Assembly: GCF_015999335.1 (NCBI RefSeq)
Contig: NZ_JAEACP010000022.1
Location: 10,778 to 74,777 of the forward strand
Direction: 5' to 3'
Length of the DNA stretch: 64,000 nucleotides
Source: Tabrizicola soli
GTDB taxonomy: Bacteria > Pseudomonadota > Alphaproteobacteria > Rhodobacterales > Rhodobacteraceae
A model generated the notes under the pieces. That model was not told the DNA's origin. It made no database searches and was given only the letters and a program-made list of their open reading frames with translations. The position numbers and the translations under genes were made by a program. Positions 1 through 64,000 of the stretch are shown piece by piece (positions within the stretch are counted from its first letter, which is position 1; each line of letters opens with the position of its first letter).

Positions 1-174
<174 letters not shown>

Positions 175-675
175 ATGGAACTGGTCGAGACCTTGATCGA
201 GGATGCGCGCTGGGACGGGCTTGGCCTTGCCCGGCTGGCGGAACGGGCGGCGCGGGCGGCGCTGGCGGGGGTGGGGCTGTCGGGCGAGGGCTTCGCGATC
301 GGCCTGATGGGCTGCGACGATGCCCGGATCGCGGTGCTGAACGCCGATTTCCGCGGCAAGCCGCAGCCGACGAATGTGCTCAGCTGGCCCTCGGAGGAGC
401 GGGGGGCGGAATTCGCCGGCGAGGCGCCGGACCTGCCGGAGCCGGGCGCGGCGGATGATCCCGAATCCCTGGGCGACATCGCCATCGCCTGGGAGACCTG
501 CGCGGCCGAGGCCGAGGCGCAGGGCAAGCCGATGGGGGAGCATGTGACCCATCTGATCGTGCATGGGGTGCTGCATCTCCTGGGCTACGACCATATCGAG
601 GACGAGGATGCCGCGCTGATGGAGGGGCTGGAGGTGCGGATACTTGCCAGCCTCGGGGTTTCTGACCCATATTAG
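175..675 (+). CDS. ybeY: Endoribonuclease YbeY (rRNA maturation factor)
   Basis: Zinc-dependent single-strand endoribonuclease that acts in 16S rRNA 3' end maturation and ribosome quality control in the cytoplasm. The 166-residue product carries the family signature HGVLHLLGYDH, with the three zinc-binding histidines at H130, H134 and H140. The NVLSWP block near residue 67 is also typical. An acidic insertion follows it (about residues 74-100), as I recall from rhodobacterial homologues. The ATG at 175 puts the family-typical N-terminus first. It is followed closely by corC and lnt, the usual alphaproteobacterial order. Function is assigned by family; the motifs are directly visible. Confidence 0.95.
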   Translation: MELVETLIEDARWDGLGLARLAERAARAALAGVGLSGEGFAIGLMGCDDARIAVLNADFRGKPQPTNVLSWPSEERGAEFAGEAPDLPEPGAADDPESLGDIAIAWETCAAEAEAQGKPMGEHVTHLIVHGVLHLLGYDHIEDEDAALMEGLEVRILASLGVSDPY

Positions 676-717
676 CGGCTGCACCCGCGTGACGGGTGGT
701 TGCTGGACAAAGGACCG

Positions 718-1605
718 ATGGGCAGTAGCACCGACGGGTCACCCGCAGCGCAGGGCGCGCTGGACGGGTCGGCCGATGAACCCTCCCCTGACCAGGGCCA
801 ACGCGGCTTTTTCGGCAGGCTTCTTTCCGCTTTCAGCCCCGCTTCCGAACCGCAAGGCGCCGAGGCCCAGCCCGGCGGACCCGCCGCGCCGCAGGGGCTG
901 CATGTCCTGCGCCGGATGCGGGTCGACGACGTGGCGATTCCCAAGGCCGAGATCGTGGCCGTGCCGCTGGACATCGGCAAGGACGAGCTGGTCGCGGTCT
1001 TCCGCGAACACGGTTTCAGCCGGGTGCCGGTCTACAAGGGCACGCTGGACCATCCGCAGGGGCTGGTGCTGCTGAAGGACCTGGCGCTGCAGCACGGTTT
1101 CGGCGCGGGCGGGCGGTTCAGCCTGAAGCGGCTTCTCCGCCCGATCCTTTACGCGCCGCCCTCGATGCCCACCGGCGTCCTTCTGCAGAAGATGCAGAAG
1201 GAGCGCGCGCATATGGCGCTGGTGATCGACGAATACGGCGGGGTCGACGGCCTTGTCACCATCGAGGACCTGATCGAGACGGTGATCGGCGAGATCGAGG
1301 ACGAGCATGACGAGGACGAGGGGGCGCTGTGGAAGGAGGAGAAGCCGGGGGTGATCCTGGCGCAGTCCACCGCGCCCCTGGAGGAGATCGAGGCGGCCAT
1401 CGGCCTGCCCCTGCGCGCGGGCGAGGAGGACGAGGAGATCGACACGCTGGGCGGGCTGGTCTTCCTGCGCTCGGGCCGGGTGCCGGCGCGGGGCGAGGTG
1501 ATCGCGCACGAAAGCGGCGTCCAGTTCGAGATCGTCGATGCCGATCCGCGCCGGATCAAGCGGCTGCGGGTGCGGCTGCCCTCGGCCCAGTCCGGCGCGG
1601 CCTGA
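718..1605 (+). CDS. corC: CorC/HlyC-family CBS-domain protein
   Basis: Cytoplasmic CorC-type protein of about 295 residues with two CBS domains in its first half to middle (DVAIPKAEIVAV; FREHGFSRVPVY; YGGVDGLVTIEDLIE) and a C-terminal transporter-associated domain (VIAHESGVQFEIVDADPRRIKRLRV). The family is linked to magnesium and cobalt homeostasis, and this position between ybeY and lnt is conserved. A longer reading from the TTG at 700 exists, but the ATG at 718 has AAAGGA just upstream and is preferred. The acidic stretch EIEDEHDEDEGALW lies between the CBS pair and the C-terminal domain. The exact transported ion is not deducible from sequence. Confidence 0.9.
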   Translation: MGSSTDGSPAAQGALDGSADEPSPDQGQRGFFGRLLSAFSPASEPQGAEAQPGGPAAPQGLHVLRRMRVDDVAIPKAEIVAVPLDIGKDELVAVFREHGFSRVPVYKGTLDHPQGLVLLKDLALQHGFGAGGRFSLKRLLRPILYAPPSMPTGVLLQKMQKERAHMALVIDEYGGVDGLVTIEDLIETVIGEIEDEHDEDEGALWKEEKPGVILAQSTAPLEEIEAAIGLPLRAGEEDEEIDTLGGLVFLRSGRVPARGEVIAHESGVQFEIVDADPRRIKRLRVRLPSAQSGAA

Positions 1606-1606
1606 G

Positions 1607-3103
1607 ATGGCGCATCGGCTGGCCGGTCGGCGGCGGTTGGCGCTTGCCTTCGGGCTGGGGGTGCTGGCGGCGCTGGGGCAGGCGCCCTGGGGCCTTTGGC
1701 CGCTGACGCTGGCGGGGCTGGCGGGGCTGGTCTGGCTGGTGGCGCGGGCGGAAGGCGCGCGGCCGGCGTTCTGGATCGGCCTCGCGGCGGGGACGGGGCA
1801 TTTCGCGCTGGCGCTGTCCTGGATCGTCGAGCCCTTCCTGATCGACATCGCCCGGCACGGCTGGATGGCGCCCTTCGCGGTCCTGTTCCTGTCGGTCGGC
1901 CTTGGCCTGTTCTGGGCGCTGGCGGCGGCGCTGGCCCGGCGCACGCGGGTTCCGGCGCTGGGTTTCGTCGCGGGTTTTACGGCGCTGGAATGGCTGCGGG
2001 GGGTGATCTTCACCGGCTTTCCCTGGGCGATGGCCGGCCATGTCTGGATCGGCACGCCCCCGGACCAGCTGGCCGCGCTGGCCGGGCCTTCCGGGCTGAG
2101 CCTGCTGGCGCTCCTGGCCGCCGCGCTGCCGGTCATGTGGCGCTGGCGGGGGCTGGCGGCCTCGGCCCTGCTGCTGGCGCTGGCCTTCGGCTTCGGCCTC
2201 TGGCGGCTGGGCCAGCCCATGCCCGAGGACCGGGCCGTGAGCCTGCGGCTGGTGCAACCCGATGCCGAGCAGTCGCTGAAATGGGACCAGGCGCTGGCGG
2301 ACGAATTCCTGGGCCGGCTCCTGGACCTGACGGCCGAGGGGACGCCCGCCGACCTGACGCTCTGGCCCGAGACGGCGGTGCCCTTCATGCTGGAATATGC
2401 GCCCATGGTCGCGGGGATGGTGACGGCGGCCTCGGGCGGGCGGCCGGTCGTGGCGGGGATCCAGCGCGAGGAGGCGGGGCGCTACTACAACAGCCTGCGC
2501 ATCCTGGAGGGCGAGGGGGTCGAGCGGGTGCGCTATGACAAGGCGCATCTGGTGCCCTTCGGCGAATACATCCCCTTCGGCGACCTGGCCTATGACTGGT
2601 TCGGCCTGCGCGCCTTTGCCGCACAGGCCGGGGCGACCTATTCGGCGGGGCCGGGGCCGATGGTGCTGGACCTCGGCGCGATGGGCAAGGTGCTGCCGCT
2701 GATCTGCTACGAGGCGATCTTCCCGCGCTTCGTCAATGCCGCGCCCGAGCGCGCGGACTGGATGCTTCAGGCCACCAACGACGCCTGGTTCGGGGTCTGG
2801 ACCGGGCCGTTCCAGCATGTCGCCCAGGCCCGGCTGCGTGCGGTGGAACAGGGCCTGCCGCTGGTCCGGGTGGCCAATACCGGGGTGACGGCAGTGGTCG
2901 ATGCGCGCGGCCGGGTGGTGGCGGCGCTGCCCTTCGGCACGATGGCGGCGCTGGACGCAGCCCTGCCGGGCGCGCTGCCGCCGACGCCCTATGCGCGCTG
3001 GGGCGACGGGCCGGTGCTGCTGTTGCTGGCGGGCCTTTCCCTGCTGTCCCTGCGCCGCCCGCGCCGCAACTCCCCCCGCAACTCCCCCCGCAACTCCCAT
3101 TGA
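1607..3103 (+). CDS. lnt: Apolipoprotein N-acyltransferase Lnt
   Basis: Inner-membrane enzyme that adds the third acyl chain to the N-terminal cysteine of lipoproteins such as Pal, encoded in this same window. The 498-residue protein has several N-terminal membrane helices, a periplasmic nitrilase domain and one C-terminal helix. The catalytic triad is visible as E255 (LWPETAVPF), K312 (YDKAHLVPFGEY) and C367 (LICYEAIFP). The ATG at 1607 follows the corC stop by one base; an upstream in-frame start at 1538 would lie inside corC and is rejected. The last residues are encoded by a 12-bp tandem repeat giving an RNSP periodicity. Confidence 0.96.
   Translation: MAHRLAGRRRLALAFGLGVLAALGQAPWGLWPLTLAGLAGLVWLVARAEGARPAFWIGLAAGTGHFALALSWIVEPFLIDIARHGWMAPFAVLFLSVGLGLFWALAAALARRTRVPALGFVAGFTALEWLRGVIFTGFPWAMAGHVWIGTPPDQLAALAGPSGLSLLALLAAALPVMWRWRGLAASALLLALAFGFGLWRLGQPMPEDRAVSLRLVQPDAEQSLKWDQALADEFLGRLLDLTAEGTPADLTLWPETAVPFMLEYAPMVAGMVTAASGGRPVVAGIQREEAGRYYNSLRILEGEGVERVRYDKAHLVPFGEYIPFGDLAYDWFGLRAFAAQAGATYSAGPGPMVLDLGAMGKVLPLICYEAIFPRFVNAAPERADWMLQATNDAWFGVWTGPFQHVAQARLRAVEQGLPLVRVANTGVTAVVDARGRVVAALPFGTMAALDAALPGALPPTPYARWGDGPVLLLLAGLSLLSLRRPRRNSPRNSPRNSH
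3065..3098 (+). repeat. 12-bp tandem repeat at the 3' end of lnt
   Basis: The unit CGCAACTCCCCC occurs at 3065-3076 and 3077-3088, with a 10-base partial third copy at 3089-3098. It is in frame and encodes a repeated Arg-Asn-Ser-Pro tail just before the lnt stop. It looks like replication slippage in a dispensable C-terminus. Confidence 0.85.
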
Positions 3104-3141
3104 CGCCCTGACCCCCGAGGTCTAGTCAGACGCATCTTGAA

Positions 3142-3187
3142 CCGCCACAACGGCTTCCTGGCGTGGCGGGGATCCCCCAACGGAGCA
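3142..3187 (+). promoter_or_regulatory. SAM/SAH riboswitch upstream of metK
   Basis: Compact aptamer matching the SAM/SAH class of Rhodobacterales. A 7-bp stem CCGCCAC (3142-3148) pairs with GTGGCGG (3163-3169) and encloses the conserved loop AACGGCTTCCTG. After a short linker comes the conserved CGGAGCA (3181-3187). In the known structure, loop bases pair with this 3' segment to form an H-type pseudoknot that buries the ribosome binding site. Here GGAG is the metK Shine-Dalgarno, 7 bases from the ATG at 3193. Ligand binding should therefore block translation of SAM synthase when SAM is plentiful. Class membership rests on sequence recall, but the match is very close. Confidence 0.92.
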
Positions 3188-3192
3188 CTTCC

Positions 3193-4359
3193 ATGAGCCG
3201 CAAAGATTACGTCTTCACTTCCGAGTCCGTCTCGGAGGGTCACCCCGACAAGGTCTGCGACCGCATTTCGGACGCCGTTCTGGACGCCTTCCTGACCGAG
3301 GAGCCGAATGCCCGCGTCGCCTGCGAGACCTTCGCCACCACCAACCGCGTGGTCGTCGGCGGCGAGGTGGGCCTGTCGTCGAAAGAGGCGACGGCGGCGA
3401 TGCTGAAGCGGGTCGACGGCATTGTCCGCGACTGCGTCAAGGACATCGGCTACGAGCAGAAGAAGTTCCACTGGGACAAGATCAAGGTCCACAACTACCT
3501 GCACGAACAGTCGGCCCATATCGCGCAGGGCGTGGACCGCGACGGGGCGGGCGACCAAGGCATCATGTTCGGCTATGCCACGACCGAGACGCCCGAGTTC
3601 ATGCCGGCGCCGATCCAGTATGCCCATGCGATCCTGCGCCGCCTGGCCGAGGCGCGCAAAACGGGCGCCGAGCCGACGCTGGGGCCGGATGCGAAAAGCC
3701 AGCTGACGCTGCGCTATGCCGATGGCAAGCCGGTGGAAGTGACCTCGATCGTGCTTTCGACCCAGCACACATCCAAGCGCCAGACCTCGAAGGTCATCCG
3801 CAAGATCGTGGAGCCCTATATCCGCGAGGTCCTGCCCGAGGGCTGGATCACGAAGAAGACCGAATGGCATGTGAACCCGACCGGGACCTTCGTGATCGGC
3901 GGGCCGGACGGCGACGCGGGGCTGACGGGGCGCAAGATCATCGTCGACACCTATGGCGGCGCGGCCCCGCATGGCGGCGGCGCGTTCAGCGGCAAGGACC
4001 CGACCAAGGTCGACCGCTCGGCCGCCTATGCGGCGCGCTATCTGGCGAAGAACGTGGTGGCGGCGGGGCTGGCGGAACGCTGCACGCTGCAGGTCAGCTA
4101 TGCGATCGGCGTGGCGAAGCCGCTCTCGATCTACGTCGACACCCATGGCACCGGGCAGGTCGAGGCCAGCCGCATCGAGAAGGCGGTGGCCGAGGTCATG
4201 GACCTGACCCCGCGCGGCATCCGCACCCATCTGGATCTGAACCGGCCGATCTACCAGCGCACGGCCGCCTACGGCCATTTCGGCCGCGCGCCCGGGGCGG
4301 ACGGCGGGTTCTCGTGGGAGCGCACCGATCTGGTCGAGGCGCTGAAGAAGGCGGTGTGA
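3193..4359 (+). CDS. metK: S-adenosylmethionine synthase
   Basis: Makes S-adenosylmethionine from methionine and ATP in the cytoplasm. The 388-residue product has the N-terminal [10 protein letters not shown] block, the signature GAGDQG (118-123) and the glycine-rich GGGAFSGKD (261-269). The start is the ATG at 3193, positioned after GGAG of the SAM/SAH riboswitch; an upstream in-frame GTG at 3163 lies inside the aptamer stem and cannot be the start. The riboswitch gives product feedback. trmB, a SAM-using tRNA methyltransferase, follows. Length and motifs are normal for the family. Confidence 0.98.
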
Positions 4360-4365
4360 GGCACG

Positions 4366-4438
4366 CTCCTCGATGACTTCGTCACTCGTCGCGGGCAACC
4401 CCGACGAAAAGCCGAAGGCGCATGAGGAGGGTTGCTTG
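4366..4438. repeat. CTCCTCG/CTTCGTC interspersed inverted repeat, copy 1
   Basis: Between metK and trmB. Reads GCTCCTCGATGACTTCGTC, then CTCGTCGCGGG, a short turn, and returns as CCCGACGA...CGAAGG...GAGGAGG. It can fold into an imperfect stem. The same elements recur at 22572-22640, 34604-34655 and 35969-36045. Confidence 0.65.
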
Positions 4439-4462
4439 ACCCGCCCGCCCTGCTCTGCTTGA

Positions 4463-4486
4463 AGGCCCCGGATCAAACCGGGGTCT
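4463..4486 (+). terminator. Hairpin abutting the trmB start
   Basis: GGCCCCGG (4463-4470) and CCGGGGTC (4479-4486) form a strong 8-bp stem with loop ATCAAACC-like bases, followed by CTTTCC and then the trmB ATG at 4491. It may be the metK terminator or a translational control hairpin for trmB, which has no visible Shine-Dalgarno. The run of T is short, so termination is not certain. Confidence 0.5.
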
Positions 4487-4490
4487 TTCC

Positions 4491-5183
4491 ATGTCCGAGG
4501 CGGGCGAACACCGCAACTTCTACGGCCGCATCCACGGCAAGACGCTGCGCGCGCAGCAGAAGGCGGATCTCGAGACCGGGCTGGCGGCCCTGGCCCTGAA
4601 GGGCGTCACGCGCGAGGACAACCCCTCCCGCGCGGCCCTGGACCTGTCCTTTGCCGGCGGGCGGCCCCTGTGGCTGGAGGTCGGCTTCGGCGGCGGCGAG
4701 CATCTGGTGCACATGGCGGCCCGCAATCCCGGCATCTTCCTGATCGGCTGCGAGCCCTTCGTGAACGGGGTCGCCATGCTGCTGGGCAAGCTGCGGGACG
4801 GGAAGGTCTCCAACGTCGCGATCCACCCCGGCGACGTGCGCGACCTGTTCGACGTGCTGCCCGGCGGCTGCCTGACGAAGGTCTTCCTCAACTATCCCGA
4901 CCCCTGGCCCAAAGCCCGCCACCACCGCCGGCGCTTCGTCTCTCCCGGCTACCTTCAGGCCCTCGCCCGTGTCTGCGCGCCGGGGGCCGAGTTCCGGGTG
5001 GCCACCGACATCCCCGATTACGTGCGCCAGACGCTGGAGGAGGTTCCCGCCGCCGGGTTCGAGCTGGTGCATCAGGCGGGCGAGGGCGGGGCCTGGGAGG
5101 ACTGGCTTTCCACCCGCTACGAAAGGAAGGCGCTGCGCGAGGGCCGGGCGCCGCATTACCTGACCTTCCGGCGCGAGGGCTGA
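4491..5183 (+). CDS. trmB: tRNA (guanine-N7-)-methyltransferase
   Basis: Methylates G46 of tRNAs using S-adenosylmethionine. The 230-residue protein shows the SAM-binding block WLEVGFGGGEH (61-71), the family motif NYPDPWPKARHHRRRF starting at N134, and the C-terminal YERKALREGRAPHYLTF. The ATG at 4491 gives a normal N-terminus (NFYGRIHGK near residue 8), but there is no Shine-Dalgarno: the 28 bases upstream are a stem-loop plus CTTTCC. Lies directly downstream of metK, so supplier and user of SAM are adjacent. Confidence 0.95.
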   Translation: MSEAGEHRNFYGRIHGKTLRAQQKADLETGLAALALKGVTREDNPSRAALDLSFAGGRPLWLEVGFGGGEHLVHMAARNPGIFLIGCEPFVNGVAMLLGKLRDGKVSNVAIHPGDVRDLFDVLPGGCLTKVFLNYPDPWPKARHHRRRFVSPGYLQALARVCAPGAEFRVATDIPDYVRQTLEEVPAAGFELVHQAGEGGAWEDWLSTRYERKALREGRAPHYLTFRREG

Positions 5184-5257
5184 GACAACCGCCGCACGGC
5201 GAAATCCGGTCAGGCGGGGCTTGCCGTCCCGGCCCGGCAGCGGCTAGGCTGCCGTCA

Positions 5258-5386
5258 TCGACCGAGTGGCAACTAGGGTTCCGGGCCGATCCAGGAATGG
5301 GCCGCCGCAGGACCGAGCGTTGCAGAGACCGGGGGAGTTCCCCGGCTGCACCCAAGGGGAAAAAGCCCAGGGGAGGAGACGTCGAG
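5258..5386 (+). promoter_or_regulatory. ykkC-family riboswitch upstream of a DMT transporter
   Basis: The 238-base gap before the transporter holds the hallmarks of the ykkC aptamer superfamily (guanidine-I, ppGpp and PRPP riboswitches). The conserved CTAGGGTTCCGG is at 5273-5284, GGACCGAG at 5310-5317, and the hairpin ACCGGGG-GAGTT-CCCCGG at 5328-5345. The 3' signature AAGGGGAAAAAGCCCAGGGG at 5354-5373 resembles the consensus GGGATAAAAGCCCGGGAGA. Flanking TCGAC (5258-5262) and GTCGA (5381-5385) can close the outer stem. A small hairpin GCGCC-GACA-GGCGC follows just before the ribosome binding site and may be the expression platform. The ligand subtype cannot be settled by eye. Confidence 0.75.
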
Positions 5387-5421
5387 ATCAACCGCGCCGA
5401 CAGGCGCAGAAGGGGGTCTCA

Positions 5422-6294
5422 ATGACGCTTGCCTCGCTTTCCCTCGTCGTCCTCGCAGCCTTCATCCATGCCGGCTGGAACCTCCTGGCCAAGCGGGCCG
5501 CCCCTGTCGGGCCGGTCTTCGTCTTCGCCTACAACCTGATCTCCTGCCTCGCCTATGCGCCCTGGGTGATCTGGCTGCTGGCGCAGGGCGGCGTCGCCTG
5601 GACCCGGGCCGGGGCGGGTTTCGTCCTCGCGAGCGGGCTGATCCATCTGGCCTACAGCCTCTGCCTGCAGCGCGGCTATCAGCTCGCCGACCTGTCGGTG
5701 GTCTATCCGGTGGCGCGCGGCACCGGGCCGATGCTCTCGACCCTCGGGGCCTTCCTGATCCTGGGGGAGACCCCCAGGGCGAGCGGGCTTGCCGGGCTGG
5801 TCCTGGTGGTGGCCGGCATCCTGCTGATCGCCACGCAGGGCAGGCTGGCCGCCTTCGCCCGGCCGGGCGGGCAGGCGGGGCTCAGATGGGGCACGGCGAC
5901 CGGCGGGCTGATCGCCTGCTATACGGTGGTCGATGCCTATGCGGTCAGGGCGCTGGGCATCGCGCCGGTGGTGCTGGACTGGTTCTCGAACCTGCTGCGG
6001 TTCTTCCTGCTCTTGCCGCTGGTCCTGGCCGACCCCCGCCGCGCCGCCGAGGTGATGCGGGGGCATTGGGGGCTGGCGCTCGGCGTGGGCCTCTTGTCGC
6101 CGCTGTCCTATATCCTCGTGCTGGCGGCGCTCTCCGGCGGCGCGCCGCTCAGCCTCGTCGCGCCGATGCGCGAGATGTCGATGATGGTCGGCGCCGTGAT
6201 GGGCATGCTGATCCTGCGCGAGGCGGTCGGGCGCTGGCGGCTGGCAGGCTGCGCGGTGGTGATCGCCGGGGTGATCCTGCTGTCGCTGTCCTGA
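5422..6294 (+). CDS. EamA/DMT-family transporter (riboswitch-controlled)
   Basis: Integral membrane permease of 290 residues with about ten hydrophobic helices, two EamA repeats, and the family motif LSVVYPVARGTGPM. The ATG at 5422 follows AGAAGGGGG; upstream in-frame codons lie inside the riboswitch and are rejected. The leader resembles a ykkC-class riboswitch, whose known ligands are guanidine, ppGpp, PRPP or nucleoside diphosphates. If it is guanidine-I, a guanidine or toxic-cation export role is a reasonable inference, although known guanidine exporters are of the smaller SMR type. A paralogue with the same motif lies at 21735. Substrate is unknown. Confidence 0.85.
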   Translation: MTLASLSLVVLAAFIHAGWNLLAKRAAPVGPVFVFAYNLISCLAYAPWVIWLLAQGGVAWTRAGAGFVLASGLIHLAYSLCLQRGYQLADLSVVYPVARGTGPMLSTLGAFLILGETPRASGLAGLVLVVAGILLIATQGRLAAFARPGGQAGLRWGTATGGLIACYTVVDAYAVRALGIAPVVLDWFSNLLRFFLLLPLVLADPRRAAEVMRGHWGLALGVGLLSPLSYILVLAALSGGAPLSLVAPMREMSMMVGAVMGMLILREAVGRWRLAGCAVVIAGVILLSLS

Positions 6295-6363
6295 CCGCCG
6301 CGCCCCATGGACCGCCCCCGCCGCTTGCGCTATCAGGCGAGCCGGAATGTGAGGGAGTCCCAG

Positions 6364-7710
6364 ATGTCCGGCCATGGCGAAGCGCAACCGATGAAATCCC
6401 GCAAGTCGGGGCCCTTGCGGGGCGTGGCCGAAGTGCCGGGCGACAAGTCGATCTCGCACCGCTCGCTGATCTTCGGGGCGATGGCGGTGGGGGAGACGCG
6501 GATCACGGGCCTCCTCGAAGGGCAGGACGTGCTGGACACGGCAAAGGCGATGCGGGCCTTCGGGGCGACGGTCACGCGGCTGGGCGAGGGCGCCTGGACG
6601 GTGAACGGGGTCGGCGTCGGCGGCTTCCGCGAGCCGGAGGATGTGATCGACTGCGGCAACTCGGGCACCGGGGTGCGGCTGATCATGGGGACGATGGCGA
6701 CGGCGCCGATCACGGCGACCTTCACCGGGGACGCGAGCCTGCGCAAGCGGCCGATGGGGCGGGTGACGGACCCCCTGGCGCTGTTCGGGGCGCGGGCCTA
6801 TGGGCGGCAGGGCGGGCGGCTGCCGATGACCGTGGTCGGCGCGGCGAACCCGGTGCCGGTGCGCTATGCCCTGCCGGTGGCCTCGGCGCAGGTGAAGTCG
6901 GCGGTGCTGCTGGCGGGGCTGAATGCCCCCGGCGAGACGGTGGTGATCGAGAAGGAGCCAACGCGCGACCATTCCGAGCGGATGCTCCTGGGCTTCGGGG
7001 CGCGGTTGTCGGTGGAAAAGACCGGCGAGGGGCATGTGATCACCCTGACGGGCCAGCCGGAGTTGCGGCCGCAGACCGTGGCGGTGCCGCGCGATCCGTC
7101 CTCGGCCGCCTTTCCGGTCTGCGCGGCGCTGATCGTGGAAGGATCGGACATCACCGTGCCGGGGGTCAGCCAGAACCTGACCCGGAACGGGCTTTACCTG
7201 ACCCTTGTCGAGATGGGGGCGGAGATCGACTTCCTGAACCCGCGCGAGGAGGGGGGCGAGCCGGTGGCGGACCTCCGGGTGCGGTTCAGCGGGGAGATGA
7301 AGGGGATCGAGGTGCCGCCGGAGCGGGCGCCGTCGATGATCGACGAATATCCGGTGCTGTCGGTGGTCGCGGCCTTCGCGACCGGCAAGACGGTGATGCG
7401 CGGCGTGAAGGAGCTGCGGGTCAAGGAGAGCGACCGGATCGACGCGATGGCCAGGGGGCTGGAGGCCTGCGGCGTGCGGATCGAGGAGGACGAGGATACG
7501 CTGATCGTGCACGGCATGGGGCCGGGCGGCGTGCCGGGCGGGGCCACCTGCGCCACCCATATCGACCACCGGATCGCGATGAGCTTCCTGGTCTGCGGGC
7601 TGGCGGCCAAGGCCGAGATCGCGGTGGACGACGGCTCGCCGATCCAGACCTCGTTCCCGGTGTTCCTGCCGCTGATGAACGGGCTGGGGGCGAGCCTGAC
7701 CGCCGGATGA
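6364..7710 (+). CDS. aroA: 3-phosphoshikimate 1-carboxyvinyltransferase (EPSP synthase)
   Basis: Sixth step of the shikimate pathway, joining shikimate-3-phosphate and phosphoenolpyruvate. The 448-residue protein has the N-terminal motif [14 protein letters not shown] (from residue 23) and GNSGTGVRL near residue 100. TRDHSERML lies in the second domain, and KESDRIDAM and DHRIAMSF near the C-terminus. The ATG at 6364 is preceded by GAGGGAG; an earlier in-frame ATG at 6307 gives an atypical basic extension and is rejected. The stop overlaps the start of the next gene (ATGA), indicating translational coupling. aroA-cmk-rpsA is a common alphaproteobacterial order. Confidence 0.97.
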
Positions 7711-8663
7711 TGCAGCGGGATCCCGCGCGCCGGCCGGAATGGCTGGCGGCGGCGGCCCAGCGGGCGGGGTCGCTGGCGCGGGGACTGGTCGCGCGGGTGG
7801 ATGCGGCCCTGGGTTATCCGCATCTGCGCCGCCGGTTCCGGCGCCGGGTGGGCTATGCGCCGGATTTCGACAATCCGCGCAGCTTCAACGAAAAGATCAA
7901 CTGGCGGAAGCTGCACGACCGGGCCAGCGTCTATCCGGTGATCAGCGACAAGGCCCGCATGCCGGAGTATCTGGCGCTGCGCTTCGGTGCGGAACGCGCC
8001 GCGGCGCTGGTTCCGCCGCGGCGTCTAGTCACGGCCAGGCCGACCGCCGCCAATCTGGCGGCGGCGGGGACGGGGGTGGCGATCAAGGCCAGCCACGGCT
8101 CGGGCTGGGTGCGGATCGTGGCGGCGGGGGAAAGCCCGGACTGGCGGGCGCTGGCGGCCGAGGCGCGGGGCTGGCTGCGCCAGGTCTACGGCCAGACGCG
8201 GCAGGAATGGGCCTATTGGCGGATCACGCCGCAGATCGTGGTCGAGGAGCTGATCCTGAAGGCGGACGGCGCGCCGGCGGACGACATCAAGATCGCGGTG
8301 ATGCAGGGGCGCGCGGTCTATCTGTTCGTCGAGGCGGACAGGTTCTCGGCGCATCGGCTGAGCTATTACACGCCGGACTGGCAGCCGCTGGAGGTGGCGA
8401 TGGGGCGCAATCCGGTCGGGAGCCATCGCCCGCCGCCCGCCCGGCTGGCCGAGATGGTCGCGCTGGCCGAGGAGATCGGCCGGGACTTCGACTATATCCG
8501 GGTGGACCTGCTGGATGGGGCCGGGGGCTTCCGGGTGAACGAGCTGACGCTGTACCGCTCCAGCGGCCTGGCCGCGATCGACCCGCCCGAGCTGGACTGG
8601 CAGTGGGGCGAGGCGTGGCGGCACCGGCCCTATCGCGGGATCTGGCCGGAGGACCGGCGCTGA
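7707..8663 (+). CDS. TupA-like ATP-grasp protein
   Basis: 318-residue protein resembling the TupA-like ATP-grasp family, found in cell-surface polysaccharide loci and thought to ligate an amino acid or similar group to a glycan or peptide. Visible family features are the N-terminal [17 protein letters not shown] (from N56), [13 protein letters not shown], and [11 protein letters not shown] for the ATP-binding region. PQIVVEELI and [21 protein letters not shown] follow, and the C-terminal FDYIRVDLL...[12 protein letters not shown] supplies likely metal ligands. Its ATG overlaps the aroA stop. It sits between aroA and cmk, where most relatives have nothing. The precise substrate is not deducible. 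Confidence 0.75.
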
Positions 8664-8730
8664 CGGCTGCGCCTTCCGGGCCGGGGCGATCTGCGCTATG
8701 TGCAGCGCAATGGTCGGGCAGGACGGGCGG

Positions 8731-9336
8731 ATGGCATTGGGCTTCACGGTGGCGATCGACGGGCCGGCGGCGGCGGGCAAGGGGACCATCGCGCGGGATA
8801 TCGCGGGGCGGTTCGGGTTGAGGCATCTGGACACGGGCCTTCTCTATCGCGCGGTGGGGGCGCTGGGCGGCGATCCGGTCGCGGCGGCGCGCGCCCTTGC
8901 GCCGGAGGACCTGCGGCGCGACGACCTGCGCAGCCTTGCGGCCGGACAGGCGGCGAGCCGGGTGGCCGCGATCCCCGAGGTGCGCGCCGCGCTGGTCGCG
9001 TTCCAGCGCCGCTTCGCCCGCGAGGGGCTGGGCGCGGTGCTGGACGGGCGCGACATCGGCACGGTGATCTGCCCGGAGGCCGAGGTGAAGCTTTACGTCA
9101 CCGCAAGCCCCGAGGTCCGCGCGCACCGGCGCTGGCTGGAGCTTGGCGGTGACGAGGCGCAGGTCCTGGCCGAGGTGAAGGAACGCGACGCCCGCGACAT
9201 GGGCCGGGCCGATGCCCCGCTGCGCCCGGCGGCGGATGCGGTGCTGATCGACACCAGCGCCATGTCCATCGGCGAGGCGGTGGAACTTGCCGCCGGCGTG
9301 GTCGAGGCGGCGCTGCGCCGGGCCGGCGCCGGCTGA
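8731..9336 (+). CDS. cmk: Cytidylate kinase
   Basis: Phosphorylates CMP and dCMP to the diphosphates with ATP. The 201-residue product has the P-loop GPAAAGKGT (11-19) and the LDGRDIGT motif (104-111), and is somewhat shorter than the E. coli enzyme, as is common in alphaproteobacteria. The ATG at 8731, after GGACGGGCGG, is chosen over an ATG at 8698 because it places the P-loop at the usual distance from the N-terminus. It lies in the conserved aroA-cmk-rpsA neighbourhood, here separated from rpsA by two extra genes. Confidence 0.95.
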
Positions 9337-9337
9337 C

Positions 9338-10303
9338 ATGGCCCGGCGGCCCGAGGTCCATTTCCACATCAACCCGCGGCAGGCCCGCGTCTGGCGCGGC
9401 AAGGAGCGGCTGGCGGTCTTCACGCGCCTCGCGCTGCTGTGCGAGGCGCATGGCCTGACCTTTCGCGCCATGGCCCGGCCCGGCCACGAGATGACCGCGC
9501 AGGCGGGCGCAGCGGACGGCAACCTGCATATCGTCGAGAACGGCCGGATGCGGGGCGAGGGCTGGCTGAACACCGCGCTCGCCTATCTGCAGGGGTTCTG
9601 GCAGCTGGACCCCGAGGGGATCCAGGCGGAGAGCAGCGCCGGGCGGGCGGTCTTCGACCCGGCAATGGTGGAGCAGGAGGCGGCGCTGCGCTTCCTGCGC
9701 CGGTTGCGCCGCCGCTTCGTCGCGCCGCGCCTGTCGCGCTTTCACCAGCCGCGGGATCTTGCACAGGGCCTGCCGGAGGGCGCGGTCGCGCTGTTCCTGC
9801 AAGGGCGGTCGGCCTATCACAACGGGCGCTGCGCCCTGCCGATGGAGCGGATGATCCGGGCGGTCGCGGCGGGATCGGGCGGGCGGCCGGTGCTGGTCAA
9901 GCCGCATCCGCAGGCGCTGGAGGAGGGCCACGCGGCGATCGCGGCCGCCGTTGCGCAGGGCGCGCGGGTGCGGGTGACCGAGGCCAATGTGCATGACGTG
10001 CTGGCGGCCGCTGCCGTCACCGTCTCGGTCAATTCGGCGGTGGCGATGGAGGGATTCCTGCATCGCAAGCCCGCGATCCTGTTCGGGCGGTCGGATTTCC
10101 CCTCGCTGGCGGTGCGGGCGACGGAGGAGGCGGATTTCCCGCAGGCGCTGGAAGCGGCGCTGGGGCGAAGCTGGCCCTTCGCCCGGATGCTGCACTGGTA
10201 TTACAGCCGCCACGCGCTGGAACTGGACGCCCCGGATTTCAAGGCCCGTGCCTTCGCGGCCTTTGCCCGCGTGGGCTTTCCGAAGGACCGGCTGGGGCTT
10301 TGA
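9338..10303 (+). CDS. Capsule-synthesis-like (KpsC/KpsS-type) protein
   Basis: 321-residue cytosolic protein resembling the capsular polysaccharide synthesis family (KpsC/KpsS, Kdo-transferase-like). The supporting blocks are LVKPHPQ (from about K188) and ANVHDVLAAA, then VSVNSAVAMEGFLHRKPAILFG around N232. Together these give the second nucleotide-sugar-binding half of the fold. The N-terminal half (VHFHINPRQARVWRGKERL) is more divergent. Its ATG lies one base past the cmk stop, so it is probably co-transcribed. With the ATP-grasp gene at 7707 it suggests surface-glycan functions inserted into a housekeeping cluster. Exact substrate unknown. Confidence 0.6.
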   Translation: MARRPEVHFHINPRQARVWRGKERLAVFTRLALLCEAHGLTFRAMARPGHEMTAQAGAADGNLHIVENGRMRGEGWLNTALAYLQGFWQLDPEGIQAESSAGRAVFDPAMVEQEAALRFLRRLRRRFVAPRLSRFHQPRDLAQGLPEGAVALFLQGRSAYHNGRCALPMERMIRAVAAGSGGRPVLVKPHPQALEEGHAAIAAAVAQGARVRVTEANVHDVLAAAAVTVSVNSAVAMEGFLHRKPAILFGRSDFPSLAVRATEEADFPQALEAALGRSWPFARMLHWYYSRHALELDAPDFKARAFAAFARVGFPKDRLGL

Positions 10304-10354
10304 GCGGAACCATGCGCGCCGTCCGGCGGTTCCCTCCGGAAGGAGGACCCGGCC

Positions 10355-11188
10355 ATGGCGATCTTCAGGCTTCCCGACCTGCGCGGCATCCTGCGCGACC
10401 TCAAGGACGAGATCCTGCGCGACCGGGTGCTGGCGGTGGCGGCGGGGGTGACCTTCTATGCGCTGCTGGCGATCGTTCCGGCGATCACGGCGCTGATCTC
10501 GGTCTTTGGCCTGATCCTGGCGCCGTCGGAGGTGCCGGAGCTGCTGGCGCCGCTCTACGGCCTCTTGCCCGAGGAGGCGGCGGTGCTGGTGACCGATCAG
10601 GCCACGCGGATCGCGGCCAAGGCGGATGACGCGCTGTCGCTGACCGCGCTGGTCGCGCTGCTGATCGCGCTCTGGTCGGCCAATGGCGGCACCAAGGCGC
10701 TGATCGAGGCGCTGGGCATCGCCTATGACGTGCGCGAGACGCGGAGTTTCGTCCGGCTGACGCTGGTCGCGCTGGGCTTTACGCTGGGCGCGCTGGTGCT
10801 GGTCATCCTGCTGGGCGGGGCGGTGGCGGCGCTGCCCTTCCTGGTCGAGCGGCTGGGGGGCATGGCCGAGGCGCTGGTCCTGATCCTGCGCTGGCCGGTG
10901 ATCCTGGCGCTGCTTCTCCTGGTGCTGGCGGTGCTCTATCGCTGGGGCCCGGACCGGCCGGGTGCCGAATGGCGCTGGATCACGCCGGGGGCGGTGCTGG
11001 CCTCGCTGGGTCTGGTGCTGATTTCGGGCGGCATGAGCTGGTATGTCGCCAATTTCGGCAGTTACGACGAGACCTATGGCTCTCTGGCCGCGGTGGTGGT
11101 TCTGATGCTGTGGATCTGGCTTTCGACCATGATGGTGCTGGTCGGAGCCGAGCTGAACGCCGAGCTTGACCGGCGCAGCCGGCGTTGA
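10355..11188 (+). CDS. YihY/BrkB-family inner-membrane protein
   Basis: 277-residue integral membrane protein of the YihY/virulence-factor BrkB family. It has about six helices, with the family motifs DRVLAVAAGVTFYALLAIVP (about residues 27-46), WSANGGTKALIEALG and SWYVANFGSYDETYGSLAAV (about residues 228-247), followed by a WIWLS...GAELNAEL C-terminus. The family is widespread and its molecular role is unresolved; it is no longer considered an RNase. The ATG follows AAGGAGGACCCGGCC, a strong ribosome binding site. Located between the capsule-like gene and rpsA. Confidence 0.88.
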   Translation: MAIFRLPDLRGILRDLKDEILRDRVLAVAAGVTFYALLAIVPAITALISVFGLILAPSEVPELLAPLYGLLPEEAAVLVTDQATRIAAKADDALSLTALVALLIALWSANGGTKALIEALGIAYDVRETRSFVRLTLVALGFTLGALVLVILLGGAVAALPFLVERLGGMAEALVLILRWPVILALLLLVLAVLYRWGPDRPGAEWRWITPGAVLASLGLVLISGGMSWYVANFGSYDETYGSLAAVVVLMLWIWLSTMMVLVGAELNAELDRRSRR

Positions 11189-11194
11189 CTTTCC

Positions 11195-11223
11195 TTGCGC
11201 CGGGGCGGCATTGGGTCTATAGC
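11195..11223 (+). promoter_or_regulatory. Candidate sigma-70-type promoter for rpsA
   Basis: TTGCGC (11195-11200), 17-bp spacer, TATAGC (11218-11223). The position is just past the preceding gene and about 125 bases before the rpsA start, which would give a long leader. Confidence 0.45.
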
Positions 11224-11228
11224 CGCCC

Positions 11229-11290
11229 CATCCCGAAGACATCCCCGCCGCCGGTCCTGACCGGAGGGTGGGTCTTTTCATTCGGGGCCA
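11229..11290 (+). other. Structured rpsA leader
   Basis: The predicted rpsA 5' untranslated region can fold into an extended stem: CCCGAAGAC (11232-11240) faces GTCTT...TTCGGG (11272-11286). Between them is a perfect dyad CCGGTC/GACCGG (11251-11264). S1 often regulates its own synthesis through its leader, so autogenous control is plausible. I do not recognise a catalogued RNA family here. Confidence 0.4.
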
Positions 11291-11348
11291 AGACCGGCGG
11301 AGCCAACCGCATGGCCAGTGAAAACACGAGAAAAGGAAACTGAACTAC

Positions 11349-13028
11349 ATGTGCGCTAAAGCATCCATGGACGAATTCGAAGCCCTTCTGAAGGAGAGCT
11401 TCGAGATCGACACGCCCGAAGAGGGCACTGTCGTCAAGGGCAAGGTCATCGCCATCGAGGCGGGCCAGGCCATCATCGATGTCGGCTACAAGATGGAAGG
11501 CCGCATCGACCTCAAGGAATTCGCAAATCCCGGCGAGGCTCCGTCGATCAATGTCGGCGACACCGTCGAGGTCTATCTGGACCGCGTCGAGAACGCCCGT
11601 GGCGAGGCCCAGATCTCGCGCGAGAAGGCCCGCCGCGAGGAAGCCTGGGACCGTCTGGAAAAAGCCTATGCCGCCGAGCAGCGCGTCGACGGCGCGATCT
11701 TCGGCCGCGTCAAGGGCGGCTTCACGGTCGACCTGGGCGGCGCCGTGGCCTTCCTGCCGGGCTCGCAGGTCGATGTCCGTCCGGTGCGTGACGCCGGCCC
11801 GCTGATGGGCATGAAGCAGCCGTTCCAGATCCTGAAGATGGACCGTCGCCGCGGCAACATCGTCGTGTCGCGCCGCGCGATCCTGGAAGAATCGCGGGCC
11901 GAGCAGCGCGCCGAGGTCATCGGCAACCTGTCCGAAGGCCAGACCGTCGACGGCGTGGTCAAGAACATCACCGAATACGGCGCCTTCGTCGATCTCGGCG
12001 GCGTTGACGGCCTGCTGCACGTCACCGACATGGCCTGGCGCCGGGTCAACCATCCGTCGGAGATCCTGTCGATCGGCGAGACCGTCAAGGTCCAGGTCAT
12101 CAAGATCAACAAGGAAACCCACCGCATCAGCCTGGGCATGAAGCAGCTCCAGTCCGACCCGTGGGATGCCGTCGAGAAGATGTATCCCATCGGCTCGGTC
12201 CACAAGGGCCGCGTGACCAACATCACCGACTACGGCGCCTTCGTGGAGCTGGAAGCCGGTGTCGAGGGCCTGGTCCACGTCTCGGAAATGTCCTGGACCA
12301 AGAAGAACGTGCACCCCGGCAAGATCGTCTCGACCTCGCAGGAGGTCGACGTCATGGTGCTGGAGATCGACAGCGCCAAGCGCCGTGTTTCTCTGGGCCT
12401 GAAGCAGACCCAGCGCAACCCGTGGGAAGTCTTTGCCGAAACCCATCCGGTCGGTTCGGCCATCGAGGGCGAAGTCAAGAACATCACCGAATTCGGTCTG
12501 TTCGTCGGCCTCGACAACGACATCGACGGGATGGTTCACCTCTCCGACCTCAGCTGGGACCAGCGCGGCGAGGAAGCGATCCAGAACTACCGCAAGGGCG
12601 ACACGGTCAAGGCCGCCGTCACCGAGGTGGACGTCGAGAAGGAGCGGATCTCGCTCTCGATCAAGGCTCTGGGCGACGACACCTTCACCGATGCGGTCGA
12701 TGGCGTGAAGCGGGGGGCGATCATCACCGTCACCGTCTCGGCGATCGAGGACGGCGGCGTCGAGGTCGAGTACAACGGCCAGAAATCCTTCATCCGCCGC
12801 TCGGACCTGTCGCGCGACCGCGCCGACCAGCGTCCCGAACGCTTCCAGGTGGGCGACCACGTGGACGTCCGCGTGACCAACATCGACCCGAAGACCCGCA
12901 AGCTGGGCCTGTCGATCAAGGCGCGCGAGATCGCGGAAGAGAAGGAAGCCGTCGAACAGTATGGCTCGTCCGATTCGGGCGCCTCGCTGGGCGACATTCT
13001 GGGCGCGGCGCTCAAGGATCGCGGCTGA
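11349..13028 (+). CDS. rpsA: 30S ribosomal protein S1
   Basis: Six-domain S1 protein (559 residues) that binds mRNA leaders on the small ribosomal subunit. S1 repeats begin near residues 22, 111, 198, 283, 370 and 455. Repeats three to five carry the conserved [11 protein letters not shown]-type strand and the LLHVTDM/LVHVSEM/MVHLSDL segment that typify true RNA-binding repeats. The ATG at 11349 follows AAAAGGAAA at a somewhat long distance; a second ATG lies six codons in. The gene is followed by a strong terminator and then by ihfB, a widely conserved neighbour. Codon choice (many GTC, CTG, GGC) looks like that of a highly expressed gene. Confidence 0.98.
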
Positions 13029-13052
13029 GCCCATATCAAGGGCTGAAATCGG

Positions 13053-13083
13053 AAAGGCCCCGCCCCCGTGCGGGGCCTTTTCC
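13053..13083 (+). terminator. Rho-independent terminator after rpsA
   Basis: AAAGGCCCCGC (13053-13063) and GCGGGGCCTTT (13070-13080) form an 11-bp perfect stem with loop CCCCGT, followed by TCC. Located 25 bases past the rpsA stop. Confidence 0.9.
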
Positions 13084-13116
13084 TTTGGTCGACCCCGGCC
13101 AAGTCCCCGTTTTTAT

Positions 13117-13146
13117 TTGTCAGATGCCAAATCCTGCCGTTATAGT
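13117..13146 (+). promoter_or_regulatory. Promoter of ihfB
   Basis: TTGTCA (13117-13122), 18-bp spacer, TATAGT (13141-13146), in an unusually AT-rich patch between the rpsA terminator and ihfB. One of the best sigma-70-type matches in the window. Confidence 0.6.
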
Positions 13147-13203
13147 CAGGCGAGAAAAATCGTGGCGGCCGCTGCCATTGGGCCGACCACAGGGGGGACA
13201 CGG

Positions 13204-13485
13204 ATGATTAGGTCCGAACTGATCCAGAAGATCGCCGACGAAAACCCGCATCTGACACAGCGCCATGTCGAGCGGATCGTGAACACGGTCTTCGAGGCGA
13301 TCATCGACGCCCTGGCCAAGGGCGACCGGGTGGAATTGCGCGGCTTCGGCGCCTTTTCCGTCAAGGCGCGGGACGGCCGCGTGGGCCGCAATCCCCGCAC
13401 CGGCGAGGCGGTGCAGGTCGATGACAAGAAGGTGCCGTTCTTCAAGACCGGCAAGCTTCTGCGCGACCGGCTGAACACGAAATAG
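13204..13485 (+). CDS. ihfB: Integration host factor subunit beta
   Basis: 93-residue DNA-bending protein of the HU/IHF family, partner of IhfA. The beta-specific start [17 protein letters not shown] is present, together with the beta-arm GRNPRTGE, whose proline (P64) intercalates into the minor groove. The C-terminus [15 protein letters not shown] is typical. ATG at 13204 follows AGGGGGGACACGG. It has its own promoter and lies downstream of the rpsA terminator, as in many proteobacteria. Confidence 0.97.
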
Positions 13486-13494
13486 CCCTGCGGC

Positions 13495-13523
13495 TTGCGC
13501 CCGGGCGGGAACGGGCCGATATT
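13495..13523 (+). promoter_or_regulatory. Candidate promoter for lapA-trpF
   Basis: TTGCGC (13495-13500), 17-bp spacer, GATATT (13518-13523), 25 bases before the lapA start. Confidence 0.4.
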
Positions 13524-13547
13524 GGTCCGAAGACGCTGGGGCCCGAC

Positions 13548-13901
13548 ATGATCCGCACCTTGAGACTGATCCTCCTTGGCCTTCTGGGCCTGATCCTGCT
13601 GACGCTGGCCCTGGCCAACCGCGCCCCTGTCGAGGTGCGGCTCTTGCCGGGCGACCTGGCGGCGCTGACCGGGCTGACCTGGGGGATGCAACTGCCGCTG
13701 TTCCTGGTGATCTTCGCCGGGATCCTGGCGGGGGTGCTGATCGGCTTCGTCTGGGAATGGTTCCGCGAGCATGGCCACCGCGCCACCGCCAGCCAGAAAT
13801 CGCGCGAGGTAGCGCGGCTGGAGCGGGAACTGGCGGTGCTGCGGGACTCGACCTCGGTTCCGCCGAAGGACGAGGTGCTGGCGCTGCTGGACAAGGGCTG
13901 A
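13548..13901 (+). CDS. LapA-domain (DUF1049) inner-membrane protein
   Basis: 117-residue protein with two membrane helices (about residues 5-25 and 47-70) and a charged cytoplasmic tail predicted to form a coiled coil ([13 protein letters not shown]). In other bacteria LapA-domain proteins assist lipopolysaccharide assembly or LpxC turnover; no specific role can be read here. It ends one base before trpF and is probably co-transcribed with it, downstream of ihfB. Confidence 0.85.
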
Positions 13902-13902
13902 G

Positions 13903-14568
13903 ATGGAGGTCCGGGTCAAGATCTGCGGGCTGCGCAGGGCGGCGGATGTCGTGGCGGCGGCAGCGGCCGGGGCGGCCTATGCGGGCTTCGTCTTCTTCCC
14001 GAAAAGCCCGCGCCACCTGACGGTCGAAGCCGCGCGCGCGCTGGCGCTGGGGGCGCCGGAGGGGCTGTGCAAGGTGGCGCTGACGGTCGATGCCGACGAC
14101 GCGACGCTGGACGCCATCGTCGGGGCGGTGCCGCTGGACATGCTGCAGCTTCACGGCCGCGAGGCGCCGGAGCGGGTGGCCGAGGTCAAGGCGCGCTATG
14201 GCCTGCCGGTGATGAAGGCGATCGGTGTGGCGGACGAGGGCGATCTGGCCGGGCTCTTGGAGATGAGCCTGGCGGCGGACCAGCTGCTGATCGACGCGAA
14301 GCCGCCGAAGGGCGCGGCGCTGCCGGGGGGCAACGGGCTCGCCTTCGACTGGCGGCTGCTGGTCGGGCGCAAGTGGCTGCGGCCCTGGATGCTGGCCGGG
14401 GGGCTGACGCCGGAGAACGTGGCGCAGGCGGTGCGGCTGACCGGGGCGCGGCAGGTGGATGTCTCCTCGGGCGTGGAAAGCGCGCCGGGGGTGAAGGACC
14501 CGGCCAGGATCGCGGCCTTCGTCCAGGCGGCGCAGGGGGTGAGGGACGGCGTTCCCATCCTGCGGTAG
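13903..14568 (+). CDS. trpF: Phosphoribosylanthranilate isomerase
   Basis: Third step of tryptophan synthesis, the Amadori rearrangement of phosphoribosylanthranilate. The 221-residue TIM-barrel protein carries the general base C8 in VKICGL and the general acid D131 in [10 protein letters not shown]. The C-terminal phosphate site is AGGLTPENV and VDVSSGVE. trpB follows after a 136-base gap that contains three AT-rich hairpins. trpA, normally next, is not in the adjacent sequence. Confidence 0.96.
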
Positions 14569-14570
14569 CC

Positions 14571-14634
14571 CGATTTCTTGAAGAAATCGCCTCGGAAATC
14601 TTCGATTTCCGGTCCGGAATTTGGAAAATTCCGG
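14571..14634. repeat. Three consecutive AT-rich hairpins between trpF and trpB
   Basis: Hairpin 1: CGATTTCTT/AAGAAATCG (14571-14589, one-base centre). Hairpin 2: GGAAATC/GATTTCC (14594-14610, loop TTC). Hairpin 3: CCGGAATTT/AAATTCCGG (14614-14634, loop GGA). All are AT-rich islands in very GC-rich DNA, and their function is unknown. They could terminate, attenuate or stabilise the trpF-trpB message. Confidence 0.75.
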
Positions 14635-14704
14635 TGCGGCGCCCAACCCCTTTCCCCGCGCCGCCAATGGCGCTACATCGCTTCTGGAACAACGGGGGTG
14701 CGCC

Positions 14705-15937
14705 ATGGCCGAGGACGGGTTGAACAGCTTCATGACGGGGCCGGACGAGGCGGGGCGCTTCGGGATCTTCGGCGGGCGCTTCGTGTCCGAGACGCTGATG
14801 CCGCTGATCCTGGAGCTGGAAGAGCGCTACAACCATGCCAAGACCGACCCGAGCTTCTGGGCCGAGATGGACGACCTCTGGAAGCATTATGTCGGCCGGC
14901 CCTCTCCCCTGTATTTCGCGCCCCGCCTGACCGAGCATCTGGGCGGCGCCAAGGTCTACATGAAGCGCGACGAGCTGAACCACACCGGCGCGCACAAGAT
15001 CAACAACGTGCTGGGCCAGATCATCCTGGCGCGGCGGATGGGCAAGACCCGGATCATCGCCGAGACGGGCGCTGGCCAGCACGGCGTGGCGACGGCGACG
15101 GTCTGCGCCAAGTTCGGGCTGAAATGCGTGGTCTACATGGGCGCGCATGACGTGGAGCGGCAGGCGCCCAACGTCTTCCGGATGAAGCTGCTGGGGGCCG
15201 AGGTGATCCCGGTGACGAGCGGCCGCGGCACGCTGAAGGACGCGATGAACGACGCGCTGCGCGACTGGGTGACGAACGTCCGCGACACCTTCTACTGCAT
15301 CGGCACGGTGGCGGGGCCGCATCCCTATCCGGCCATGGTGCGCGACTTCCAGTCGATCATCGGCAAGGAGGTGCGCTGGCAGCTGGCCGAGCAGGAAGGC
15401 GAGGGGCGGCTGCCCGACGTGGTGGTCGCGGCCATCGGCGGCGGGTCGAATGCGATGGGGCTGTTCTTCCCCTTCCTCGACGACCCCTCGGTGCGGATCG
15501 TCGGCGTCGAGGCGGGCGGCAAGGGCGTGGACGACCGGATGGAGCATTGCGCCAGCCTGACGGGCGGGCGGCCGGGGGTGCTGCACGGCAACCGGACCTA
15601 TCTGTTGCAGGACGGCGACGGGCAGATCCTGGAAGGCTTCTCGATCTCTGCGGGGCTCGACTATCCCGGCATCGGGCCGGAACATTCCTGGCTGCATGAC
15701 GTGGGCCGGGCGGAATATGTCAGCATCACCGATGCCGAGGCGCTGGAGGCGTTCCAGCTCTGCTGCAAGCTGGAGGGCATCATCCCGGCGCTGGAGCCGA
15801 GCCACGCCCTGGCCCAGGTGATGAAGCTGGCGCCGACGCTGTCGCGCGACAAGATCGTCGTGATGAACATGTGCGGCCGCGGCGACAAGGACATCTTCAC
15901 CGTCGCCAAGCACCTGGGCGTGCAGATGACGGTGTGA
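14705..15937 (+). CDS. trpB: Tryptophan synthase beta subunit
   Basis: Condenses indole and serine to tryptophan with pyridoxal phosphate. The 410-residue product has the PLP lysine K98 in HTGAHKINN, the phosphate-binding GGGSNAMG and the [10 protein letters not shown] segment. The start is the ATG at 14705 (MAEDGLNSF); an upstream in-frame start at 14621 lies in the hairpin region. It pairs functionally with TrpA, which is not present next to it in this window. Confidence 0.97.
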
Positions 15938-15956
15938 TGCCCGGATCGGGCGGCGG

Positions 15957-15970
15957 ATTTTGGCCATAAA
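15957..15970 (+). promoter_or_regulatory. Shared 14-mer upstream of the PepSY module
   Basis: ATTTTGGCCATAAA occurs here and again at 31354-31367, in both cases upstream of a small rhodobacterial-type gene and followed within 30 bases by a GAGTTT-GGGGA segment. It may be a promoter element or regulator site. Two copies only, so weak support. Confidence 0.3.
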
Positions 15971-16108
15971 CCCGAGTTTAGGGGAACAATCCATCGGCTT
16001 ATGGACTGGGGGCTAAACCCTGGTGCAATTTCTTTGCGCGATATGCGGCGGTCAGGTCGGGGCTCTTGCCGCCGAGCTGGCCAGGCAGATCGCAAAGGGA
16101 AAAGACCG

Positions 16109-16552
16109 ATGAAGCTCAAGACCGGACTGATGCTGTTCGCCGCCGCCGCGGTGTCGGCGAACATGGCCCATGCCGCGATCAGCGGCGACGACCTGGCCCA
16201 AGCCTACCTGGCGCAGGGCTACGATTATGTCGAGGTGAAGGTCGGCCCGACGCAGACCAAGGTCGAGGCGGTGAAGGGCTCTGCCAAGGTGGAAGTGGTC
16301 TATGACAACGAGACCGGCGGCATCCTCAAGCAGGAGCAGGAAGTTGCGGAGGGCGACGACCTGGGCAAGACCGGCTCGGAGATCACGACGGTCGGGCGCG
16401 ACTTCGAGGACGGCGATGATGACGGCAGCGATGACGACGAGGACGACGATCAGGACGACGACGACGGCAGCAGCGACGACCATGGCGGTGACGACGACGG
16501 GAGTGACGACCGTGGCGACGACGGCAGCGACGACAAGGGCGGCGAGGACTGA
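16109..16552 (+). CDS. Secreted PepSY-type protein with Asp-rich tail (first of pair)
   Basis: 147-residue exported protein. It has a Sec signal peptide ending AHA at residue 22, then a PepSY-like fold (about 23-80) with two repeats of a short alpha-beta pattern (YVEVKVGP; KVEVVYDNETGGIL). A tail from residue 98 holds 30 acidic residues among the last 50. Such tails commonly bind calcium or other divalent ions. The ATG at 16109 follows AAAGGGAAAAGA. It forms a cassette with the next two genes. No function is known to me; periplasmic ligand or metal sensing is an inference from context. Confidence 0.75.
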   Translation: MKLKTGLMLFAAAAVSANMAHAAISGDDLAQAYLAQGYDYVEVKVGPTQTKVEAVKGSAKVEVVYDNETGGILKQEQEVAEGDDLGKTGSEITTVGRDFEDGDDDGSDDDEDDDQDDDDGSSDDHGGDDDGSDDRGDDGSDDKGGED

Positions 16553-16642
16553 AGCCCTGGCCCGAGCGAAGCGGGGGTCCCGGTCTTGCCGGGGCCTCCG
16601 GCCTGTTCCATACTTGCCCGAGACGGGCCCGAGGGGATCGAC

Positions 16643-17047
16643 ATGAAACGCCGGGATTTTCTGACTGTCCTCGCGGCGGGCCTGGCGGCCGCAGACCCCG
16701 CCTTGGCGCAGGACTACGTCCGGAGCATCGTCCGTCAACTGCGACAGCAGGGCTTCGCCTCGGTCACCGAGGAACGCACCCTCCTGGGGCGCGTCAGGAT
16801 CGTCGCGGTCAGCGGAGACGGTCGGCGCGAGATCATCGTCAACCCCAACAACGGCGAGATCCTGCGGGATCTGTGGTCGCCCAGCGGGAACGGCGTTGCC
16901 GAGGTGACGATCATCGACGACCGCAAGCCCGGCAAGGGCAAAGGCAAGGGCAAGGGCGGCAGCGATGATGACGACGACGACGACGACGATGACGACGATG
17001 ACGACCGCGACGATGATCGGGAAGACCGTGATGACGACAAGGACTGA
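16643..17047 (+). CDS. Secreted PepSY-type protein with poly-Asp tail (second of pair)
   Basis: 134-residue paralogue-like neighbour of the preceding gene. The leader MKRRDFLTVLAAGLAAADPALA has an RRDFL element resembling a twin-arginine (Tat) signal and a predicted cut after residue 22. It is followed by a PepSY-like domain (IVAVSGDGRREIIVNPNNGEIL), a GKGKGKGKG linker and a run of 14 consecutive aspartates. The poly-Asp is encoded by mixed GAT/GAC codons, so it is not simple slippage. The ATG at 16643 follows GAGGGGATCGAC. Role unknown; presumably acts with 16109 and the regulator at 17072. Confidence 0.72.
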   Translation: MKRRDFLTVLAAGLAAADPALAQDYVRSIVRQLRQQGFASVTEERTLLGRVRIVAVSGDGRREIIVNPNNGEILRDLWSPSGNGVAEVTIIDDRKPGKGKGKGKGGSDDDDDDDDDDDDDDRDDDREDRDDDKD

Positions 17048-17071
17048 GGCCGCGCCGGATCGGGGCGCCCG

Positions 17072-17617
17072 GTGAGACGCGCGGCGCCCTTCCTGACGAT
17101 CTTCGTCATCCAGGCGGTCTGCGCCTTCTTCTTCGTGTCCGACATCCTCGCCTCGGTCCTGGGCGTCGAGACCACGCCGGTCAGCTGGGAGACGCGCGAG
17201 TTGATGGAGATCGGCGCCTCGGTCGGGCTGGTCCTGGGCGTCGTGGTCGGCGGACTGATGCTGCACCGGGCGCTGCGCGACCGGACCCATGCGCTGCGCG
17301 ACCGCAACGAGGCCGAGGAGCGCCTGCGCCGCGCCTCGGGCGCCTTCATGGACCTCTTGCACGAACGCTTTGCCGAATGGGGCCTCACGCCGTCGGAAAA
17401 GGACGTGGCGCTGTTCGCGATCAAGGGCCTGTCCACGGCCGAGATCGCGGGCCTGCGCACGACCAGCGAGGGCACGGTCAAGGCGCAGACCAATGCGATC
17501 TATCGCAAGGCGGGGGTGAGCGGACGGCCGCAGCTTCTCAGCCTGTTCATCGACGACCTGATGCGCGAGGACGGGGCGGTGCGTCTGGCGGCGAACCAGA
17601 CCGGCGACGCGGCCTGA
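17072..17617 (+). CDS. Membrane-anchored LuxR-type transcriptional regulator
   Basis: 181-residue one-component regulator with two N-terminal membrane helices (about 7-29 and 43-65) and a charged coiled segment (RDRNEAEERLRRASG). It ends in a C-terminal LuxR-type helix-turn-helix (LTPSEKDVALFAIKGLSTAEIAGLR, then SEGTVKAQTNAIYRKAG). The DNA-binding domain stays on the cytoplasmic face while only a short loop reaches the periplasm. It begins with GTG at 17072, 24 bases past the preceding gene. Fusing a LuxR HTH to a membrane anchor, next to two secreted acidic proteins, suggests transmembrane signalling. Target genes are not known. Confidence 0.8.
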   Translation: MRRAAPFLTIFVIQAVCAFFFVSDILASVLGVETTPVSWETRELMEIGASVGLVLGVVVGGLMLHRALRDRTHALRDRNEAEERLRRASGAFMDLLHERFAEWGLTPSEKDVALFAIKGLSTAEIAGLRTTSEGTVKAQTNAIYRKAGVSGRPQLLSLFIDDLMREDGAVRLAANQTGDAA

Positions 17618-17992
17618 TCAGGTCGCGTCCGTCGCGTATTCGCGCAGGATCTCCAGCGGGACGACGGCCAGCGTGGCCTGATGGGTGGCGGCAAGGCGCA
17701 GCTGCGGGGCGGCGCCCTCCTCATGCGCCTGCAGGAAGCGGGCGGCGCAGAGGCACCACTGGTCACCGGGCTTCAGCCCCTTGAAACCGTATTCCGGGCG
17801 CGGGGTCGAAAGGTCGTTGCCCAGGTATTTCGACAGCGCCAGGAACTCGGCCGTCATGACGGCGCAGACCGTGTGCAGCCCGCGGTCCATCGGTCCGGTA
17901 TTGCAGCAGCCGTCGCGGAAGAAGCCGGTGACCGGCTCGGTCGAGCAGGGTTCCAGCGGCTGGCCAAGGACGTTGAGCGAGGGGAGTTTCAT
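17618..17992 (-). CDS. DUF2237 family protein
   Basis: 124-residue cytoplasmic protein of the DUF2237 family with the cysteine-bearing motif DGCCNTGPMDRGLHT and the paired motif GDQWCLCAARFLQAHEEG. The conserved cysteines suggest metal or substrate binding, but the family has no established function. The ATG at 17992 (minus strand) is preceded by AAAGGAGGCCGC, a strong ribosome binding site; an upstream extension is rejected. Its stop abuts that of the LuxR gene, so the two are convergent. Confidence 0.88.
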   Translation of the reverse strand: MKLPSLNVLGQPLEPCSTEPVTGFFRDGCCNTGPMDRGLHTVCAVMTAEFLALSKYLGNDLSTPRPEYGFKGLKPGDQWCLCAARFLQAHEEGAAPQLRLAATHQATLAVVPLEILREYATDAT

Positions 17993-18053
17993 GCGGCCTC
18001 CTTTCACCCGTGAGGGTAGCGCCCCGCGGGCCATTGTCCAAGGGTCGCCGCAC

Positions 18054-18082
18054 TGGACCCTTGCCGGGGCATTGTCTATAAC
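18054..18082 (+). promoter_or_regulatory. Candidate promoter for ileS
   Basis: TGGACC (18054-18059), 17-bp spacer, TATAAC (18077-18082). It implies a leader of about 130 bases before the ileS ATG at 18220. I see no T-box features in that leader. Confidence 0.45.
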
Positions 18083-18219
18083 GCCGCCCATGCAGACTTG
18101 GGCCCGCACCGCGCGAATTACCGGCCCGGCGGGCTGAGCTTCAGCCGCCGGGTTTTCGACGATTGCCCCGGCCCGCAGGTGCGGGCCGACCTGCCTCTTG
18201 ATCCTGGGACCGATCCGCC

Positions 18220-21168
18220 ATGTGTGCCGATACCACTCTGCCTTCCGACGCCCCCGACTACCGCGACACCGTCTTCCTGCCCGAGACCCAGTTCCCGATG
18301 CGCGCGGGCCTGCCCCAGCGCGAGCCGGGCTGGCTGGCGCGGTGGGAGCGGATCGGGGTCTATGACCGGCTGCGCGCTTCGGCGGCGGGGCGGGCGCCCT
18401 TCGTGCTGCATGACGGCCCGCCCTATGCCAACGGCCACCTGCACATCGGCCATGCGCTGAACAAGGTGCTGAAGGACATGGTGGTGCGCAGCCAGCAGAT
18501 GATGGGCCGCGATGCCCGCTATGTGCCGGGCTGGGACTGCCACGGGTTGCCGATCGAGTGGAAGATCGAGGAGCAGTACCGCGCCAAGGGGCTGAACAAG
18601 GACGACGTGGACACGGTCGCCTTCCGCCAGGAGTGCCGCCGCTTCGCCGAGGGCTGGATCGACGTCCAGCGCGAGGAGTTCAAGCGGCTGGGGGTGACGG
18701 GGAAATGGGACCGGCCCTACCTGACGATGGACTACCACGCCGAGGCGGTGATCGCCGACGAGTTCATGAAGTTCCTGATGAACGGGACGCTCTACCAGGG
18801 CTCGAAGCCGGTGATGTGGTCGCCGGTGGAGAAGACCGCTTTGGCCGAGGCGGAGGTGGAGTATCACGACCATACGAGCCATCAGGTGTGGGTGCGGTTT
18901 CCGGTTCGGGGCGCGCATTGCGGTCCAGCGTTCCCGAAGTCTCATCACGATGCGCTGATGTCCGCAAGCGTCGTAATCTGGACGACAACCCCTTGGACTA
19001 TCCCACAGAATAGAGCCGTCGCCTTCAATCCTGAAATTGACTATTCAGTGTTTGAGATCAAAGCCGTCGGTGAGAACAGTGCTGCAAGAGTTGGTGAGAA
19101 AGTCATCGTTGCAGACGCTCTGGCTGATGCCGTGTTTGGATCAGCAAAGGTTGAGGGCGTGGAGAAGCTTTTTGCACTCGACGCGAGGCATCTGGATTTG
19201 TTCCCGTTCCTTCTCGCCCATCCATTCCGGGGCGTTGAAGGCGGCAATCGTGAGTGGGACTACGACGTCCCCATGTTGCCGGGCGAGCATGTCACCGACG
19301 ATGCCGGGACCGGGTTCGTGCATACTGCGCCCTCCCACGGGGATGACGACTATCAGCTGGGCGTGAAGTTCGGCCTGCCGATGACCTACAATGTCGAGGC
19401 GGACGGGTCCTACCGCTCGGACCTGCCCTTGTTCGGCGGGCAGCACATCATCACGCCCGAAGGCAAGGAGGGGCCGGCGAACGTGTCGGTCATCAAGCAG
19501 CTGGCCTACTCCGGCGCGCTCTTTGCCAAGGGGAAGCTGAAGCATTCCTATCCGCATTCCTGGCGCTCGAAGGCGCCGGTGATCTACCGCAACACGCCGC
19601 AGTGGTTCGTCGCCATCGACCGAAAGCTGGATGACGGGATGTCGACCTATGGCGACACGATCCGCAGCCGCGCGCTCAATTCGATCAATCAACTGGTCGA
19701 GTGGACGCCCGCGACCGGCCGCAACCGCCTGCATTCGATGATCGAGGCACGGCCGGACTGGGTGCTGTCGCGCCAGCGCGCCTGGGGCGTGCCGCTGACC
19801 TGTTTCGTCAGGAAGGGCACGCGGCCGGATGCGGCGGACTTCCTGCTGCGCAACGCCGAGGTCAACGCGCGGGTCAGGGCGGCCTTCGAGGCCGAGGGCG
19901 CGGATGTGTGGTATGTGCAAGGATTCAAGGAGCGGGTGCTGGATGGCATCGTGGATCCGTCGGATTATGAACAGGTCTACGATGTGCTGGACGTCTGGTT
20001 CGATTCCGGCTCGACCCATGCCTTCGTGTTGCGCGACCGCGAGGACGGGACGGCGGACGGGATCGCGGACCTCTATCTGGAAGGCACCGACCAGCATCGC
20101 GGCTGGTTCCATTCCTCGATGCTGCAGGCCTGCGGGACCAAGGGGCGGGCGCCCTATCGGGGCGTGCTGACGCACGGCTTCACGCTGGACGAGAAGGGCA
20201 TGAAGATGTCCAAGTCTCTCGGCAACACCGTCGCGCCCGAAGAGGTGATCAAGGACTACGGCGCGGATATCCTGCGGCTCTGGGTGGCGCAGTCGGACTA
20301 TACGGTCGACCTGCGGATCGGGAAGGAGATCCTGAAAGGCGTTGCCGACAGCTATCGCCGGCTGCGCAACACCATGCGCTACATGCTGGGCGCGCTGGCC
20401 GGATTCAGCGAGGCGGAGCGGGTCGATGTGGCCGAGATGCCCGAGCTGGAGCGCTGGGTGCTGCACCGGCTTGCCGAGCTGGATGCCGAGGTGCGGGCGG
20501 GCTATGCAGCCTACGACTTCCAGGGGGTGTTCCAGAAACTGTTCACCTTCTGCACCACGGATCTTTCGGCGGTCTATTTCGACATCCGCAAGGATGCGCT
20601 CTACTGCGACGCGCCGTCCTCGCTGCGGCGGCGGGCCTGCCGGACGGTGATGGACCTCCTCTTCCACCGGCTGACCACCTGGCTCGCCCCGGTGCTGGTC
20701 TTCACCATGGAGGAGGTCTGGCTGGAGCGGTTCCCGGGCGAGGAAAGCTCGGTCCATCTGGTCGACTTCCCGGAAACGCCGGCCAGCTGGCGGGATGAGG
20801 CGCTGGCGACGAAATGGGACTCCTTGCGCGATGCGCGGCGGGTGGTGACCGGGGCGCTGGAGGTGCAGCGGACCGCCAAGGTGATCGGGGCGAGCCTCGA
20901 GGCCGCGCCGGAGGTCTTCGTCTCGCCGGTGCTGGCGGGGGTGCTGGGCAGCGTGGATTTCGCCGAGTTGTGCATCACCTCGGACCTGAAGCTGTCCACG
21001 GCGGAGGCGCCGGAGGGGGCCTTTGCGCTGGCCGATGTGCCGCAGGTGGCGGTGGTGTTCCATGCAGCGACGGGCGCGAAATGCGAACGCTGCTGGAAGG
21101 TGCTGCCGGATGTGGGGACGCATCGGCATCCGGGCACCTGCCGGCGCTGCAACGACGCGCTGGGGTGA
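18220..21168 (+). CDS. ileS: Isoleucyl-tRNA synthetase
   Basis: Charges tRNA-Ile. The 982-residue class I enzyme has HIGH at 75-78, KMSKS at 662-666, the Thr-rich editing motif TTTPWTIPQN in the CP1 domain, and the HTAPSHGDDDY loop. The C-terminal zinc cysteines are CERCW and CRRCN. From about 18900 to 19260 (residues ~227-347, the CP1 editing domain) base and codon use change abruptly. Hand counts of three 60-base lines give about 43, 53 and 53% GC, against about 68% just upstream, with rare codons such as AGA, ACA, CCA, ATT and TTT. The reading frame is intact. This looks like a recombined segment of foreign origin. Confidence 0.97.
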   Translation: MCADTTLPSDAPDYRDTVFLPETQFPMRAGLPQREPGWLARWERIGVYDRLRASAAGRAPFVLHDGPPYANGHLHIGHALNKVLKDMVVRSQQMMGRDARYVPGWDCHGLPIEWKIEEQYRAKGLNKDDVDTVAFRQECRRFAEGWIDVQREEFKRLGVTGKWDRPYLTMDYHAEAVIADEFMKFLMNGTLYQGSKPVMWSPVEKTALAEAEVEYHDHTSHQVWVRFPVRGAHCGPAFPKSHHDALMSASVVIWTTTPWTIPQNRAVAFNPEIDYSVFEIKAVGENSAARVGEKVIVADALADAVFGSAKVEGVEKLFALDARHLDLFPFLLAHPFRGVEGGNREWDYDVPMLPGEHVTDDAGTGFVHTAPSHGDDDYQLGVKFGLPMTYNVEADGSYRSDLPLFGGQHIITPEGKEGPANVSVIKQLAYSGALFAKGKLKHSYPHSWRSKAPVIYRNTPQWFVAIDRKLDDGMSTYGDTIRSRALNSINQLVEWTPATGRNRLHSMIEARPDWVLSRQRAWGVPLTCFVRKGTRPDAADFLLRNAEVNARVRAAFEAEGADVWYVQGFKERVLDGIVDPSDYEQVYDVLDVWFDSGSTHAFVLRDREDGTADGIADLYLEGTDQHRGWFHSSMLQACGTKGRAPYRGVLTHGFTLDEKGMKMSKSLGNTVAPEEVIKDYGADILRLWVAQSDYTVDLRIGKEILKGVADSYRRLRNTMRYMLGALAGFSEAERVDVAEMPELERWVLHRLAELDAEVRAGYAAYDFQGVFQKLFTFCTTDLSAVYFDIRKDALYCDAPSSLRRRACRTVMDLLFHRLTTWLAPVLVFTMEEVWLERFPGEESSVHLVDFPETPASWRDEALATKWDSLRDARRVVTGALEVQRTAKVIGASLEAAPEVFVSPVLAGVLGSVDFAELCITSDLKLSTAEAPEGAFALADVPQVAVVFHAATGAKCERCWKVLPDVGTHRHPGTCRRCNDALG
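18900..19260 (+). other. Low-GC mosaic segment inside ileS
   Basis: About 360 in-frame bases of clearly lower GC and different codon use, covering the CP1 editing domain of isoleucyl-tRNA synthetase. Both borders return sharply to the host-like pattern. The encoded peptide keeps the editing motif. Inferred origin is homologous recombination with a lower-GC donor. Confidence 0.7.
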
Positions 21169-21170
21169 AC

Positions 21171-21194
21171 GTGGGCAATATTGCCCACCCTACG
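21171..21194. repeat. CCTACG-type palindromic repeat between ileS and ogt
   Basis: Perfect 18-bp palindrome GTGGGCAATATTGCCCAC (21171-21188) followed by CCTACG. It belongs with the GGTGCGC-TGTA-GCGCACC-CTACG elements elsewhere in the window, which share the architecture and 3' tag. It lies two bases after the ileS stop. Confidence 0.75.
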
Positions 21195-21200
21195 CGGGCC

Positions 21201-21632
21201 GTGGTCCCGACCCCCTTCGGGCCGGTGACGCTGGTCGAGGCGGACGGCCTCCTGGTCCGGCTGGACTGGAGGGCCGATCCGGGCGAGGGCTCGGACCTGC
21301 TGGACGAGGCGGCGGCCCAGCTTCGGGCCTATTTCGACCGCCGCCTTCTCCGCTTCGACCTGCCCTTCGACTGGGGCGAGGGGCTCGATGCCGCCGTGCG
21401 CCGGGCGATGGCCGACATCCCCCTGGGCGAGACGCGGACCTATGGCCAGATCGCCCGCGCAGTCGGCGCCCCGGCCCAGGCGGTGGGGCAGGCCTGCGGC
21501 GCGAACCCGCTGCCGATCCTGATCCCCTGTCACCGGGTCACCGGCACCGACTGGTTCGGCGGCTTTTCCGCGCCGGGCGGGGTAGAGACCAAGGCCGCGC
21601 TCCTGCGGCACGAGGGGGCGCTGCTTCTCTAG
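21201..21632 (+). CDS. ogt: Methylated-DNA--protein-cysteine methyltransferase
   Basis: Suicide repair protein that removes O6-methyl groups from guanine. The core holds TYGQIARAVGAPAQAVGQA (the DNA-recognition helix) and the acceptor motif PCHRV, with the cysteine at residue 110 when counted from the GTG at 21201. The start is uncertain. In-frame GTG codons at 21165 and 21171 would extend the protein through the palindromic repeat, and none has a good ribosome binding site. The GTG at 21201 places the family-typical TPFGPVTLVEADG first. It lies close behind ileS and may be co-transcribed. Confidence 0.88.
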   Translation: MVPTPFGPVTLVEADGLLVRLDWRADPGEGSDLLDEAAAQLRAYFDRRLLRFDLPFDWGEGLDAAVRRAMADIPLGETRTYGQIARAVGAPAQAVGQACGANPLPILIPCHRVTGTDWFGGFSAPGGVETKAALLRHEGALLL

Positions 21633-21734
21633 GCCTGGGCCCTGTCGAAAGGGCGGCTCTGGAGCCATGCGCCCGCTTGTGCGGAGCCGGGCCGGGGGTT
21701 AGCCATTGGTCAACGGTCTTCTTGCGGGTGCGTC

Positions 21735-22571
21735 TTGACCCTTGGCATCTTCCTGGCGGTCCTTGGCGCGGCCTTCCTGCATGCGCTGTGGAACGCGCTG
21801 ATCAAGCTTGGCACGTCCAAGGTCGGCGGGATGGTGATCCTGTCGATCGTCGAAGTACCGATCGGCCTGGCGGTGGCGGCCTTCGCCGCGCCGATCGACC
21901 CGGCGGCCATTCCCTGGGTGATCGCGGCGGGCTGCACGCATTTCGCCTACAAGTTCTTCCTGACCTATGCCTATGATCGGGGCGACCTGAGCCGGGTCTA
22001 TCCGATCGCGCGCGGGGCCGCGCCGATGGTGGTGGCGCTGGTCGGCGCGCTGTTCCTGTCGGATGCGGTCAGCGGGCAGGAATATCTGGCGATCGCGGTG
22101 CTGGCGGGGGGGATCCTGCTGATGGCGCGGGGGGTCTTCGCCTCGGGCGAGAACCGCAGGCTTCTGCCCTTTGCGCTGGGTTCGGCGCTGGCGACGGCGA
22201 CCTATACGCTGATCGACGGGATGGGGGCGCGGGTCTCGGGCGCGCCGGTGGCCTATGTGGCCTGGGTCTTCGTGGCGGATGGCTGCTTCTTCACGTTGGG
22301 GATGGTGGCGCTGCGCGGGCTGGACGTGATCCCGCGGGACTGGCGCGCCTGGCGGATGGGGACCTTCGCCTCGGCGGCGAGCTACGGGGCCTATGCGGTG
22401 TCGATCTGGGCGATGACGCTGGCTCCGATCGCGGTGGTGGCGGCGCTGCGCGAGACCTCGATCCTGTTCGCGGTGCTGATCGGCTGGCTGGTCTTCGGCG
22501 AGCGCATGAGCGGCGAGAAGGCGCTGGCGGCGGTCACCATCGTGGCGGGGGTGATGCTGATGCGGCTGTGA
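21735..22571 (+). CDS. EamA/DMT-family transporter (second copy)
   Basis: 278-residue ten-helix permease paralogous to the gene at 5422: both begin MTL, share a FLHALWN/FIHAGWN opening and the LSRVYPIARGAAPM motif. Starts with TTG at 21735. There is no riboswitch-like leader here, unlike the first copy. Substrate unknown. It is convergent with pcs, with a large inverted repeat between the two stops. Confidence 0.85.
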   Translation: MTLGIFLAVLGAAFLHALWNALIKLGTSKVGGMVILSIVEVPIGLAVAAFAAPIDPAAIPWVIAAGCTHFAYKFFLTYAYDRGDLSRVYPIARGAAPMVVALVGALFLSDAVSGQEYLAIAVLAGGILLMARGVFASGENRRLLPFALGSALATATYTLIDGMGARVSGAPVAYVAWVFVADGCFFTLGMVALRGLDVIPRDWRAWRMGTFASAASYGAYAVSIWAMTLAPIAVVAALRETSILFAVLIGWLVFGERMSGEKALAAVTIVAGVMLMRL

Positions 22572-22640
22572 CGGCTCCTCGTGCGACTTCGTCTTCTCGT
22601 CGCGGCGCAGCGAGGAGTGACGAAGTCATCGACGAGCGGG
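22572..22640. repeat. CTCCTCG/CTTCGTC inverted repeat, copy 2
   Basis: CTCCTCG...GACTTCGTC on the left is mirrored by GCGAGGAG...GACGAAGTC on the right, with a GC-rich centre. It sits between two convergent genes, so it may act as a bidirectional terminator or simply as a mobile repeat. Same family as copies at 4366, 34604 and 35969. Confidence 0.75.
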
Positions 22641-22642
22641 AG

Positions 22643-23347
22643 TCAGCGGACCCGGCGGATGCCTTCGGGGACCAGCTGCTGGGCGATGCCGGCGAGGGCG
22701 AGGTAGAGCGAGGTCAGCACCAGCAGCCATTTGGCCACGGGCCCTTCCTGGAAATCCCACCAGGCGGCCCAGCTGGCCAGGACGATCCAGGCGACCGTCA
22801 CGGCCAGCGAGATCTCGTGCCAGCGGTTCGTGCGGACCGGGTGGATGAACTTGAGGTTGGTGAACATCGTCACCGTCAGCAGGATCACCACCAGAAGGAT
22901 CACCGTCTGGCTGGGCTGGGTGGCGAAAAGCACCAGGACCACCATGTTCCAGCAGCCGGGGAAGCCCGCAAAGCTCTTGTCCTTGGTCTTCATCCTGGTG
23001 TCGACGAAATAGATCACCGAGCCGTAGCAGATCATGATGATCGCCAGCCATCCGGTCCACCCGGGCAGCAGGCCGGACTTGAAGAGGGCAAAGGCCGGGA
23101 TGAAGACATAGGTGAGGTAGTCGATGATCAGGTCCATCAGGATCCCGTCATAGTTCGGCCAGTTGGTCTTCACATGGTAGCGCCGCGCCAGCGGCCCGTC
23201 GATCCCGTCGACGATCAGCGCGGCCACCAGCCAGAGGAACATCAGGCTCCACTTCTCCTCGACGGCCGCCAGCATGGCGAACATCGACAGCACCGCCCCG
23301 GTGGCGGTGAGCAGGTGGACCGAGAGGGCTTTCAGACGTGGGCTCAT
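22643..23347 (-). CDS. pcs: Phosphatidylcholine synthase
   Basis: CDP-alcohol phosphatidyltransferase that condenses CDP-diacylglycerol with choline to give phosphatidylcholine, a membrane lipid typical of many alphaproteobacteria. The 234-residue membrane protein has the motif DGPLAR (50-55) followed by G68-x3-D72-x3-D76. The spacing between the two halves is longer than in other CDP-alcohol transferases, as in known Pcs enzymes. ATG at 23347 is preferred to a TTG at 23383. It lies downstream of xerC on the same strand. Confidence 0.92.
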   Translation of the reverse strand: MSPRLKALSVHLLTATGAVLSMFAMLAAVEEKWSLMFLWLVAALIVDGIDGPLARRYHVKTNWPNYDGILMDLIIDYLTYVFIPAFALFKSGLLPGWTGWLAIIMICYGSVIYFVDTRMKTKDKSFAGFPGCWNMVVLVLFATQPSQTVILLVVILLTVTMFTNLKFIHPVRTNRWHEISLAVTVAWIVLASWAAWWDFQEGPVAKWLLVLTSLYLALAGIAQQLVPEGIRRVR

Positions 23348-23401
23348 CGGTTTCTTGATGGCGGATAACGCTTCCGTGCGCAACAGGGCTTGGGCGTCAA
23401 G

Positions 23402-24334
23402 TCAGGCTCTCGGGTGGGCTTTTTCGTAGACCTCCATCAGCTGCGCGGCATCGACGGCGGTGTAGCCCTGGGTGGTGGAAAGCGAGGCATGGCCCAGAAG
23501 CTCCTGGATCGCGCGGAGGTCGCCGCCGGCCGCAAGGAGATGGGTGGCGAAGCTGTGGCGCAGCGCATGCGGCGTGGCCGAGGCGGGCAGGCCGAGGCGC
23601 AGGCGGGCGCGCTCCATCGCGGCCTGGATCAGGCGGGGATTGACCGGGCCGCCGCGCGCGCCGCGGAACAGGGGGTCGGACGGGACGAGGTCGTGGGGGC
23701 AGAGTGCGGCATAGGCGGCGACGGCCTCGGCGGCGGCGGGGATCACCGGGACGATGCGGGTCCGGCCGCCCTTGCCGGTGACGCGGAGGCTTTGCGGCAG
23801 CGGATGGTCGGCGCCGGTCAGGGCCAGCGCCTCGGAGATGCGCAGGCCGAGGCCGTAGAGCAGCGTGGCGATGGCCGTATCGCGGGCGACGATCCAGTCC
23901 GCACGCGCGTCCTGGCCGATCTCGTCCAGCATGGCGCTCGCGCCGTCCTCGGTGAGGGGGCGGGGCAGGGTGCGGCGATAGCGCGGCGAACGGGCCGAGA
24001 GGACGGTGGTCGCCTCGGCCCCGCTGCGGTCGGCGGCCCAGGCGGTGAAGGTCTTGACCGCCGACAGCGCCCGGGCCAGCGAGCGCGAGGAGAGGCCCTG
24101 CGCGCGTTCCTCGGCCATCCAGGCGCGCAGGTCGGCCTGGCTGGTGGCGGCGACGCGGGCCAGCCCCCCGGTCCCGCCCTGGTGCTGCGCGAGAAAGACG
24201 AGATAGCGCGCGACGTCGCGGCGATAGGCGGCGATGGTGTTGGGGGCGGCGCCCTCCAGCGCGGCCAGCTGCGCCAGCCAGTCCGCCAGCGCCTGCCCCA
24301 GCGCCGGGGCCAGGAAGGGGATCAGGCCAGCCAC
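23402..24334 (-). CDS. xerC: Tyrosine recombinase XerC
   Basis: Chromosome-dimer resolution recombinase (310 residues) acting with XerD at dif. The N-terminal SAM-like core-binding domain is followed by the catalytic domain with R165, K188, H256, R259, H282 and the nucleophile Y291 (ALRHSFATHLL; LGHASLSTTQGYT). It starts with GTG and overlaps the end of the DUF484 gene by 13 bases, the same pairing as in pseudomonads. No integrase-like insertion or attachment site is nearby, so a housekeeping Xer is preferred to a phage integrase. Confidence 0.93.
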   Translation of the reverse strand: MAGLIPFLAPALGQALADWLAQLAALEGAAPNTIAAYRRDVARYLVFLAQHQGGTGGLARVAATSQADLRAWMAEERAQGLSSRSLARALSAVKTFTAWAADRSGAEATTVLSARSPRYRRTLPRPLTEDGASAMLDEIGQDARADWIVARDTAIATLLYGLGLRISEALALTGADHPLPQSLRVTGKGGRTRIVPVIPAAAEAVAAYAALCPHDLVPSDPLFRGARGGPVNPRLIQAAMERARLRLGLPASATPHALRHSFATHLLAAGGDLRAIQELLGHASLSTTQGYTAVDAAQLMEVYEKAHPRA

Positions 24335-25020
24335 CGCTGCACTTGCCGCTCGAACACCCCGGCGAAGAAGGTGAGCAGGTCGGTGCCATGCGTCGGCCGG
24401 AACATGTGCGGGTCTTCCGAGCCGAAGGCCAGCAGTCCGGGCAACCGTCCCTTGCCGAGGTCGAGCTGCATCAGCGCCTCGGAGCGCAGTTCGGCGGCCT
24501 GCGGCCCGAAGACGGTGGCGGCAAGCGCGGTGGTGGCGCGCAGGACGACCGGCCGGGCGGTGCCGCTGCGGCCGTTCGAGAGATACTGGCCGACATGGCC
24601 GCGCGGACCGACCTGCATCACCTCGCCCTGTTTCTGCAGCGCGGGGTCCGAGCGGCCGTCCTCCTGCGCGGTTTCCAGCACCAGGCGGACGGCATCGACG
24701 CGCAGGGTCTGGGCGACCTCGCCCTTCAGGGCGGCGATGAAGCCCTCGAAGCTGGCGGGCTCCAGGAGTTGCAGGACGGCACGGTGGATCTGATTGGTGC
24801 CGGCGAGATTCTCGTAGGCCGCCGCGATGACGGAACGGTGGGTATCCTCCAGCCGGTCGAGCCGGGTTTCCAGGCGGCGCATGGCGATGCCGCGCAGGTC
24901 GACGATATTGGCGCCCATCGCGCGCTCGTTGGCGGCGACGAGGGCGTTCATCACGTCGCGGTCTTCCAGAAGCCGTTCGGGTTCGGCCAGGATCAGGTCG
25001 CGCAGGTCGGGTTCGATCAT
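24322..25020 (-). CDS. DUF484 family protein
   Basis: 232-residue cytoplasmic protein of the DUF484 family, with an N-terminal helical part (LVAANERAMG; RRLETRLDRLEDTHRSVI) and a GAF-like C-terminal domain ending LLTFFAGVFERQVQRWL. Family members accompany xerC in many proteobacteria and may sense a small ligand; no function is established. Preceded on its strand by a near-consensus TATAAT promoter. Confidence 0.9.
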   Translation of the reverse strand: MIEPDLRDLILAEPERLLEDRDVMNALVAANERAMGANIVDLRGIAMRRLETRLDRLEDTHRSVIAAAYENLAGTNQIHRAVLQLLEPASFEGFIAALKGEVAQTLRVDAVRLVLETAQEDGRSDPALQKQGEVMQVGPRGHVGQYLSNGRSGTARPVVLRATTALAATVFGPQAAELRSEALMQLDLGKGRLPGLLAFGSEDPHMFRPTHGTDLLTFFAGVFERQVQRWLA

Positions 25021-25056
25021 GGGTCAGCCAGCCGGTTTGGACAGGAAATCCCGCGC

Positions 25057-25086
25057 ATTATAGGCGGAAGCTGATCCGTCTGGCGA
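25057..25086 (-). promoter_or_regulatory. Promoter for DUF484-xerC-pcs
   Basis: On the minus strand: TCGCCA (25086-25081), 18-bp spacer, consensus TATAAT (25062-25057), 37 bases before the DUF484 start. Confidence 0.6.
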
Positions 25087-25236
25087 CTGGTTTCTGGCGC
25101 AAGGGCGGCCGGGATCGGCAGGGATGCAACAATCCGCCTCGCCGCCGTCCCGCCGGGTGATCCGGGGGCCGAAAGCTTGGCCCGCCGGGGAGCCGGGCCG
25201 AAGCCCGACCTGCGACATGCGGCGATGCCGCCGGGG

Positions 25237-25890
25237 TCAGAGGATCTTCTGGCCGGTCTTGGCCCAGTCGGCGTTGAACTGCTCCAGCCCCTTGTCGGTC
25301 AGGACATGGTTCGCCAGCGCCTTGATCACGGCCGGGGGCGCGGTCACCACGTCGGCCCCGATCAGGGCACAGTCCTTGACGTGGTTCGGGTTGCGGATCG
25401 AGGCGGCAAGGATCTGGGTGTCGAAGCCGTAGTTGTCGTAGATCGTGCGGATGTCGCCGATCAGGTCGATGCCGTCGAGGTGGATGTCGTCCAGCCGGCC
25501 GATGAAGGGCGAGATGAAGGTCGCGCCCGCCTTGGCGGCGATCAGCGCCTGGTTGGCGCTGAAGCAGAGCGTCACGTTGACCATGAAACCTTCGCCCGAC
25601 AGCACCTTGCAGGCCTTGAGCCCGTCCCAGGTCAGCGGCACCTTGACCGCGATGTTCTGGGCGATGGCGGCGAGTTTCCGGCCCTCGGCGATCATGTCGT
25701 CGGCTTTCATCGCCACGACCTCGGCCGAGACCGGGCCTTCGACGAAGCTGCAGATTTCCTTGGTCACTTCCAGGATGTCGCGGCCGGATTTCAGGATCAG
25801 CGAGGGGTTGGTGGTGACGCCGTCCACCATGCCCAGGGCGTGCAGTTCGCGGATGGCGTCGACGTCGGCGGTGTCGATGAAGAATTTCAT
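25237..25890 (-). CDS. Transaldolase / fructose-6-phosphate aldolase family
   Basis: 217-residue TIM-barrel aldolase of the small TalC/FSA subfamily. The Schiff-base lysine is K83 in IAVKVPLT, and the opening [16 protein letters not shown] and VTTNPSLI are typical. Such short enzymes act as transaldolase in the pentose phosphate pathway or cleave fructose-6-phosphate; sequence alone does not separate the two. ATG at 25890 has AAGGAGCGACCCCC upstream. It is divergent from priA. Confidence 0.93.
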
Positions 25891-25990
25891 GGGGGTCGCT
25901 CCTTCGGCGGTTGCGGGGGGTGCCGCGCGGGGGTTGAATGCTCTCGGGGCGCGGTTTACCCCAAACGGCTGGTGAGCGAAAGGTTGCAGC

Positions 25991-28183
25991 TTGGCGGATC
26001 GGGTCTATCAGGCGGGCGACCTCGTGGGGGTGCTGACGACCGAGCCCCTGGGCCGCGTCCTCGACTATCGCGCGCCGGAGGGCGGCTGCGGCGACGGGGA
26101 TTTCGTCGAGGTGCCGCTGGGTCCGCGCCGGGTGCTGGGCGTGGTCTGGGGACCGGGCGAGGGGAGGTTCGACCCCTCCCGGATCCGGCCCGTCACCCGT
26201 GTGCTGGACGCAAGGCCGATGCGGGCGGAGTTGCGGGCGTTTCTGGCGAAGGCGGCGGACTACACGCTGACGCCGCTGCCGGCGATGCTGCGGCTGGCGA
26301 CGCGGGCGCCGGGTCTGGGGGCGCCGCCCTCGACGCGGCGGGTCTACCGGCTGGCGGGGCCGGTGCCGAACCAGCTGACCGAAGCCCGGCACCGGGTGAT
26401 CGAGGCCCTGCGCGCGTTCGGCGGGGCTCCGGTCACGCTGGGCGAGCTGGCCGAGGCGGCGGGCTGCGGCGCCTCGGTGGTCAAGGGGCTGGTGAAGCTG
26501 GGCGTGGTGGCCGAGGAGGACACGCCGCGCGACACGCCCTATCCGCGGCTGAAGGCGGACCGGGGGATGCGGCTGGCGGGCGATCAGGTCGAGGCCGGGG
26601 ATGCGCTGGTGGCCGATGTGGCGCGGGGGGGCTATGCGGCGACGCTGCTGAAGGGCGTCACGGGGTCGGGCAAGACCGAGGTCTATCTGGAGGCGGTGGC
26701 GGAGTGCCTGCGGGCGCACCGGCAGGCGCTGGTGCTGCTGCCGGAGATCGCGCTGACGGCGGAGTTCCTGACCCGCGTGGAGGCGCGGTTCGGGGCGAAG
26801 CCGGCAGAGTGGCATTCCGGCGTCACGATGACCGAGCGGCGGCGGCTGTGGAAGATGGCGGCCGAGGGCGAGGCGGGGCTGGTCGTCGGCGCGCGCTCGG
26901 CGCTGTTCCTGCCGTTCCGGGACCTCGGCCTGGTCGTCGTCGACGAGGAGCACGACACCTCCTACAAGCAGGAGGACGGGGTTCTCTACAACGCCCGCGA
27001 CATGGCGGTGCTGCGGGCGGCGATCTGCGGCTGCCCGGTGGTGCTGGCCTCGGCCACGCCGTCCCTGGAGACCTGGGCCAATGTCGAGGCGGGGAAGTAT
27101 CGGCGGCTGGACCTTGGAAGCCGCTTCGGCGCGGCGGAGCTGCCGGAGATGCGGGCGATCGACATGCGGGCCGAGAAGCTGCCGGGGGACCGCTGGATCT
27201 CGCCCACGCTGGCGGCCAAGGTCGATGCGGTGGTCGGGCGCGGGGAACAGGCTTTGTTGTTCCTGAACCGGCGGGGCTTCGCGCCGGTGACGCTCTGCCG
27301 GGCCTGCGGGCATCAGGTCGGCTGCGACCACTGCGACGCGCGGATGGTCGAGCATCGCTTCCAGAAACGGCTGGTCTGCCACCAGTGCGGCGCGACGAAG
27401 CCGGTGCCGCTGGCCTGTCCTGCCTGCGGGGTCGAGGGCAGGATGGCCGCCGTGGGGCCGGGGGTGGAGCGGCTGGCCGAGGAGGTGGCGGCACGCTTCC
27501 CGGAGGCCCGGGTGGCGGTGCTCTCGTCGGACCTGTTCGGCAGCGCCCGGGCGTTGAAGGAGAAGATCGCCGGGATCGCGGCGGGTGGCGCGGATATCAT
27601 CATCGGCACGCAGATCGTGGCCAAGGGGCACAACTTTCCCCTGCTGACGCTGGTCGGGGTGATCGACGCCGACCTCGGCTTGCAGGGCTCGGACCTCCGC
27701 GCGGCGGAGCGGACCTTCCAGCTGATGCGGCAGGTGGCGGGACGGGCAGGCCGGACGGCCGAGCGGAAGGGCGAGGCCTGGCTTCAGACCCACCAGCCGG
27801 AGCATCCGGTGATCCGGGCGATCCTGGGCGGCGACGAGGAGGCCTTCTGGGCAGCGGAGGCGGCGGAACGGAAGGCTGCGGGCGTGCCGCCCTATGGCCG
27901 GATGGCGGGGATCATCCTGTCCTCGCCGGACGTGGCGCAGGTGTTCGACTTCGGGGCGGAGCTGGCGCGGCGGGACGGGCCCCTGCGCCGGATCGGGGCC
28001 GAGGTCTGGGGCCCGGCGCCCGCGCCCATCGCCAAGGTGCGGGGCCGGCACCGGGTGCGGCTGCTGGTGAAGGCGGAGAAGGCGGCACCATTGCAGGCGG
28101 CGCTGGCGGAATGGCTGGGGCAATTCAAGCCGCCGAGGGATCTGCGGCTGGCGGTGGACATCGACCCGCAGAGTTTTCTGTGA
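25991..28183 (+). CDS. priA: Primosomal protein N' (PriA helicase)
   Basis: 3'-to-5' superfamily 2 helicase that reloads the replisome at stalled forks. The 730-residue protein has the DNA-binding N-terminus, Walker A GSGKT (225-229) and the DEEH box (318-321). Two zinc knuckles follow ([13 protein letters not shown] and [18 protein letters not shown]), then the [11 protein letters not shown]-type motif VI. It begins with TTG at 25991 in a short divergent gap shared with the transaldolase gene. Length is normal. Confidence 0.96.
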
Positions 28184-28220
28184 GGGGGCGCGGGGGCAAA
28201 CCGGCCGGCGACCACCGTCG

Positions 28221-28268
28221 GGTGCGCTACAGCGCACCTTCGGACGGTGCGCTGTAGCGCACCCTACG
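28221..28268. repeat. Head-to-head pair of CCTACG-type palindromes
   Basis: GGTGCGCTACAGCGCACC (28221-28238) and its reverse complement GGTGCGCTGTAGCGCACC (28246-28263) are separated by seven bases; the second is followed by CTACG. The pair can also form one larger stem. Located just after priA. Confidence 0.85.
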
Positions 28269-28318
28269 ATGGCGGCTCTGGATTGTGACTGTACGATGGC
28301 GGCTCTGGATTGTGACTG
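28265..28318 (+). repeat. Exact 27-bp tandem duplication
   Basis: The 27 bases at 28265-28291 (beginning TACGATGGCGGCTC, ending TTGTGACTG) are repeated exactly at 28292-28318. They overlap the CTACG tail of the preceding palindrome and end 50 bases before the MFS gene. Confidence 0.9.
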
Positions 28319-28368
28319 ACACAAGCTTTCGCTTTGCCTGCCCTGCGCGCAGGGAGTAAGCGGGGAGC

Positions 28369-29604
28369 ATGTTGCGCGCGCCGATGTCCCTTGCCGAAGT
28401 CCACGATCTGCCCGCGTGGCGGCGGCCGGAGGCTCTCCTCTACCTCATGGCGGCGGCGATGCCGCTGAGTTTCGCCACCTGGTCGGCGCTTCTGAACAAC
28501 TTCGTCATCGAGGCGGCCGCCTTCACCGGCAAGGAGATCGGCTGGCTGCACACGGTGCGCGAGATCCCCGGTTTCCTGGCCATCGGCGTCATCCTGATCC
28601 TGCTGGTGATGCGCGAGCAGGTGCTGGCGCTGGTCGCGCTGGCGCTCCTCGGCGCGGCCTCGGGGGTGACGGCCTGGTTTCCGTCCTTCACCGGGATCCT
28701 GGTCTGCACGCTCCTGTCCTCGATCGGGTTCCATTATTTCGAGACGGTGAACCAGTCGCTGCAGCTGCAATGGATCGACAAGGACCGCGCGCCCATCGTG
28801 CTGGGGCGGATCCTGGCGGTGGGGGCGGGGGCGTCGCTCGCGGCCTATGGCGCGATCGTCGCGCTGTGGGAGGCGCTGGGGCTGGACTACAACATGGTCT
28901 ACCTCGCCTCGGGCGGCTTGACGCTGGCCATCGTCCTTGTCGCCGCGCTGGCCTATCCGCAGTTCGAGAACCCGCATCCGCAGCACAGGCACATGGTCCT
29001 GCGCCGGCGCTACTGGCTGTATTATGCGCTGCAGTTCATGGCCGGGGCGCGGCGGCAGATCTTCGTCGTCTTCGCGGGCTTCATGATGGTGGAGCGTTTC
29101 GGGATGAAGGTCGGCGAGATGACCGCGCTTCTCCTGGTCAACTACCTGATCAACATGGCCATCGCGCCCGCCATGGGCCGGGCGCTGGGCAAATACGGCG
29201 AGCGCAGCGTGATGGGCTTCGAATATGTCGGGCTCACGCTGGTGTTCCTGGCTTACGGCGGGCTTTACTGGTTCGGCTGGGGTATCGTGGTCGCGGGCGG
29301 GCTTTACATCCTGGACCAGCTGTTCTTCGCGCTTTCCTTCGCGCTGCGGACCTATTTCCAGAAGATCGCCGATCCGCGCGACATCGCGCCCACCGCGGCG
29401 GTGGCCTTCACCATCAACCATATCGCGGCGGTCTTCCTGCCGGCGGCGCTGGGCTACATGTGGGCGCAGTCGCCCGACCATGTGTTCCTCTTGGGCGCGG
29501 GCATGGCGCTGGTCGCCTTCGGGCTGATCTGCCTGATCCCGCGCCATCCCGCGCCGGGGAACGAGACGCTGTTCTCGCGCGCCCTGCCGCAACCGGCCGA
29601 GTAG
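28369..29604 (+). CDS. Major facilitator superfamily transporter
   Basis: 411-residue permease with about twelve hydrophobic segments in two halves and a polar central loop ([18 protein letters not shown]). Basic inter-helix loops such as [12 protein letters not shown] resemble MFS motif A positions. The ATG at 28369 lies right after CGGGGAGC. Its substrate cannot be assigned. Neighbours (priA upstream, msrA downstream) give no pathway hint. Confidence 0.8.
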
Positions 29605-29654
29605 GCTGGCGCGGCGGGCGGGTTGCCTATATTCGGGGGAAACGGAGGTCGCAG

Positions 29655-30314
29655 ATGCTGTTCAACCGCGCGAAGATGGAGATGGTCACACCCGGGAACG
29701 CCCTGCCGGGGCGGGCCGAGCCGCTCCCCACGGCCGAGCGGCATTTCCTGAGCGGCCTGCCGCTGAAGTCCCCGGTACCTCCGGGGATGGAGGAGGCGAT
29801 GTTCGGCATGGGCTGCTTCTGGGGCGTGGAGCGGAAGTTCTGGAACCGGCCGGGCGTCTGGCTGACCATGGTGGGCTATGCCGGGGGCTTCACGCCGAAC
29901 CCGACCTACAAGGAGACCTGCACCCAGCTTACCGGCCATAACGAGGTGGTGCGGGTGATCCATGACCCCGCGGTGGTCAGCTATGAGGAGCTTTTGCAGC
30001 TGTTCTGGGAAAACCACGATCCGACGCAGGGGATGCGGCAGGGCAACGACCTGGGCTCGACCTATCGCTCGGGGATCTACACCTATACCCCGGCGCAGAT
30101 GGAGGCCGCGACGGCCTCGAGGGCGGTCTACCAGCAGGCGCTGACGGCGGCGGGGAAGGGGCCGATCACCACCGAGATCCTGCCCGCGCCCGTGTTCTAT
30201 TTCGCCGAGGATTATCACCAGCAATATCTGGCGAAAAACCTGGACGGCTATTGCGGCATCGGCGGCACGGGCGTGAGCTGCCCGATCGGGACCGGCGTGC
30301 GGGCGGGGGCCTGA
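29655..30314 (+). CDS. msrA: Peptide methionine-S-sulfoxide reductase MsrA
   Basis: Reduces methionine-S-sulfoxide in proteins. The 219-residue enzyme carries the catalytic C54 in [13 protein letters not shown], the conserved VGYAGG and the C-terminal resolving-cysteine region ([15 protein letters not shown]). The ATG at 29655 follows ACGGAGGTCGCAG, a strong ribosome binding site. An AT-rich palindrome just past the stop probably ends the transcript. Confidence 0.95.
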
Positions 30315-30321
30315 GAACCGG

Positions 30322-30354
30322 GGCCTAAAATTTTTCGACGAAAAATTTTAGGCC
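30322..30354. terminator. 33-bp AT-rich perfect palindrome after msrA
   Basis: Two 16-bp arms (GGCCTAAAATTTTTCG and its complement) around a single central A. The stem has a run of T within it and lies eight bases past msrA, so it probably terminates in either direction. The core TTTTCG-N-CGAAAA is shared with 51105-51128 and 54464-54488, which suggests a repeat family. Confidence 0.7.
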
Positions 30355-30422
30355 GTCTCCTCCGGGCGAAACTTGTCGGGGCGCGGCCTTCCGCGTAAGG
30401 CCGGAGGCAAAGGAGTGCCGCC

Positions 30423-31295
30423 ATGCCGACCTATTCCGCCCTGACCACCCTGCCCGGCGAGGAGGCCGCGCAATCCCTTGCCGCCGCCATGGAGCGGATG
30501 GACCCGGAACCGACCGGGGTCGGCGTCTTCGAGATCGAGGACGGCTCGGGCCTCTGGGAGGTCGGCGGCTATTTCCTGGAGCCGCCGGACGAGGTGATAC
30601 TGGAGGTCCTGGCCACCGCCTTCGGCGCGCGGCCCTTCGCGCTGTCGGAACTGCCCGAGATCGACTGGGTCGCCAAGGTCCGGCGCGAGCTTTCCCCGGT
30701 CGAGGCGGGGCGATTCTTCGTCTATGGCAGCCATGACGCGGACAAGGTGCCCCAGGGGCGCGTGGCGTTGCAGATCGAGGCGACGGTCGCCTTCGGCACC
30801 GGCCACCATGGCACGACGCTGGGTTGCCTCCTGGCCTTCGACCGGCTTCTGACCGAAGGCTGGCGGCCCGCCAGGGTGGCCGATATCGGCTGCGGCACGG
30901 CGGTCCTGGCCATGGCGGCGGCGGCGGTGCTGCCCGGGGCGCTGGTCATCGCCAGCGATATCGACCGGGTCGCGGTGGACGTGGCCGAGGCCAATGTCGC
31001 GATCAACGGGCTTGAGGGCCGGGTCGAATGCCTGGAGGCGGCCGGGCTGGATCACGCGCGAATCGTGGCAGCCGGCCCCTACGACCTGATCTTCGCCAAC
31101 ATCCTGAAGGGCCCGCTGATCGAACTGGCGCCGGGAATCGCGACTCAGCTTGCAGCCGGAGGTAGAGCCATCCTGTCGGGTTTGCTCGCTGTGCAAGCAG
31201 ATTCGGTGAAGGCGGCTTACGAGGCCGCCGGACTTTGTCTGCAAAGTCGCGACGATCTTGGCGAATGGTCGGTGCTTGTTCTGCGGAAACCCTGA
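30423..31295 (+). CDS. prmA: Ribosomal protein L11 methyltransferase
   Basis: SAM-dependent trimethylation of ribosomal protein L11. The 290-residue protein has a divergent N-terminal L11-binding domain and a Rossmann domain with ADIGCGTAVLAMAAA. The substrate-lysine motif is FANILKGPLIEL. Start ATG at 30423 with AAAGGAGTGCCGCC upstream. The N-terminal domain is shorter than in E. coli, as in other rhodobacterial homologues I recall. Confidence 0.92.
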   Translation: MPTYSALTTLPGEEAAQSLAAAMERMDPEPTGVGVFEIEDGSGLWEVGGYFLEPPDEVILEVLATAFGARPFALSELPEIDWVAKVRRELSPVEAGRFFVYGSHDADKVPQGRVALQIEATVAFGTGHHGTTLGCLLAFDRLLTEGWRPARVADIGCGTAVLAMAAAAVLPGALVIASDIDRVAVDVAEANVAINGLEGRVECLEAAGLDHARIVAAGPYDLIFANILKGPLIELAPGIATQLAAGGRAILSGLLAVQADSVKAAYEAAGLCLQSRDDLGEWSVLVLRKP

Positions 31296-31353
31296 AGTCG
31301 TGGACAATCCTTGACGGAGGGGCGTGTTGGGTGCACCCAAGGCAACATGCCGC

Positions 31354-31367
31354 ATTTTGGCCATAAA
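31354..31367 (+). promoter_or_regulatory. Second copy of the ATTTTGGCCATAAA 14-mer
   Basis: Identical to 15957-15970 and again followed by GAGTTT and GGGGA before a small gene. Possible shared regulator site. Confidence 0.3.
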
Positions 31368-31409
31368 ACCGCAGCAACATTGCCTTGTCCGAGTTTCGGG
31401 GAGCAGACC

Positions 31410-31757
31410 ATGTGGGTAGATCCCAACCTTAATGATTTCTACAGCCGCGTCTCGCGGATCGAGAAGGCCCATGCCAAGGGCTATGGCTTCGAAGCCGCCG
31501 GAACCCTGGGCCGCAAGGCCTCGACCCGGCACGGCTCGCGTCTGTTGCGGCTGGCGAAGCCCTTGGTGCTGGCCTTGGCGGTGGGGATCGGGCTGAAGGG
31601 CGTGATCCATTACTATGTCGGGCCGCAGACCTATGAAAGCCGCGTCAGCGCGCTTGCGGCGGGAAGCGGCTTCGATCCGGTCGGGGCTTGGCTGATGCAT
31701 GCCGATCCGGGGATGCTCTGGGTCTCAAGCCAGCTGCGCGCGCTGCTGCCGCGCTGA
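31410..31757 (+). CDS. Small conserved membrane protein, unknown function
   Basis: 115-residue protein with one hydrophobic helix (about LAKPLVLALAVGIGLKGVIHYYVG) preceded by a basic cytoplasmic segment (GRKASTRHGSRLLR) and followed by a short outer domain. I do not recognise a characterised family. The ATG at 31410 follows CGGGGAGCAGACC. It is followed by a bidirectional terminator and the convergent DUF1127 gene. Its upstream region shares a 14-mer with that of the PepSY cassette. Function unknown. Confidence 0.7.
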   Translation: MWVDPNLNDFYSRVSRIEKAHAKGYGFEAAGTLGRKASTRHGSRLLRLAKPLVLALAVGIGLKGVIHYYVGPQTYESRVSALAAGSGFDPVGAWLMHADPGMLWVSSQLRALLPR

Positions 31758-31775
31758 GGCCCGAGGGCAACGCAA

Positions 31776-31803
31776 AAAGGCCGCACCCCGGTGCGGCCTT
31801 TCA
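31776..31803. terminator. Bidirectional terminator
   Basis: AAAGGCCGCAC and GTGCGGCCTTT form an 11-bp perfect stem with loop CCCG, flanked by A and T runs on either side. It serves the convergent genes ending at 31757 and 31832. Confidence 0.9.
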
Positions 31804-31831
31804 CATTCCGGCTAGGCGCCTCACCCGTCGC

Positions 31832-32053
31832 TCAGCGACCGATGAACTCGATGTCGCCGCGGCACAGACCGATATCGTCCAGCTCGCGGTCGGAAAGCTT
31901 GTTCAGCGAATTGCGGGTCACGCGCGCATCGTTCCATGCGGCAAGAGCGCCGAAGACATTCGTCACCGCGTTGATCGCGCGGAAGGTGGTGATGGCGCCG
32001 TAGGGCGCCGGGCGGGTCGTCTCGACAGCGGCCATGGCGTTCATCCTGTTCAT
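31832..32053 (-). CDS. DUF1127 small protein
   Basis: 73-residue protein with the C-terminal DUF1127 domain (RNSLNKLSDRELDDIGLCRGDIEF). DUF1127 proteins are abundant in Rhodobacterales; in Rhodobacter sphaeroides one (CcaF1) is a small RNA-binding protein that affects sRNA maturation, but roles vary. Alternative ATG codons at 32041 and 32035 would shorten the N-terminus. A candidate promoter lies 38 bases upstream on the same strand. Confidence 0.88.
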   Translation of the reverse strand: MNRMNAMAAVETTRPAPYGAITTFRAINAVTNVFGALAAWNDARVTRNSLNKLSDRELDDIGLCRGDIEFIGR

Positions 32054-32342
32054 ACTTCACATCGCAAGGGCCTATTCCCTTGCCCTTGACGATCTAGTCT
32101 TGCTGCGAATGCAAAGCAACTGACGCCCGGACAAGGCCGCAATGCAGCCGCTGCATGGCTGGCGTCACGATTTTTTCATCTTTTTCAGGATGTTTTCGCG
32201 CCTTCGTCGAATTCATGCGCCGTTGCGTCGCATTCTGCAAGTGCAAAATGATGCGGCCGCCCTGCCCGGCAGCCGGAAAAGCCATTGGCGGATGTTCCCT
32301 TTTCGTGCTAGCCCTTGTGGCAAAGGGAAGGACGGGGGCAAG
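32054..32342. other. Divergent spacer between DUF1127 gene and ruvC
   Basis: 289 bases with no gene. It is less GC-rich than average, with T-rich tracts around 32168-32205 (GATTTTTTCATCTTTTTCAGG) preceded by a short GC dyad near 32145, which could end a small transcript. It holds a minus-strand promoter for the DUF1127 gene and presumably a plus-strand one for ruvCAB. A small RNA is possible but not demonstrable by eye. Confidence 0.4.
32091..32119 (-). promoter_or_regulatory. Candidate promoter for the DUF1127 gene
   Basis: Minus strand: TTGCTT (32119-32114), 17-bp spacer, TAGATC (32096-32091). Confidence 0.45.
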
Positions 32343-32852
32343 ATGCGGGTCATCGGCATCGATCCGGGGCTGCGAAACCTGGGCTGGGGGGTGATCGACG
32401 TCGCGGGCTCGCGCCTGACCCATGTCGCCAACGGCATCTGCCATTCCGATGGCGGCGAGGGGGATCTCGCGGTGCGGCTTCTGTCGCTGCATCTCCAGCT
32501 GACCGAGGTCCTGCGCGCCTGGCAGCCCGAATCGGCGGCGGTGGAGCATACCTTCGTCAACAAGGATGCGGTGGCGACGCTGAAGCTGGGCCAGGCGCGG
32601 GGGATCGCGCTTCTGGTCCCGGCGCAGTTCGGCCTGAGCGTCGGGGAATATGCGCCGAATGCGGTGAAGAAGACGGTGGTGGGCGTGGGTCATGCGGCGA
32701 AGGTGCAGGTGGATCATATGGTGAAGCTGCAGTTCCCCGGCGTGAAGGTCGCCGGACCGGACGCGGCGGATGCGCTGGCGGTGGCGATCTGCCACGCGCA
32801 TCATGTGCAAAGCGCGGGCCGGTTGCAGGCGGCGTTGAGGGCGGCGGAATGA
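32343..32852 (+). CDS. ruvC: Holliday junction resolvase RuvC
   Basis: Dimeric endonuclease that cuts Holliday junctions. The 169-residue protein begins [16 protein letters not shown] with catalytic D7, continues with the acidic residue of [10 protein letters not shown] (about 65-75), and ends with the acidic pair in [11 protein letters not shown]. The ATG at 32343 is chosen because it puts D7 at the standard position; an in-frame extension upstream is rejected. First gene of ruvCAB. Confidence 0.96.
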
Positions 32853-32862
32853 GGGGCTTTTC

Positions 32863-33540
32863 GTGATCGGACGGATCTCGGGGCGGCTGGACTGGCGCGG
32901 GCCGGACCATGTGCTGATCGACGTGCGCGGCGTGGGCTACATCGTCCATGTCAGCGAGCGGACGCTGGCCGGGATGCCTGCGGCGGGCGAGGCGATCAGC
33001 CTTTATACCGAGCTTCTGGTGCGCGAGGACCTGCTGCAGCTGTTCGGCTTTCCGACCATGCTGGAGAAGGAGTGGCACAAGCTTCTCATGACCGTGCAGG
33101 GCGTGGGCGCCAAGGCCGCGATGGCGATCCTTGGAACGCTCGGGGCCGAGGGCGTGGGCCGGGCGATCACGCTTGGCGACGCGCGGGCGGTGCAGGCGGC
33201 GCCGGGCGTGGGGCCGAAACTGGCGCAGCGGGTTATCCTGGAACTCAAGGCCAAGGCCCCCGGCGTGATGGCGGCGGGCGCGGGCCTGGCGGCCAAGGCC
33301 GGGGCCGAGGATGTGGTCATCGAGGAGAGCGCGCCGGCGCCCGCGTGGAAGCCGGCGAAGGTCGATGAGGGCGCGGCGCGGCGGGCCTCGGCCTCGGCGG
33401 ATGCGCTGTCGGCGCTGGTCAACCTCGGCTATGGCCAGAGCGACGCGGCGCAGGCGGTGGCGACGGTGATGGGCGGCGAGCCCGACCTGGAAGCGGCCGG
33501 GCTGATCCGGGCGGCCCTGAAACTGCTGGCGCCGAAATGA
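32863..33540 (+). CDS. ruvA: Holliday junction branch migration protein RuvA
   Basis: Tetrameric junction-binding protein (225 residues). The N-terminal OB fold ([21 protein letters not shown]) is followed by helix-hairpin-helix motifs ([33 protein letters not shown]) and a flexible linker. A C-terminal RuvB-binding domain follows ([16 protein letters not shown]). Starts with GTG at 32863. Its stop overlaps the ruvB start by four bases. Confidence 0.96.
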
Positions 33541-34580
33541 GTTCCGACCCGACCCTGCGCCCCGAGAAGCTGCCCGAGGACACCGACCGCGCGCTCAGGC
33601 CGCAGATGCTGGGCGAATTCATCGGTCAGGCCGAGGCGCGGGCGAACCTCGCCGTCTTCATCGAGTCGGCCCGGATGCGGGGCGAGGCGATGGACCACAC
33701 GCTGTTCCACGGGCCGCCGGGCCTGGGCAAGACCACGCTGGCGCAGATTATGGCGCGCGAGCTGGGGGTGGGGTTCCGGATGACCTCGGGCCCTGTCCTG
33801 GCCAAGCCGGGGGACCTGGCGGCGATCCTGACCAATCTGGAGCCGCGGGATGTCCTGTTCATCGACGAGATCCACCGGCTTTCCCCCGTGGTGGAGGAGG
33901 TGCTGTATCCGGCGCTGGAGGATTTCGCGCTGGACCTGGTGATCGGCGAGGGACCGGCGGCGCGGACGGTGCGGATCGACCTGCAACCCTTCACCCTGGT
34001 CGGCGCGACGACGCGGCTGGGCCTGCTGACGACGCCGCTGCGGGATCGGTTCGGCATCCCGACGCGGCTGGAGTTCTATTCCGAGGCCGAGCTTTACGAG
34101 ATCGTCGCCCGGGGCGCGCGGCTGATGGGGCTGGCGGCGGAGCCGGAGGGCTGCCGCGAGATCGCGCGGCGGGCGCGGGGGACGCCCCGGATCGCCGGGC
34201 GGCTTCTGCGCAGGGTGGCGGATTTCGCGCTGGTCGAGGCCGGGGGCCGGATCAGCCGCGAGCTGGCGGACCGGGCGCTGACGCGGTTGCAGGTGGACAA
34301 CCTGGGGCTCGATGGCGCGGACCGGCGCTATCTGACGCTTCTGGCCGGGAATTATGGCGGCGGGCCGGTGGGGGTGGAGACGATCGCCGCGGCCTTGAGC
34401 GAGCCGCGCGATGCGATCGAGGAGGTGATCGAGCCCTACCTGTTGCAGCAGGGCCTGATCCTGCGCACCCCGCGCGGCCGGATGCTGGGGGCGAAGGCCT
34501 GGCGGCATCTGGGGCTGGAGGCGCCGAAGGTGCCTGATGCGGGAAGACCGGGGCAGGCGGACCTGTTCGGGGACAAGTAG
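33537..34580 (+). CDS. ruvB: Holliday junction branch migration ATPase RuvB
   Basis: AAA+ motor driving branch migration with RuvA. The 347-residue protein has Walker [10 protein letters not shown] (59-67), Walker B with DEIH (110-113), the arginine-finger region [17 protein letters not shown] and a C-terminal winged helix. ATG at 33537 overlaps the ruvA stop (ATGA), indicating translational coupling. Confidence 0.97.
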
Positions 34581-34603
34581 GCGGCGCGCGTTCCGCGCAA
34601 GGC

Positions 34604-34655
34604 TTTTGTCTCGTCGTCGGGCTTCGCCTCCTCCTCGGATGTTGGGGGTTCACCC
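34604..34655. repeat. CTCCTCG/CTTCG-type repeat, degenerate copy 3
   Basis: Contains GTCTCGTCGTCGGGCTTCGC and CTCCTCCTCGGATG, followed by a small hairpin TGGGGGT-TCA-CCCCCCA. Resembles the repeats at 4366, 22572 and 35969. Downstream of ruvB and possibly its terminator. Confidence 0.5.
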
Positions 34656-34705
34656 CCCATGCCAGCGGTTTCTTGAACCGATGGCGAAACCTCTGGCATA
34701 TCCCG

Positions 34706-34732
34706 AGAGTATTTGGACCAAGAGGAACGGGG
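34706..34732 (+). repeat. GTATTT...CAAGAGGAA motif, copy
   Basis: GAGTATTTGGACCAAGAGGA lies just before the ATG at 34737. Near-identical elements are at 58481-58510 (TGAGTATTTTTGCCAAGAGG, then AAGGGG) and 51833-51860 (ATATTTGGGCAAAGATGAAA), with a weaker one at 113-130. Here it supplies the purine-rich ribosome binding site. Confidence 0.6.
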
Positions 34733-34736
34733 AAGT

Positions 34737-35351
34737 ATGGGACCGGCGGAGATCGAGGCTTTGTTCACGCGGGGCGACGGGCAGTATCTGTTCGCGCGCT
34801 GGGGGCGCCCGGTGGTGCCGGTGGTCTTCGGGGTGGACGATGCGAGCCTGGCGGTGTTCAAGGGCGCCTTCGAGGCGGTCGTGGCGCTGGCGGGTCACCG
34901 GATGGCCGAGACGGACCCGGAGCTCGGGGCGAACCTGATGGTGTTCTGTTTCCGGGACTGGGCGGAGCTTCTGGAGGTGAAGGACCTCGGTCGGCTGGTG
35001 CCGGAACTGCCGGCGCTGGTGGCGCGGCTGGAGGCGGCGGGGGCGAACCAGTACCGGATCTTCCGCTTCGATGCGGCGGGGACGATCAAGGCGGCCTTCG
35101 TCTTCCTGCGGATGGATGCGGCGCTGGCGGCGATGGAGGCGGAGACGCTGGCGCTGGCCCAGGCGGTGCAGGTGATCCTCTTGTGGTCGGACCGGGCCTT
35201 CGACGGGACCTCGCCGCTGGCGCGGGCGGGAGAGCGGGTGATCCTGCGGCCGGAGATCGGGGCGGTGATCCGGGCAGGGTATGATCCGGTGATGCCGGGG
35301 GTGGCGCGCGATCCCTCTCACGCGCTGCGGCTGGCGGCGCGGGTGGGCTGA
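34737..35351 (+). CDS. Conserved hypothetical protein between ruvB and ybgC
   Basis: 204-residue soluble protein with no signal peptide or membrane helix. Patterned segments include YLFARWGRPVVPVVFGVDD, LGANLMVFCFRDWAELLEV and YRIFRFDAAGTIKAAFVFLR, suggesting an alpha/beta fold. I do not recognise a characterised family. Start ATG at 34737, with the purine-rich tail of a GTATTT repeat as ribosome binding site. It stands between the ruv and tol operons. Function unknown. Confidence 0.75.
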   Translation: MGPAEIEALFTRGDGQYLFARWGRPVVPVVFGVDDASLAVFKGAFEAVVALAGHRMAETDPELGANLMVFCFRDWAELLEVKDLGRLVPELPALVARLEAAGANQYRIFRFDAAGTIKAAFVFLRMDAALAAMEAETLALAQAVQVILLWSDRAFDGTSPLARAGERVILRPEIGAVIRAGYDPVMPGVARDPSHALRLAARVG

Positions 35352-35553
35352 GCCGCCCGCGCGCAGGCCGTCTGGCGCAGGCAGGAACTTCAAGGGCTTC
35401 CCTGCGGGTATTCAGGGATTGTTGACATCTTGCGGAGAGCCGGCGGCGCCCCCCCACCCCCATCCCCTCCCCACGAGGGGGAGGGGAGGTGCTTGACGGC
35501 AGCCCCCGCTTCGGGAGAGCAAACGGGTGGCTGTCACCAACCCTGGAAACCGC
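35352..35553. other. Spacer with C/G-rich dyad before ybgC
   Basis: No gene seen. Holds a low-complexity stem CCCCTCCCC-ACG-AGGGGGAGGGG near 35464-35487, a repeat form typical of intergenic rhodobacterial DNA, and a TTGACA at 35421 without a convincing -10. Confidence 0.5.
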
Positions 35554-35958
35554 ATGACTCCGCACCAGTTCCGCACCCGCGTCTATTACGAGGACACCGA
35601 TCTTGCCGGGATCGTCTATTACGCGAACTATCTGAAGTTCATCGAACGGGCGCGGACGGAATGGGTGGCCTCGCTGGGCGTCGACCAGATGGCGCTGAAG
35701 GCGCGGGACGGGATCGTCTTTGCCGTGCGGCGGGTGGAGGCGGATTTCCTGCGCCCGGCGAGGTTCGGCGATGACCTGGTGGTGGAGACCAGGCTGCAGG
35801 GCCTGGGCGGGGCGCGGATCGTGCTGGAGCAACTGGTGCTGCGCGGGGGCGAGCGGCTGTTCGCCGCGGTGGTGACGCTGGTCTGCCTGACCGAGGCGGG
35901 CCATGCGGCGCGGCTGCCGCCGGAGCTGCGGGCGAGGCTGGCGGGGCCGCTGCATTGA
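35554..35958 (+). CDS. ybgC: Tol-Pal system acyl-CoA thioesterase YbgC
   Basis: Hotdog-fold thioesterase (134 residues) at the head of the tol-pal cluster. It has the family signature YYEDTDLAGIVYYANYLKF, with the catalytic aspartate, and ERARTEW. ATG at 35554 is preferred over a GTG at 35527 because homologues begin MTPHxF. Its role is linked to phospholipid metabolism at the envelope rather than Tol function itself. Confidence 0.93.
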   Translation: MTPHQFRTRVYYEDTDLAGIVYYANYLKFIERARTEWVASLGVDQMALKARDGIVFAVRRVEADFLRPARFGDDLVVETRLQGLGGARIVLEQLVLRGGERLFAAVVTLVCLTEAGHAARLPPELRARLAGPLH

Positions 35959-35968
35959 TCGCCGTCCC

Positions 35969-36045
35969 GGCCGCTCGTCGATGACTTTGTCGCTCCTCGC
36001 GGGGGGAACCGCCGAGGAGGAGACGAAGTCGAACGAGGAGGGGGC
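35969..36045. repeat. CTCCTCG/CTTCGTC inverted repeat, copy 4
   Basis: GCTCGTCGATGACTTTGTC and CTCCTCGCGG are mirrored after a GGGGAA turn by CCGCCGAGGAGG, GACGAAGTC and GAGGAGG. Between ybgC and the tol promoter. Confidence 0.7.
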
Positions 36046-36078
36046 GGATGGCGGATGCCTGCCGCTGACAGAGTTGTG

Positions 36079-36108
36079 TTGGCATTCCCCCTGCAATCTT
36101 GATAGAAT
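36079..36108 (+). promoter_or_regulatory. Promoter of the tol-pal operon
   Basis: TTGGCA (36079-36084), 18-bp spacer, TAGAAT (36103-36108), in a less GC-rich stretch 48 bases before the tolQ ATG. Strong match. Confidence 0.6.
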
Positions 36109-36155
36109 CAGCGATAACGGAGCCGATCAACGGCCCGACACACAAGAGCAGGCGT

Positions 36156-36851
36156 ATGGACACGGACACCCTTGCGATGGCGCAGGAGATTGATTTCTCC
36201 ATGGTCGCCCTTTTCTTGCGAGCGACCTTCACGGTGAAGATCGTCATGATCATGCTGATGATCATGTCGTTCTGGTCCTGGGCAATCATCATCCAGAAGC
36301 ACATCATGCTGCGGAAGGCGCAGGGCGAGGCCTCGATCTTCGACCGGGCCTTCTGGTCGGGCGAGCCGCTGGACGAGCTTTTCGAGAAGATCGGATCCGA
36401 GCCGCAGGGCCAGTCGGAAAAGATTTTCTCGGCCGGGATGCTGGAATGGCGGCGCAGCCACAAGCAGGACGGCGGGCTGATCGCCGGGGCGCAAAGCCGG
36501 ATCGACCGGGCGATGAACGTGGCCATCGCGCGCGAGAGCGAGTTCATGAACCGGGGGCTGAGCTTCCTGGCCACCACCGGCTCGACCGCGACCTTCATCG
36601 GACTCTTCGGCACGGTCTGGGGGATCAAGCACAGTTTCGAGCAGATCGCGATCAGCCAGAACACCAGCCTGGCCGTCGTGGCCCCCGGCATCGCCGAGGC
36701 GCTCCTGGCGACCGGCGTGGGCCTGGTCGCGGCGATCCCGGCGGCGGTCTTCTACAACAAGCTGTCGGCCGACATCGACCGCGTGCTCGGCGGCTATGAG
36801 GCCTTCGCCGACGAATTCGCGACGATCCTGTCGCGCCAGCTGGATTCGTAA
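36156..36851 (+). CDS. tolQ: Tol-Pal energiser TolQ
   Basis: Inner-membrane proton-channel subunit (231 residues, MotA/ExbB family) with three helices: about 17-40, 135-157 and 170-192 (the latter two include TGSTATFIGLFGTVWGI and GIAEALLATGVGLVAAIPA). Energises TolA through the proton gradient. ATG at 36156 gives the normal N-terminus MDTDTLAMAQEID; earlier in-frame codons overlap the promoter. First gene of tolQRAB-pal-cpoB. Confidence 0.96.
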   Translation: MDTDTLAMAQEIDFSMVALFLRATFTVKIVMIMLMIMSFWSWAIIIQKHIMLRKAQGEASIFDRAFWSGEPLDELFEKIGSEPQGQSEKIFSAGMLEWRRSHKQDGGLIAGAQSRIDRAMNVAIARESEFMNRGLSFLATTGSTATFIGLFGTVWGIKHSFEQIAISQNTSLAVVAPGIAEALLATGVGLVAAIPAAVFYNKLSADIDRVLGGYEAFADEFATILSRQLDS

Positions 36852-36854
36852 GCC

Positions 36855-37337
36855 ATGGGCATGGGGGTTTCGGGATCGGCGGGCGGCGGGCGGCGTCGCC
36901 GGCGCGGGGGGCGTTCCGCCTCGATGCACGAGATCAACATCACGCCGATGGTCGACGTGATGCTGGTGCTGCTGATCATCTTCATGGTGGCGGCGCCGAT
37001 GCTGACGGTGGGCGTGCCGGTGGAACTGCCGAAGACGGCGGCCGCGGCGCTGCCGACCGAGCAGGAGGAGCCGCTGACGGTGACGGTCACCGCCACCGGC
37101 GGGATCACGATCCAGACCACCGAGGTGGCGGATGGCGAGATGATCCCGAAGCTGAAGGCGATCGCGGCCGAGCGGACCTCGAAGAAGGTGTTCCTGCGCG
37201 CCGATGGCGCGGTGCCCTATGAGCGGGTGGCCCAGGTGATGGGGGCGCTGAACGCGGGCGGGTTCAACGAGATCGGCCTGGTCACCGATGCCGAGGGGCC
37301 TGCCTTCGGGGCGGCTGACGGCGGGTCGGGCGGCTGA
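36855..37337 (+). CDS. tolR: Tol-Pal protein TolR
   Basis: ExbD/TolR-family protein (160 residues) with a basic glycine-rich N-terminus. A single helix (about 33-52) carries the channel aspartate in NITPMVDVMLVLLIIFMV, followed by a periplasmic domain (ITIQTTEVADGEMI...KKVFLRADGAVPYERV). Three bases past tolQ. Confidence 0.95.
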   Translation: MGMGVSGSAGGGRRRRRGGRSASMHEINITPMVDVMLVLLIIFMVAAPMLTVGVPVELPKTAAAALPTEQEEPLTVTVTATGGITIQTTEVADGEMIPKLKAIAAERTSKKVFLRADGAVPYERVAQVMGALNAGGFNEIGLVTDAEGPAFGAADGGSGG

Positions 37338-37342
37338 GGCGG

Positions 37343-38521
37343 ATGGAGCGGCGGTTCCAGACGGGGACGGTGGTCTCGGCGATCGGGCACGCGGGGGTGA
37401 TCCTCTGGGTGCTGCTCGGCGACTGGCTGTTCGCGCCCGAGCCGCCGCAGGAGATCGTGCTGACCTCGGTCGATTTCGTGACCAGCGCCGAGTTCGACGC
37501 GATGCAGGCTGCGGCGACCGAGACGCCCGCCGAGGAGCCCGCGCCGGTCCGCCCGCAATCCCGGCCGGAGGAGGCGGTGGTGCCCGAGCCCGAGCCCGCG
37601 CCCGAGCCCGCGCCCGAGCCGGAACCTGAGCCCCAGCCCGAACCTGCGCCCGTGCCCGAGCCGGAACCCGAGCCCGCGCCCGCGCCGAGCGACGCGGTGC
37701 AGGCGGAGACCGAGCAGCTTCTGCCGTCGGAATCGACCGAGATCCAGCCCGAGGCGGAAGCCGAGGCGATCGTCGCCCCCGATCCGGTGCAGCCGGAGAC
37801 CGAGGCCGAGACCTCGGACACGCCCGAGCCCGCGGTGAGCGAGGAGCCGGCGGCGGAGGAGATCATCCAGCAGGAGCAGACCGAGGCGACCGTCCCCGAG
37901 GATACCGGCGACATCACCCGGACCGAGGCGAACGAGGACCAGCAGGCGGAGACCGGGATGACCACCTCGCTGCGGCCGAGGGCCAAGCCCGCGCGCCCGA
38001 CGCCGCAGCCCGAGCCGGAGCCTGAACCCGAGCAGGAGGTCGCCGCCGCCGAGCCGGCGCGGGAGACCCCGGCCGAGCCGGAGGCCCAGCCGGTGGACGA
38101 TGCCGCGACCGAGGATGCGATCGACGCGCTGCTGGGCGAGGCGGCGGCCGAGCCGGTGGAGGAGCCTGCCGCCTCGGGCGGGCAGGACCTGCCGCAGGGC
38201 CCGCCGCTGACGGGCGGAGAGATGGGCAACATCTCCAGCGCCATCTCGCGGAAGTGGAACCTCGGCGCGGCCTCGACCGAGGCGCTGAGCTCGACGATCG
38301 TGCTGCGGGTGAGTTTCGCGCCGGACGGCAAACCGACGAATTTCGAACTGCTCGAATCCAGCGGGCCGAGCCAGACCGGGGTCGACAAGCTGTATGAGAC
38401 GGCGCGCCGGGCGGTGAACCGGGCCCATGCCGACGGCGGACTTCCGCTGCCGCCGGACAAATACGACACCTGGCGCGTGCTTGACCTGGTCTTCGATGCC
38501 AATGGGATGCGGGCAAGATGA
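37343..38521 (+). CDS. tolA: Tol-Pal protein TolA-like (Pro/Glu-rich)
   Basis: 392-residue bridge protein with one N-terminal membrane helix (about 9-30) and a long periplasmic spacer rich in Pro-Glu repeats ([19 protein letters not shown] around residue 74) and acidic segments. The globular TolA C-terminal domain follows from about 290 ([31 protein letters not shown]). The E. coli spacer is Ala/Lys-helical; the Pro/Glu spacer here is a different solution to crossing the periplasm. Five bases past tolR. Confidence 0.93.
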
Positions 38522-38591
38522 CCGGGAACCAAAGCCGCGAATTCCCCTTTCTCCCGCAGGGCAGGCGGGCAAGGACAGCAACGAACGGAGC

Positions 38592-39938
38592 ATGAGGCCG
38601 ATGATCAGACCCATGAGACAAGCAATCGCCGCACTTCTGGCGCTAACGCTCGGCCTGGCCGGGGCCTCGGCGGTGCTGGCGCAGAACGCGCCGCCCCGCA
38701 TCGTGATCGGCCCCGGCGTGATCGAGCCGATGCCGATCGCGGTGCCGACCTTCATCGACGAGGGCGGCGCGGGCGACTATGCGCGCGAGATCGGCCGGGT
38801 GGTGATCTCGGACCTGGAGGGGACCGGCTTCTTCCGCAACATCGGCGAAGAGGCCTATATCAGCCGGGTGACGGGCTTCGACGCCCCGGTGGCCTTCGAG
38901 GACTGGAAGGCGATCAATGCCCAGGTGCTGGTCACCGGCGCGGTCACGGTCAGCGGCGACCGGATCACGGTGAAGTTCCGCGCCTATGACGTGTTCAACG
39001 GCACCACGATGGAGGGCGCCGCGCTGCAGTTCGCCGGCACGACCCAGGGCTGGCGGCGGATGGCGCACAAGGTCGCGGACGTGGTCTATTCCAAGATCAC
39101 CGGCGAGGGCGGCTATTTCGACAGCCGCGTGGTCTTTGTCAGCGAGAGCGGGCCGAAGAACCAGCGGCTGAAGCGGCTGGCGGTGATGGATTACGACGGG
39201 GCCAACGTGGCCTTCCTGACCGATTCCTCCTCGATCGTGCTGGCGCCGCGCTTCTCGCCGCAGGGCGACCGGATCCTCTACACCAGCTACGAGACCGGCT
39301 TTCCCCGGATCACGCTGATGGACGTGGCCAGCCTCGGCCGGCAGACCCTGGCCGAGCAGCCGGGCACGATGACCTTTGCGCCGCGCTTCAGCCCCGACGG
39401 CGGCACCGTGGTCTTCAGCCTGGAGCGCGGCGGCAATACTGACATCTATGCGCTGTCGGTCGGCTCGGGGCAGCTCACGCAGCTGACCAACGCACCCTCG
39501 ATCGAGACCGCGCCCTCGTTCAGCCCGGATGGCAGCCAGATCGTGTTCGAGAGCGACCGTTCCGGCGTGCCGCAGATCTATGTCATGCCGGCGGGCGGCG
39601 GCGAGGGCACGCGGATCTCGGGCGGGGCGGGGCGCTACGGCACCCCGGTCTGGAGCCCGCGCGGCGATTACATCGCCTTCACCAAGCAGAACGAGGGCCG
39701 CTTCCACATCGGCGTGATGCGCACCGACGGGTCGGAAGAGCGGCTCCTGACCGCCAGCTTCCTGGACGAGGGCCCGACCTGGGCGCCGAACGGCCGCGTG
39801 CTGATGTTCACCCGCGAGACCTCGGGCGGCGGCGGTCAGGCGAGCCTGTGGTCGGTCGACATCACCGGGCGCAACCTCAAGCAGATCCCGACCGACGGCC
39901 CGGCCTCGGACCCGGCCTGGTCGCCGCTTTTGCCGTGA
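38592..39938 (+). CDS. tolB: Tol-Pal translocation protein TolB
   Basis: Periplasmic protein of 448 residues with a signal peptide (cut after AVLA near residue 30). The N-terminal domain binds TolA, and a six-bladed PD40 beta-propeller (repeated [41 protein letters not shown]) binds Pal. ATG at 38592 follows AACGGAGC. The 70-base gap after tolA has no promoter that I can see. Confidence 0.96.
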
Positions 39939-40020
39939 AACGTGACGCGCCGCCGGATTTGCCTGGCGGCGCAAAGCTGATACTGTGCCCGCAATCGAGC
40001 CAACAAGAAGGATCCCCCCG

Positions 40021-40557
40021 ATGAGCCTTGCTGCGAAGTCCCTGCTCCTGATCGCCGTCCTGGGCCTTGCGGCCTGCAACAATCCCGACCGCTACGGTGC
40101 GGGCGGCCCCGGCGGCGCGGGCGGTGCCGGAGGCGCTGGCGGCATGGGCGGGATCGACACCACCGGCCTTGGCGATCCGAACAACCCGACCTCGATCGCC
40201 TATTTCAACCAGCGCGTCGGCGACCGGGTGCTGTTCGCGGTCGACCAGTCCACCCTCTCGCCCGAGGCGCGCACGATCCTGTCCGGACAGGCGCAGTGGC
40301 TGAACACCAATACCGGCTATGCCGCGATCATCGAAGGCCATGCCGACGAGCAGGGCACCCGGGAATACAACCTTGCGCTTGGCGCGCGTCGCGCGGCGGC
40401 GGTGCAGAACTTCCTGATCAGCCAGGGCGTTCCGGCGAACCGGCTGCGCACGATCTCCTATGGCAAGGAGCGCCCGATCGAGGTCTGCTCGACCGAGGAA
40501 TGCTATTCCAAGAACCGCCGCTCGGTGACGGTGCTCTCGGCCGGCGTGGGCATGTAA
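40021..40557 (+). CDS. pal: Peptidoglycan-associated lipoprotein Pal
   Basis: Outer-membrane lipoprotein of 178 residues. The lipobox LAAC puts the modified cysteine at C19, a substrate for Lnt encoded earlier in the window. A glycine-rich linker follows, then an OmpA-like domain that binds diaminopimelate (VLFAVDQSTLSPEA, IEGHADEQGTREYNLALGAR). ATG at 40021, after AAGGATCCCCCC. Confidence 0.96.
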   Translation: MSLAAKSLLLIAVLGLAACNNPDRYGAGGPGGAGGAGGAGGMGGIDTTGLGDPNNPTSIAYFNQRVGDRVLFAVDQSTLSPEARTILSGQAQWLNTNTGYAAIIEGHADEQGTREYNLALGARRAAAVQNFLISQGVPANRLRTISYGKERPIEVCSTEECYSKNRRSVTVLSAGVGM

Positions 40558-40560
40558 GTG

Positions 40561-41403
40561 ATGCGGCTCGGCCTTGCCCTGATCCTGACGCTGCTGCCGG
40601 TCCTGGGTCATGCCCAGGACCGCACGCAGACCCTGGCCGACATCCGCGCCGAGCTTTCGGCGCTGGCGGCCGAGTTCAACGCGCTGAAGGCCGAGCTCGT
40701 CTCCTCGGGCGCGGCCACCAGCGGGGCGGCGGGGGGCGATGCGCTGACCCGGATGGACACGATCGAGGCCACCCTTGCCCGCCTGACCGCGCGGACCGAG
40801 GAGGTCGAGCTGAAGCTGAACCGGGTGGTCTCGGACGGGACCAACCGGATCGGCGACATCGAATACCGGCTGTGCGAGGCGACCGAGGGCTGCGATCCGG
40901 CCACGCTGGGTTCGACGCCCGCCCTGGGGGGCGAGGTTGCGGCGGCGACGCCCGCGCCTGCGGCCGATCCGGTGGCGGCGGGGGTGACGACGGCCCCCGC
41001 TACGGGAGGGGCGGAACTGGCGGTAAGCGAGCAGCAGGACTTCGACCGGGCCAAGGAGGTGCTCGGTACGGGTGACTTTCGCACCGCCGCAGACCTCCTT
41101 GCGACCTTTACCCAATCCTATCCTGGCGGGCCGCTGACCCAGGAGGCGCATTACCTGCGCGGCGAGGCGCTGACCGGCCTCGGCGATACCGCGGGCGCGG
41201 CGCGGGCCTATCTGGACGCCTTCTCGGCCGCGCCCGAGGGGACGTTCGCGGCCGATGCGCTGCTGAAACTGGGCGAGGGGCTGGGCAAGCTGGGCCAGGT
41301 GCCCGAGGCCTGCGTGACCCTGGGAGAGGTCGGCCTGCGCTTTCCCGGCAGCATGGCGGCGACCCAGGCGACGGTGGCGATGCAGGGCTTTCGGTGCCAG
41401 TGA
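40561..41403 (+). CDS. cpoB: Cell division coordinator CpoB (YbgF)
   Basis: Periplasmic protein (280 residues) with a signal peptide (cut near residue 18, GHA), an N-terminal coiled-coil (LADIRAELSALAAEFNALKA) and an Ala-rich linker. C-terminal TPR repeats run from about 155 (FDRAKEVLGTGDFRTAADLL). It links Tol function to septal peptidoglycan synthesis. ATG at 40561 is preferred over the GTG at 40558, which directly follows the pal stop. The tilS start overlaps its 3' end. Confidence 0.92.
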   Translation: MRLGLALILTLLPVLGHAQDRTQTLADIRAELSALAAEFNALKAELVSSGAATSGAAGGDALTRMDTIEATLARLTARTEEVELKLNRVVSDGTNRIGDIEYRLCEATEGCDPATLGSTPALGGEVAAATPAPAADPVAAGVTTAPATGGAELAVSEQQDFDRAKEVLGTGDFRTAADLLATFTQSYPGGPLTQEAHYLRGEALTGLGDTAGAARAYLDAFSAAPEGTFAADALLKLGEGLGKLGQVPEACVTLGEVGLRFPGSMAATQATVAMQGFRCQ

Positions 41404-42575
41404 CCGGCGACCGGCTGGTCGGGCTGCTGCGTGACGGCTTGCCGGCGGGAGAAGTGATCGGGGTGGCCTTGTCGGGCGGTGGGGATTCCACCGCCCTTCT
41501 GCATCTGTGCCTTGCCGCCGGGCTGCGGGTCGAGGCGGTGACGGTGGACCACCGCCTGCGCGCCGAAAGCGCCGCCGAGGCCGCGGGGGTGGCGGCGGCC
41601 TGCGCCGCCCTGGGCCTCCGGCACGAGGTGCGCGTCTGGGAGCATGGGGCGCTTGCCGGCAACGTGATGGACGCGGCGCGGCGGGCGCGGATGGCGTTGG
41701 TCGCCGACTGGGCGCGGGGGCGGGGGATCGGCTGCGTTGCCCTGGGCCATACGCGGGACGACCAGGCCGAGACGCTGCTGATGGGCCTCGCGCGCTCGGC
41801 CGGGCTGACGGGGCTGTCGGGGATGCGGCCGGGGTTCGCGTTGGACGGGGTGCGCTTCCTGCGGCCGCTGCTCGCGGCCGGGCGCGCGGAACTGCGCGAC
41901 TGGCTGCGGGGGCGGGGGATCCCCTGGGTCGACGATCCGAGCAACGAGGATGCGCGCTATCAGCGGGTCAGGGCGCGGCGGGCGCTGACGGCGCTGGAGC
42001 CCCTGGGGATCACGGCCGCGGGGCTGGCCACGGTGGCGGGGAACCTGGCCCGGGCGCAGGCCGCGCTGGCGCTGCAGGTCCGCGCCGCCGGCCGGCACCT
42101 GCGCGAGGCGGCGGGGGCCTTGCAGCTCGGGCCGGAATTCCGGGACGAGCCCGAGGAGATCAGGCGGCAACTGGTGCTGGCGGCAGTCGGCTGGCTCGCC
42201 GGCGCGGACTACCCGCCGCGCGCGGCCGATCTGGCGCGCTTCCTGGCGGCGATGCGCGAGGGGCGCGACGCAACGCTGGCGGGCTGCCGCCACCGCAGGG
42301 GTTGGCTTTTGCGCGAGGCGCGGGCGCTGCGCGGGATCGAGGGCGGCCTCTGGGACGGGCGCTGGCGCGTCACCGGGGCGGGCGAGGTGCGGGCGCTGGG
42401 CGACGCGGGGCTGCGCCTGTGCGACTGGCGGGCCACGGGCCTGCCGCGCGCGGTCATGGCGGTGACGCCGGGCCTCTGGCAGGGCGACCGGCTGCTGGCC
42501 GCCCCTGCGGCGGGATTCGGCGCAGCGACCGCGACCGTCGCCCGCCCCTTCCACCTTTTCGGACTATCGGATTGA
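41400..42575 (+). CDS. tilS: tRNA(Ile)-lysidine synthase
   Basis: Modifies C34 of the AUA-decoding tRNA-Ile to lysidine using ATP and lysine. The 391-residue N-type ATPase has the PP-loop SGGGDS (25-30) and the GHTRDDQAETLLM block, followed by a reduced C-terminal region. Starts with GTG at 41400, overlapping the cpoB stop (GTGA); a second GTG two codons upstream is possible. tilS-ftsH order is conserved. Functionally linked to ileS, which charges the modified tRNA. Confidence 0.93.
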   Translation: MTGDRLVGLLRDGLPAGEVIGVALSGGGDSTALLHLCLAAGLRVEAVTVDHRLRAESAAEAAGVAAACAALGLRHEVRVWEHGALAGNVMDAARRARMALVADWARGRGIGCVALGHTRDDQAETLLMGLARSAGLTGLSGMRPGFALDGVRFLRPLLAAGRAELRDWLRGRGIPWVDDPSNEDARYQRVRARRALTALEPLGITAAGLATVAGNLARAQAALALQVRAAGRHLREAAGALQLGPEFRDEPEEIRRQLVLAAVGWLAGADYPPRAADLARFLAAMREGRDATLAGCRHRRGWLLREARALRGIEGGLWDGRWRVTGAGEVRALGDAGLRLCDWRATGLPRAVMAVTPGLWQGDRLLAAPAAGFGAATATVARPFHLFGLSD

Positions 42576-42599
42576 ACCCCGACCGCAAAAGTCTATCTT
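42572..42599 (+). promoter_or_regulatory. Promoter of ftsH
   Basis: TTGAAC (42572-42577), 16-bp spacer, TATCTT (42594-42599), overlapping the tilS stop and 53 bases before the ftsH start. Confidence 0.5.
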
Positions 42600-42652
42600 A
42601 GAGCCAAGACCGCGCGCCCCTGACGCTTGCGCGGAGCAATCGGGAGATCCTT

Positions 42653-44575
<1,923 letters not shown>

Positions 44576-44583
44576 GCAAGGAG

Positions 44584-44609
44584 AAGGCCCCGCATCGGCG
44601 GGGCCTTTT
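44584..44609 (+). terminator. Rho-independent terminator after ftsH
   Basis: AAGGCCCCGC (44584-44593) and GCGGGGCCTT (44598-44607), loop ATCG, then TT. Nine bases past the ftsH stop. Confidence 0.9.
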
Positions 44610-44670
44610 GCTTTGCGGGCCCTGCCGCTAACCTGCCCCCAACCTGCCATCGGGGCCAGGGAGGCGGCGG

Positions 44671-45648
44671 ATGATCACGGCATATGCAAGGCGCGGCGCC
44701 CGGCTGGAGGCGCTGGACCTCACGCAGCGGCACCTGTCCGAGGCGCTCTGGGTCGATCTGGAGGCCCCGACCGAGGCCGAGGAGGACGCGGTCGAGGCGG
44801 CGCTGGGCCTGGACATCCCCACGCGCGAGGACATGCAGGAGATCGAGGTCTCGTCCCGCATCTACCGCGAGGGGGGCGTGCTGTTCCTGACCGCGCAGGT
44901 GATCGCCAGCCCCGAGGCGCGCGAGGCCGAGATCGGCCCCGTGACCTTCGCCGTGCTGCCCGACCGGCTGGTGACGGTGCATTACCACCACCCCCGCTCG
45001 CTGAGCTATTTCGCCGATTGGGCGGCGCGGCACGACACGGCGCTGGAGACGGGGCTGGATGCGCTGATGGGCCTGCTGGAGGCGGTGGTGGACCGGCTGG
45101 CCGACATCCTGGAGGGCGAGGCGCGCAGCCACGAGATCCTGTCGAAGGCGATCTTCGCGGCGCACCGGCCCTCGGGCAAGGCCGAGACCCTGGGCGCGGT
45201 CCTGCAGCGGATCGGCCGGGCCGAGGCGATGAACGGCAAGGTGACGGAAAGCCTGGCCACGATCCTGCGCCTGCTGACCTATCTGACCTCGACCCCCGAG
45301 ACCGAGGAGGGACCCTGCCTGCATGCCCGCCAGATGCCGGTTGCGCTGGCGCAATTGCAGGACCTGCGCAGCCTGCGCGAGGTGGCGGCGGCGCAGGCCG
45401 AGAAGGTGCGGTTCCTCCTGGATGCGACGCTGGGGGTGATCAACATCCGGCAGTCGGACGTGATCAAGATCTTCTCGGTCGTGGCCTTCGTCTTCCTGCC
45501 GCCGACGCTGATCGCCAGCATCTACGGCATGAACTTCGTCCACATGCCCGAGCTGAAATGGACCTGGGGCTATCCGATGGCGCTGGGACTGATGGTGGTT
45601 TCGGCGCTGGTGCCCTGGGCGATCTTCCGGTGGAAGAAATGGCTGTGA
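44671..45648 (+). CDS. corA: CorA-family magnesium transporter
   Basis: 325-residue pentameric divalent-cation channel with a large cytoplasmic N-terminal domain and two C-terminal helices. The first helix ends in the selectivity motif YGMNF (G286-M287-N288). The C-terminus is basic (FRWKKWL), as usual. ATG at 44671 follows AGGGAGGCGG. Its end overlaps the start of the next gene by ten bases. Confidence 0.93.
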   Translation: MITAYARRGARLEALDLTQRHLSEALWVDLEAPTEAEEDAVEAALGLDIPTREDMQEIEVSSRIYREGGVLFLTAQVIASPEAREAEIGPVTFAVLPDRLVTVHYHHPRSLSYFADWAARHDTALETGLDALMGLLEAVVDRLADILEGEARSHEILSKAIFAAHRPSGKAETLGAVLQRIGRAEAMNGKVTESLATILRLLTYLTSTPETEEGPCLHARQMPVALAQLQDLRSLREVAAAQAEKVRFLLDATLGVINIRQSDVIKIFSVVAFVFLPPTLIASIYGMNFVHMPELKWTWGYPMALGLMVVSALVPWAIFRWKKWL

Positions 45649-46445
45649 AGGACTGGGACCCCGCCCGCTACGGCGCGTTCCGCGACCTGCGGCTGCGCCC
45701 GGCGCTGGACCTTCTGGCGCAGGTGGGAGAGGTGCCGAACGGCGATGTGATCGACCTCGGCTGCGGCGACGGGGCGGTGGGGCCGGCGCTGGCCGCCCGG
45801 TTCAAGCCGGACCACCATCTGATCGGCGTCGATGCTTCGCCTGCGATGCTGGAGAAGGCAGGCGAGCGTCTGACGCAGCGGGGGAACCGGCTGTATGACG
45901 GGCTGACGCAGGCTGACATCAGGCTCTGGTCCGCCCATACACCCCCTGCGCTGATCTTCTCCAACGCCGCGCTGAACTGGTTGCCCGACCATGCCGCCCT
46001 GATGCCCCGGCTGGCGGCGATGCTGGCCCCCGGCGGCGTGCTGGCGGTGCAGATGCCGCGGCAGGGGGATGCCCCGTCGCACCGCCTGCTGCGAGAGGTG
46101 GCGGAGGCGCTGTTCCCGGGGCGCGTCCCGGCCACACCCTCGCCCGTGCTGCCGGCGGGGGACTACGCGCGGATGCTGCTACCCTTGGGCGAGGTCACCG
46201 CCTGGACGACGGACTATGTCCAGATGCTCGACCCGGTGCCGCAGGGCCATGCGGTGCGCGCCTTCACCGAAAGCACGGCGATGCGGCCCTTCGTGCAGGC
46301 GCTGTCGCCGGACGAGGCGCAAACCTATGTCACCGCATATGATGCCGCGCTGGCCGACGCCTATCCGTCCCTGCCGGACGGTCGCGTACTGTTCCCCTTC
46401 ACCCGCGTCTTCTTCATTCTGGAGCGTTCCCGATGCCACCCCTGA
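45639..46445 (+). CDS. tam: Trans-aconitate methyltransferase-like SAM enzyme
   Basis: 268-residue class I methyltransferase. The opening [20 protein letters not shown] and the SAM motif VIDLGCGDG (37-45) match trans-aconitate 2-methyltransferase, which methylates the spontaneous aconitase by-product. [13 protein letters not shown] is also typical. Starts at ATG 45639 inside the corA 3' end and overlaps the MOSC gene by 13 bases, so the three may be translationally coupled. Substrate is by family similarity only. Confidence 0.82.
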
Positions 46446-47023
46446 TGCCCACGACCCACAGCGCCCGCGTCACCTGGCTGGGCTTCCAGCCGGTGCCGGT
46501 GGAAAGGCTGGTGATCACCTCGGTGCCGTTGGAGGTGATGCCGCTGGGTTTCGCCGGCTTCGAGGGCGAGGTTCATGCCGGGCTGACGCGGCCTTCCTGC
46601 AGCCGCGTGCTGAAGCAGCATCCGCGCGACACCGAGATCCGCAACACCCGCCAGCTGAGCGTGGTCAGCGCCGAGGAGATGGCCGAGGTCGCCCGCGACA
46701 TGGGACTGGAGCGGATGGACTATGCCTGGGTCGGCGCCTCTCTGGTGCTGGAGGGGATCCCCGACCTGACGCATCTGCCGCCCTCCAGCCGGTTGCAGGG
46801 GCCGGACGGGGTGACGCTGGTCGTCGACATGGAAAACCTGCCCTGCCAGGAACCCGCCGTGACGATCGAGAAGGCCCGGCCCGGCCAGGGCAAGGGCTTC
46901 AAGCGCGCGGCCGAGGGCAAGCGCGGGTTCACCGCCTGGGTCGAACGCGAGGGGATCCTGCGGCTGGGCGACGTGCTGAGGCTGCATGTGCCGGTGCAAA
47001 GGGCCTGGGCGCATTCTTCCTGA
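46433..47023 (+). CDS. MOSC-domain protein
   Basis: 196-residue protein with a MOSC-like beta barrel ([31 protein letters not shown], whose cysteine would carry sulfur). MOSC domains deliver sulfur or reduce N-hydroxylated compounds with molybdenum cofactor; no cofactor genes are near. The ATG at 46433 lies within tam; ATG 46445 is an alternative. Confidence 0.8.
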
Positions 47024-47256
47024 AAAAGCCCTTCCGGCGCCCCTCCGGAGGGTTTCACGCCCCCATGGAGCATTTCCCGAAAGAGCAGGCAAATTTTAAT
47101 CGAATTGCGCGCTTTGGCCTTGTGGGGGCGGGAGTTTCCGATAGGAAACCTCTTGCGGCGAAATTTGCGGATTTCAGGTCGGAATCCGCCGCAGGAAAGC
47201 GGGTTCGGCCCGGTATCACGTCGCAAACGGCACAAGTTAGCCCCTGGGAGACGCAT
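47024..47256 (+). other. fhs leader region with hairpins
   Basis: 233-base gap with no gene. It has a CCCTCCGGAGGG dyad near 47041, a locally AT-rich patch (47085-47105), an inverted repeat GTTTCC-GATA-GGAAAC at 47133-47148, and a stem GCGGATT/AATCCGC at 47167-47189. It could hold the fhs promoter and an RNA control element, but I recognise no known riboswitch. Confidence 0.4.
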
Positions 47257-48933
47257 ATGGCCTTCAAGACCGACATCGAGATTGCGCGCGAAGCGAAGAA
47301 GAAGCCGATCATGGAGATCGGTTCCAAGCTGGGCATCCCGGCGGAGCACCTGCTGCCCTATGGCCACGACAAGGCCAAGGTGAGCCAGGAGTTCATCAAG
47401 AGCCTCGCGGGCAAGCCCGATGGCAAGCTGGTGCTGGTGACCGCGATCAACCCGACCCCGGCGGGCGAGGGCAAGACCACCACCACCGTGGGCCTGGGCG
47501 ACGGGCTGAACCGGATCGGCAAGAAGGCGGTGATCTGCATCCGCGAAGCCAGCCTCGGCCCGAACTTCGGGATGAAGGGCGGCGCGGCCGGCGGCGGCAT
47601 GGCCCAGGTCGTGCCGATGGAGGAGATGAACCTCCACTTCACCGGCGACTTCCATGCGATTACCAGCGCCCACAACCTGCTGTCGGCGATGATCGACAAC
47701 CACATCTACTGGGGCAACGAGTTGAACATCGACGCCCGCCGCGTGGTGTGGCGCCGGGTCATGGACATGAACGACCGCGCGCTCCGCGACATCGTCGTCA
47801 ACCTCGGCGGCGTGTCGAACGGCTTCCCGCGCCAGACCGGCTTTGACATCACCGTGGCTTCGGAAGTCATGGCGATCCTCTGCCTCTCGAACGACCTGGA
47901 AGACCTGCAGAAGCGCCTGGGCGACATCGTCGTGGCCTATACCCGCGACAAGAAGGCGATCTATTGCCGCGACATCAAGGCCGACGGCGCGATGACCGTG
48001 CTCCTCAAGGACGCGATGCAGCCGAACCTGGTGCAGACGCTGGAGAACAACCCGGCCTTCGTGCACGGCGGCCCCTTCGCCAACATCGCCCATGGCTGCA
48101 ACTCGGTCATCGCGACCAAGACCGCGCTGAAGCTGGGTGAGTATGTCGTGACCGAAGCCGGTTTCGGCGCCGACCTCGGGGCCGAGAAGTTCTTCGACAT
48201 CAAGTGCCGCAAGGCCGGGCTGAAACCAGCGGCGGCGGTGATCGTGGCCACGGTCCGCGCGATGAAGATGAACGGCGGCGTCGCCAAGGCCGACCTCGGG
48301 GCCGAGAACGTCGAGGCGGTCAAGAAGGGCTGCCCGAACCTCGGCCGCCACATCGCCAACGTGAAGTCCTTCGGCGTGCCGGTGGTCGTGGCGATCAACC
48401 ACTTCTACAGCGACACCGATGCCGAAGTGGCGGCGGTGAAGGCCTATGTCGCCGAACAGGGCGCGGAGGCGGTGCTGTGCAAGCACTGGGCCAACGGCTC
48501 GGCCGGGGTCGAGGATCTGGCCCATGCGGTCGTCAAGCTGGCCGAATCGGGGACCTCGAACTTCGCCCCGCTCTACCCGGACGAGATGGGCCTGTTCCAG
48601 AAGGTCGAGACCATCGCCAAGCGCATCTACCACGCCGACGAGGTGATCGCCGACAAGTCGGTTCGCGACCAGCTGAAGGCCTGGGAGGCGGCGGGCTATG
48701 GCCATCTGCCGGTCTGCATGGCCAAGACCCAGTACTCCTTCTCGACCGACCCGAACCTGCGCGGCGCGCCGACGGGCCACACCATCCCGGTCCGCGAAGT
48801 GCGGCTCTCGGCCGGTGCCGGCTTCATCGTGGTGATCTGCGGTGAGATCATGACCATGCCGGGCCTGCCCAAGGTCCCGTCGGCCGAAGTGATCCGCCTG
48901 AACGACGCGGGCCAGGTCGAAGGCCTGTTCTAA
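47257..48933 (+). CDS. fhs: Formate--tetrahydrofolate ligase
   Basis: Makes 10-formyltetrahydrofolate from formate, ATP and THF. The 558-residue enzyme has the P-loop-like [12 protein letters not shown] (A69-G70-E71-G72-K73-T74) and [18 protein letters not shown]. Codon use is biased to GTC/CTG/ACC, as for a highly expressed gene. It stands upstream of two folD genes, so formate can enter the one-carbon pool and be reduced to methylene-THF. In Rhodobacterales this set also serves C1 oxidation from methylated compounds. Confidence 0.97.
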
Positions 48934-48995
48934 GGTCGCATTGCCCTTTCCCGGCTGTCCCCGTATCTCGGGGGCAGCCAGAAGGGGAGACGAGG

Positions 48996-49307
48996 ATGCG
49001 CAAGCCCGCCGACTGCACGACCATGGCCGAGATCCGGGCCGAGATCGACCGGCTGGACGAGAGCCTCGTCCGGCTGTTCGCGGAACGGGCGGGCTATATC
49101 GACCGTGCGGCCGAGATCAAGGCCGAGGTCGACCTGCCCGCACGGATCGGAAGCCGGGTCGAGGAGGTGGTGCAGAATGTGCGCGACCACGCCGAAACCC
49201 ATGGCCTGCCGCCCGATCTGGTGGAAAAGCTCTGGCGGCGGCTGATCGACTGGTCCATCGCGCGCGAGGAAAGCCGCCTGGGCCCGGACTCTTTGCGGAA
49301 GGAATGA
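48996..49307 (+). CDS. Chorismate mutase-type protein (AroQ class)
   Basis: 103-residue all-helical protein with the AroQ pattern: IRAEIDRLDESLVRLFAERAGY, then a loop, then LVEKLWRRLIDWSIAREESRL. It could be chorismate mutase or the related isochorismate-pyruvate lyase; sequence does not decide. ATG at 48996 with GAAGGGGAGACGAGG upstream. It ends eight bases before folD and is probably co-transcribed with fhs and the folD pair, though its pathway is unrelated. Confidence 0.8.
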   Translation: MRKPADCTTMAEIRAEIDRLDESLVRLFAERAGYIDRAAEIKAEVDLPARIGSRVEEVVQNVRDHAETHGLPPDLVEKLWRRLIDWSIAREESRLGPDSLRKE

Positions 49308-49314
49308 AGGCCCG

Positions 49315-50193
49315 ATGACTGCCACCCTGATCGACGGCAAGGCCATCGCGGCCCGGATGCGTGACGAAACCAGGGCCGAGGCCGCGCGGCTGACGGCGCT
49401 GGGCTGGGCCCCGAAACTGGTGTCGATCTCGGTCGGCGACGTGGCGGCGGCCGAGCTTTACGTCCGCAACCAGCAGAAATCGGCCGAAGCGGCGGGCGTC
49501 GGCTTCGAGGCGCGGAATTATCCCGAAAGCATCAGCCTGGAACAGTTGCAGGGCGTGTTGGCGGGCCTGAACGCCGACCCGCGCGTCAACGGCATCATCA
49601 TCCAGCGGCCGCTTCCGGCGCATATTCCGGTCAAGGCGCTGCAGAAGGCGGTGCATCCGATGAAGGACGTGGAGGGGATGCACCCTTCGTCCATCGGCAA
49701 CATCGTCTACAACGACCTGACGCTCGGCCCCTGCACGGCGGTCGCGGCGGTGGAGATTCTGAAGACCCTGCCCCTGAAGATGGAGGGGCTGGACGTCTGT
49801 GTGATCGGTCATTCCGAGATCGTCGGCAAGCCGATCGCCTTCCTGATGATGGGCCTGGGCGCGACCGTCACGGTCTGCCACCACATGACCCGGCAGGTTG
49901 CGGTCCACTCCCGCGCGGCGGATGCGGTCTTCGTGGCGGTGGGCAAGCCCGGCCTCGTGCGGGGCGAGATGCTGAAGCCGGGGGCGGCGCTGATCGACAT
50001 CGGGATCAACCGGGTCGATGGCAAGACGGTGGGCGACGCGGATTTCGCCAGCTGCAAGGATGTGGCGGGCTGGATCACTCCGGTCCCCGGCGGGGTCGGG
50101 CCGGTGACGGTCTCGATCCTGATGAAGAACGCGGTGCTGGCGACGGCGATGCAGATGGACCATTACCGCAGCGCCTTTGCGGCGGCGGTGTAA
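49315..50193 (+). CDS. folD: FolD-like protein with substituted catalytic residues
   Basis: 292-residue member of the methylene-THF dehydrogenase/cyclohydrolase family. The Rossmann motif ([10 protein letters not shown]) and the PGGVGPVT signature are normal. At the active site, the Lys needed for cyclohydrolase chemistry (K54 in E. coli FolD, four residues after the conserved Tyr) is Gln here (YVRNQ, Q53). The catalytic Asp (D121 in E. coli, DVDG) is Glu (DVEG, E120). The conserved Gln of QRPLP is kept. A Lys-to-Gln change in the human homologue is known to abolish cyclohydrolase while sparing dehydrogenase activity, so this may be a monofunctional dehydrogenase. A canonical copy follows immediately. 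Confidence 0.88.
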
Positions 50194-50206
50194 CGGAGGG
50201 TATGGG

Positions 50207-51097
50207 ATGACGGCCAAGGTGATCGACGGCAAGGCCTTCGCGGCGAATGTGCGGGCGCAGGTGGCAGAGCATGTGGCGCGGCTGAAGGAGGAGAACGGGC
50301 TGACCCCCGGCCTCGCCGTGGTGCTGGTGGGCGAGGACCCGGCCTCGAAGGTCTATGTGAAGAACAAGCATGCCTCGACCATCGAGGTCGGGATGGCATC
50401 TTTCGAACATCGGCTGGAGGCGAACACCTCCGAGGCCGAGCTGCTGGCGCTGATCGACCAGCTGAACGCTGACCCTGCGGTGCACGGAATTCTGGTGCAG
50501 TTGCCGCTGCCGGGGCATCTGAACTCTGAACTGGTGATCAACCGGATCGCGCCGGCCAAGGATGTGGACGGATTCCACATTTCGAACGTCGGGCTTCTGG
50601 GGACCGGGCAGAAGTCGATGGTGCCCTGCACGCCGCTGGGTTGCCTGATGATGCTGCGCGACCATCATGGCAAGCTGGCGGGCCTGAATGCGGTGGTGGT
50701 GGGCCGGTCGAACATCGTCGGCAAGCCGATGGCGCAGCTTCTGCTGGGCGACAGCTGCACGGTGACGATCGCGCACAGCCGGACCAAGGACCTGGCCGAG
50801 GTCTGCAAGCGGGCGGACATCCTCGTGGCCGCGGTGGGGCGGCCGGAAATGATCACCGGCGACATGGTCAAGCCGGGCGCCACGGTGATCGACGTCGGCA
50901 TCAACCGGATCGAGCGCGACGGCAAGGCCAGGCTGGTCGGCGACGTCCATTACGACAGCGCGGCGGCGGTGGCGGGGGCGATCACGCCGGTTCCGGGCGG
51001 GGTGGGGCCGATGACCATCGCCTGCCTCTTGGCCAACACGCTGACCGCCTGCTGCCGGGCGAACGGGCTGGCCGAACCGGAAGGGCTGACGGCTTGA
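50207..51097 (+). CDS. folD: Bifunctional methylene-THF dehydrogenase/cyclohydrolase FolD
   Basis: Interconverts 5,10-methylene-THF and 10-formyl-THF with NADP. The 296-residue protein has the complete active site: YVKNK with the catalytic Lys, VQLPLP with the Gln, and KDVDGFH with the Asp. GRSNIVGKP binds nucleotide and PGGVGPMT closes the domain. ATG at 50207 has ACGGAGGGT upstream; an in-frame extension into the previous gene is rejected. It pairs with the divergent copy at 49315 and with fhs. Confidence 0.96.
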
Positions 51098-51104
51098 GGC
51101 GGAC

Positions 51105-51128
51105 CAAAAATTTTCGCGAAAATTTTTG
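51105..51128. terminator. 24-bp AT-rich perfect palindrome between folD and pdeM
   Basis: Arms CAAAAATTTTCG and its complement meet without a loop base. It lies between convergent genes and probably acts as a bidirectional terminator. Shares TTTTCG-CGAAAA with 30322-30354 and 54464-54488. Confidence 0.75.
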
Positions 51129-51136
51129 ATCCGGGA

Positions 51137-51781
51137 TCAACGGGGCATGGGAATCGCAAGGACGCGCGGGCCGGTGAGGATGGCCAGCGCGTCCTTTGCC
51201 ATCAGGGTGACGAGGCTGGCGTCCTTGCTGCGCAGCCCGCCGGTATAGGTGCCGTAGGCGGGCAGGATCAGCCGGGCGGCATCGGCGAGGAAACAGGGAC
51301 GCGACTGGCCGGCAAGGCTGGCCTTCGGGTGGTAATGGCCTGAAATCTCGGCCCTTTCCTGCGGCTCGGCGATATGGCGGAAGGTGAAGGGCAGGGCCTT
51401 CAGCTCGGCCCGGTGGGTGCCGCCAAGGTCGATGGGACCGGGGTCGTGGTTGCCGGTGATCCAGGTCCAGTCCTTTCCGGCCATGAGACGGACCAGCCAG
51501 AGGCGGGAGGCCTCCTCGATCCCGTCGGCGGCGGCGAGGTCGTCGAAGCTGTCGCCGAGGCAGATCACGGTTTCGGCCCCGGTCGCTTCCAGGTCGCGGT
51601 CGAGCTTTTCCAGCGTGGCCTGCGTCTCGTAGGGCGGCAGCAGCGATCCGCCGCGGCGGGCGAGGCGTTCGGACTTGCCGAGATGCAGGTCGGAGACCGT
51701 CAGGGTCTTGCGGGCGGGCCAGTAGAGGGCGCCGGAGGGCAGCAGGTGCAGCGTCTGGCCGTGGAAGAAGAGCTTGTGCAT
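51137..51781 (-). CDS. pdeM: Ligase-associated DNA damage response endonuclease PdeM
   Basis: 214-residue calcineurin-like metallophosphoesterase. Metal ligands are visible in SDLHLGK (D31, H33), LGDSFDD (G76-D77), TGNHDPG (N111-H112) and SGHYHPK (H149, H151). The PdeM family travels with a Lhr-type helicase and usually an ATP-dependent DNA ligase and exonuclease. Here only the helicase (51860-54247) is next to it. The repair pathway is not well characterised. Confidence 0.85.
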   Translation of the reverse strand: MHKLFFHGQTLHLLPSGALYWPARKTLTVSDLHLGKSERLARRGGSLLPPYETQATLEKLDRDLEATGAETVICLGDSFDDLAAADGIEEASRLWLVRLMAGKDWTWITGNHDPGPIDLGGTHRAELKALPFTFRHIAEPQERAEISGHYHPKASLAGQSRPCFLADAARLILPAYGTYTGGLRSKDASLVTLMAKDALAILTGPRVLAIPMPR

Positions 51782-51832
51782 GGGTGCTGAATGCCGTGGC
51801 GGCGGGGCGGTGGCAAGGGTCGAGCCTCCGGC

Positions 51833-51860
51833 GGGGATATTTGGGCAAAGATGAAAGGCT
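51833..51860 (+). repeat. GTATTT-type motif, copy between pdeM and lhr
   Basis: GATATTTGGGCAAAGATGAA in the spacer between the two minus-strand genes; matches the copies at 34706 and 58481. Confidence 0.55.
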
Positions 51861-54247
51861 CAAGCGAGACCGGCGGCTTCCATCAGGGCCTGGGCCTGGG
51901 CGGCGGCGAGGCGGTCGCGGCCGGCGCCTTCGACGGGGATGCGGCTGGGTTCGAAGAAGAGGGGTGCGGCAAGCGGGGTGACGCGGGGGAGGCGTTTGAG
52001 GTCGATGCGGGGGCCTGCGCGGGCGAGGAGCTGTTCGATGCGGGAGAAGTCGATCAGGCCGCGCAGGGCCTCCTCGCGGGTGATCCGCAGCAGGAGGTGA
52101 TCGGGGTCGTAGCGGCGCAGCGTGTCGTAGAGGATGTCGGAGGAGAAGGTGGCCTGCCGCCCGGTCTTGCGCCGGCCCTGGTGGCTGCGCTCGATCAGGC
52201 CGGCGATGATGGCGGTGTCGCGGAAGGTGCGTTTCATCACGGCGTTGCCGGCGAGCCAGGCGTCGAGGCCCTCGCGCAGGGTGGCGAGGTCGAAGAGGGG
52301 TTTCGGGTCGGTGACGGGCTCGAGGCCCCAGATCAGCGTGGCGTAGTCGGTGGCGACGAAGCCGAGGGGGGCAAGGCCCTGGGATTCCATCTGTTTCGTG
52401 ACGAGAAGGCCGAGCGTCTGCTGGGCGTTCCGGCCCGCGAAGCCGTAGATCGCCAGATGCTCGCGGCCGTCGTGGGGGAAGCTTTCCAGGAGGAGGGAAT
52501 GGGGATCGGGGAGGCGGGAGACCTCGCGCTGGAGGCTTAGCCAGGCGGCGGTGTGGGCGGGGAGGGAGGGCCAGCTTTCCTGTTGGAAGATCTGGAGAAT
52601 CCGGTCGGCGAGGAGGGTGGAGGTGGCGAATTTGGTGCCGGAGAAGACGGCGATCTTGGGCTCGCGGCCGGGGGTTTTCGAGACCTCGACCGTCATCTCG
52701 CGCAAGCTCTCGTAGCGGACGACCTGGCCGCCGATCAGGAAGGTGTCGCCGGGGGTGAGGGAGGCGGCGAAGCTTTCCTCGACCTCGCCGAGCGGCGCGC
52801 CCTGGTTGCGCAGGCGGACCTTCAGGGTCTCGATGTCGATGATCGTGCCGAGGTTCTGGCGGATCAGGGCGGCGGCGCGGGGGTCGCGCAGGTGCCATTT
52901 ACCATTCGTTAACTTCAATCGCTGCCAGCGGTCGTAGGCTTTCAGCGCATAGCCGCCGGTGGCGGCGAAATCGAGGCAGGCGTCGAATTCCTGTTTGGTC
53001 AGAAGGGTATAGGGGCCGGCGGTGATGACCTCGGCATAGAGGCTTTCGGCATCGAACGGCCCGGCGCAGGCAGTGGCGAGGATGTGCTGGCAGAGCACGT
53101 CCTTCGGTCCGGGGCCGCGCGGCTCGCCGTCCAGGTCGTGGTCGCGGACGGCGTCGAGGGCGGCCTGACACTCGACGACCTCGAAGCGGTTCGCCGGGAC
53201 GAGGAGGGCCTTCGACGGGGCGTTGTAGCGGTGGTTGGCACGGCCGATCCTTTGCACCAGGCGTTTCACGTTCTTTGGCGCGCCGACCTGGATCACGAGG
53301 TCCACGTCTCCCCAGTCGATGCCGAGGTCGAGCGAGCCGGTACAGACGACGGCCCTAAGTGCGCCCGCGGTCATCGCCTGTTCGACGCGTTCGCGCTGTT
53401 CGCGGGAAAGCGAGCCGTGGTGGATGCCGATGGGCAGGTCCTGCGCGTTCTGTAGCCAGAGATCGTGAAAGAAGAGTTCCGCCTGGGCGCGGGTGTTGTG
53501 GAAGATGAGGGTGGTCTTGTGGCGGGTGATCTCGTTCAGGATCGCCGGGATGGCGTAGCGGCCGCCGCCGCCGGACCAGGGCGGCGGGGCCTCGGTTTCC
53601 AGCATGGAAATGTCGGGATCGGGGCCGGGGTCGGCCTCGAGGATCGTCGTCCGGGGGCTGAGGAAGCGGGCGAGGGCGGGCGGGTTCTCGACGGTGGCGG
53701 AGAGGCCGACGCGGCGCAGGCCGGGGGTGAGGCTTTGCAGGCGGGCGAGTTGCAGGACGAGCTGGTCGCCGCGCTTCGACTCGGCCAAGGCGTGAAGTTC
53801 GTCGATGATAACCCTTTGTAATCCAGCGAAAATGCGGGGGGCGTCCTCGTAGGAGAGGAGGAGGGCCAGGCTTTCGGGGGTGGTCAGCAAAATATGCGGC
53901 GGGTCGGCGCGCTGGCGGCGGCGCTGGCTGTAGGAGGTGTCGCCGGTGCGGTCCTCGACCCGGATCTTCAGGCCCGCGCCCTCGATGGGACGGCCGAGGT
54001 TGCGGCGGATGTCGGCGGTGAGGGCCTTGAGGGGCGAGACGTAGAGGGTGTGGAGGCCGGGGGGCGGGTTCGGCCCGAGTTCGGCGAGGCTGGGCAGGAA
54101 GCCGGCGAGGGTCTTGCCGCCGCCGGTCGGCGCGATGAGGAGGGTGGCGGGGTCCGGCGCCCGCGCCAGCATTTCGGTCTGGTGGGGGTGGAGCGTCCAG
54201 CCCTTGGCGGCGAACCAGTCGGAAAGGGTTGGGGGGAGCGTCGTCAT
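51860..54247 (-). CDS. Ligase-associated DEXH-box helicase (Lhr family)
   Basis: 795-residue superfamily 2 helicase. Walker A APTGGGKT (39-46, K45), the DELH box (149-152) and ESKRGDQ are in the first RecA domain. Motifs GSLDLGIDWGDVD and LVQRIGRANHR are in the second, followed by the Lhr winged-helix and beta-barrel core. Family members are DNA-repair helicases paired with PdeM. ATG at 54247 is preferred; upstream in-frame sequence crosses the AT-rich palindrome. Just upstream of pdeM, and probably transcribed with it. Confidence 0.88.
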   Translation of the reverse strand: MTTLPPTLSDWFAAKGWTLHPHQTEMLARAPDPATLLIAPTGGGKTLAGFLPSLAELGPNPPPGLHTLYVSPLKALTADIRRNLGRPIEGAGLKIRVEDRTGDTSYSQRRRQRADPPHILLTTPESLALLLSYEDAPRIFAGLQRVIIDELHALAESKRGDQLVLQLARLQSLTPGLRRVGLSATVENPPALARFLSPRTTILEADPGPDPDISMLETEAPPPWSGGGGRYAIPAILNEITRHKTTLIFHNTRAQAELFFHDLWLQNAQDLPIGIHHGSLSREQRERVEQAMTAGALRAVVCTGSLDLGIDWGDVDLVIQVGAPKNVKRLVQRIGRANHRYNAPSKALLVPANRFEVVECQAALDAVRDHDLDGEPRGPGPKDVLCQHILATACAGPFDAESLYAEVITAGPYTLLTKQEFDACLDFAATGGYALKAYDRWQRLKLTNGKWHLRDPRAAALIRQNLGTIIDIETLKVRLRNQGAPLGEVEESFAASLTPGDTFLIGGQVVRYESLREMTVEVSKTPGREPKIAVFSGTKFATSTLLADRILQIFQQESWPSLPAHTAAWLSLQREVSRLPDPHSLLLESFPHDGREHLAIYGFAGRNAQQTLGLLVTKQMESQGLAPLGFVATDYATLIWGLEPVTDPKPLFDLATLREGLDAWLAGNAVMKRTFRDTAIIAGLIERSHQGRRKTGRQATFSSDILYDTLRRYDPDHLLLRITREEALRGLIDFSRIEQLLARAGPRIDLKRLPRVTPLAAPLFFEPSRIPVEGAGRDRLAAAQAQALMEAAGLA

Positions 54248-54463
54248 GAATGAAGAGATAATGCGGCGGCGGGGGTTCGGGAACGGGGGGCGGCGTGCGC
54301 TGTGGTAACCCGTTGATCCGGCTGCGGATTTTTGGGCTGCGATCCGTCTGCCCGCTGTCTGCCATGTGTATGGCTGGGGGCTGGCAGGGGTTTTGGGCCG
54401 GGCCGCATTGACCATGGGGGCGAATCGGCGTTGTGGGCTGGAAGGCGGGCGCGGCGGTGCAGC

Positions 54464-54488
54464 GAAGAATTTTCGGCGAAAATTCTTC
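54464..54488. repeat. 25-bp AT-rich palindrome in a divergent spacer
   Basis: Arms GAAGAATTTTCG and CGAAAATTCTTC around one central G. Because the flanking genes diverge, this copy is not placed to terminate either one, unlike the related copies at 30322 and 51105. That favours a repeat or protein-binding role. Confidence 0.75.
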
Positions 54489-54576
54489 TTTGCGGGCGGT
54501 TTTCCCGAGGGGGGCGGCGAAAAACGGGAGCTTGGGCTTTTCCGCGAAATTTCTTCCCACCGGACCGCCAATTCGC

Positions 54577-54605
54577 TTGCCCGGACCCGGCCCCGCGCCT
54601 AATCG
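54577..54605 (+). promoter_or_regulatory. Candidate promoter for ymdB
   Basis: TTGCCC (54577-54582), 17-bp spacer, TAATCG (54600-54605). The ATG at 54612 is only six bases past the -10, so the message would be leaderless or nearly so if this promoter is used. Confidence 0.35.
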
Positions 54606-54611
54606 GAGCGC

Positions 54612-55424
54612 ATGAGACTGCTTTTTCTGGGTGATGTCGTCGGCCGCTCGGGCCGGGCGGCGGTGATCGAGAGGCTGCCGGGGCTCCGGCAGGCCTGGGG
54701 GTTGGATTTCGTCGTGGTGAACGGCGAGAATGCAAGCCAGGGGGCCGGGATCACCGGCGACCATGCGAAGGAGTTGCTGGCGGCGGGGGCGGATTGCCTG
54801 ACGCTGGGCGACCATGCCTTCGACCAGAAGGACATGCTGAGCTTCATCGAGCAGGAGCCGCGGATCGTGCGGCCGCTGAACTTCTCGAAGGTCGCGCCGG
54901 GCAAGGGGTTCCGGGTCTTCGAGGCGACGCAGGGGCGCAAGGTTCTGGTGACGCAGGCGCTGGGCCAGGTCTTCATGAAGCGGCCGTTCGATGATCCGTT
55001 CAGCGCGCTGGAGCAGGTGCTGAAGGCGCATAGGCTGGGCGGCGTGGTGCAGGCGGCGGTGGTCGATTTCCATGCCGAGGCGACCAGCGAGAAGATGGGG
55101 ATGGGGCATTGGTGCGACGGGATGGCGAGCCTGGTGGTGGGCACGCATACCCATGTGCCGACCAGCGACACGATGATCCTGGGCAAGGGCACCGCCTATC
55201 AGTCCGATGCCGGCATGTGCGGCGATTATGACAGCGTCATCGGGATGGAGAAGCTGGAGCCCCTGCGCCGCTTCCTGACCGGGATGGCGAAGGGCCGGTT
55301 CGAGCCGGCGGCGGGCGAGGCGACGCTGTCGGGGGTCTTTGTCGAGACCGACGACAGGACCGGGCTGGCGCAGAAGGCGCGGATGATCCGGGTCGGCGGG
55401 CGTTTGCAGGAGGCGACCCCATGA
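54612..55424 (+). CDS. YmdB-family metallophosphoesterase
   Basis: 270-residue calcineurin-like phosphoesterase of the YmdB (TIGR00282) family, whose studied members hydrolyse 2',3'-cyclic nucleotides. Metal ligands: D8 in LGDVVG, E39-N40 in VNGENASQGAG, H68, and the C-terminal GTHTHVPTSD. The usual GNH is GDH here (D67-H68). ATG at 54612. SLC13 permease follows. Substrate by family only. Confidence 0.85.
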   Translation: MRLLFLGDVVGRSGRAAVIERLPGLRQAWGLDFVVVNGENASQGAGITGDHAKELLAAGADCLTLGDHAFDQKDMLSFIEQEPRIVRPLNFSKVAPGKGFRVFEATQGRKVLVTQALGQVFMKRPFDDPFSALEQVLKAHRLGGVVQAAVVDFHAEATSEKMGMGHWCDGMASLVVGTHTHVPTSDTMILGKGTAYQSDAGMCGDYDSVIGMEKLEPLRRFLTGMAKGRFEPAAGEATLSGVFVETDDRTGLAQKARMIRVGGRLQEATP

Positions 55425-55443
55425 GCCTGCGGCGGGCGGTCTG

Positions 55444-57222
55444 ATGTTCGGCCTTTCGGTTTCCGCCGAGGCGGCGCCCTGGGTCGCGATGGCGATCCTG
55501 GCGATGATGTTCGTGCTGTTCGTGCTGGAGCGCACGCCGGTCGAGGTCACCGCCATCGGCGGCGCGACATCGATGCTGGTGCTGGGCATCCTGCCGGTGA
55601 AGGAGGCGACCGAGGTCCTGTCCAACCCCGCGCCCTGGACCATCGCGCTGATGTTCCTGGTGATGGGCGGGCTGGTCCGGACCGGCGCGGTCGAGGCAGT
55701 GATCAGCGCGCTGGGGCGGCATGCGGGGGACCGGCCGAAGACGACGGTGGTGCTGCTGATCGGCGCGACCGCGCTGGCCTCGGCCTTCATGAACAACACG
55801 CCGCTGGTGGCGGTGATGATCCCGGTGGTGATCCAGCTGGCGGTGAAGATCGGGGCTTCGCCCTCGAAGCTGCTGATTCCGCTGAGCTACATGACGGTGC
55901 TGGGGGGGATGATCACGCTGATCGGCACCTCGACCAACCTTCTGGTGGACGGGGTGGCGGTGAAGCAGGGGCTGGAGCATTTCAGCCTGTTCGAGATCGC
56001 CCCCCTGGGGATCGCGGTGACGCTGGCGGGGGGGCTGTTCCTGGCGCTGTTCGGCAACCGGCTGTTGCCGGTGCGGCAGTCGATGGGAGTGCTGCTCAAC
56101 GACCGGCGGAAGATGAAGTTCTTCACCGAGGTCGCGGTGCCCGAGGACAGCCCTCTGATCGGCCAGCAGGTGATGGCGGTGGACATCTTCAAGCGCGAGG
56201 GCGTGCGGGTGATCGACGTGTTGCGCGGCGATGCCAGCCTGCGGCGCGACCTGCAGCCGGTGGTGCTGGAGGCGGGGGACCGGGTGGTGCTGCGCACCGA
56301 GATGACCGAGCTTCTGGGCCTGCAGGGGCGCAAGGACGTGCGGCTGGTGGACAAGCTCTCGTCGGTCAAGACCGAGACGGTGGAGGTGCTGATCGGCCCC
56401 GGCTGCCGGATGGAGGGCCAGCGGCTGGGCGACCTGCGGCTGCGGCGGCGCTATGGCGTCTACGTGCTGGCGGTGCACCGGCGCAACCAGAACATCGGGC
56501 GGCAGCTGGACGACCTGATCGTGCGGGTGGGCGATACGCTGCTCCTGGAGGGCAGCGTCGAGGATATCCAGCGGATCGCGGCGGATATGGAGCTGGTCGA
56601 CGTCAGCCGCCCGCGCGCGATGCCGTTCCGGCGCCGGAAGGCCCCGATCGCGCTGGCGGCGCTGGCGCTGATCGTGGTGGTCTCGGCGCTGGACCTGGCG
56701 CCGATCCTGCCCCTGGCGCTGATCGCGGTGGCGGTGATCCTGGTCACGCATTGCGTCGACAGCGACGAGGCGTTCAGCTTCGTGGACGGCCGGCTTCTGG
56801 CGATGATCTTCGCCATGCTGGCGGTGGGCGAGGGGCTGGACCAGTCGGGCGCGGTGGGGATGATCGTGGAGGGCGTGGCGCCCTGGCTGGAGGGGCTCGG
56901 CCCCTTCGTCCTGATCCTCTCGGTCTATTTCATCGGGCTGGTGCTGACCGAGTTCCTGTCGAACAATGCGGTGGCGGTGATCTATACTCCGGTCGCGATC
57001 CAGCTGGCCGAGCGGCTGGGCCATGACCCGCGGCCCTTCGTGGTGGCGGTGATGTTCTCGGCGACCTTGGCTTTTGCGACCCCGGTGGGGTATCAGACGA
57101 ACATGATGGTCTACGGGCCGGGGGGCTATCGGTTCTCGGACTTTGCCCGGGTCGGGATTCCGCTGAACATCATCGTGATGCTGGTCAGTTGCGCCCTGAT
57201 CCCGCTGATCTGGCCGCTGTGA
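55444..57222 (+). CDS. SLC13-family permease with RCK_C domains
   Basis: 592-residue transporter with two clusters of helices (about 1-200 and 400-590) flanking a cytoplasmic insert with two TrkA-C (RCK_C) domains (from about 220 and 305; KTETVEVLIGPGCRMEGQRL). The motifs NNTPLVAVMIP and IGTSTNLLVDG are the sodium and substrate clamshell loops of the divalent anion symporter family. Likely transports a dicarboxylate, sulfate or similar anion. Confidence 0.85.
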   Translation: MFGLSVSAEAAPWVAMAILAMMFVLFVLERTPVEVTAIGGATSMLVLGILPVKEATEVLSNPAPWTIALMFLVMGGLVRTGAVEAVISALGRHAGDRPKTTVVLLIGATALASAFMNNTPLVAVMIPVVIQLAVKIGASPSKLLIPLSYMTVLGGMITLIGTSTNLLVDGVAVKQGLEHFSLFEIAPLGIAVTLAGGLFLALFGNRLLPVRQSMGVLLNDRRKMKFFTEVAVPEDSPLIGQQVMAVDIFKREGVRVIDVLRGDASLRRDLQPVVLEAGDRVVLRTEMTELLGLQGRKDVRLVDKLSSVKTETVEVLIGPGCRMEGQRLGDLRLRRRYGVYVLAVHRRNQNIGRQLDDLIVRVGDTLLLEGSVEDIQRIAADMELVDVSRPRAMPFRRRKAPIALAALALIVVVSALDLAPILPLALIAVAVILVTHCVDSDEAFSFVDGRLLAMIFAMLAVGEGLDQSGAVGMIVEGVAPWLEGLGPFVLILSVYFIGLVLTEFLSNNAVAVIYTPVAIQLAERLGHDPRPFVVAVMFSATLAFATPVGYQTNMMVYGPGGYRFSDFARVGIPLNIIVMLVSCALIPLIWPL

Positions 57223-57233
57223 GGGAGGTGCCG

Positions 57234-57587
57234 ATGCGCTGGATGCCGGGGGTTCTGATGCTGGGGGCCTGCGCGGCCCTGCCGGTCGCGCCGGCGCCGC
57301 AGGAGGCGCGGCTCTCCGATCAGGAGCTGGTGCTGGTGCTCTCGGACGGGACCGCCTGCCGGGCGGATTGGGCCGCCGCGGGCGGGGCGGGCCGGTTCGA
57401 GGACTGCGGGCCGGGCTTTTCCTATGCCGTCGAGACGATGGAGAACCCGAACCCGCTGCGGCAGGTCGTCCAGGCGCTGGTGGGCGAGGGGGCGCTGGCG
57501 CCGATGGCGCGGGTGGTGATCACCGATGCGGCGGGACGGGCGCATGTCTTCGCCTCGCCCCCGCGGCGGGAGCCGCAGCGCGACTGA
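57234..57587 (+). CDS. Small putative lipoprotein, unknown function
   Basis: 117-residue protein with a short N-terminal hydrophobic segment ending in a lipobox-like LGAC (C13) and a small polar domain with two further cysteines (TACRADW; FEDCGPG). No family recognised. ATG at 57234 has GAGGGAGGTGCC upstream, a strong ribosome binding site. Lies 11 bases past the SLC13 gene and is probably co-transcribed. Confidence 0.65.
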   Translation: MRWMPGVLMLGACAALPVAPAPQEARLSDQELVLVLSDGTACRADWAAAGGAGRFEDCGPGFSYAVETMENPNPLRQVVQALVGEGALAPMARVVITDAAGRAHVFASPPRREPQRD

Positions 57588-57592
57588 GGCGC

Positions 57593-57622
57593 TTGCCCTT
57601 GCCGCATTTGCGGGTGTAGAGG
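57593..57622 (+). promoter_or_regulatory. Candidate promoter for yebC
   Basis: TTGCCC (57593-57598), 18-bp spacer, TAGAGG (57617-57622), 35 bases before the yebC ATG. Confidence 0.4.
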
Positions 57623-57656
57623 GCATCATCACCGAATTGGGACCGAGGTAGAGGCC

Positions 57657-58397
57657 ATGGCAGGCCATTCGAAATGGGCGAACATCCAGCATCGCAAGGG
57701 CAAGCAGGACAAGCTGCGCTCGAAGGCGTTTTCCAAGCTGTCGAAGGAAATCACCGTCGCGGCGAAGATGGGGATGCCCGACCCCGACATGAACCCGCGC
57801 CTGCGGCTGGCGATCAAGGCGGCCAAGGCCGTTTCGATGCCGAAGGACGTGATCGACCGCGCGATCAAGAAGAGCCAGATGGGCGACGGGGCGGATTACA
57901 CCGAGATCCGCTATGAGGGCTATGGCGTGAACGGGATCGCGATCATCGTCGAGGCGATGACCGACAACCTGAACCGCACCGCCTCGAATGTGCGGAGCTA
58001 TTTCACCAAATGCGGCGGGAACCTGGGCACCACCGGCTCGGTCGCGCATTCCTTCGACCGGGTGGGCGAGATCACCTATCCGGCGAGCGCGGGTTCGGCC
58101 GATGACGTGATGATGGCCGCGCTGGAGGCGGGCGCGGAGGACGTGGAGTCGGACGAGGACGGCCACTGGATCTATTGCAGGGTGGAGAACCTGCCCGAGG
58201 TCTCGGACGCGCTGGAGAAGGCACTGGGGGAATCGACCGAGTCCAAGCTGGTCTGGAAGCCGCAGACCCGGACCGAGGTCGATCTGGAGACCGCGCAGAA
58301 GCTGATGCGGCTGATCGACCTCCTGGAAGAGGACGACGATGTGCAGACGGTGACGCACAACTTCGACGTCCCCGAGGACGTGGCCGCGCAGCTTTGA
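57657..58397 (+). CDS. yebC: YebC/TACO1-family protein
   Basis: 246-residue member of the YebC/PmpR/TACO1 family. The invariant start [15 protein letters not shown] and the central [19 protein letters not shown] are present. Members have been described as transcription regulators and as translation factors that relieve stalling at proline runs. Here that could matter for the Pro-rich TolA. ATG at 57657 with GAGGTAGAGGCC upstream. Confidence 0.95.
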
Positions 58398-58401
58398 GGA
58401 A

Positions 58402-58424
58402 GGTGCGCTGTAGCGCACCCTACG
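58402..58424. repeat. CCTACG-type palindrome after yebC
   Basis: GGTGCGCTGTAGCGCACC (58402-58419) followed by CTACG, five bases past the yebC stop. Identical core to those at 28246 and 60629-60822. Confidence 0.85.
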
Positions 58425-58480
58425 CGGCGGCGATCCGGGGGCCCGGCCGGGACAGGGCCGGGCTGCCGGGCGGGCGGATT

Positions 58481-58510
58481 TGAGTATTTTTGCCAAGAGG
58501 AAGGGGCTGG
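58481..58510 (+). repeat. GTATTT...CAAGAGGAA motif before the cspA leader
   Basis: TGAGTATTTTTGCCAAGAGG followed by AAGGGGCTGG; same element as 34706-34732. Confidence 0.6.
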
Positions 58511-58763
58511 GGCTGCGCAAGGGGCGGCCGGCGGCTTTCGGGTGGAGAGCGTCGGGCTGCGGCGTCGGGGCGGATGAATTGAGGTATCGGCGCGGCTTTC
58601 ATCCGGTCCGCCCCTTGCAATGTGCCGCCCGAAGGCGCATGTGGGAAGGGCAGAGTTTCCTTTCCTTCGTCTTCTGTCTGCTTCGGCCTTCAGCTTCGAT
58701 CGTGACGACACTTGGGCCGGGCCATCGCAATCTGCGGGTGGCGATTTGACAGGAGATATCACG

Positions 58764-58970
58764 ATGGCCAATGGCACCGTGAAATGGTTCAACGCAACCA
58801 AGGGTTTCGGCTTCATCGCGCCGCAAGGCGGGTCGAAGGATGTGTTCGTCCACATCACCGCGCTGGAGCGCGCGGGCATCCGCTCGCTGCCCGATGGGCA
58901 GGCCGTGACCTATGACGTCGAGCAGGACCGCAACGGCCGGGAATCGGCCGTGAACCTGGCTCTGGCGTAA
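58764..58970 (+). CDS. cspA: Cold-shock domain protein
   Basis: 68-residue single-stranded nucleic-acid binder with RNP1 KGFGFIAP (13-20) and RNP2 VFVHI. Starts MANGTVKWFNATKG at ATG 58764, with AGGAGATATCACG upstream. Acts as an RNA chaperone. Followed by a strong terminator shared with the convergent argP gene. Paralogue number in this genome is unknown, so the symbol is generic. Confidence 0.93.
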   Translation: MANGTVKWFNATKGFGFIAPQGGSKDVFVHITALERAGIRSLPDGQAVTYDVEQDRNGRESAVNLALA

Positions 58971-58990
58971 GCCTTTCCTTCGGGAACGGG

Positions 58991-59022
58991 AAACGGGGGT
59001 GGCGAAAGCCGCCCCCGTTTTC
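58991..59022. terminator. Terminator between cspA and argP
   Basis: AAACGGGGGTGGC (58991-59003), GAAA tetraloop, GCCGCCCCCGTTT (59008-59020). One G-T pair. The argP stop overlaps its right edge, so it can serve both genes. Confidence 0.88.
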
Positions 59023-59905
59023 ATTGGGGGACCAGGGTCGCGGCGGCGCCCCGGCGGAGGGCTTCGGTCACCGGGCGGAGCGCGGGTGCGGCGAGGCGGG
59101 TGAACTGCCAGTAGAGCGCCACGTCGAGCGGGGTGTCCGGGATCAGCTCGACGAGACGGCCGGCGGCGAGTGCGCCGGCGACCAGGGGGTCGGGGTTCAT
59201 GCCCCAGGCCATGCCGTGAAGGCAGGCGTCGACGAAGGCCTGGGACGAGGCCATGCGGTGGGCCGGGAACGCCCGGCGCTGCGGGCCGCCGGTCAGGCGG
59301 GCCGCCCAGAGTTCCTGCAGCCGGTCCTTGTCGGAAAAGCTGAGCGTGGGCGCGCGGGCCAGAGCCCCGGCCGTGACGCCCTGGGAGAACCAGCGGTCGC
59401 GGAAGGCGGGCGAGGCCGTGGCGCGGTAGCGCAGCGCGCCGAGCGGGACCGACTCGCAGCCCTGCAACGGGCCGGGCTGTGCCGTGATGGCCGCGACGAC
59501 CTCGCCGCGCCGGAGCCAGTCCTGGCTCACGTCCTGGTCGTCGATCACGAGGTCGAAGAGCAGCCCCCCGGTCTCGGCCAGCGCCGGGATCACCCAGGTC
59601 GCGAGACTGTCGGCGTTCACCGCGATGCGCAGCGTGGCGGGGCCGGGGGCCAGGCCGGGCAGGTCGGCGGCGAGCGTGCGTTCCAGAAGCGCGATCTCGT
59701 CATGGTGGCGGATCAGGCGCAGGCCGGCATCGGTGGCGCGGCAGGGCTGGCCGCGGCGGATGAGCAGCGTTCCGGTCGTCTCCTCCAGCGCCTTGATCCG
59801 CTGGCTGACGGCCGAGGGGGTGACGTGCAGGTCGGTCGCGGCCAGATCGAAGGAGCCGCGGCGGTGGACGGCGGCGAGGGCGGCGAGCTGGGCGGGGTCG
59901 AGCAT
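59021..59905 (-). CDS. argP: LysR-family regulator ArgP
   Basis: 294-residue transcription regulator. The N-terminal winged helix (LAALAAVHRRGSFDLAATDL, then VTPSAVSQRIKALEE) is followed by the effector-binding domain. It is divergent from a LysE/ArgO exporter, the classical ArgP arrangement, in which arginine or lysine status controls export. A dyad in the 86-base gap is a likely operator. Confidence 0.9.
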   Translation of the reverse strand: MLDPAQLAALAAVHRRGSFDLAATDLHVTPSAVSQRIKALEETTGTLLIRRGQPCRATDAGLRLIRHHDEIALLERTLAADLPGLAPGPATLRIAVNADSLATWVIPALAETGGLLFDLVIDDQDVSQDWLRRGEVVAAITAQPGPLQGCESVPLGALRYRATASPAFRDRWFSQGVTAGALARAPTLSFSDKDRLQELWAARLTGGPQRRAFPAHRMASSQAFVDACLHGMAWGMNPDPLVAGALAAGRLVELIPDTPLDVALYWQFTRLAAPALRPVTEALRRGAAATLVPQ

Positions 59906-59912
59906 TAGCCAG

Positions 59913-59939
59913 ACTTAATCGGCGACAGAAGGATTAACT
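59913..59939. promoter_or_regulatory. Candidate ArgP operator
   Basis: ACTTAATC (59913-59920) and GATTAACT (59932-59939) form an inverted repeat with one mismatch and an 11-base spacer. Lies between the divergent argP and argO starts. LysR-type sites have T-N11-A cores, which this fits. Confidence 0.5.
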
Positions 59940-59991
59940 GGATTGATGTCAGGCCCCGGCCTACTGGTCAAGCCGCAAGCGGAGGGCGGAC

Positions 59992-60597
59992 ATGATCGAG
60001 GCGGCGGTGAACGGTTATCTGGTGGCGCTGAGCCTGATCCTGGCAATCGGGGCGCAGAATGCCTTCGTCCTGCGGCAGGGGCTGCGGCGCGAGCATGTGG
60101 CGGCGGTGGTGGCGGTCTGCGCGCTGTCGGATGCGGTGCTGATCGCGGCCGGGGTGGCGGGGTTCGGCACGCTCTCGGCGCGGCTGCCCTGGTTCGGCGC
60201 GGCGATGCGCTGGCTGGGGGTGGGGTTCCTGGTCGTCTATGGGGCCTTGCGCTTCCGGGCGGCGTTGCAGGGGGGCGAGGCGTTGCGGCCCGCGGCGGCG
60301 GGGGCGGCGCCCTTGGGGAAGGTGCTGGCGACCTGTCTGGTGCTGACCTGGGCCAATCCCCATGTCTATCTGGATACGGTGGTGCTGGTCGGCTCGATCT
60401 CGGCGCAACATGCGCCGCATGAGTGGATCTTCGGGGCGGCGGCGGCCGGTGCCTCGCTGAGCTTCTTCACCGCGCTGGGCTTCGGGGCGCGGCTGCTGGC
60501 GCCGGTCTTCGCGCGCCCGGTGGCCTGGGTCTGGCTGGAGGTGGGCGTGGGGCTGGTGATGTGGGCGATCGCGGCGGGGCTGGCGCTGGGGGGGTGA
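59992..60597 (+). CDS. argO: LysE/ArgO-family amino acid exporter
   Basis: 201-residue membrane protein with about six helices. The family opening ALSLILAIGAQNAFVLRQGL and the TWANPHVYLDTVVLVGSI block are present. Exports arginine or other basic amino acids under ArgP. ATG at 59992 follows GGAGGGCGGAC. The last eight codons and stop form the first part of the 88-bp tandem repeat that continues downstream. Confidence 0.92.
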   Translation: MIEAAVNGYLVALSLILAIGAQNAFVLRQGLRREHVAAVVAVCALSDAVLIAAGVAGFGTLSARLPWFGAAMRWLGVGFLVVYGALRFRAALQGGEALRPAAAGAAPLGKVLATCLVLTWANPHVYLDTVVLVGSISAQHAPHEWIFGAAAAGASLSFFTALGFGARLLAPVFARPVAWVWLEVGVGLVMWAIAAGLALGG

Positions 60598-60850
60598 TCC
60601 GGTTGTGCCGGGTGGGGTCGGCCGGTGCGGTGCGCTGTAGCGCACCCTACGGGGGGGCGCGGCGGGGCTGGCGCTGGGGGGGCGACCGGTTGTGCAGGGT
60701 GACGGTCGGCCGGTGCGGTGCGCTGTAGCGCACCCTACGGGGGGGGCGCTGCGGGGCTGGGGCTGGGGGGTGATCCGGTTGTGCCGGGTGGGGTCGGCCG
60801 GTGCGGTGCGCTGTAGCGCACCCTAGGCGGGGGCGCGGCGGGGGGATGGC
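60573..60850. repeat. Three 88-bp tandem repeats carrying CCTACG palindromes
   Basis: Units begin near 60573, 60661 and 60750. Their palindromes GGTGCGCTGTAGCGCACC lie at 60629-60646, 60717-60734 and 60805-60822, spaced exactly 88 bases apart. Each unit starts with GGCGGGGCTGGCGCTGG, which in the first unit is the argO 3' end; so a segment spanning the argO terminus and a palindromic repeat was duplicated twice. The rest is imperfect (CCGGTTGTGCCGGGTGGGG versus CCGGTTGTGCAGGGTGACG). Confidence 0.85.
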
Positions 60851-60923
60851 GATCGGGTCACGCTGCGGGGGCTTCGGGCGAAGGGGCGTTGCCATTGCGC
60901 GCGGCTTGGGGTTCTGTGCCGCC
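60598..60923. other. Spacer between argO and the third DMT gene
   Basis: 326 bases, mostly occupied by the triple repeat above. The remaining 60851-60923 is GC-rich with no clear promoter. No gene seen. Confidence 0.7.
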
Positions 60924-61817
60924 ATGCGTGCGCTGAACGATCTTGGCCGCCCCGTCGAAGGGGTTCTGTGGATGCTGGCCACCGGGCTTGCCTTTGTCGG
61001 CGTGAACGGGATCGTCCGGCATCTGGGGACCGAGCTGCCGGCGGCGCAGGCGGCCTTCATCCGTTTCGGCTTTGGCCTGGCCTTCCTGACCCCGGCGCTG
61101 TGGACCATGCGCGGCGTGCGGCTGCCGCAGGGGATCTGGCGGCTGTTCCTGTGGCGCGGCGTGCTGCATGTCACGGCGGTGATCTTCTGGTTCTGGGCCA
61201 TGGCGCGGGTGCCGGTGGCCGAGATGGCGGCGATCGGCTTCCTGAACCCGGTGATCGTGCTGGTGATCGCGGGGCTTCTCCTTGGCGAGGGGCTGGGGCG
61301 GGGGCGCGTCGTCTCGGTCCTGGTGGCGCTGGCGGGGGCGCTGGTGGTGCTGCGGCCGGGGCTGCGCGAGATCTCGGCCGGGCATCTGTCGCAGCTGGCG
61401 GCGACGGTCTGCTTCGCGGTGAGCTACATCTTCGCCAAGCGGCTGAGCGGGATGGCCCCGCCCTCGGTGGTGGTGGCGGTGCTGTCGGTGACGGTCTCGC
61501 TGGGGCTGGCGCCGGTGGCGCTCTGGGTCTGGCAGCCGGTGAGCGGGGTGCAGCTGGCCTGGCTGGCGGTGGTGGCCGGGCTGGCGACGCTGGGGCACTA
61601 TACGATGACGCGGGCCTTCCGGGCGGCGCCGCTGGCGGTGACGCAGCCGGTGACCTTCCTGCAGATCCTCTGGGCGACGGCGCTGGGCGCGCTGGTCTTC
61701 GGCGAGGCGGTGGACGCCTTCGTGATCCTGGGCGGCGCGCTGATCGTGGCGGCGGTGAGCCTGAACACCTGGGCCGAGGCGCGCCGGGGCCGGATCCCGC
61801 CGCAGCCCGAACCCTGA
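60924..61817 (+). CDS. EamA/DMT-family transporter (third copy)
   Basis: 297-residue ten-helix permease with two EamA repeats (WRGVLHVTAVIFWFWAMARV; GHYTMTRAFRAAPLAVTQPV). Closer to the general RhaT/EamA group than to the copies at 5422 and 21735, lacking their YPxARG motif. ATG at 60924; an upstream extension would run back into the tandem repeat. Substrate unknown. Confidence 0.85.
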   Translation: MRALNDLGRPVEGVLWMLATGLAFVGVNGIVRHLGTELPAAQAAFIRFGFGLAFLTPALWTMRGVRLPQGIWRLFLWRGVLHVTAVIFWFWAMARVPVAEMAAIGFLNPVIVLVIAGLLLGEGLGRGRVVSVLVALAGALVVLRPGLREISAGHLSQLAATVCFAVSYIFAKRLSGMAPPSVVVAVLSVTVSLGLAPVALWVWQPVSGVQLAWLAVVAGLATLGHYTMTRAFRAAPLAVTQPVTFLQILWATALGALVFGEAVDAFVILGGALIVAAVSLNTWAEARRGRIPPQPEP

Positions 61818-61853
61818 GCGCGGAGGCGGGGGTGACTCACCCGCCTTGTGCTT

Positions 61854-62297
61854 TCAGGCCCGGTTGTAGCGGATGAAGGGCGAGACCCTGGCGATCCGGT
61901 CGTAAAGCTGCCGCGCTTCGGCGTTGAAGTCCTGCGTCAGCCAGTAGACGCCGGGCGCCCCGGCGGCGTCGGCGCGGGCATAGACCGCCTCGATCAGGGC
62001 GCGGCCAAGGCCGGTGCCGCGGGCCTCGGGGGCGACGAAGAGGTCCTGCAGGTAGCAGACGTTCTCGATCCGCCAGCAATGCCGGTGGAACAGGTAATGC
62101 GCGAGGCCCATCGGCCTGCCATCCACCTCGGCGATCAGGGCCGAGAAGTCCTGCGGGTCGTCGCCGAGGAGCCGGGCGAAGGTCGAGGCATAGACCGCCT
62201 CGGGGACCGAGGTCTGGTAGAAATCGAGATAGCCGGTCCAGAGGCGGCGCCAGTCGGCCTCGTCATCGGGGCGGAGCGGGCGGATCGTGAGGGGCAT
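61854..62297 (-). CDS. GNAT-family N-acetyltransferase
   Basis: 147-residue acetyl-CoA-dependent acetyltransferase. The acetyl-CoA-binding motif A reads LQDLFVAPEARGTGLGRALI (about 83-102), with the R/QxxGxG/A core ARGTGLG. The C-terminus YDRIARVSPFIRYNR is typical of the subgroup with conserved YxxxG-like ends. ATG at 62297 has AAAGGACCGCACCCC upstream; longer in-frame N-termini are rejected. Substrate unknown. Confidence 0.88.
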   Translation of the reverse strand: MPLTIRPLRPDDEADWRRLWTGYLDFYQTSVPEAVYASTFARLLGDDPQDFSALIAEVDGRPMGLAHYLFHRHCWRIENVCYLQDLFVAPEARGTGLGRALIEAVYARADAAGAPGVYWLTQDFNAEARQLYDRIARVSPFIRYNRA

Positions 62298-62428
62298 GGG
62301 GTGCGGTCCTTTCAGGCTGCGCCGGAGGATGGGGCAGGGCAACGGGCTTGGCAAGCGTCCGGAAATCCTGACTATGGCGGGCCGGCGGCGGCGTGGAAAA
62401 GCTGCGGCGGGAACCGAGAGGGGATGGA

Positions 62429-64000
62429 ATGGAAGCGGCCTTGCAGGCACGGTGGAGCCTTGCGCTTCTGGGGGCGTTGGGCGGCGCGCTGATCTGGGCA
62501 TTGGGCGAGGCCGTCCCGCGCGGGTTTCTGGACGGCCGGCTGGCCCTGGCGCTGCATGCGGCGGTGGTGAGCTTCGTCCTTGCGGCGCTGGCCATGGCGG
62601 GCCCGATGGGCCTGGCGCGTGCGGCCGCCCGCGCCCTGGGGCCGGGGGTGCTGACGGGCGGGCTGGTCGGGCTGGTCGCCTTGCGCTTCGCCGCGGCCGA
62701 GGAGGTCTTTGCGGTCCCGATGCATCTTCTGGCGGCGCTGACCGTCGCCGGTCTGCCGGTGCCCTTCCTGATCGCGGCCGCCCGTCCGGGCTGGCGCGAC
62801 TATCCCGCGCTGTTCGAGGAAGCCTGGTCCATCGTCATCCGCCTTGCCGCCGCGCTGGCCTTCACGCTTCTGGTCTGGATCCTGGTGCTGCTGTCGGACC
62901 AGGTGCTGCGCATCGTCGGGATCGGCCTGCTGTCGCATCTGCTGGAGAACCGGCTGGCGGTCCTGGCGCTGGCCGGGGCGGCGCTGGGCCTTGGCATGGC
63001 CGTGGTCTGGGAACTGGCGGGACCGATCGCGCCGCAACTGGTGCTGCGGCTGTTGCGGCTCTTGTTGCCGGTGGTGCTGGCGGTGATGCTGGTGTTCCTT
63101 CTCGCCCTGCCGCTGCGCGGGTTCGAGCGGCTGGTGCTGGGGCTTTCGCCGGCGGCGCTGCTTCTGTCCATGGTCGCGGCCGGGGTGGCGCTGGTGGCGG
63201 TGGCGGTGGACCGCAGCGATGCCGAGGCGGCGCAGGGCCGGGCGATCCGCTGGGCGGCGCTGGGAATGGCGCTGGTCCTGCCGCTGGTCGCGGGGCTGGC
63301 GCTCTGGGCGCTGTGGCTGCGGGTCGGGCAGTACGGCTGGACGCCGGAGCGGCTGTTCCTGGCGCTGGGGGCGCTGATCGGGCTGGGCTACGGGCTGACC
63401 TATGCGATCGCGGTCCTGCGCGGGGCGGGCTGGATGGCGCGCATCCGGCGCGGCAACGTCGGGATGGCGCTGGCGGTGATCGCGGCCGCGGCGCTGTGGC
63501 TGACGCCGCTGTTCAACGCCGAGGCGATCTCGGCGCGGAACCAGGTGGAGCGGTTCCTCGCGGGCCGGACCGGGGTGGCGCAGCTCGACCTCTGGGCCTT
63601 CTCGCGCTGGGGCAAGCCGGGGGCGGCGGCGCTGGCGCGGCTGGAGGCTCTGGCGGCCGAGCCGGGCAACGAGGCGCTGGCGGCCCGGCTGCGCGGCGAG
63701 GACGATCCGGAGGGCACCGGGCGCGCCGAGGCGCTGGCCGGGCTGACCGCCCTTTTGCCGCTGCAGCCGCCGACCGCCACCGGCACGCGCGACATGATCC
63801 TCGCCGCGGCCGAGCCCTACCGGCTGCGCGACTGGGCCGGGGTCTGCGCCCTGAAGCTCGAGACCGGGCAGCCGGCCTGCGTCATGGTGGTGGCCGATCT
63901 TCTGCCCGCGATCCCCGGCGAGGAGGCGATCCTGGTGCTGGAACGCAGCCCCGGCGCGGCCGAGGCCATCGGTCTTTTCCTGAACGCGGACGGCTATCTG
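62429..64000 (+). CDS. DUF4153-type membrane protein (runs off the window)
   Basis: At least 524 residues from ATG 62429, in frame to the last base with no stop. The N-terminal ~340 residues form about ten to twelve hydrophobic helices (for example AFTLLVWILVLLSDQVLRIV). A C-terminal soluble part follows with QLDLWAFSRWGKPGAAALARL, resembling the DUF4153 family of uncharacterised proteobacterial membrane proteins. The 3' end lies beyond the window. Confidence 0.7.
   Translation, partial: MEAALQARWSLALLGALGGALIWALGEAVPRGFLDGRLALALHAAVVSFVLAALAMAGPMGLARAAARALGPGVLTGGLVGLVALRFAAAEEVFAVPMHLLAALTVAGLPVPFLIAAARPGWRDYPALFEEAWSIVIRLAAALAFTLLVWILVLLSDQVLRIVGIGLLSHLLENRLAVLALAGAALGLGMAVVWELAGPIAPQLVLRLLRLLLPVVLAVMLVFLLALPLRGFERLVLGLSPAALLLSMVAAGVALVAVAVDRSDAEAAQGRAIRWAALGMALVLPLVAGLALWALWLRVGQYGWTPERLFLALGALIGLGYGLTYAIAVLRGAGWMARIRRGNVGMALAVIAAAALWLTPLFNAEAISARNQVERFLAGRTGVAQLDLWAFSRWGKPGAAALARLEALAAEPGNEALAARLRGEDDPEGTGRAEALAGLTALLPLQPPTATGTRDMILAAAEPYRLRDWAGVCALKLETGQPACVMVVADLLPAIPGEEAILVLERSPGAAEAIGLFLNADGYL

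Follow-up and report, generated by a model that had tools for sequence, protein, structure and literature searches.

The window, a stretch of 64,000 nucleotides from Tabrizicola soli, contains a ykkC-type RNA at 5257-5421 directly before an EamA transporter gene (Table 1). Two genes before this leader lies a SAM-SAH riboswitch (RF01727, 3139-3187, + strand, 59.1 bits), which was the only Rfam match in the window at the gathering score; the frame downstream of it, ending at 4359, is presumably metK-like. The ykkC RNA was not detected by this whole-window search at the gathering score.

Table 1. Features of the leader RNA and transporter gene, with positions in the window
Feature	Position	Strand	Remarks
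Promoter-like TTGCCG and TAGGCT	5221-5226 and 5245-5250	+	Predicted +1 at 5257
Leader RNA, aptamer plus expression platform	5257..5421	+	+1 predicted from promoter alignment
P0 add-on helix, 5' strand UCGAC	5258..5262	+	AUCGAC invariant in 38 sequences; helix cells 99.5% paired
P0 add-on helix, 3' strand GUCGA	5381..5385	+	Equivalent group B helix predicted de novo, with compensatory changes
ykkC aptamer core	5262..5375	+	RF00442 39.6 bits; R2 151.2 bits
P1; P2; P3	5269-5273/5319-5323; 5329-5334/5340-5345; 5349-5370	+	Within aptamer core
Subtype marker: C where guanidine-I has A46 and the PRPP aptamer C49	5318	+	Putative mapping, from PMC6031431
CACC, as C75 A76 C77 C78 of PRPP aptamer; CACG in guanidine-I	5349..5352	+	Putative mapping, from primers in PMC6031431
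G at the place of G96 in PRPP aptamer, paired with C5349	5370	+	C-G in 37/38
GAGAUC, overlaps P0 3' strand, complementary to 5415-5420	5384..5389	+	97.8% of cells paired, 38 sequences
Platform hairpin GCGCC/GGCGC	5394..5407	+	Varies among loci
Shine-Dalgarno-like AAGGGGG and GGUCUC, adjoining start codon	5410..5420	+	
EamA/DMT transporter, 290 aa	5422..6294	+	PF00892; best NCBIfam TIGR03340 phn_DUF6

We found that the leader aligns end to end with a ykkC family model. A cmscan search of 331 nt matched RF00442 (Guanidine-I) at 5262-5375 (model positions 1-107 of 107; 39.6 bits, E 6.8e-6) and no other Rfam family up to E 10. The first-pass annotation had reported three motifs in the order and spacing of ykkC aptamers, and the full-length alignment bears this out. 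The covariance-model check proposed there thus gave a match, although its score is below the RF00442 gathering score of 63 bits. Within the leader, CTAGGGTTCCGG (5273-5284) and AAGGGGAAAAAGCCCAGGGG (5354-5373) are each present in a single copy in the window. GGACCGAG (5310-5317) is not distinctive alone, with 13 copies over both strands, and the chance expectation for CTAGGGTTCC was 0.03. A model of group A relatives (R2; the groups are described below) scored 151.2 bits at 5256-5397, the window itself being part of its training set.

The frame downstream of the leader had been called a DMT permease, and two analyses agree. The protein matches Pfam PF00892 (3.8e-15), and its AlphaFold2 model (pLDDT 90.9) matches solved DMT transporters; the predicted structure identifies it as a DMT-fold transporter. 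An N-terminus conserved among relatives supports the ATG at 5422 as the start. The top structural match by E-value was a triose-phosphate/phosphate translocator (1.2e-7). LicB had the highest query TM-score among the matches listed (0.78), followed by nucleotide-sugar transporters and 5i20. A sequence search of solved structures returned three weak matches (E 0.07-0.24; 'beta chain', NIPA2), none of them useful. The best NCBIfam model was TIGR03340 (phn_DUF6), at 125.2 bits against a cut-off of 288.15, so that by score the window protein is distinct from the phosphonate equivalog itself. All of the scanned EamA homologues (23/23) match TIGR03340.

We found that related RNAs are likewise followed by EamA genes. 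The window and 64 relatives make up 65 loci (46 in group A, 14 in group B and 5 actinobacterial loci in group C), and an EamA homologue is downstream in 65/65, some copies being cut by contig ends or apparently interrupted. The EamA start is 90-260 nt 3' of CTAGGG in 46/46 A, 14/14 B and 4/5 C loci; the fifth C locus (L207) falls outside the marker pattern of the script, and an EamA frame follows there too. A scan of an 84,980-species genome collection, with a pattern that fixes CCGAGY and CACCNAA, gave 87 matches in 86 stretches. We sorted them into 35 A, 11 B and 1 C; one more is probably due to chance, and the other 39 are of Firmicutes type, many of these upstream of purine genes. By blastn, 16 plasmid records from Paracoccus, Agrobacterium and Thioclava contain the leader; seven of them were retrieved. 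A phage search gave no match.

Type A RNA is rare, with at least 1 of 385 class genomes and at least 2 of 149 family genomes carrying it. R2 gave at least one match in the class genomes (the window's own genome) and at least four in the family genomes (two A, one B and one guanidine-type), and model R1 gave at least 12 in 398 phylum genomes (one B, two A and nine reading CCGAGA); these counts are lower bounds because few candidates were scored per genome. RF00442 matched in 31/385 class genomes and 24/149 family genomes. Among the loci retrieved, 51 were guanidine-type, and the C marker described below was found in the window, L052, L030, L053 and G082.

Some RNAs met in these searches precede other kinds of frames. 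A guanidine-type RNA with CCAGGG (L154, about 3004-3945, in G459; 51.9 bits) precedes a short frame that by eye resembles a decaying substrate-binding protein. Another (L029/L153, in G335; 41.1 bits) has CTGGGAAACG in place of CTAGGGTTCC and precedes frames that by eye resemble an ABC-transporter operon. Clostridiales bacterium DTU086 (L159/L085, L156) has a subtype-2c-like RNA before a frame that looks NUDIX-like by eye, and a second subtype-2-type RNA; both scored about 41 bits with R2.

Apart from EamA, few genes recur beside the A and B RNAs. In 52 A/B loci, compared by crude gene calls and all-against-all BLAST, EamA clustered in 47; the other recurring neighbors were generic ABC ATPases (8 loci) and three clusters of 3 loci each. 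aroA, which adjoins EamA in the window and is also near EamA on a Caballeronia plasmid, is not among the recurring clusters of these 52 loci. That plasmid, p5 of Caballeronia grimmiae (L172), is typed as conjugative; its EamA homologue shares 63% identity and is not accompanied by the RNA. R2 gave no match for the EamA homologues of five plasmids (L172-L176, 37-73% identity), and nine homologues from one family outside the class (L180-L188, 42-46%) had no ykkC match in their loci. The transporter therefore does not need the RNA.

We found a promoter-like pattern at the predicted start of the group A leaders. When 39 group A loci were aligned on AUCGAC, there was a T at -36 in 30/39, a T at -35 in 34/39, a T at -12 in 33/39, an A at -11 in 29/39 and a T at -7 in 28/39. 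This -35/-10 pattern is common to most of the 39 loci, and the predicted +1 is the A of AUCGAC, where the 5' strand of the P0 helix begins. A generic consensus scan found no promoter.

The ykkC structure with P0 fits the group A leaders well: 99.4% of cells were paired in 38 leaders, compared to 24-46% when the partners were slid. P0 is nearly invariant in group A, so covariation in that group is uninformative about it. In group B (13 sequences), RNAalifold predicts P0 de novo, with changes on both sides at 5/9 pairs (columns 2/146, 4/144, 8/139, 9/138 and 11/136). P0 formed from the aptamer ends, as in subtypes 2a and 2b, is thus present in the window at 5258-5262/5381-5385, with covariation in group B only. 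One EamA leader (L189, G694:C2) keeps GCCCATCCATGTGTGGC in the last ~60 nt before locus position 1501 and has no ykkC core; by eye, its P0 5' region is followed by sequence leading up to the start codon, with the aptamer core missing. A B carrier of the same genus (L160/L190) retains the core, and judged by this comparison L189 is a natural aptamer deletion.

The 3' strand of P0 overlaps a second complementarity. GAGAYC is complementary to GRUCUC by the start codon, with 97.8% of cells paired in 38 leaders. The changes in this competing helix are one-sided, and its covariation score was reached by 83/500 shuffles; the helix therefore shows conservation, not covariation. By energies alone, the competing fold was at least as stable as the P0 fold in 37/38 leaders, and the natural reading is an OFF state that is displaced by ligand-stabilized P0. 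Group C has what by eye is an analogous complement, GGACC/GGUCC or GGACCC/GGGUCY, before a GTG start. A search of 5150-6400 gave no terminator. Comparison of sequences supports three features: the RNA fold, P0 and the competing complementarity.

We propose the following model. Transcription from about 5257 would allow the first bases, AUCGAC, to pair with GUCGA at the 3' end of the aptamer as P0. In the absence of ligand, GAGAUC would pair with GGUCUC, which adjoins the ribosome site and start codon, and expression would be OFF. Once ligand is bound, P0 and the P3 pocket would form, with GAGAUC sequestered and the ribosome site free (ON). The leader resembles an ON switch acting on translation; we infer both the direction and the translational mode. 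ON behavior is published for guanidine, PRPP and ppGpp switches, and a role of P0 in the expression platform is described in the available text of PMC6031431; our model agrees with both.

The marker bases of the aptamer are not those of guanidine-I. According to the available text of PMC6031431, guanidine contexts can be told apart from others by a single base, which is A46 in guanidine-I and a pyrimidine in 2a/2b. We infer that the equivalent of A46 is the base after CCGAG. This base was A in 49/51 and G in 2/51 guanidine-type loci and is C in the window (C5318), which, if the placement is right, is the pyrimidine of subtype 2. The base after CAC was G in 51/51 guanidine-type loci and is C in the window. 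The window RNA thus lacks the marker A, the G after CAC and the gathering score of guanidine-I. It keeps the PRPP-aptamer bases G48, C49, C75, A76, C77, C78 and G96 (numbering from PMC6031431 and its primers), and the purine gene context of PRPP riboswitches is absent. The earlier reading, a ykkC riboswitch before an EamA gene and possibly a variant ligand class, is supported; the RNA lacks the guanidine-I marker bases and carries an add-on helix. The scan pattern itself dictates C at both pocket sites in the 46 A and B loci that it retrieved. Loci identified independently of the pattern also have C at both sites: the window, L030, L052, L053 (which repeats scan locus L107), L056-L062, L149 and L160-L162.

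A tree of 135 cores separated guanidine-I from A, B and Firmicutes RNAs (0.998), with clades A (0.929) and B (0.833). The guanidine-I split held (0.98) when the two marker bases were masked. When 18 columns around them were masked, the split was lost and A grouped with guanidine-I (0.996); the tree rows on both sides had been chosen with patterns that touch the masked columns. The case for subtype 2 therefore comes from the marker bases and P0, not from overall likeness. The tree with 18 columns masked agrees with the likeness of subtype 2d to guanidine-I described in the available text of PMC5912903.

The first-pass annotation had considered EamA an unusual partner for a ykkC RNA. This view did not hold up: the literature already pairs EamA with the orphan ykkC subtype 2d (PMC7266159, in the text available), and an EamA gene is therefore expected beside such a leader. 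Taking the results together, we consider it about 75% probable that the leader is a ykkC variant riboswitch, of orphan subtype 2d by its gene partner, that switches on translation of the DMT/EamA transporter.

We found that the group C loci are tied to phosphonate genes. Five of 90 Microbacteriaceae genomes carry the C RNA, all five ahead of EamA; one C EamA protein that was compared is 41% identical to the window protein. In four of the five (G532, G923, G971 and G929), genes for PhnE-like, HpnW, HpnZ and PhnX-like proteins are within ~9 kb downstream. HpnW and HpnZ pass their NCBIfam cut-offs, as do PhnE and PhnC in G971, and the binding proteins encoded in G532 and G971 score above the cut-off for TIGR01098 (phosphate/phosphite/phosphonate), not for the PhnD equivalog. 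The PhnX-like protein is slightly below its cut-off (214 vs 219 bits), as are several PhnE domains. In the fifth genome (G942), PhnE is on other contigs. PhnE was found in 5/5 Microbacteriaceae genomes with the RNA and in 0/11 without it, the 11 being hand-picked from the other 85.

The picture in groups A and B is different in part. In one alphaproteobacterial A carrier (G794), EamA is convergent with, and no more than 25 bp from, a flavoprotein gene at the end of a locus encoding PhnE, PhnG, PhnH, PhnL, PhnM and PhnN (NCBIfam) and PhnI and PhnJ (Pfam), by gene content a C-P lyase locus. A similar locus, matched with those proteins, is on another contig of the genome that the window comes from (L214). 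One search covered 72 sources (66 A/B windows, with some loci present twice, 5 C loci and L214), and the other A/B sources had no phosphonate-specific gene near the RNA, most of the sources being 8 kb long or shorter. PhnE was not enriched in Alphaproteobacteria (4/8 genomes with the RNA vs 7/13 hand-picked genomes without it), which counts against a phosphonate reading for A and B. The link of the C loci and G794 to phosphonates is a new clue. Separately, a PPOX-type flavoprotein is encoded beside EamA and the RNA in A and B carriers (L212, 16046-16654, TIGR04025; L150, 4945-5553, PF01243); the two proteins are 42% identical.

What might the RNA sense? The pocket and P0 point to an anionic ligand, and the C loci and G794 point to phosphonate. 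Our tentative proposal, held with low confidence, is that the ligand could be a small anionic phosphonate-type or phosphonate-derived compound; the PRPP-like pocket bases and the phosphonate genes favor this over a guanidine-like compound. Stated more fully, and just as tentatively, A, B and C might be one class of riboswitches that respond to organophosphonates or to a phosphonate-derived metabolite, for example a PRPP-like phosphoribosyl-alkylphosphonate. The phosphate pocket and P0 known from PRPP/ppGpp aptamers would then be reused, and the DMT transporter switched on by these RNAs would handle phosphonates. The three groups differ in the linkers around P0, and they may read different phosphonates. 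A doubtful alternative is that the RNA senses a known subtype 2 nucleotide or phosphorylated sugar (PRPP, ppGpp, NDP) or a near relative, the phosphonate link being incidental. Positions 48, 49, 75-78 and 96 are those of the PRPP aptamer, the 3' linker to P0 (~12 nt) is like that of the PRPP aptamer, and triose-phosphate and nucleotide-sugar transporters are among the nearest solved folds. However, the 5' linker is ~6 nt compared to 2 in the PRPP aptamer, and EamA is directly downstream in 60/60 A/B loci, with no purine, amino-acid or NUDIX gene.

The masked tree slightly lowered our confidence in the variant-riboswitch explanation as a whole and raised it in two guanidine-related readings. 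A toxic, guanidine-like ligand, small and charged, is proposed for 2d in the available text of PMC5912903; for the window RNA we rate it rather unlikely. The transporter gene stands alone in A and B, without a conserved neighbor, and RNA and transporter are also plasmid-borne, both as for a detoxifying exporter, and the 18-column masked tree fits as well. However, the pocket bases are those that hold phosphate in PRPP/ppGpp aptamers, P0 is the helix added in those aptamers for a larger polyanion, and the C loci are tied to phosphonate genes. Another reading, a diverged guanidine-I riboswitch with EamA as a guanidinium exporter, is very unlikely: the scaffold is that of RF00442, EamA proteins partly match SMR models, if weakly (13/23 EbrB), and A groups with guanidine-I once the 18 marker-region columns are masked, but both marker bases differ from those of the 51 guanidine-type loci and P0 is present. 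Least probable of all, to the point of being far-fetched, is a protein-binding or attenuation element that keeps the ykkC fold without a ligand switch. The minimum free energy of the leader is ordinary (z -0.83) and no ligand is known for subtype 2d RNA. Against this, the loop and pocket bases are invariant over 38 loci, and one relative's leader without the aptamer core retains its EamA gene.

Phosphonate-type compounds, the ligands that we tentatively favor, offer a practical starting point: the window locus and its 64 relatives are a data set with a concrete, cheap prediction, phosphonates first. If it is true, there would be a riboswitch for compounds with a C-P bond, and the result would point to the substrate class of an uncharacterised transporter family. 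In our literature search, we found no ligand report for subtype 2d since the 2020 review and no published phosphonate link of a ykkC RNA.

The window RNA fits subtype 2d by its gene partner. Subtype 2d precedes EamA ('originally called phn_DUF6') and TauE genes and is assigned no ligand in the available text of the 2020 review (PMC7266159). The window RNA shares with it the ykkC scaffold, the non-guanidine marker base and the downstream EamA/phn_DUF6-like gene, with TIGR03340 as the best model, below cut-off. In contrast, according to the available text of PMC5912903, the 2d consensus resembles guanidine-I most and flanking conservation is named only for 2a-2c, whereas in the window RNA the flanks are strong and P0 is present. 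Our groups A, B and C may correspond to the published 2d at finer resolution, or 2d may be mixed. The PRPP (2b) and ppGpp (2a) riboswitches share with the window RNA the marker pyrimidine, CACC and a P0 with a similar 3' linker, and the PRPP riboswitch also the C75-G96 pair; they differ in the 5' linker (YGAGUG in the window RNA, AG in theirs), in several bases past G99 and in gene partner. Guanidine-I (RF00442) has the same P1-P2-P3 fold, matches the leader at 39.6 bits and is the nearest group with 18 columns masked, but the window RNA has C rather than A at the marker, C rather than G after CAC, P0 and a score below gathering. The window protein, similarly, matches TIGR03340 phn_DUF6 and PF00892 over its whole length and has the fold of the DMT superfamily, but differs from the TIGR03340 phosphonate equivalog in its score (125 bits vs the 288-bit cut-off).
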